This document shows, piece by piece, positions 1 through 22,343 of a stretch of 22,343 nt of DNA (the first letter of the stretch is position 1; each line of letters opens with the position of its first letter). The notes beneath the pieces are model-generated. The model did no database searches and was not told the DNA's origin. It saw nothing but the letters and a program-made list of their open reading frames with translations. A program made the translations under genes and the position numbers. Source of the stretch: a virus; the IMG/VR virus record IMGVR_UViG_3300020424_000313, positions 1-22,343 of that record; one strand, written 5' to 3'.

Positions 1-392
1 TAGAAACATTAACTGATAATTCTTATTGTTACGAAATAGATTATGGTGGTTATGTAACAGAGTGGCGAGAGAGGTCAACAAACTATGAACTATCTTCTCA
101 TAAATCATCAATAACTTCTTTACAAGATGATACGATTTTAATTTGTTGCTTACAAGAAGATTATGGCTATAAATTTTATAATGTGGATATACAGCCTAAT
201 CAGTCAATCGAAACAAATAAAATTGGTGATACAACTTATTTGTTAGTTGGTGAAGAGTGTGAAGTAACTGTACCTGCTACAAATAAAACACATACTTTTA
301 ATCAATACGATTGTAAAAAATTAACAAGCAATAATTGTAGTATAAAAAACATAAGTGACAATATTTGTCGTGTAGTAATGATATGCAAATAG
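1..392 (+). CDS. 3' end of an unrecognised gene, probably structural (partial)
   Basis: An open frame enters from the left edge (first whole codon at base 3) and ends at TAG 390-392, giving the last 129 residues of a longer protein. An in-frame GTG at 183 exists, but the frame is open across the whole upstream stretch, so it is more likely internal. The piece is rich in Thr, Asn, Tyr and Cys, with eight or more cysteines and alternating polar/hydrophobic segments, as in a beta-rich domain. I recognise no family. It sits just upstream of a run of virion genes, so a tail or adsorption protein is a reasonable guess from position only. Its 3' end overlaps the next gene by 10 bases. Confidence 0.7.
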   Translation, partial: ETLTDNSYCYEIDYGGYVTEWRERSTNYELSSHKSSITSLQDDTILICCLQEDYGYKFYNVDIQPNQSIETNKIGDTTYLLVGEECEVTVPATNKTHTFNQYDCKKLTSNNCSIKNISDNICRVVMICK

Positions 393-1132
393 TAAAAGGT
401 ATAAAGTTTTTAAAAGCTTATGCTTCAGGTAAAAGTCATATTAATGCAGATTTAAATTTAATTTTAACTATGGTTAATGACTTAGATAAAAATTGTGATA
501 AAAAATTAAAAGAAAAATTTAATAAAAATAAATATTCTAAAACTTTTTATAAACAAGAAGATTTAAAAACAACAGTTTTAAAAAATAAATATAAGAAAGG
601 TACTTTAGGACAAGAATTAAAAACTTTTTGGGAAAATAATACAGATGATTTATTTCAAAAAAACTTTGATATATCTCAAACTAAAGGTAAAAGAAATATA
701 ACTTTTATGAAAGGATTGCTAAACGAACATGATTTAATACATTGTGTAAATAAATTAGACTCAACTCCTTTAGCAGAAGTTTCTGTTTTAGCATTTACTA
801 TTGCCAAAGGATTTCGTTGGAGTTTTTTTTATATTCTTTTAGCTAGTGTTTTTATGTCTTTTAAAAATTCTTTTGGTAAAAAAAGTATAAAAGGTAGTTT
901 ATTTTTTAAAATTAAATATATGCCTTTTATAAGTGTTATTAGATTAATTAAAGAAGGTTATATGAATGGTAAAAAAACACCATGGTTTATGACTGTTGAT
1001 TGGCACAGCTATTTAGATACACCAATGGTTAAAGTAAGAAAAGAATTACAAATACAAAACTTTCCTGTTTGGGAAGACATAAAACCAAATTGGTATAAAT
1101 TGTTAAAATTTTATAAATTAAATACGGTATAA
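383..1132 (+). CDS. coq4: Coq4-like ubiquinone biosynthesis protein (auxiliary metabolic gene)
   Basis: The 249-residue product carries HDLIH at residues 116-120 and Glu132, exactly the HDxxH-(x11)-E motif that defines the Coq4 family and its metal site. The motif is followed by AEVSVLAFTIAKG, like the conserved Coq4 helix. Near the C-terminus, Trp207 and a PMVKVRKEL stretch (214-222) match the family's 'W..LL..PL..VR.EL' ending. Length is normal for Coq4 (about 220-270 aa), so the protein looks complete. In eukaryotes Coq4 belongs to the coenzyme Q synthesis complex and has been assigned to oxidative decarboxylation at ring carbon C1. Here it would act on the host membrane quinone pathway. 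A TTG at 365 could extend it by six residues; I prefer ATG 383. No strong ribosome binding site is visible, and the start overlaps the upstream gene, so coupling is likely. Family call is firm; activity in the host is inferred. Confidence 0.82.
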   Translation: MQIVKGIKFLKAYASGKSHINADLNLILTMVNDLDKNCDKKLKEKFNKNKYSKTFYKQEDLKTTVLKNKYKKGTLGQELKTFWENNTDDLFQKNFDISQTKGKRNITFMKGLLNEHDLIHCVNKLDSTPLAEVSVLAFTIAKGFRWSFFYILLASVFMSFKNSFGKKSIKGSLFFKIKYMPFISVIRLIKEGYMNGKKTPWFMTVDWHSYLDTPMVKVRKELQIQNFPVWEDIKPNWYKLLKFYKLNTV

Positions 1133-1138
1133 ATCAAA

Positions 1139-1381
1139 ATGGAAATATCATCATATATTATTTGGAACGCAATAATAACACTAGTTTTAGCACCAATACT
1201 TTACAGCATTAGACAAAACGCTAGTGAAGCCAAAAGACTAGATATTTTGTTAAATAAAACTAGAGAAGAAATAGCTAGAGAATATGTTACTAAAGACGAA
1301 TTAAAAGATGATATGAAAAATGTTATGGACAGGTTAGAAAAACTTGATGAAAAACTTGACAGATTATTTGAAGTAAGGTAA
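1139..1381 (+). CDS. Small membrane-anchored coiled-coil protein
   Basis: An 80-residue protein with one N-terminal hydrophobic segment (about residues 5-23) followed by a charged, heptad-rich helix (about 27-78) dense in Lys, Glu, Asp and Leu. This is the shape of an inner-membrane anchor with a cytoplasmic or periplasmic coiled coil. Similar small proteins occur near structural or lysis genes in marine podoviruses, but I cannot name a family. Possible roles are a class II holin-like or spanin-like lysis factor, or a membrane scaffold. It begins 6 bases after the Coq4-like gene, with no obvious ribosome binding site, and ends 8 bases before the next gene. Confidence 0.7.
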   Translation: MEISSYIIWNAIITLVLAPILYSIRQNASEAKRLDILLNKTREEIAREYVTKDELKDDMKNVMDRLEKLDEKLDRLFEVR

Positions 1382-1389
1382 TATAAGAT

Positions 1390-3492
1390 ATGGAAAAAAG
1401 AAAAGGTTACAGAGCAGGTACTAGTTCAGTACGACAAGATTATAGTAAAGGCGGTAGAGTTCAAGCTGCTAATGGTGGCATGTTAACTTTTAACCAGTGG
1501 AAAGCTGAACATGCTAAGACAAATCCTAGACCTACAGGCGGAGGCATAGCTGGACACCGTGCAAAACAAAAATATGATGCTCAATTACCACAATTATATA
1601 GTGACTATACAACAAGTTATGTACCACCAGTTCAAAAAACCCCAGAAGAAACAGCAGCAGAAGAAGCAGCTAAACAAGGGAGAGAAACTATGGTAAAAGA
1701 TAGAAGAAGTAGAATAGAAAGAACAGGAGCACAAGCAGAACAAATAGCTGCTGGTGACATAGGTAATATACCAAAAGCTGAAGTTGAAGATATTTCTTTA
1801 GAAGGAACTAGAGCTACTACTGAACAAATTGAACCTACCGCAGGAGTTGCACCTAGTACTATTACTCAACCTACAGAAGAACAAGTATCTACAATATCTG
1901 GCATAGATACAATTACTACTCCGACTCCAATTACTGCTGAAACTATGACAGCAGAACAAGTTACCACAGCTCCAGACATAACTGCAGCACAAACCACAGT
2001 AGATGAGAATGCATTAGCTACTACAGCCGGAGTAGATAAAATTCCTACTATTCAAGGTGCTAATATTCAAGTACAAGAAGGTGCACTAGCTAATAGAGTA
2101 GTTGGTACACTTAGTCAAGGAGCAATAGCAACAGCTGCTCAAGCAAGTGGTACAACTTTAGCAAGAGTTACTAGAGCTAAAAAACAATTAAGAACTGCTG
2201 GATTAGATGAAGCAGCTATTACTGAATTAGGAGAAAATCCTGAAGCTTTAGAAGATAGACTTACAGACTTTACTGAAGCACAACGAGGAATTATAGAGGG
2301 TTTACCTGAAGAAGCTTTAGTAAGTAATCAAATAGATAGTTTATTAAAAGGTATAGAGGATGGTGAAATACCTACTTGGGCAAGTCCAGCAGTAGCTGCA
2401 GTAGAACAAATGTTAGCTCAACGAGGTTTAGAAGCTTCTAGTGTTGGTAGAGATAATTTAGTTAATGCTATTATTCAATCAGCTGTCCCAATAGCTCAAG
2501 CAAATGCTCAAGCAATACAACAATCAGTATCTCAAGAAAAAACTTTAATAGCTCAAGAAGAATTAGCAAATGCACAATTAGCTCAACAAACAGCTTTACA
2601 AAATGCTAATAAAGTTTTTCAATTAAACATAGCTCAGTTTAGTGCTGACCAGCAAACAGAGTTATCTAATAGTAAATTTTTACAAACTGTTTCACTAGCT
2701 TCAGCAACTAATGACCAACAAGCAACGATTCAAAGTGCTATACTACTATCTCAAGCAAACATAGCTGATGCTAATTTTAATACTAAACTAGCTATAGATA
2801 ATGCAAAAGCATTTTTACAAACTGATTTAGCAAACTTAAATGCAACTCAACAAGCTGCTATTTTAACTGCTCAACAAGAACAACAAAGATTATTAAGTAA
2901 CCAATCAGCTGCTAATGTAGCTGCTCAATTTAATGCTACTAGTGAAAACCAAATAAATCAATACATGGCTAGTTTAGCTGCACAAATTGACCAATACAAT
3001 GCAAGTCAATTTAACTCAAGTGTTCAATTTAATGCTCAAGCTCTTAATGCTGCAAATGCCAGAAATGCTCAAAGAGTTGCTGATGTTAATAAAGCAAATG
3101 CAGCGATAGTTAATCAAGTAGAACAATTTAATGAACAATTAGATTTTAATAGAGCTCAATGGAATGCAGCAAATGCCCAAGCAGTAGTTAATTCTAATGT
3201 TGACTGGCGAAGAAAAGCAAATACAGCAAATACAGCTGCTCAAAATGCAGTCAATCAACAAAATGTCGCAAATGCTTTTCAGTTGTCTACTCAAGCACAA
3301 GCATTTTTATGGCAAGAATTAAGAGACCAAGCTGATTACGATTTTAAATTTGCTGATAACACAGCTAACAGAAAAGTACAAGCAATGATTGCAGCAGCAA
3401 GTACTGAAAAAGATATTGCTAAAAACTGGTCTACAAATTTTGAAAATATACAAACTACTGTAGATAAAATATTTACTGGTGAGTATAGTTAA
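1390..3492 (+). CDS. Ala/Gln/Asn-rich virion structural protein (700 aa)
   Basis: Three compositional zones are visible. The N-terminus (1-85) is Gly/Arg/Lys-rich and contains GGRVQAANGG, a kind of opening common in virion proteins of marine phages. Residues about 135-215 form a Thr/Pro/Ile/Ala low-complexity stretch with short quasi-repeats. Residues about 350-650 are almost entirely Ala, Gln, Asn and Leu, with recurring QFNA and NAANA elements, and should form very long helices. There are almost no cysteines. Such composition fits a fibrous or internal virion component. The position, first of five structural-size genes, supports this, but the exact role (internal core, tail appendage or fibre) cannot be told. 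The ATG at 1390 has only a distant AAGG upstream. Confidence 0.75.
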   Translation: MEKRKGYRAGTSSVRQDYSKGGRVQAANGGMLTFNQWKAEHAKTNPRPTGGGIAGHRAKQKYDAQLPQLYSDYTTSYVPPVQKTPEETAAEEAAKQGRETMVKDRRSRIERTGAQAEQIAAGDIGNIPKAEVEDISLEGTRATTEQIEPTAGVAPSTITQPTEEQVSTISGIDTITTPTPITAETMTAEQVTTAPDITAAQTTVDENALATTAGVDKIPTIQGANIQVQEGALANRVVGTLSQGAIATAAQASGTTLARVTRAKKQLRTAGLDEAAITELGENPEALEDRLTDFTEAQRGIIEGLPEEALVSNQIDSLLKGIEDGEIPTWASPAVAAVEQMLAQRGLEASSVGRDNLVNAIIQSAVPIAQANAQAIQQSVSQEKTLIAQEELANAQLAQQTALQNANKVFQLNIAQFSADQQTELSNSKFLQTVSLASATNDQQATIQSAILLSQANIADANFNTKLAIDNAKAFLQTDLANLNATQQAAILTAQQEQQRLLSNQSAANVAAQFNATSENQINQYMASLAAQIDQYNASQFNSSVQFNAQALNAANARNAQRVADVNKANAAIVNQVEQFNEQLDFNRAQWNAANAQAVVNSNVDWRRKANTANTAAQNAVNQQNVANAFQLSTQAQAFLWQELRDQADYDFKFADNTANRKVQAMIAAASTEKDIAKNWSTNFENIQTTVDKIFTGEYS

Positions 3493-3503
3493 GGAGAAAC
3501 ATT

Positions 3504-4634
3504 ATGGGATTTTTAAGTAAAGTATGGAAAGGAGTTAAGAAAGTTGTTAAGAAGGTTGTCAAACCTATTGCAAAAATTTTTAAACCTATTACTAAATTTT
3601 TTAATAAATTTGGAATTGTTGGACAACTAGGAATGATGTTTCTTATGCCCTATGCCTTTGGTGCTCTGTCCTCTTTCGGGTCAGCAGCACTTAACACAAT
3701 AGGAGGCTGGTCTAAAACTTTAATGAATGCTAGTAATTTAGGTGCTAAAGCTTTAGGTCATGGTTTAAATTTAGTACACAAAGCTGGTACAATGGTTGGC
3801 AGGGTTTATTCAAGTATTACTGAAACTATAAAAGGAGCAGTTGATAGAACTGGTAACTTTTTAAAAGGTAGAGGTTTTATAAGAACTCCAGAGTCATTAG
3901 CAACTACTGTTAATGTAGATGAGTCTATTTTAGAAGGAAAAGTAGAAATAATGAAACCTGAAGAATTTCAAAAAGCTCTTAATGATTCTTATACAGAAGC
4001 ATTAAAATCTGATAATCTTGGTAAAATAAAACTTGATAAATCTTTAATGGCAGAAACCTCTGGAATACCTACCGATAAATTTAATTTTACTGATACTTCT
4101 ACTCCTCTTGATGTTAATGTTGAGTCATCAATGCCTTTAGAAAAAGTTTTTCAAGATAATGCAACAAAAATAGCTGCTAAAGATAGTAGTTCAATATCAA
4201 ACTGGCTTGGTAAAGTTCGTGATGATATTAATATTTTTGACCCCGAATCAAGTATTAGAAAAAATATAAGTCAAAAAATAAGTGATTTTGATGCAGGAGA
4301 GTTTGTAGTTGATGCAACTGAGAACATATTACAAACAGGTATAGTATCAGGTGCTCAAACAGCTCTTTCACAAAGCATTGCAGAAGAACTTGGTTATGAA
4401 CAACCGGAAGGAGCAACTTACTATAGTATAGCTATACCTTCTATGATTGATATGACTGCTAATAACTATAGTGTATATGATTCTGTTAACTTAATGCAAT
4501 CACAAACAGGAAACTCTTGGATGGCTAGTAACTATACTAACTCTAATAGTATTACCAATTTTGTAGATTCTAGTTCTAGTTATAAAAATTATATGAATGA
4601 ATTTTCAAAGTCAATCTATAATAATACTATTTAG
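3504..4634 (+). CDS. Virion protein with cationic amphipathic, membrane-active N-terminus
   Basis: A 376-residue protein starting after a good ribosome binding site (AAGGAG, 3491-3496). The first 37 residues hold 11 lysines and no acidic residue, alternating with Val, Ile, Phe and Trp as in an amphipathic peptide. A hydrophobic Gly/Ala/Met-rich segment follows (about 37-70) that could insert into a membrane. The rest is soluble, Ser/Thr/Asn-rich and without recognised motifs. Placement among internal-virion-type genes suggests an ejected protein that contacts or crosses the cell envelope during DNA entry; this role is inferred from sequence character only. Confidence 0.72.
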   Translation: MGFLSKVWKGVKKVVKKVVKPIAKIFKPITKFFNKFGIVGQLGMMFLMPYAFGALSSFGSAALNTIGGWSKTLMNASNLGAKALGHGLNLVHKAGTMVGRVYSSITETIKGAVDRTGNFLKGRGFIRTPESLATTVNVDESILEGKVEIMKPEEFQKALNDSYTEALKSDNLGKIKLDKSLMAETSGIPTDKFNFTDTSTPLDVNVESSMPLEKVFQDNATKIAAKDSSSISNWLGKVRDDINIFDPESSIRKNISQKISDFDAGEFVVDATENILQTGIVSGAQTALSQSIAEELGYEQPEGATYYSIAIPSMIDMTANNYSVYDSVNLMQSQTGNSWMASNYTNSNSITNFVDSSSSYKNYMNEFSKSIYNNTI

Positions 4635-4644
4635 GAGATAAACT

Positions 4645-5283
4645 ATGGAGAACCAATTACAATTTGAAGAATATGACCAAGAAGGAATTGATGCATTAGT
4701 AAATGCAGGTAGACCTATTCCCGGTCAATCACTTACTAGCTCTCCAGAACAACGTAGACCTTTTGAGCAGCCTCCAGAGTTTGTTAATTTTAAAGAAGCT
4801 TTGGATTACACTGTTTCAGAACTATTACGAGAAGAAGCTTATACAAACCTTGTTGTAGGTATGGGTCAAGGAATACCTGTAGCTGATGTTGCTTTGCAAA
4901 TAGCTTATGCTGGATTTAGAGAAGGTAAATGGAATCCTGATTTAATGATGATGTTATTAGAGCCTTTAGTTTATGTGCTTATGTCTTTGTGTGAAAAAGC
5001 TGGAGTAGAATATAGATTATCAAGTGACCCTGAAATTGAAGAAGAAATGGAAGAAGATACTGATGAAATATCTATTCTAGAAGCAAAAGCTAAAAACATA
5101 GCAGAAACTGTAGAGAAAAAAACAGGAAAAAGTAAAGACATACCTTCAGGAGCTATACCTAGTAATGTCATAGAAAAAATAGAAAGCACTCCTGTCCCTG
5201 AAAGTTTAATGGCTAGAACTAGAGAGCCTGAAGCAGAAGAAATACTAGAAGAAGAACCTAAAAGTTTATTAGAAAGAGGATAA
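4645..5283 (+). CDS. Probable internal virion protein (gp14-like position)
   Basis: A 212-residue protein preceded by TAGGAGAT. Residues about 48-120 form a predicted helical domain with a hydrophobic stretch (NPDLMMMLLEPLVYVLMSL, about 98-116). A strongly acidic, Glu-rich, probably disordered C-terminal half follows (about 128-212). The central 'GKWNPDLM' region resembles a conserved hypothetical protein of marine podoviruses. By order and length it corresponds to T7 gp14 (196 aa), but I see no sequence proof of homology. The gene ends 4 bases before the next one. Confidence 0.68.
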   Translation: MENQLQFEEYDQEGIDALVNAGRPIPGQSLTSSPEQRRPFEQPPEFVNFKEALDYTVSELLREEAYTNLVVGMGQGIPVADVALQIAYAGFREGKWNPDLMMMLLEPLVYVLMSLCEKAGVEYRLSSDPEIEEEMEEDTDEISILEAKAKNIAETVEKKTGKSKDIPSGAIPSNVIEKIESTPVPESLMARTREPEAEEILEEEPKSLLERG

Positions 5284-5287
5284 TATT

Positions 5288-7309
5288 ATGTCAGAAGAAA
5301 TGTATGGTGATGGCGGTGTTGATTATGCCGAAAAAATATTTGCTGAACAGAGAGAACGTAATCGTGTAGAAGCTAAGAAACAGGAGGACTTTGCTAAAAA
5401 GTTACAATTATTTGACATTGGACTTAGAGGTGTTAATTTTCTTATAAATCAAAGAGCAGATAATTTAGAAGCTAAACAAATTCCAGCTCTTACTGCCTAT
5501 AGAAATACTTTAGAAACTTTAAACAAAACTAAAGACACTTTAACTAAATACAAAAATTCTCCTAATAAATCTAGTTATATATCAGATTATATTTACAATA
5601 ATTCTATTAATAATATATTAAGCACATATAATTATTTAGATGAAAAAGATGTGCAAAGAGAAGTTAGAAATTATGCTAACAATCAAGCTAAAATATTGGA
5701 GCCAGAGTTTGACCGAATGTATGAAGAATTATCTGATATTCCAGACTTTGAAACTTTTCAAAATCAATATGCAAAATATGCTAAAAGACAAACTCCAAGA
5801 AATTTATTTTCTTTAACAGCCAAAGCATTAAAAAATTTATTTAAATCAGAAACTGCTAATAGTTTAAAAGTTAAATCAGAAAGAGCTAAAGATGCAATAT
5901 TTAATACTGATTTATTTAACAATATACAAGGAGCTAAAAAAGCAGTAGAAGAATTTTATGATAAAGGATTTAATGTTACTGATATGATTACTAATATTGA
6001 AAATGCTGTAAACCAAGGAACTATTGCAGGTAAAAAAATTGATGAATTTACAAAAGATAAAATATCAGTGGGTATTGGTCCAAATGGTGAAACTTTAACT
6101 GAAACAGTATTTTTAGGTTTAGGATATGACCCTACATCAAAAAAACAAACAGTGCAAATAATAGGAACAGGAATTGTAGGTGTAGATAAATCTACAAAAA
6201 TTACAGTCACTCAAGAAGAAAAAAAACAAGCTACGGCTATATTTTTAGGTCTAATAAAAAACACAACCTCTCCTACAACTGACCAAATAGAAAATTTGCT
6301 TGACGTTGGTTTCACTGGAGTTAGTGAAGATGAAGCAAAAGATACTAGACTGATAATTGGTGATAAAATTCAAAGGATTGCTAAACTAACCAACATATCA
6401 GTAGAGGATGCTGCTCGGTATGTACAAGAAGAATTGTATAAAATATACGAAGATGAAAAAAATACATTATCAATAGAAGAAATTCTTATAAGTATTTCAA
6501 GAGGAATAAAACAACCAACATTGTTCCAAGTAGATGTTACAAATGAAAAATTTAGCTTAGATAAATTTGCAAATTATGCAGAAAGTGCTTATGAGCAAGG
6601 AGGTTCTGAATTGCTTATACGAGAATATCAGGGTGCTAAACAATTAATTGAGAATATGGTAGATGTGCCTGAAGATAGGAAATTAGAACTGTTAGATAAA
6701 TTAAAACAAACATATCAAAGCTATACAAACGTAAATATAGATACAAATCCATCTGAGCTTAACTTGAATAATAATGTTAATGCTAATAATACTGATGATA
6801 ATATTGATGATAATACTGATGAAAATAATGAAGAATTATTTACAAAAGATTCTGAATTAAATGTAGCTGAACCTATTTCTTTAAAAACTTTACAAGAAAA
6901 AAATGCAGTTGCTAGGTTTGCAGCTTTCAATAGGAATTATTTAAAAAACTTTGATGCAGTAGTAAATTCTTTAAATTTAGATGATTTAAGTTTTGAAGAA
7001 TTACAATACTTAAGAAATATATCAGATAAACAATTAGCAATTCATTTAGGATTGCCTTCTGGTTTTGAAATAGAAAGAAGTCCTTTTAGTTTTGATATTA
7101 CTTTAAATAAAGTTGTAGATAAATATATGAAAGAAAATAGGAGTCGTTTCCAACAAGAAATGCAAGAAAAATATCCTGACATGTTTAAAGAAGAAAAATA
7201 TGCTTTTTCAAATAAAACTTACCTAACAGTATCTAGAGACATAACACGTTTAATAAAACAACCAAGTGTTGCATTTTTTCAAAATTTTCAAAATAAATTA
7301 ATAGCTTAA
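5288..7309 (+). CDS. Probable internal virion protein (gp15-like position)
   Basis: A 673-residue, mostly helical, charged protein with Lys/Glu-rich coiled-coil-like segments at about residues 15-160. Around residues 480-520 there is an Asn/Asp-rich linker encoded partly by a 12-base tandem repeat, after which a second helical domain runs to the end. No catalytic motif is visible. Its place directly before the 1347-aa protein and its size match T7 gp15 (747 aa), part of the ejected trans-envelope tube; this is an inference from gene order. A ribosome binding site (AGAGGAT) lies just upstream, within the end of the preceding gene. Confidence 0.68.
   Translation: MSEEMYGDGGVDYAEKIFAEQRERNRVEAKKQEDFAKKLQLFDIGLRGVNFLINQRADNLEAKQIPALTAYRNTLETLNKTKDTLTKYKNSPNKSSYISDYIYNNSINNILSTYNYLDEKDVQREVRNYANNQAKILEPEFDRMYEELSDIPDFETFQNQYAKYAKRQTPRNLFSLTAKALKNLFKSETANSLKVKSERAKDAIFNTDLFNNIQGAKKAVEEFYDKGFNVTDMITNIENAVNQGTIAGKKIDEFTKDKISVGIGPNGETLTETVFLGLGYDPTSKKQTVQIIGTGIVGVDKSTKITVTQEEKKQATAIFLGLIKNTTSPTTDQIENLLDVGFTGVSEDEAKDTRLIIGDKIQRIAKLTNISVEDAARYVQEELYKIYEDEKNTLSIEEILISISRGIKQPTLFQVDVTNEKFSLDKFANYAESAYEQGGSELLIREYQGAKQLIENMVDVPEDRKLELLDKLKQTYQSYTNVNIDTNPSELNLNNNVNANNTDDNIDDNTDENNEELFTKDSELNVAEPISLKTLQEKNAVARFAAFNRNYLKNFDAVVNSLNLDDLSFEELQYLRNISDKQLAIHLGLPSGFEIERSPFSFDITLNKVVDKYMKENRSRFQQEMQEKYPDMFKEEKYAFSNKTYLTVSRDITRLIKQPSVAFFQNFQNKLIA
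6791..6826 (+). repeat. 12-base tandem repeat, three copies
   Basis: Three consecutive 12-mers, ACTGATGATAAT, ATTGATGATAAT and ACTGATGAAAAT, lie in frame inside the 673-aa virion gene and encode TDDN-IDDN-TDEN. They sit in a longer Asn/Asp-rich linker. In-frame units of this kind can gain or lose copies without breaking the gene. Confidence 0.85.
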
Positions 7310-7313
7310 TAAA

Positions 7314-10300
7314 ATGGATAAATTTGACTATAGTAATTATAGTGGTATTTACAGTTCTGATAGTAATTTTACTACTACTAACAGTACGACTCAACAAAAT
7401 ATTAATAAGCAATTAGATTTTAAAAAAAGATATAACAAAGTCACTTTAGATGATTTAGAAAATGACGAAGAATATCAAGAAGTAGCTGAAAGATTTTTAA
7501 CATCAGTTGGAGAAAAATCTAATGACATTTTTGAGTATTTAAGAGATTCAGATTTTAATTTATATTCTGGAATGCGTAGAGCCATGCAAAGTGGCAAATT
7601 TACTGAACAACAAAAACAAGATTATGCTTATCTTCGTTCTAGATTTGATAACGCAGATATGGGAAGTCTTAAACAATACTTTGAATTATTTAAAGATAGT
7701 GCTTTAGATATATCCACTGACCCAACTTTAATAGCTGCTGCTTTCCTTACTCCTATTACTGGAGGTACTACTTTAGCTGCTAGACTAGGATTTACTAAAT
7801 TAGGTTTACAAGCAGCTAAGAATATTACTAAGGCTCAAAAGGCTCAACTTAGAAAAGAAGGTAGAAAACAAACTGTAAAAGCTGCTGGAGTTACAGGTTT
7901 AGAAGCTGGAGCATGGACTGGACTTGACAATCATTTTAGACAAAACACTGAGTTAAATACAGATTTAAGAAACTTATATTCTAAGTCAGAATTAATAGGA
8001 AGTACTGCGTTAGGTTTAACTGCTGGGAGCATACTAGGAGGATTTTTACAAAGAAGAGGTTTAGCTTACGAAAGTGATTTAAGGAGATTATATTCTAATG
8101 ACGAATATAGAGAATTTGTAAAAAGTAATTTATGGTATAATGGTGGTAGATTACTTGATAGAATTAAATCAAGAACTATAGGTAGTGCAACTTCGAGATT
8201 AAATACTTATTCAAAATATTCTCCAGCTGCAAAACTTTTAGGACAAACAATCAAACCAGATTTTTCTCAAAATGTTTTTAAAATTACAGATAAAAGATTA
8301 GGCTATAGTTATGGTGAAGATTTAAATTTTAGAAGGGGAACATATATATCTTTAAGAAATGATGCTTTGATGCCTATATACAAAGATGGTAAAATACTAC
8401 CAGAAGATGAAATAAATGTAATTAGAATACTAAGAGGTGCAGACCCAAATAAATATAGTAAAGCTGTTCAAGAATCTGCAATTAATTATAGAAACTTTTT
8501 TAATGTTATATTAAATGATGCACAAGAGGCAGGATTAAAACCTCATAAAATAGAAAATTATTTTACTCGTTCATGGAATAGAGAAGCCATAGAATCAAAT
8601 CCTGAATTATTTAAACAAAAATTAATTGATGGTAAAGTTGAAATAGGAATGAAAAATGGTAAACCTATTATTGCTTCTAAAGATACTATAACTGAAGTAA
8701 ACGCTGTTATTACTGAAATGTTAAATAAACAAAATGAATTGATGTCTGGTCATGCTCACTTATTAACTCAGTCAAGAACTTTTAAAAATTTAAAAGATAA
8801 TGATTTTGAAGAATTTTTAAATAATAATCTTGTAGAAGTAACAACTGATTATGCTTTATCTAGTGCAAAACGAATCCAAACAGAAAAAACTTTTTTACAA
8901 CCTTTTCAAAGAACTCGTGCAGAAAAATTAAAATACGAACAAAGCTTAGCAAAATCTTCGGGTACAGGTGATGCTCAAAAATTTGATAACAGTAATAGAA
9001 GGGCATTTGAAAATAAATTTATTGACCCTATAGACAAAGAGTTAAGAGCTGCCGGTGTAAAAAAAGGATTAACTAGGTTAGAAAAAAAAAGATTAAAAGA
9101 TTTATATCAATCAGTTACAGGGCAGGTCAAATATTTTGATTCAGGATTTGTACAAGGAGCTTACGATGGGTTAAAATTAGCAAATGCTTTAGCTTATTTA
9201 CCTTTAGCAACTCTTTCATCTTTAACAGAAGTATTTATTCCTTTAACTAAAGTTAAAGTACCTACTTATGCTAAAGGTATTGTGGATGGTTTAAAAGAAA
9301 CAGTTTCGATTACAGGTGAAGAACTAACACAAATTCTTAAAACAAAACATAATTTAACTACAAGTGAAATAAGACAAGAAATGGCAGATGTTTGGATAGC
9401 TGTTGATGAATCAATGTCTGACATGACGAATAGATTAGCTGGAGAAGGTTTTCAAAATAAATTTGCTAAAGGCATAGCTAGAGCTTTCTATAGATTAAAT
9501 CTTCTAACTCCTTGGACCAAAACTATACAATTAGCTTCTTTTTCTTCAGGAAAAGATTTAATTAAAAAAAACTTACAGCAATTAAGCAAATTAAAAAAAG
9601 AAGGTGTAAATATAGATAGCGAAATAGCTCCTTTAAAAGTACAAAAATTAAAGGGAGAATTGTTTGATTTAAATATAGATATTGACGATGGTATCAAATG
9701 GGTTGATTCTGGAGCTAATGTAAACGATAATTTTTATACTAGTGTTAAAAGAGGAGCAGGTAGATTTACTGACACTATAATTTTACCTACCTCTAGAGAA
9801 TCAGGTAGAGTTCCTACTATTATGACTAATCCAAGAGTAGATATTTTTACTCAACTATTAAGGTATCCTACAGCTTTTGGTAATACAGTGTTAAAGAATT
9901 TTGCTAGAGGAGCAATAACAGACCCGACAGCTAATGCTCCTAGATTAGCAGCATTTGGAATTTTAGCTACAAGTGTTGCTCTTGGAACTAACTATTGGAG
10001 AAGCACTGAAAAAAACCAAAGAAGAATGTTTAATGAAGACAATAATCAAAAAACTATAGTACGAGCTCTGCAGCGAGTAGGTTTATTAGGTCCGTTAGAG
10101 TATGGTGTTAGATATACAGACTCTTTAAAAAGTAGAGGTCAAAACCCAATTTCAGCTACTACTGGAATTATTGGTCCGACTGCTTCAGACATAGCTCAAT
10201 TAGTTATGTATGGTAAAGGTTTTGAAAGTTTAGCTAGAAAAACTCCGGGAATAGGTTTACAAAATATTATTGAAAGGTATACTGGTATTAATCCATATAG

Positions 10301-11357
10301 TAATATTATAGGACAAGCTAGAGAATTAGATACAGCTACACGAAAAACTTTTAAAGGATTGGCAGAAGAAGCAGGAAAATCATTATTTGCAGAAGGAGGA
10401 CTTGCAAATAAAAAATCTCTTTTTAATAGAGATAAAAATTTTAAAGGAGGAGCAATAGACTTAGATAATCCTGTTTTACAAGTTAAAGATATTCCAGCTG
10501 AAAGAGTTAATCCTTATACTGGTGAACCTTATTATGGTTTATTGTTAGAAGATTTACCATTCTTTAACACTGATACTAGATTAAAAGCTGCAGAAGGTTT
10601 TAATCCAGAAGAACAAGATGAGTATTTATTGGGACTAGCACAGGAACAAGGTTTAAAACAAACTGCACCAGTTATAGAACTTTTAGTTGCCGGTGTACCT
10701 AAAATTATATATGGTGTTGGTAAAACAGGTTATGATTTAATTACTAATCTAGCCAAAGAATCTATACAGAAACCTAAACCTATAAATTATTATCATGGCA
10801 GTAATTTAAAATTAAAAGAAGTTACTCCTATGGGTGACAGAGCTACAGCTTCTGATGTAAAAGATTTATTTCAACAAGCAAGTTATATAGGTAAGCCAAC
10901 TGAAGGAGGTTTAGAGTTAGCTAACTTCTATGCAAAAGGTGCAGGTTATGTAAATGTTATTGGAAAGAAACAGTTTGATGAAGTTGTTAAAAAACTTTAC
11001 AATCCTAGAGATGTTTCAGATGAATTAAAAGATAAAGTAATGAAAGAAATATCAATGCGACAAGCTTTTATAACTAAAGCTAAGACTGAAAGAGTAAACC
11101 GAAATGAATTAGCTAGAGCTAGAAAAGAAATAATTGATTTAGAAACTTTAATTAAACCTTTTGGTTCTGGTTATATTAGTAGAATAACTCCAGTGCAAAG
11201 AAAATTTTTAGAACGAGAAGGTTTTGATGGGGTCGATGTTAGTCAAGATGTAGTTGCTATATTTCGTTCAGTACCAGTTAAAAGTTCTATTAGAGGTAGT
11301 CTAACTCAAAGATTAGTTGATAGAAGAAATGCAAACAAAAGTAAAATAAATGAGTAA
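7314..11357 (+). CDS. Giant internal virion (ejection) protein with C-terminal ADP-ribosyltransferase-like domain
   Basis: A 1347-residue protein, close to T7 gp16 (1318 aa) in size and position. The N-terminal part (about 80-260) resembles the large internal virion proteins of marine podoviruses: a helical domain, then Ala/Gly-rich hydrophobic segments. I see no lytic transglycosylase motif. The middle (about 600-1000) is helical with several hydrophobic stretches. The C-terminus (about 1155-1325) looks like the ADP-ribosyltransferase fold of phage polyvalent proteins: YYHGS at 1159-1163, then a helix with ANFYA, a GYV-x-VI strand, a FLEREGFDGV turn, and QDVVAIF beginning at Gln1311. His1161, the YA tyrosine and Gln1311 would stand at the H-Y-E/Q positions, but Gln in place of Glu makes activity uncertain. 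The gene lacks a clear ribosome binding site, sits 4 bases after its neighbour and overlaps the endolysin gene by 8 bases. Confidence 0.78.
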   Translation: MDKFDYSNYSGIYSSDSNFTTTNSTTQQNINKQLDFKKRYNKVTLDDLENDEEYQEVAERFLTSVGEKSNDIFEYLRDSDFNLYSGMRRAMQSGKFTEQQKQDYAYLRSRFDNADMGSLKQYFELFKDSALDISTDPTLIAAAFLTPITGGTTLAARLGFTKLGLQAAKNITKAQKAQLRKEGRKQTVKAAGVTGLEAGAWTGLDNHFRQNTELNTDLRNLYSKSELIGSTALGLTAGSILGGFLQRRGLAYESDLRRLYSNDEYREFVKSNLWYNGGRLLDRIKSRTIGSATSRLNTYSKYSPAAKLLGQTIKPDFSQNVFKITDKRLGYSYGEDLNFRRGTYISLRNDALMPIYKDGKILPEDEINVIRILRGADPNKYSKAVQESAINYRNFFNVILNDAQEAGLKPHKIENYFTRSWNREAIESNPELFKQKLIDGKVEIGMKNGKPIIASKDTITEVNAVITEMLNKQNELMSGHAHLLTQSRTFKNLKDNDFEEFLNNNLVEVTTDYALSSAKRIQTEKTFLQPFQRTRAEKLKYEQSLAKSSGTGDAQKFDNSNRRAFENKFIDPIDKELRAAGVKKGLTRLEKKRLKDLYQSVTGQVKYFDSGFVQGAYDGLKLANALAYLPLATLSSLTEVFIPLTKVKVPTYAKGIVDGLKETVSITGEELTQILKTKHNLTTSEIRQEMADVWIAVDESMSDMTNRLAGEGFQNKFAKGIARAFYRLNLLTPWTKTIQLASFSSGKDLIKKNLQQLSKLKKEGVNIDSEIAPLKVQKLKGELFDLNIDIDDGIKWVDSGANVNDNFYTSVKRGAGRFTDTIILPTSRESGRVPTIMTNPRVDIFTQLLRYPTAFGNTVLKNFARGAITDPTANAPRLAAFGILATSVALGTNYWRSTEKNQRRMFNEDNNQKTIVRALQRVGLLGPLEYGVRYTDSLKSRGQNPISATTGIIGPTASDIAQLVMYGKGFESLARKTPGIGLQNIIERYTGINPYSNIIGQARELDTATRKTFKGLAEEAGKSLFAEGGLANKKSLFNRDKNFKGGAIDLDNPVLQVKDIPAERVNPYTGEPYYGLLLEDLPFFNTDTRLKAAEGFNPEEQDEYLLGLAQEQGLKQTAPVIELLVAGVPKIIYGVGKTGYDLITNLAKESIQKPKPINYYHGSNLKLKEVTPMGDRATASDVKDLFQQASYIGKPTEGGLELANFYAKGAGYVNVIGKKQFDEVVKKLYNPRDVSDELKDKVMKEISMRQAFITKAKTERVNRNELARARKEIIDLETLIKPFGSGYISRITPVQRKFLEREGFDGVDVSQDVVAIFRSVPVKSSIRGSLTQRLVDRRNANKSKINE

Positions 11358-11721
11358 TTGGAAATATTTTACTGAAGATGAACTTAAATGCAAACACACT
11401 GGTCAATGTAATATGGACTGGGCATTTATGCAGACCATCGAAAGAGTTAGAGAACGCTGCGGATTTCCTTTCAAAGTAAGTAGTGCTTATCGTTCTCCAG
11501 AACATCCTATTGAAGCAGCTAAAAAAAGTCCGGGTGCTCACGCTAGTGGCAAAGCTATGGACATTCTTGTTAATGGTGAACAAGCTATGACTCTTGTAAG
11601 AATAGCTTTAGAAGAAGGAATTTATCGCATTGGAGTTGCACAAAAAGGAGATTACAATTCTAGATTTATTCATTTAGACATGGATATTTCTAGACCATCG
11701 CCTCGTATCTGGAGTTATTAA
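11350..11721 (+). CDS. M15-family peptidase, probable endolysin
   Basis: A 123-residue single-domain peptidase of the M15A type (zinc D,D-carboxypeptidase/endopeptidase-like), which cuts peptide cross-links in peptidoglycan. Zinc ligands are visible: His64 and Asp71 in GAHASGKAMDI and His108 in FIHLD, with Asp110 completing HxD. The SSAYRSPEH motif (44-52) is also typical. No signal peptide is seen, so release would need the holin encoded downstream. The start overlaps the giant virion gene by 8 bases. It opens the lysis group: peptidase, 81-aa protein, holin. Confidence 0.88.
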   Translation: MSNWKYFTEDELKCKHTGQCNMDWAFMQTIERVRERCGFPFKVSSAYRSPEHPIEAAKKSPGAHASGKAMDILVNGEQAMTLVRIALEEGIYRIGVAQKGDYNSRFIHLDMDISRPSPRIWSY

Positions 11722-11966
11722 TGATATTGTATAGAGAAAAAGATTTAGATGAAGCTTACAGGATAGACTGTAAAGCACGTACTCGTAATAATATGCCTTG
11801 GGTAAAACGAGAAGAATTTAGAACTATCTACGAAGATTTAATGGATTTGTATATGATACAGTTAAGTCCTCGTCAACTATTAGAGATAGAAGAAATACCT
11901 GAATCATTACTAGATTCACTTAAAAATATACTAAACCAAAGTTTACATTTTGAACCGGAGAAATAA
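11721..11966 (+). CDS. Conserved-type small protein of unknown function in the lysis group
   Basis: An 81-residue, mainly helical, acidic protein with no membrane segment and no motif I recognise. Its ATG shares one base with the stop of the endolysin gene (TAATG), after a GGAG six bases upstream (inside the endolysin codons), so translation is probably coupled. It ends 2 bases before the holin. The location suggests a lysis accessory or late protein, but nothing in the sequence shows a function. Confidence 0.72.
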   Translation: MILYREKDLDEAYRIDCKARTRNNMPWVKREEFRTIYEDLMDLYMIQLSPRQLLEIEEIPESLLDSLKNILNQSLHFEPEK

Positions 11967-11968
11967 TT

Positions 11969-12367
11969 ATGGTTAATTCAATAACAGAATCAGTAATTGG
12001 AGTTGCTGATAAAGTTTTAGGTAAATTTGTAGCTGATAAAGATTTAAGAGCTAAACTAGAACACGAGTTAAAAACAGAATTGCACAGAGCAAACATGGCT
12101 CAACTTGAAGTTAATAAAGTTGAAGCAGCCCATAAATCTATGTTTGTTGCAGGATGGCGACCTTTTGTTGGTTGGGTATGTGCATCAGCTCTTGCCTATC
12201 ATTTTATACTACAACCAATATTAGTATTTGCTATATCAGTTGGGGGTATTGAAATAGTTTTACCAGACTTTGATATGAATAGTCTGTTAACTATTTTACT
12301 AGGTTTATTAGGTCTTGGTGGAATGAGAACTCTAGAAAAAGTTAGACAAGTATCAAGAGAAAAATAA
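11969..12367 (+). CDS. Holin (3TM / gene-transfer-agent holin type)
   Basis: A 132-residue membrane protein resembling the 'Holin of 3TMs' family. It has a soluble N-terminal helical part (1-58), then the signature segment WRPFVGWVCASALAYHFIL around residues 63-81. Further hydrophobic segments lie at about 82-95 and 105-119, ending LGLLGLGGMRTLEKVR as in that family. It would form the inner-membrane lesion that lets the M15 endolysin reach peptidoglycan. A GGAG lies 8 bases before the ATG. A pinholin-like role cannot be excluded. Confidence 0.85.
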   Translation: MVNSITESVIGVADKVLGKFVADKDLRAKLEHELKTELHRANMAQLEVNKVEAAHKSMFVAGWRPFVGWVCASALAYHFILQPILVFAISVGGIEIVLPDFDMNSLLTILLGLLGLGGMRTLEKVRQVSREK

Positions 12368-12403
12368 AATGAATTTAATAAATTATAATTTAAATAAAAC
12401 TAT

Positions 12404-12408
12404 GGAGG
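12404..12408 (+). promoter_or_regulatory. Ribosome binding site for the 27-aa ORF
   Basis: GGAGG six bases before the GTG at 12415. It is one of the strongest Shine-Dalgarno matches in the forward block and is the main reason to accept the very short ORF behind it. Confidence 0.6.
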
Positions 12409-12414
12409 TAGTTA

Positions 12415-12498
12415 GTGAAAAAAGGAGAAGTATGTGTATTATGTGTGTTATTCTGGGTAACAGCCAGTATAGTTTATGTTAGTGTCACTGCAATATAG
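12415..12498 (+). CDS. 27-residue hydrophobic membrane peptide
   Basis: A GTG-started ORF of 27 codons. After a short charged start (MKKGE), nearly the whole peptide is hydrophobic and would span a membrane once. It has two cysteines near the start of the segment. It lies at the end of the lysis group and stops one base before the end of the convergent gene on the other strand. An overlapping ATG ORF (12369-12482, 37 codons) has no comparable ribosome binding site. A lysis regulator or holin partner is possible; homology cannot be judged at this length. Confidence 0.5.
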   Translation: MKKGEVCVLCVLFWVTASIVYVSVTAI

Positions 12499-12717
12499 CT
12501 ATTTAATATTTAGCTCACTCTGAAAATAATCATGCAAGGTGGCGAGTTTTTTTCGCCCTGCCTTTAGGATAGTTCTAACTGTTTCATTCTCATGATGTAC
12601 CTTAAAAACTTTATCAATATCTTCTTCAGGCAACATGCTAAACTCCGTAACAATTTGATTGTTACTTGTCAACACTACTTTAAAACTTATTAAGTTTGCT
12701 TCTTTTTTTTTAGACAC
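12499..12717 (-). CDS. Small protein of unknown function at the end of the RNR operon
   Basis: About 72 residues from a GTG at 12717. The frame also offers ATG 12723 and TTG 12738, but GGAGG (12724-12728) touches the ATG directly, while it stands an ideal six bases from the GTG, so I choose the GTG. The gene overlaps the end of nrdB by 8 bases and is probably coupled to it. The product is a charged alpha/beta-looking protein with a Lys-rich start and a C-terminal 'RKKLATLHDYF' helix; no family is recognised. It is the last gene of the reverse block. Confidence 0.65.
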   Translation of the reverse strand: MSKKKEANLISFKVVLTSNNQIVTEFSMLPEEDIDKVFKVHHENETVRTILKAGRKKLATLHDYFQSELNIK

Positions 12718-13693
12718 TTTCATCCTCCAATGATGCAAATTGTACTTGGTCTTGTCTTCCTCTCAATCCAGCTTTCATGTAAGAAGTAGCACGACCTTCA
12801 AAAAAGTTTTGGTGTTCTACTCCCATGACCTCATCTAACCAAGGTAAAGGGTTTTCTCTTTGGTCAAAGTTAGTTTTTAATCCTAACTGTAACAATCTTC
12901 TATCTGCTATGTATCTGTTGTAAGCATACATATCTTTTTTAGTTAAACCTTGTATGTCTCCCATACTAAATACTAAATCTAAAAACTTATCTTCAAGCTC
13001 GACCATTTCTCTACAAATATCGTACAGTTCTTTTTTAAAATCATCTGTCCAAATATCTAAGTTCTCTTGAATAAACTCTCTAAATAATTTAGTCATTGCT
13101 TCAACATGCATTGACTCATCTCTGATAGAATAGGTAACTATCTGACCCATGCCTTTCATTTTACCGAACCTTGGAAAGTTTAACAAAATTGCAAAACTAC
13201 TAAACAGTTGTAGTCCTTCAGTAAAAGCTGAATAGACTGCCAAAGTTTTAGCTATAGTTTTCTTATTAGATTTTTTAGGTTTAAAGTCTCCAACATAATC
13301 ATGTTTATCAGACATCTCTTCATACTCAGCAAAAGCTTTGTATTCAATCTCAGGCATACCTACCGTATCTAACAATAAACTATAAGCATCTTGATGGATT
13401 GATTCCATATTAGCAAACGAAGACATCATCATTCGTGCCTCTGGTTTTTTAAAGATAGGCATGTACTTATCTATATATCCTGCACCAACATCTACATCTG
13501 ATTGAGTAAACAATCTAAATATCTGAGTTAGTAAATGTCTTTCTTTTTCTGATACATCTTGCCAGTCTTTAACATCTGTATGTAAAGGCACGGACTCCGG
13601 CATCCAGTGCATTTGGTTTTGTAACTTATAATAATCATACATCCATGGGTAATCAAATGGTTTGTAGTGGTCTCTAGTTTTTAATAAGCTCAT
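12710..13693 (-). CDS. nrdB: Class I ribonucleotide reductase, small (radical-generating) subunit
   Basis: A 327-residue NrdB that partners the NrdA encoded upstream in the same operon to reduce ribonucleoside diphosphates to dNDPs for phage DNA synthesis. All metal ligands expected for class I are visible: Asp66, Glu97-x-x-His100, Glu159, and Glu193-x-x-His196 (in DESMH). The spacing from Asp66 to Glu97 (31) equals that in E. coli. Tyr104, four residues after His100, stands at the radical tyrosine position (E. coli Tyr122), so this is a tyrosyl-radical type rather than a Phe-substituted one. The ATG follows AGAGGA, which lies in the end of the 69-aa gene. The protein looks full length. Confidence 0.95.
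   Translation of the reverse strand: MSLLKTRDHYKPFDYPWMYDYYKLQNQMHWMPESVPLHTDVKDWQDVSEKERHLLTQIFRLFTQSDVDVGAGYIDKYMPIFKKPEARMMMSSFANMESIHQDAYSLLLDTVGMPEIEYKAFAEYEEMSDKHDYVGDFKPKKSNKKTIAKTLAVYSAFTEGLQLFSSFAILLNFPRFGKMKGMGQIVTYSIRDESMHVEAMTKLFREFIQENLDIWTDDFKKELYDICREMVELEDKFLDLVFSMGDIQGLTKKDMYAYNRYIADRRLLQLGLKTNFDQRENPLPWLDEVMGVEHQNFFEGRATSYMKAGLRGRQDQVQFASLEDESV
12724..12728 (-). promoter_or_regulatory. Ribosome binding site inside the end of nrdB
   Basis: GGAGG read on the minus strand, within the last codons of nrdB and six bases before the GTG at 12717. It decides the start of the downstream small gene. Confidence 0.6.
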
Positions 13694-13903
13694 TTAAAAA
13701 TCCTCTTTTAACATAGTTAACTTTTCATCAGCGGTAACATACTGTTCCATAAGTTTGTCCATTGACTCCACAACATTTGGATGTTCAGCGACTCCAACTC
13801 TATTACTAAAATATATTTCAAGATTAGCTTTTGCTTCTGCCTTGTCAGCAGTATATTTTGTTTCTAAAGCTTTGAACAATAAAGCTCCCGAATATTTAGT
13901 CAT
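13694..13903 (-). CDS. Small acidic protein between cytochrome c and nrdB
   Basis: A 69-residue soluble protein, helical, with a central 'NRVGVAEHPN' turn followed by an acidic helix. The type looks familiar from marine phage RNR operons, but no function is known to me. It starts 15 bases after the cytochrome gene with a good AGGAG ribosome binding site and abuts nrdB directly: its last codons contain the nrdB ribosome binding site. It may be an RNR accessory protein; this rests only on position. Confidence 0.72.
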   Translation of the reverse strand: MTKYSGALLFKALETKYTADKAEAKANLEIYFSNRVGVAEHPNVVESMDKLMEQYVTADEKLTMLKEDF

Positions 13904-13918
13904 AATGTTTTTCTCCTG

Positions 13919-14353
13919 TTATTTAAAAGTATTGATGTAAGCTTGTAAATTTTCCATGTCTTCAGTAGAAAGATTAGCAGCCTGACCCCACATCAAGGCA
14001 GACTGCTCACCTCTAGTCTCTCCGTTTTTATATTGCATTAGCATTTCTACAATAGAAGTACTGCCAACAAGCTTTGGTCCAATACCTCCTTCTCCAGCTT
14101 GACCGTGACACATAGCACAATTCACATAAACTTTACTACCCATTTCAGCTGGGTCAGCTTCTAACATAGCTACTCGTTTCATTTCTAGTTGCTCTAAGAA
14201 TGTTCCATGTTTTAATGTATACTCTTCGTAACATTCACCAAAACAAGAATGAACATCATCATAACCTTTGTATGGTGTTGATTCATAAGCAAATGCAATT
14301 ATAGCTATAATTCCTACAATTCCAAGTAATATTGGAAAAATTATTTCTTTCAT
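13919..14353 (-). CDS. Membrane-anchored class I cytochrome c (auxiliary metabolic gene)
   Basis: A 144-residue protein with an N-terminal hydrophobic anchor (about 4-23) that would export and tether it to the periplasmic face. It has one heme-attachment site, CAMCH at 79-83, followed by GQAGEGGIGPKLVG as in small class I cytochromes. The C-terminal helix LSTEDMENLQAYI is typical, and Met121 is the best sixth-ligand candidate. Two further cysteines, 37 and 41 (CFGEC), lie between anchor and heme domain. The likely job is electron transfer near the terminal oxidase, with heme attached by the host maturation system. Start: ATG 14353, one base after the nrdA stop, with GAGGG five bases upstream. 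A longer frame to 14383 would overlap nrdA and put ten polar residues before the anchor. Heme site is certain; physiological partner unknown. Confidence 0.9.
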   Translation of the reverse strand: MKEIIFPILLGIVGIIAIIAFAYESTPYKGYDDVHSCFGECYEEYTLKHGTFLEQLEMKRVAMLEADPAEMGSKVYVNCAMCHGQAGEGGIGPKLVGSTSIVEMLMQYKNGETRGEQSALMWGQAANLSTEDMENLQAYINTFK

Positions 14354-14354
14354 A

Positions 14355-16247
14355 TCATCCCTCGCATGAGATACATTCCACATCTTCTAAATTAATTCGT
14401 GGAATTTTAGTGTTAACATTCTCTACATTTCTAGCTGCATTTGTTCTAAAATAATATAGAGATTTAAGTTTGTGCATACCATACCAATGAACATCACTAA
14501 CGTATTGCATGTAAGTATCATGTACTTCTTGGCTCTCGGTAGCACTTGGTAAAGTGAAAAATAAATTTACTGACTGAGCTTGACAAATAAACTCTTGTCT
14601 TTTATAAGCATGTTCCACTAACCAAATCTGATTTATTTCGTTTGCTGTTTTAAATAATTCTTTTTCTTCTTCATTTAAAATATCTATGTTCTTTACTGAA
14701 CCTTCATTACTAGCAATGTCTTTCCAAATCTTATCAAGTTCCTCTCCTTTTAATCCTTTACTTCTTAAAACTTTTTCCAAGTATTTATTTTTTACTTGAT
14801 AACTGCCTGATAAAGTTTTATGAGTAAAGACATTTGCCCTATAAGGTTCTATTGAGGGAGATGTGCCAGAACATATAATGCTGCTACTAGCATTAGGAGC
14901 AACGGCAAGGAGATGAGCATTACGCATCCCAGAACCAGATACATCAGGTGCTTCACCACGAATATCAGCAAGTTCCTCACTAGCTTTAGTAGCTTTCTTT
15001 TTAATATATTTAAATGCTTGATAATTAAATCCCGTAGCTTGGAGTCCTTCAAAAGGTATGCCTTTACTTTGTAAATAAGCATGAAAACCCATTGCTCCAA
15101 GACCAAGAGACCTTTCACGATAAGCTGAGTAAGCTGCTTTTGCAAATCCTTCTTTACCTTCTTTAATGTATTTAATAAATCTTTTATAATTAGCATTATA
15201 CTCTCCAAGTTGTTCTGTGTCAATAGCATTGTCAATAAAATGTTGTAAAACATTATCTAACATAGTTATTAAATCAGAAATAAATAATGGTTCCTCTGAC
15301 CATATATCATAGTGTTCTAGATTAACACTAGATAAACAACATACAGCAGTACGTTCTTCATTAGTTACTAGAGTTATTTCGGAACAAAGATTACTTTGTT
15401 TAATTTGTAATCCTAAATCTTTTTGTCCTTGCGGTAATGCTTCATTACAAGTGTCTATATTAATCATGTAAGGTTCACCTGTCTCAGCTCTAGCATTTAA
15501 TATCTGCCACCATAAAGAACGAGCATTGACTGTTTTACAAGCTTCATTCGTTTTAGGGTCTATCAATCTAAAGTCAGCATCTTCTTCTACTGCATTTAGA
15601 AAATCATTAGTGATGTTTATACCATTATGTAAATTTAAATTCTTTCTATTTATATCTCCACCGGATTCTTTTCTCATGTTTATAAACTCTTCAATCTCCG
15701 GATGTGATATATCCATATAAGCAGCATAGCTACCTCGTCTAGTGACACCTTGATTAAAGGCTAACATTTGTGAATCTACTACATGGATGAATGGAATTGT
15801 ACCAGTAGAACGACTGCCTGAAGAAGTAGAAATACCGTTACTCCTAATATCTCCCCAATATCCACCAATGCCTCCACCAGAACTTGCCAACCATATATTC
15901 TCGTCATAGTGAGCAGATAAACCAGTGCGACTGTCAGGTACGTAATTGAGGAAACAGCTAATAGGTAGCCCACGAGTGGTTCCCCCGTTACTAAGTATAG
16001 GAGTGCTAAACATGAACCAACCATCGGAACAGTAGTTATAAAGCCTTTGAGCAAGTCCGAAGTCAGTAGTTTGTTTGTAAGTAGCTGCAAATACTGCAGC
16101 CCTAGCAAAAGATTCTTGTGCATGTGTTTCATCCTCCCAAAAATATCTATCTTTTAATGTATCTAAACTAAACTTATCTAGATTTTTTTCTTTATCATAA
16201 TCTATAACAATACCTAAGTAAGGTTTTTTACCTATTTTATCTTCCAT
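14355..16247 (-). CDS. nrdA: Class I ribonucleotide reductase, large (catalytic) subunit
   Basis: A 630-residue NrdA. Catalytic residues are visible: Cys98 (GLPISCF), Asn286-x-Cys288-x-Glu290 (SNLCSE) and Cys303 (AVCCL), equivalent to E. coli C225, N437/C439/E441 and C462. The radical-transfer tyrosine pair is Tyr598-Tyr599 (KSLYYFRT), and the C-terminal redox pair is Cys625/Cys628 (CISC). The enzyme is about 130 residues shorter than E. coli NrdA and begins near the catalytic barrel, so the N-terminal ATP cone that allows dATP shut-off appears absent. The ATG shares one base with the stop of the DUF3310 gene (TGATG). The cytochrome c gene follows after one base. Confidence 0.95.
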   Translation of the reverse strand: MEDKIGKKPYLGIVIDYDKEKNLDKFSLDTLKDRYFWEDETHAQESFARAAVFAATYKQTTDFGLAQRLYNYCSDGWFMFSTPILSNGGTTRGLPISCFLNYVPDSRTGLSAHYDENIWLASSGGGIGGYWGDIRSNGISTSSGSRSTGTIPFIHVVDSQMLAFNQGVTRRGSYAAYMDISHPEIEEFINMRKESGGDINRKNLNLHNGINITNDFLNAVEEDADFRLIDPKTNEACKTVNARSLWWQILNARAETGEPYMINIDTCNEALPQGQKDLGLQIKQSNLCSEITLVTNEERTAVCCLSSVNLEHYDIWSEEPLFISDLITMLDNVLQHFIDNAIDTEQLGEYNANYKRFIKYIKEGKEGFAKAAYSAYRERSLGLGAMGFHAYLQSKGIPFEGLQATGFNYQAFKYIKKKATKASEELADIRGEAPDVSGSGMRNAHLLAVAPNASSSIICSGTSPSIEPYRANVFTHKTLSGSYQVKNKYLEKVLRSKGLKGEELDKIWKDIASNEGSVKNIDILNEEEKELFKTANEINQIWLVEHAYKRQEFICQAQSVNLFFTLPSATESQEVHDTYMQYVSDVHWYGMHKLKSLYYFRTNAARNVENVNTKIPRINLEDVECISCEG

Positions 16248-16498
16248 CAGTCAATCTCTTTAAATTGTTCTGTTACTAATACTTGCAATAATTTTTTTTC
16301 ATACCACTCAGCTTTTTGTAAATCTTCAATACCATTCTTATATTTAAATCGCCAACGATATTTAAGCGAGTTACCTCGTAAGTACCCAACAAATTCATCA
16401 TGGTCCAACATAGCTTTGATAGCATCAATGCATTCTATATCTCCTTGATTATAATGTTCTGGATTATTGATAAGGTCTCCTACTGTTCTATATTTCAT
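16247..16498 (-). CDS. DUF3310 protein (T7 gp1.7-related nucleotide metabolism type)
   Basis: An 83-residue protein with the DUF3310 signature: NPEHYNQGDIECIDAI near residues 12-27, then a 'GYLRGNSLKYRWRF' segment (38-51) and DLQKAEWY (59-66). The domain occurs in T7 gp1.7, which has nucleotide kinase activity, and is common in phage nucleotide modules. Whether this short version is enzymatic is unknown. It overlaps the 84-aa gene by 11 bases and nrdA by one, which fits a role beside ribonucleotide reductase. Confidence 0.85.
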   Translation of the reverse strand: MKYRTVGDLINNPEHYNQGDIECIDAIKAMLDHDEFVGYLRGNSLKYRWRFKYKNGIEDLQKAEWYEKKLLQVLVTEQFKEID

Positions 16499-16742
16499 TT
16501 ATTAACTCCTCTAGTTTAATATCAGGATTTTTCTTTACATGTTTATAAAACCAACGTAAAGTATAGGCACTAATCATAAATTTATTGTTAGCAAATATGT
16601 GTGTTTGGTCTGGTAAAAATTCATGTAAGTTTTTTATATTTATTTTATCTCTATCTTCTCCCTCTGGGGTCATACTTCTTAACCATTCAACCATTAACTG
16701 TTTAGATTTTTTTCTAAGTTTCTTAGCTTTTTTTCCGTTCAT
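16488..16742 (-). CDS. Small basic protein of unknown function
   Basis: An 84-residue protein with a Lys/Arg-rich first 16 residues and a conserved-looking core, 'LPDQTHIFANNKFMISAYTLRWFYKHVKK' in pattern (about 43-71). It resembles a hypothetical protein found beside DUF3310 genes in marine phages; I know no function. The basic start could bind nucleic acid. It begins 6 bases after the nuclease gene and overlaps the DUF3310 gene by 11 bases. Confidence 0.7.
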   Translation of the reverse strand: MNGKKAKKLRKKSKQLMVEWLRSMTPEGEDRDKINIKNLHEFLPDQTHIFANNKFMISAYTLRWFYKHVKKNPDIKLEELINEI

Positions 16743-16748
16743 AATACT

Positions 16749-17534
16749 TTACTCAAATAAAGAAGGGTCATAATTTTTAACTAACTTCCAATAAGTTAGA
16801 ATACTGTTAAACATATTAATATGTTTTTTATGTGATTCTTTTTCCCATATATGACAAGATATTAGTTCTGGATTTTTTCTATCCACAAATATAGAAACTC
16901 TTTCTGGATTCTTATAATTACAACCTTGAGCATAAGCTGAAAGTTGCATACCGTGTTCATCATAAACTAATCTTGCGGGGTCTTTGCCTTTTAAATTATC
17001 TTTAGTTTTAAAGTCTATAAAAATACCTGACTTAGAATACAAATCTATTTTACCACCATACCCAAGTTCAGCACAAAAAGAATCTTCAGCAATCCATTTT
17101 TCTTTAGGAAATGTTTCATCTAAATAATCTTTTATCTTGTTGTATATTTTATTTTTAGATTTTCCTAAAAAACCTTTTTCTATTTTAGCATGTATTTCAG
17201 TTCCTTTCTTAGCAGCATTCTTACCAATCTCTTTTGAATGTTCTTTACATCTATAAAGAAATTCTTCTGTAGATTCTAAATCGTCTTTAGTTAAAGTTAA
17301 AGCAGAATTTATAGCTTGGTCTATCTTCCAATTTTCTAAAGATGGTTTAGCTATCATTCCTAGTATAGTTGTAACTGATGGAACTAAACCTAAATTTTTA
17401 GCGTCTCTTAAAGTTGTATTTCTTTCTTTACCATTAGCACCAATGATAGTATACATTGGTTCGCCTTCTTGAGTATACCAGTGACCAGACTCTGATTTAA
17501 ATTTACTGTACTGGTCATTTAGATTTTTTATCAT
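16749..17534 (-). CDS. PD-(D/E)XK exonuclease (RecB/Cas4-like fold)
   Basis: A 261-residue nuclease with the full motif set of the RecB-like PD-(D/E)XK group: GTEIH with His115, GGKIDL with Asp164, DFKTK with Asp174 and Lys176, and the QLSAYA helix with Gln197 and Tyr201. No CxxC iron-sulphur cluster is seen, unlike Cas4. In T7-like phages this slot between polymerase and later genes is often filled by an exonuclease that degrades host DNA or primer RNA (gp6 role), so that is the likely job. It overlaps the upstream nuclease gene by 20 bases. Confidence 0.8.
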   Translation of the reverse strand: MIKNLNDQYSKFKSESGHWYTQEGEPMYTIIGANGKERNTTLRDAKNLGLVPSVTTILGMIAKPSLENWKIDQAINSALTLTKDDLESTEEFLYRCKEHSKEIGKNAAKKGTEIHAKIEKGFLGKSKNKIYNKIKDYLDETFPKEKWIAEDSFCAELGYGGKIDLYSKSGIFIDFKTKDNLKGKDPARLVYDEHGMQLSAYAQGCNYKNPERVSIFVDRKNPELISCHIWEKESHKKHINMFNSILTYWKLVKNYDPSLFE

Positions 17535-17934
17535 ATTCTTTAAACGCTTTAATTACATCTTTTGAAAATAACTTTTGCAAGTTAACTAGGTACATCTTAC
17601 TAGCTTTGTTATCTCCACCTGAAACTGTTTTAAAATAATCAAGATTATTTACTATAGTTCTTAATACATCTGTTTTAAAAACTAAAGTACAATATTCATT
17701 ATCTCCAATGCATAGATTATGGAACCAATAATCAGATTCAGTAGCCTTTATTCCCGAAGGTTTGTTCCAACTTTCATACTCAATACAAATATTACCAGTC
17801 TTCATCCACATGTCCCTTTCAGATTTTACTTCTATCTTTTTATTAGTTAGCATCTTTGCTATTTTTTCTTCTCGTATTGTACCATATTTTAAATCTATGT
17901 CAAACTTTTTTCTATCTTTTTTAGTGGGTTTCAC
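17515..17934 (-). CDS. Putative PD-(D/E)XK-type endonuclease
   Basis: About 139 residues from a GTG at 17934. GGAGG (17943-17947) stands 8 bases before this GTG, while the in-frame ATG at 17964 has no ribosome binding site, so the shorter form is preferred. It has an N-terminal 'FDIDLKYG..REEKIA' helix, an IEVKSER strand (E-x-K of a nuclease core) and a TGNICIEYE segment followed by KPSGI..T.SDYW, a pattern seen in phage resolvase-like or restriction-like nucleases. The Glu and Lys of the E-x-K are residues 35 and 37 counted from the GTG. It could be the branch-cutting endonuclease (gp3 role). The family call is by pattern only. It overlaps polymerase by 14 bases. Confidence 0.6.
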   Translation of the reverse strand: MKPTKKDRKKFDIDLKYGTIREEKIAKMLTNKKIEVKSERDMWMKTGNICIEYESWNKPSGIKATESDYWFHNLCIGDNEYCTLVFKTDVLRTIVNNLDYFKTVSGGDNKASKMYLVNLQKLFSKDVIKAFKEYDKKSK

Positions 17935-19654
17935 TCCAGTTACCTCCAATTTTGTATTCGCCATCTAAAGGGCAACGCAAATTAAAATACTCTCCTGCTT
18001 TTTGTATCGCTTCTACTGCCATCATTCCTGCACATTCTGATTGTTTTTCTATCACTTCAATCTGCCATTCATCATGTATATTTGCTACAAATTTATAGTT
18101 AATAGCATTAAGTTTATATTTAGTATCTAAATCTGTCAATGCTTTTTTCATTATAATAGCACCTGCTCCTTGTAACAAGGTATTCAAAGCAGCATGATTA
18201 TTTCTAATATATAATTTTCTTCCGTCTAATCCTTTAAGGAATTTTTTATTAGCTGCTCTTTGTACTCTTGTTGTAAGAGATTTAAATGATGGCTTATTAC
18301 TAAAGAAATGTTGCCTAGCTCTTTTTCCATCTGCACTATTTCCGCCAACCACTTTCCCAAGTTTTTCATCTCCTGCTCCGTACATGAGGGCATAGATGAA
18401 AGTCTTTGCCTGATTTCTAGATTCAAGTCGTGCAAGTTTTTGATTAAAGGTGTGTATGTCTCCGTTAATGATTTCATTAATAAACTCCTCGTCATTCATA
18501 TAGTGTGCCAACATTCTAATTTCTAGTCCACTAGCATCGACACCTACTAGCTTATAGCCATCCTCTACTGTCCAACAAGCACGACACTCGCTACCATATT
18601 CACTATTAACACTAGGTACTTGTGCCATGTTAGGATTTCTGTGAGTCATACGACCAGTGATTGCACCATTAGGTATGACAAAACCATGTACTCGTTCATC
18701 CTCCTCAACTGCCTCAACCCATGATTCAACTTGAGCAATTCTTTTTTGTAGTAAAAGGAACTTAGCAATCAAGTTTGCTTCGTGAATGTGAGTTATTTCA
18801 GATAATGTTTTTTCATCTACAATAGGTTGTCCAGTTGGAGTAAACCTATCAGGTTTCCAACCAAAGTCCGTAAGATATTCACCAATCTGTTTCCTACTAC
18901 CAAGATTAAACTCCTGTAAAGTTTTTCTCATAAATGGTTTATAGTCTTTAGTAGTTAAACATCTTTCGTATTCATCCTCAGTCAACCCTCTTTTAGATAA
19001 CTCTCCGTCTTTTTTAACGTAAGGAGTAACTAATTTATCATCCACCCATTTAGGTTTAAATGTAGTATGAACTTCGTCTTCAATACTTTGTTTCTTTTCT
19101 CTCAACTCTGCCAATAATAATTGTGCAGATTTTATATCAAATTTAAATCCATTTATTTCTTGTTGTTTTACAACATGGGCTACATCATGTTCTAACTTAA
19201 CTGATTCTTTTGAGAATCCTTTAGCTTCTTTTTTAAGTTGGTAAAAAACTTTAGTATTTAACTGTACATCTCTGACACAGTAATTCAACATATCTACAGA
19301 ATAGTTTTCGTATTCTTCAAAGTCAATCTTGTTAAAACCTAATTTAAATCCCCACTTTTCTAACGAATGTCCGCCTTCACGAGTAGGATTAAGTAACCTT
19401 GATAATACTAAGGTATCTAATATTTCTTTGTCTTTAAATAAATTAACATCAAAAAACTTTTGTATCATAGGAATATCAAAACCAATAATATTATGACCAA
19501 TTAATTTATTAGCAGACTGTAAAAGTTTTACTCCTTCGTCTAACTTATCTGGTGGATATTTAAATATTTCTTGAGTATCTACATCTTGAGCAACAATACA
19601 CCAAACTTTTGTGGCTTTTAAATCGTCTGTCTCTATGTCAAATACTAAATCCAT
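17921..19654 (-). CDS. Family A DNA polymerase with 3'-5' exonuclease (T7 gp5-like)
   Basis: A 577-residue replicative polymerase, shorter than T7 gp5 (704 aa). The exonuclease domain has Asp6 and Glu8 (DIET), Asp60 (GHNIIGFD) and Asp129 (YCVRDV). The polymerase domain has motif A with Asp373 (VGVDASGLEIR), motif B with Lys417, Tyr421 and Tyr425 (AKTFIYALMYGAG), and motif C His527-Asp528-Glu529. Both activities should be intact. Tyr421 occupies the position of E. coli Pol I Phe762; Tyr here, as in T7, is associated with virulent phages. The extended thumb insert used by T7 to bind thioredoxin is not evident. An AAGGA ribosome binding site lies in the end of the primase-helicase gene. Confidence 0.95.
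   Translation of the reverse strand: MDLVFDIETDDLKATKVWCIVAQDVDTQEIFKYPPDKLDEGVKLLQSANKLIGHNIIGFDIPMIQKFFDVNLFKDKEILDTLVLSRLLNPTREGGHSLEKWGFKLGFNKIDFEEYENYSVDMLNYCVRDVQLNTKVFYQLKKEAKGFSKESVKLEHDVAHVVKQQEINGFKFDIKSAQLLLAELREKKQSIEDEVHTTFKPKWVDDKLVTPYVKKDGELSKRGLTEDEYERCLTTKDYKPFMRKTLQEFNLGSRKQIGEYLTDFGWKPDRFTPTGQPIVDEKTLSEITHIHEANLIAKFLLLQKRIAQVESWVEAVEEDERVHGFVIPNGAITGRMTHRNPNMAQVPSVNSEYGSECRACWTVEDGYKLVGVDASGLEIRMLAHYMNDEEFINEIINGDIHTFNQKLARLESRNQAKTFIYALMYGAGDEKLGKVVGGNSADGKRARQHFFSNKPSFKSLTTRVQRAANKKFLKGLDGRKLYIRNNHAALNTLLQGAGAIIMKKALTDLDTKYKLNAINYKFVANIHDEWQIEVIEKQSECAGMMAVEAIQKAGEYFNLRCPLDGEYKIGGNWSETH
17943..17947 (-). promoter_or_regulatory. Ribosome binding site that decides the endonuclease start
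   Basis: GGAGG on the minus strand, within the last codons of the polymerase gene and 8 bases before GTG 17934. It argues against the ATG at 17964, which would place this site inside the coding sequence. Confidence 0.55.
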
Positions 19655-19656
19655 TT

Positions 19657-21318
19657 TTAAAATCCTTCGTCATTTAAATCAACTTTAATATCAGAAGTAT
19701 CTATCTCTGATAATCTACCAGTCTCACCATCATATAATAAATGAGTTGCTAGTCCTACATCTCCAGTGTATCTAGATTTTAATACTCGTACCCTAGTAGT
19801 TCTAGCTTCATCTATGTCATCTGACTGTTGATTTCTTTCTAATGCTATCACACAATCAGATAGTTGTCCAATACTATTTGAACCTCTTAAATGTGAGAGT
19901 GATACTTCAACACCATTCTCATGTCCTTTGTTACCGTCAACTCTTCTCAAGTGTGACACAAGTACTATTCCTGCACCAGTTTCTTCTACTAAACTTCTTA
20001 GCCTAGTCATGATAGTATCTATGGCTCGTCTTTCATCACCTTCCGATACAGCACTAACCAACATGTGCAAGTGGTCCACAACTACCCATTTACATTCACA
20101 ACCAATAATCATATACCTTAACTTAGAAAATATATCGTCTATATCATTCGTTCCAAAATGAGCATGAACCCATACTCTATTTTTATTTTCACCATCATAA
20201 AGTATATCAAAGAATTTATCTAACTCTTCTTTACTAAACTTTTCTCGTTCTTGGTCTATATAAAGTCTAGCATTAGCTTCAATAGATAAAATACCATCAA
20301 TCGTTCTTCGCCAATCTTCCTCAAGTGCAATTACTCCTACATTGTCTGTGGTGCTTTTAATAAGATGATGCTCAAGTTCTCTAGTGACTGAAGACTTACC
20401 AAGTCCTGTACCACCTGTTAAAGTAACTAACTCGCCTTGTCTTAATCCATATAACTTATCATTTAAACCTTCCCAAGGAAAAGGAATACTCTCTTTCTTT
20501 TCTCTATTGTGAAATTTATCCCTTTGTTCAGAAACATTTATAACTCCAGACGGAGTATAGACTTTCGATGCCCACCAAGATTCAACAAACTCTTTATGCT
20601 TATTATTTCTAAGCATATCGTTAGGGTCTTTCCAACCATTAGGTAGTGTTAGTATCTTAGCTTTACTAGGTTTAAATAGTCTAGCTACTTTCTTTGAAGC
20701 TTCCTTACCGGCTTTGTCATTGTCAAAAGCAATAATAACATTATCAAAGTCGTCAAAGAAATCTAAATTTTCTTTTACATCTTTAACTGCACCGGCTGCT
20801 CCACTTTTAATAGATACTACTGCCCACTTGCTACCAAGTAACTCATAGGCAGACATGGCATCACATTCACCTTCAGTAATGGTAATGTATTTGCCACTCT
20901 TAAAAAGTTGTTGACCAAACAATCCGGTATCAGATTTAGTTCCTTGCCAGAAAAATTGTTTCTCTCTAACATTTCTAGTCTTGGTAGCTGAAATCTCATG
21001 TCCGTTATAAAACGGATACATATGTTTAATAACATTACCTTGCAAGTCGTGGACAACTTTTACTCCATATTTTTGAGCAGTGTCCTTACTTATTTTTCTG
21101 TCTGTTAAAGCAGAAAAAGAACCTACCTCAATACTATCTGGCTGCTTAGTTGTTTGCGGTTTTACCTCCATATTTTTTCCCTCACATAATTCATTATAGT
21201 TGGGCATAAAAGAATCGCAACTAAAACATTTAGCTGAACCATCTTCGTTTACACCTACTGCATCGCTACTGCCACATAAAGGACAGGGTTGATGCACTTT
21301 ATCCCAAGTAGTTGTCAT
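19657..21318 (-). CDS. Primase-helicase (T7 gp4-like)
   Basis: A 553-residue fused enzyme. The N-terminal zinc finger has Cys12, Cys15, Cys31 and Cys34. The TOPRIM primase domain has Glu149 to Asp153 (EGECD) and Asp199-Asn-Asp201. The RecA-like helicase domain has Walker A GGTGLGKSS (302-310, Lys308), Glu333/Glu334 after the next strand, and Walker B VVVDH (Asp415). The C-terminus is acidic and ends in Phe, as in T7 gp4, where the tail contacts polymerase. Start: ATG 21318 has GAGGG five bases upstream. The in-frame GTG at 21330 is inside that site's region and less likely. The polymerase gene follows after 2 bases, so the two are made together. Confidence 0.95.
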   Translation of the reverse strand: MTTTWDKVHQPCPLCGSSDAVGVNEDGSAKCFSCDSFMPNYNELCEGKNMEVKPQTTKQPDSIEVGSFSALTDRKISKDTAQKYGVKVVHDLQGNVIKHMYPFYNGHEISATKTRNVREKQFFWQGTKSDTGLFGQQLFKSGKYITITEGECDAMSAYELLGSKWAVVSIKSGAAGAVKDVKENLDFFDDFDNVIIAFDNDKAGKEASKKVARLFKPSKAKILTLPNGWKDPNDMLRNNKHKEFVESWWASKVYTPSGVINVSEQRDKFHNREKKESIPFPWEGLNDKLYGLRQGELVTLTGGTGLGKSSVTRELEHHLIKSTTDNVGVIALEEDWRRTIDGILSIEANARLYIDQEREKFSKEELDKFFDILYDGENKNRVWVHAHFGTNDIDDIFSKLRYMIIGCECKWVVVDHLHMLVSAVSEGDERRAIDTIMTRLRSLVEETGAGIVLVSHLRRVDGNKGHENGVEVSLSHLRGSNSIGQLSDCVIALERNQQSDDIDEARTTRVRVLKSRYTGDVGLATHLLYDGETGRLSEIDTSDIKVDLNDEGF

Positions 21319-21337
21319 GTTTGCCCTCACGTTTTTG

Positions 21338-21580
21338 TTATTGTTTAATATCTTTTTCTTCAGATTCCTCTGGAATTATTTTAGCTTCTTCGGAATCAAG
21401 TAAAAGTTTTTCTAAGTTTGCTCTGTGTGTAGCAATAGTAAAACTTAAAGCTTCGTTAATCACTTCTAAAGTTCCTACCTTTTGAATGATAACTCTAGCT
21501 TCTCCTTGTCTAGCTGTATCTTTTATATTATTAATGTCATAAGATACTTCGCCTTCTTCATTTTTAATTGAAATAATCAT
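21338..21580 (-). CDS. Small acidic protein between SSB and primase-helicase
   Basis: About 80 residues from ATG 21580, one base after the SSB stop, which suggests coupled translation. ATG 21595 would add five residues overlapping SSB. The N-terminal half looks beta-rich, the C-terminal half is helical and ends in a Glu/Lys-rich tail. No family is recognised. Its position in the core replication set suggests a replication accessory, without further proof. No strong ribosome binding site is seen. Confidence 0.65.
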   Translation of the reverse strand: MIISIKNEEGEVSYDINNIKDTARQGEARVIIQKVGTLEVINEALSFTIATHRANLEKLLLDSEEAKIIPEESEEKDIKQ

Positions 21581-21581
21581 A

Positions 21582-21992
21582 CTAAAATTCTTCATTCTCA
21601 GAATCAGGTTCTGAATACTCAACTAACTCATTTACTTTTACTGCTATTAATTCAGCAAATGTACCATAGTTATTTTGATATGGTTTAATTTTAACCTTAA
21701 CTAATGAACCATTACCTACCAATACATCTAATGGTTTGTTGTCTGCATCAACTAACTTAGGTGCTTCATTAACACGTGTACCTACTTGTACTTTTCTACT
21801 AAATGAAAAAGCAGGTTCATCATATTTAGGTTGTCCAGTTCTATCTCTGACTTGAGATAGTCCTTGTGCTTCTAATTTAGAAGCGGTATCAGAGTCAGTC
21901 AAAACTGTTATCTGATATTTAGGGTCTCCGAATCTAGTGTTAGGGGTACTAACATTAGCCCACATCGCCTTTCCTTCTATATATTCATACAT
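21582..21992 (-). CDS. Single-stranded DNA-binding protein (T7 gp2.5-like)
   Basis: A 136-residue protein with a beta-rich OB-fold-like body. The pattern 'GKAMWANV..PNTRFGDPKYQITV' near the N-terminus is typical of gp2.5-type phage SSBs. The tail is strongly acidic and ends in an aromatic residue (SEPDSENEEF), the feature through which gp2.5 contacts polymerase and helicase. Start: ATG 21992 has AGAGAGG seven bases upstream; an in-frame ATG at 22019 lacks such a site. It is the first gene after the promoter at 22037-22065 and heads the replication operon. Confidence 0.85.
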   Translation of the reverse strand: MYEYIEGKAMWANVSTPNTRFGDPKYQITVLTDSDTASKLEAQGLSQVRDRTGQPKYDEPAFSFSRKVQVGTRVNEAPKLVDADNKPLDVLVGNGSLVKVKIKPYQNNYGTFAELIAVKVNELVEYSEPDSENEEF

Positions 21993-22036
21993 AATATTTC
22001 CTCTCTGTAATGTATTCATTGTTTAAAACTTGATAT

Positions 22037-22065
22037 ATTATATCACAAGTAAATTTATTTTGCAA
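22037..22065 (-). promoter_or_regulatory. Sigma70-type promoter upstream of the SSB gene
   Basis: On the minus strand TTGCAA (22065-22060), a 17-base spacer, then a perfect TATAAT (22042-22037). The -35 box matches the consensus at four of six bases. It overlaps the end of the 95-aa gene and points into the SSB-to-nrdB block. A host-RNA-polymerase promoter fits a phage that shows no RNA polymerase gene in this window. Confidence 0.6.
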
Positions 22066-22342
22066 GTCTTTTTTCTTTTCGCTTTGCATTATTTTTTTGC
22101 CTAGTCATTTCGTTCTCTTCGGCAAACCACTCATTGATGATATGTTCTTTTAAATCTTTAGTAGATAATCCAGTATCATTTTTAGTTATCCTTAAATGAT
22201 TACTGCCAACCACTAGTGTAGCGTAGTTATGATACTTCTCATCAGCTAAAGTAAACTGATAGTCCGGAGCATTATAATACAGGACATCATTAATATTTTC
22301 TGCGTACATGCCGTAGTCTATTTGTTGTTTTTGTTTTTTCAT
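22055..22342 (-). CDS. Small basic protein of unknown function (start near window edge)
   Basis: A 95-residue protein whose ATG lies at the window edge (22342), so a longer N-terminus outside the window cannot be excluded. The middle (about 25-55) looks like a small alpha/beta domain, followed by an aromatic/acidic helix (NEWFAEENEM) and a very basic tail (RQKNNAKRKEKRLAK). The basic end could bind nucleic acid. No family is recognised. It lies upstream of the promoter for the SSB operon, so it belongs to an earlier transcript. Confidence 0.65.
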   Translation of the reverse strand: MKKQKQQIDYGMYAENINDVLYYNAPDYQFTLADEKYHNYATLVVGSNHLRITKNDTGLSTKDLKEHIINEWFAEENEMTRQKNNAKRKEKRLAK

Positions 22343-22343
22343 A

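Follow-up and report, generated by a model that had tools for sequence, protein, structure and literature searches.

A gene for a predicted membrane-anchored class I cytochrome c between nrdA and nrdB of an uncultivated marine virus, and its association with an alternative oxidase in other phages

The cytochrome gene and its protein product

The window studied here is the whole stretch of 22,343 nucleotides of viral DNA that makes up positions 1 to 22,343 of the IMG/VR record IMGVR_UViG_3300020424_000313. On its minus strand lies nrdA, encoding the large subunit of a class I ribonucleotide reductase (14355..16247; 630 amino acids; PF02867, E 3e-103; phrog_84). It is followed by a gene for a membrane-anchored class I monohaem cytochrome c of 144 amino acids (13919..14353), recognized from the list of open reading frames, Pfam and sequence motifs, then by a gene for a 69-amino-acid phrog_1811 protein with no assigned function (13694..13903; PHROG match) and by nrdB, encoding the small subunit (12710..13693; 327 amino acids; PF00268, E 1e-75). 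An earlier note on this DNA had placed a cytochrome c gene between nrdA and nrdB at exactly these coordinates; its strand is minus, and the phrog_1811 gene also sits before nrdB. The reading frame runs from the ATG at 14353-14351 to the stop codon at 13921-13919. A single base separates this ATG from the stop codon of nrdA, which lies directly upstream, and a GAGGG is found 5 bases upstream of the ATG. An alternative in-frame start at 14383, giving 154 amino acids, is absent in relatives such as L015-L019, so that 14353 is the likely start. The G+C content of the gene (35.4%, and 20.7% at third positions) matches that of nrdA (34.1% and 19.7%), which points to a gene adapted to the genome of this virus.

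The protein is recognized by two Pfam models, PF00034 (29.6 bits, cut-off 21.3) and PF13442 (28.2 bits, cut-off 27.0), and can be divided into an anchor (residues 2-25), a linker (26-65) and a haem domain (66-144). The motifs that had been read from it are present: the CAMCH haem site (C79-A-M-C82-H83), one hydrophobic N-terminal segment predicted to be a membrane anchor, and the Met121 ligand. Residues 4-22, with a mean hydropathy of 2.97, are the sole candidate membrane segment, which may instead be a cleaved signal peptide. C79, C82, H83 and M121 are invariant in 42 phage and cellular sequences. All of the 113 phage copies examined keep CxxCHG, a later Met-Trp and a hydrophobic N-terminus, and 112 of the 113 also keep a CxGxC or CxDxC. 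In this virus the latter motif is CxGxCY, lies in the linker at 37-42 (C37, G39, C41, Y42) and is common to phage and cellular relatives. A disulfide between its cysteines is a reasonable guess; a second c-type haem site is ruled out, as no histidine follows the second cysteine.

An AlphaFold model built from 42 phage and cellular relatives (mean pLDDT 85.9; a poor model from 14 close sequences only, with pLDDT 60.7, was set aside) presents residues 66-144 as the all-helical fold of a monohaem class I cytochrome c. Foldseek matched it to 1cno, 2zzs and 4o1w with target TM-scores of 0.79-0.84 and rmsd of 1.5-2.5 A. The nearest folds in the PDB are cytochromes c552 and c554 (1cno, 2zzs, 4o1w, 8yts), in agreement with the sequence search. 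The fold and the haem and methionine ligation of the class I cytochromes c552/c554/c553 of P. nautica (1cno), Vibrio (2zzs) and Colwellia (4o1w) match this domain; these proteins, however, are soluble and periplasmic, whereas the phage protein adds an anchor and the CxGxCY linker. The cytochromes cy (CycM) of alphaproteobacteria also consist of an N-terminal anchor, a linker and a cytochrome c domain. The phage protein, with one predicted N-terminal anchor, a linker and a single cytochrome c domain, has a similar general layout and would act alike as a tethered shuttle. The likeness is one of layout; by sequence the phage family is nearer to c552/c554/c4 types, and it has conserved cysteines in its linker. 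Subunit III of cbb3 oxidase (CcoP) is ruled out by length (144 amino acids against about 300) and by the single CxxCH of a protein that would have to be diheme; neither ccoN nor ccoO was seen beside the cytochrome in the loci examined. The cytochrome gave no match in a structure search of BFVD and is without any PHROG assignment.

The gene is under purifying selection: dN/dS between the cytochrome of this virus and those of 16 relatives is 0.10-0.33, and the median over 108 pairs is 0.23. It is almost certain that an anchored class I cytochrome c is being kept by selection, and its motifs predict a functional, exported protein.

Distribution and descent of the phage cytochrome family

The IMG/VR scans found 27 contigs with a single protein as query and 114 with an alignment, of which the best 80 were taken. 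Together with loci obtained through other queries, the family is present on at least 106 distinct viral contigs, and these counts are lower bounds and not frequencies. The earlier note described respiratory cytochromes as rare in phages, apart from carriers linked to photosynthesis. This holds for described phages, as tblastn against the 50,697 phage records of INPHARED gave no match, but not for uncultivated viruses, given the contigs above. It had also proposed a viral database search for the order nrdA-cytochrome-nrdB, which is found in at least 38 other viral contigs, while three further contigs end after nrdA-cytochrome. Both chance and an assembly chimera are ruled out by this shared order.

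The gene is not confined to this position. It lies behind an A-family DNA polymerase in L023, L025-28, L031 and L036, whose polymerases share about 45% identity with the enzymes of Proteus phages some 100 kb in size, and it has quite different neighbours in four contigs of 99-131 kb (L020, L052, L057, L063). The order nrdA-cytochrome-nrdB is also found in a separate group (L067-070), whose cytochrome shares only about 50% identity. Elsewhere (L071-L075, L077, L079-L082) the cytochrome comes directly after a peroxiredoxin-family gene (PF00578) and before an SbcD-like gene. Some marker proteins of the large phages had no match among known phages. The contigs share one phage-borne cytochrome family that occurs in several types of phage, and what is found agrees with an auxiliary gene of phage electron transport: it lies in phage genomes, is under purifying selection and occurs in several phage lineages. 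Although its nrdB is 87% identical, the contig L241 carries in the nrdA/nrdB slot a member of this cytochrome family that is far more divergent, which suggests replacement of the cytochrome. A small transmembrane protein, c21, is often found near the cytochrome (L006:357-494, L028:6524-6733, L052:10625-10837), mostly with a conserved YTEGDNT-like tail at its end; it had no Pfam match, and the identification as CcoQ that was suspected by eye received no support from Pfam.

In the tree of the cytochromes (99 rows and few columns, with bootstrap not settled) the copy of this virus groups with other phage copies in a clade of 39 members (100/98), to which Litorivicinaceae are the sister group (92/72). 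Most lineages with the cytochrome directly beside an alternative oxidase belong to another phage clade, of 24 members, and L067-L070 stand apart. The comparison with host cytochromes by phylogeny, also proposed earlier, thus points to the gammaproteobacterial Litorivicinaceae and Halieaceae as cellular relatives. Litorivicinaceae (OM252) and Halieaceae were the only groups to yield full-length cellular relatives with CxGxCY. Such relatives occur in 21 of 294 genomes of the order of these families, and among 398 genomes taken phylum-wide only in the genome used as query. These proteins are about 36-47% identical to that of the phage and are alike in anchor, motif and haem domain. They differ in being chromosomal and solitary, with no assigned function, and in G+C content, which is about 45-61% around these genes and about 31-39% in the phages. 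In the three cellular loci examined the neighbours were unrelated and no known respiratory gene lay beside the cytochrome. In L115, a contig of a Litoricola metagenome-assembled genome, the cytochrome frame seems broken, which may reflect a decayed copy or sequencing errors.

The backbone of the virus is nearest to Pelagibacter phage HTVC115P (identities of 72.8% for nrdB, 60% for nrdA, 51% for the polymerase and 48% for the primase). The order of replication genes is generally the same and both switch strand after nrdAB, but in HTVC115P nrdA and nrdB are adjacent, without a cytochrome gene. The G+C content of this virus, 31.7%, would fit a SAR11 host.

The gap between nrdA and nrdB is an insertion hotspot. 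In most of 78 other contigs with a related nrdB it holds some small unrelated gene (phrog_1811-like, a putative zinc-ribbon or other unrelated reading frames), and the cytochrome is present in only two of them; relatives free of the cytochrome often have small phrog_1811-like genes there. The position alone is thus weak evidence for a coupling to dNTP synthesis. The proposal that it ties expression of the cytochrome to dNTP synthesis is right in that the gene lies inside the nrd operon, but is weakened by a gap that accepts many unrelated genes.

Alternative oxidase and other respiration-linked neighbours

A recurrent neighbour of the cytochrome in other phages was identified as an alternative oxidase (AOX; PF01786, E 1e-70). 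AOX takes electrons from quinol to oxygen by a route that leaves out bc1 and cytochrome c. Nearly all of 98 phage copies retain the iron-ligand motifs, and their identity to the AOX of Litorivicinaceae is about 60%. AOX is found on 38 of the at least 106 cytochrome contigs, no more than 3 kb from the cytochrome in 36 of them, and abuts it in 14 with frames overlapping or touching; both orders are seen. A whole-record search found it in 12 of 49 cytochrome carriers. Conversely, a scan for AOX matched 167 viral contigs, and the cytochrome is present in 29 of the best 80 of these against 2 of the 78 nrdB loci (Fisher P 3e-8, a value that ignores kinship among contigs). No AOX was found in the 78 contigs taken with the nrdB of this virus, nor in the available sequence of its own lineage, a 46-kb relative included.

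In L210-212, L214 and L215 the gene between nrdA and nrdB is AOX, which overlaps nrdA and is followed by a gene for a glutaredoxin-nrdB fusion; in L212 nrdA spans 6223-8013 and AOX 7992-8573. The presence in the nrdA/nrdB slot of AOX as well as of the cytochrome, the latter in two different phage groups, makes a link with dNTP synthesis more plausible. The only phage record with a relative of this AOX is that of Phage C48C1 (OQ984149.1, a 156-kb Kyanoviridae record), where a gene at 26243-26818, annotated as a hypothetical protein, has a product that shares 61% identity with the phage AOX along 95% of its length. The plastoquinol terminal oxidase (PTOX) of cyanophages did not match the phage AOX in the search of phage records.

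Small membrane proteins, c9 or c9-like, are found after the cytochrome or AOX (L021:3333-3557, L023:1027-1317, L175:9007-9279, L180:8646-8888). They have no Pfam match and are a possible third member of the cassette. In the window a Coq4-like protein, of a family of ubiquinone biosynthesis, is encoded at 365..1132 on the plus strand (PF05019, 25.5 bits, cut-off 22.9). Its HDxxH-x11-E motif is intact and invariant in 10 phage sequences, and it is possibly a second respiration-linked gene of this virus. Close relatives are present on ten other viral contigs, and a distant Coq4-like gene lies within about 1 kb of the cytochrome-AOX pair in L155-L159. As a constant partner of the cytochrome Coq4 was rejected, PF05019 being found in none of 49 cytochrome-bearing records. 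With this result, and with the gene lying beside peptidase and holin genes in several phages, there is little to connect it with the cytochrome.

Possible role during infection

The cytochrome probably acts as a respiratory shuttle from bc1 to a terminal oxidase of the host, a reading to which we give a probability of about 0.6. It would be made along with ribonucleotide reductase, early in infection, receive its haem from the host Ccm system and be tethered by its N-terminal helix on the periplasmic face of the inner membrane. There it would carry single electrons from host cytochrome bc1 to a host haem-copper oxidase. Proton pumping, ATP supply and the reoxidation of quinol and NADH could thereby be kept going during phage dNTP and DNA synthesis, while host proteins would no longer be renewed. 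In the phages that pair it with AOX, passing electrons from quinol to oxygen, both branches of the chain would be adjustable. Haem loading, topology and timing of expression are here inferred, as are the electron partners, the host and the benefit. Several points go against the shuttle. Electrons taken up by AOX do not pass through bc1 or cytochrome c, so that the pairing alone defines no single path, and the backbone resembles a Pelagibacter phage whereas the cytochrome has its cellular relatives among gammaproteobacteria. Further points are the lack of a known respiratory gene beside the cytochrome in the cellular loci examined, the lack of AOX in the available sequence of the lineage of this virus, and the hotspot character of the nrdA/nrdB gap. 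More tentatively, the cytochrome, AOX, the small membrane partner and sometimes the Coq4-like protein can be seen as a mobile module of marine phages, probably of heterotrophs, which may lodge time and again within or next to the nrd genes, rebuild the host respiratory chain and couple dNTP synthesis with oxygen use.

The same neighbours could be explained by a dedicated phage assembly of cytochrome, AOX and small membrane protein, in which the cytochrome would bind to AOX or to another phage-altered quinol-oxidising assembly, or trade electrons with it, and would not serve the route from host bc1 to the oxidase. Frames that overlap or touch (L031, L155-159, L173, L175, L179-181, L185, L078), in both orders, speak for it, together with the c9 or c9-like transmembrane protein that then follows in L021, L023-28, L175 and L180. 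We consider it rather unlikely, because most cytochrome contigs, including those of the lineage of this virus, show no AOX and the cytochrome must work alone there; to our knowledge no cytochrome-c-dependent AOX has been described. Somewhat less likely still is a periplasmic redox partner against peroxide and reactive oxygen, for example a donor to cytochrome c peroxidase, that protects the cell and the oxygen-dependent ribonucleotide reductase. The peroxiredoxin gene beside the cytochrome would agree with this, as would AOX, a known brake on superoxide formation. However, that neighbour is limited to one phage group, peroxiredoxin is cytoplasmic and needs no cytochrome c, and no gene for cytochrome c peroxidase was seen beside the cytochrome.

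Small membrane-anchored periplasmic proteins are typical of superinfection exclusion, and a role in exclusion or in the timing of membrane collapse, with haem merely stabilising the fold, might be imagined; the strict conservation of the methionine ligand and haem site and the linkage to AOX point instead to electron transfer and make it improbable. The permissive nature of the nrdA/nrdB gap, which takes many unrelated small genes, would also suit a hitchhiker with no selected role. This idea is largely refuted by purifying selection, by haem sites kept in 113 of 113 copies, by the occurrence of family members at several further places in phage genomes and by the recurrent pairing with AOX. 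The least probable explanation is a direct donation of electrons to the surrounding ribonucleotide reductase, to which only the place of the gene between nrdA and nrdB would lead. It was rejected on compartment grounds, as haem attachment by Ccm and the anchor would put the cytochrome outside the cytoplasm, away from NrdAB. Moreover, class I ribonucleotide reductases rely on thioredoxin or glutaredoxin. A glutaredoxin gene is present in several of these phages and is fused to nrdB in L212.

By analogy, the nearest precedent in logic for the respiratory shuttle and its pairing with AOX is given by plastocyanin and PTOX of cyanophages, found in 70 and 35 of 153 genomes, respectively, with plastocyanin proposed to feed cytochrome oxidase (PMC10452541). 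There petE and ptoX likewise provide a one-electron carrier after the bc complex and a di-iron quinol oxidase, which would sustain electron flow during infection (PMC10452541, PMC7472177). The phages described here differ in having an anchored haem carrier, AOX, a link with nrd genes and hosts that are probably non-photosynthetic bacteria. A respiratory gene was claimed earlier for marine viruses from sequences of cbb3-type oxidase subunit I in Indian Ocean viromes (PMC3474794), which is another protein and was without the genomic context given here.

The control of photosynthetic electron flow by phages of cyanobacteria is well known. In the open-access literature searched, no description was found of such a phage cytochrome c, of AOX in heterotroph phages, or of phages that control respiration in a comparable way in marine bacteria without photosynthesis. 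Taken together, these results suggest that many uncultivated marine viruses of bacteria, this one included, that have an anchored cytochrome c, often near dNTP genes and in some cases near a second respiration gene, take part in the respiration of their hosts. If these phages carry both cytochrome c and AOX, respiration may be altered in infected cells, with consequences for how oxygen and carbon are budgeted in the surface ocean. The system also offers a direct way to test how the energy supply is maintained by a phage that is shutting its host down.
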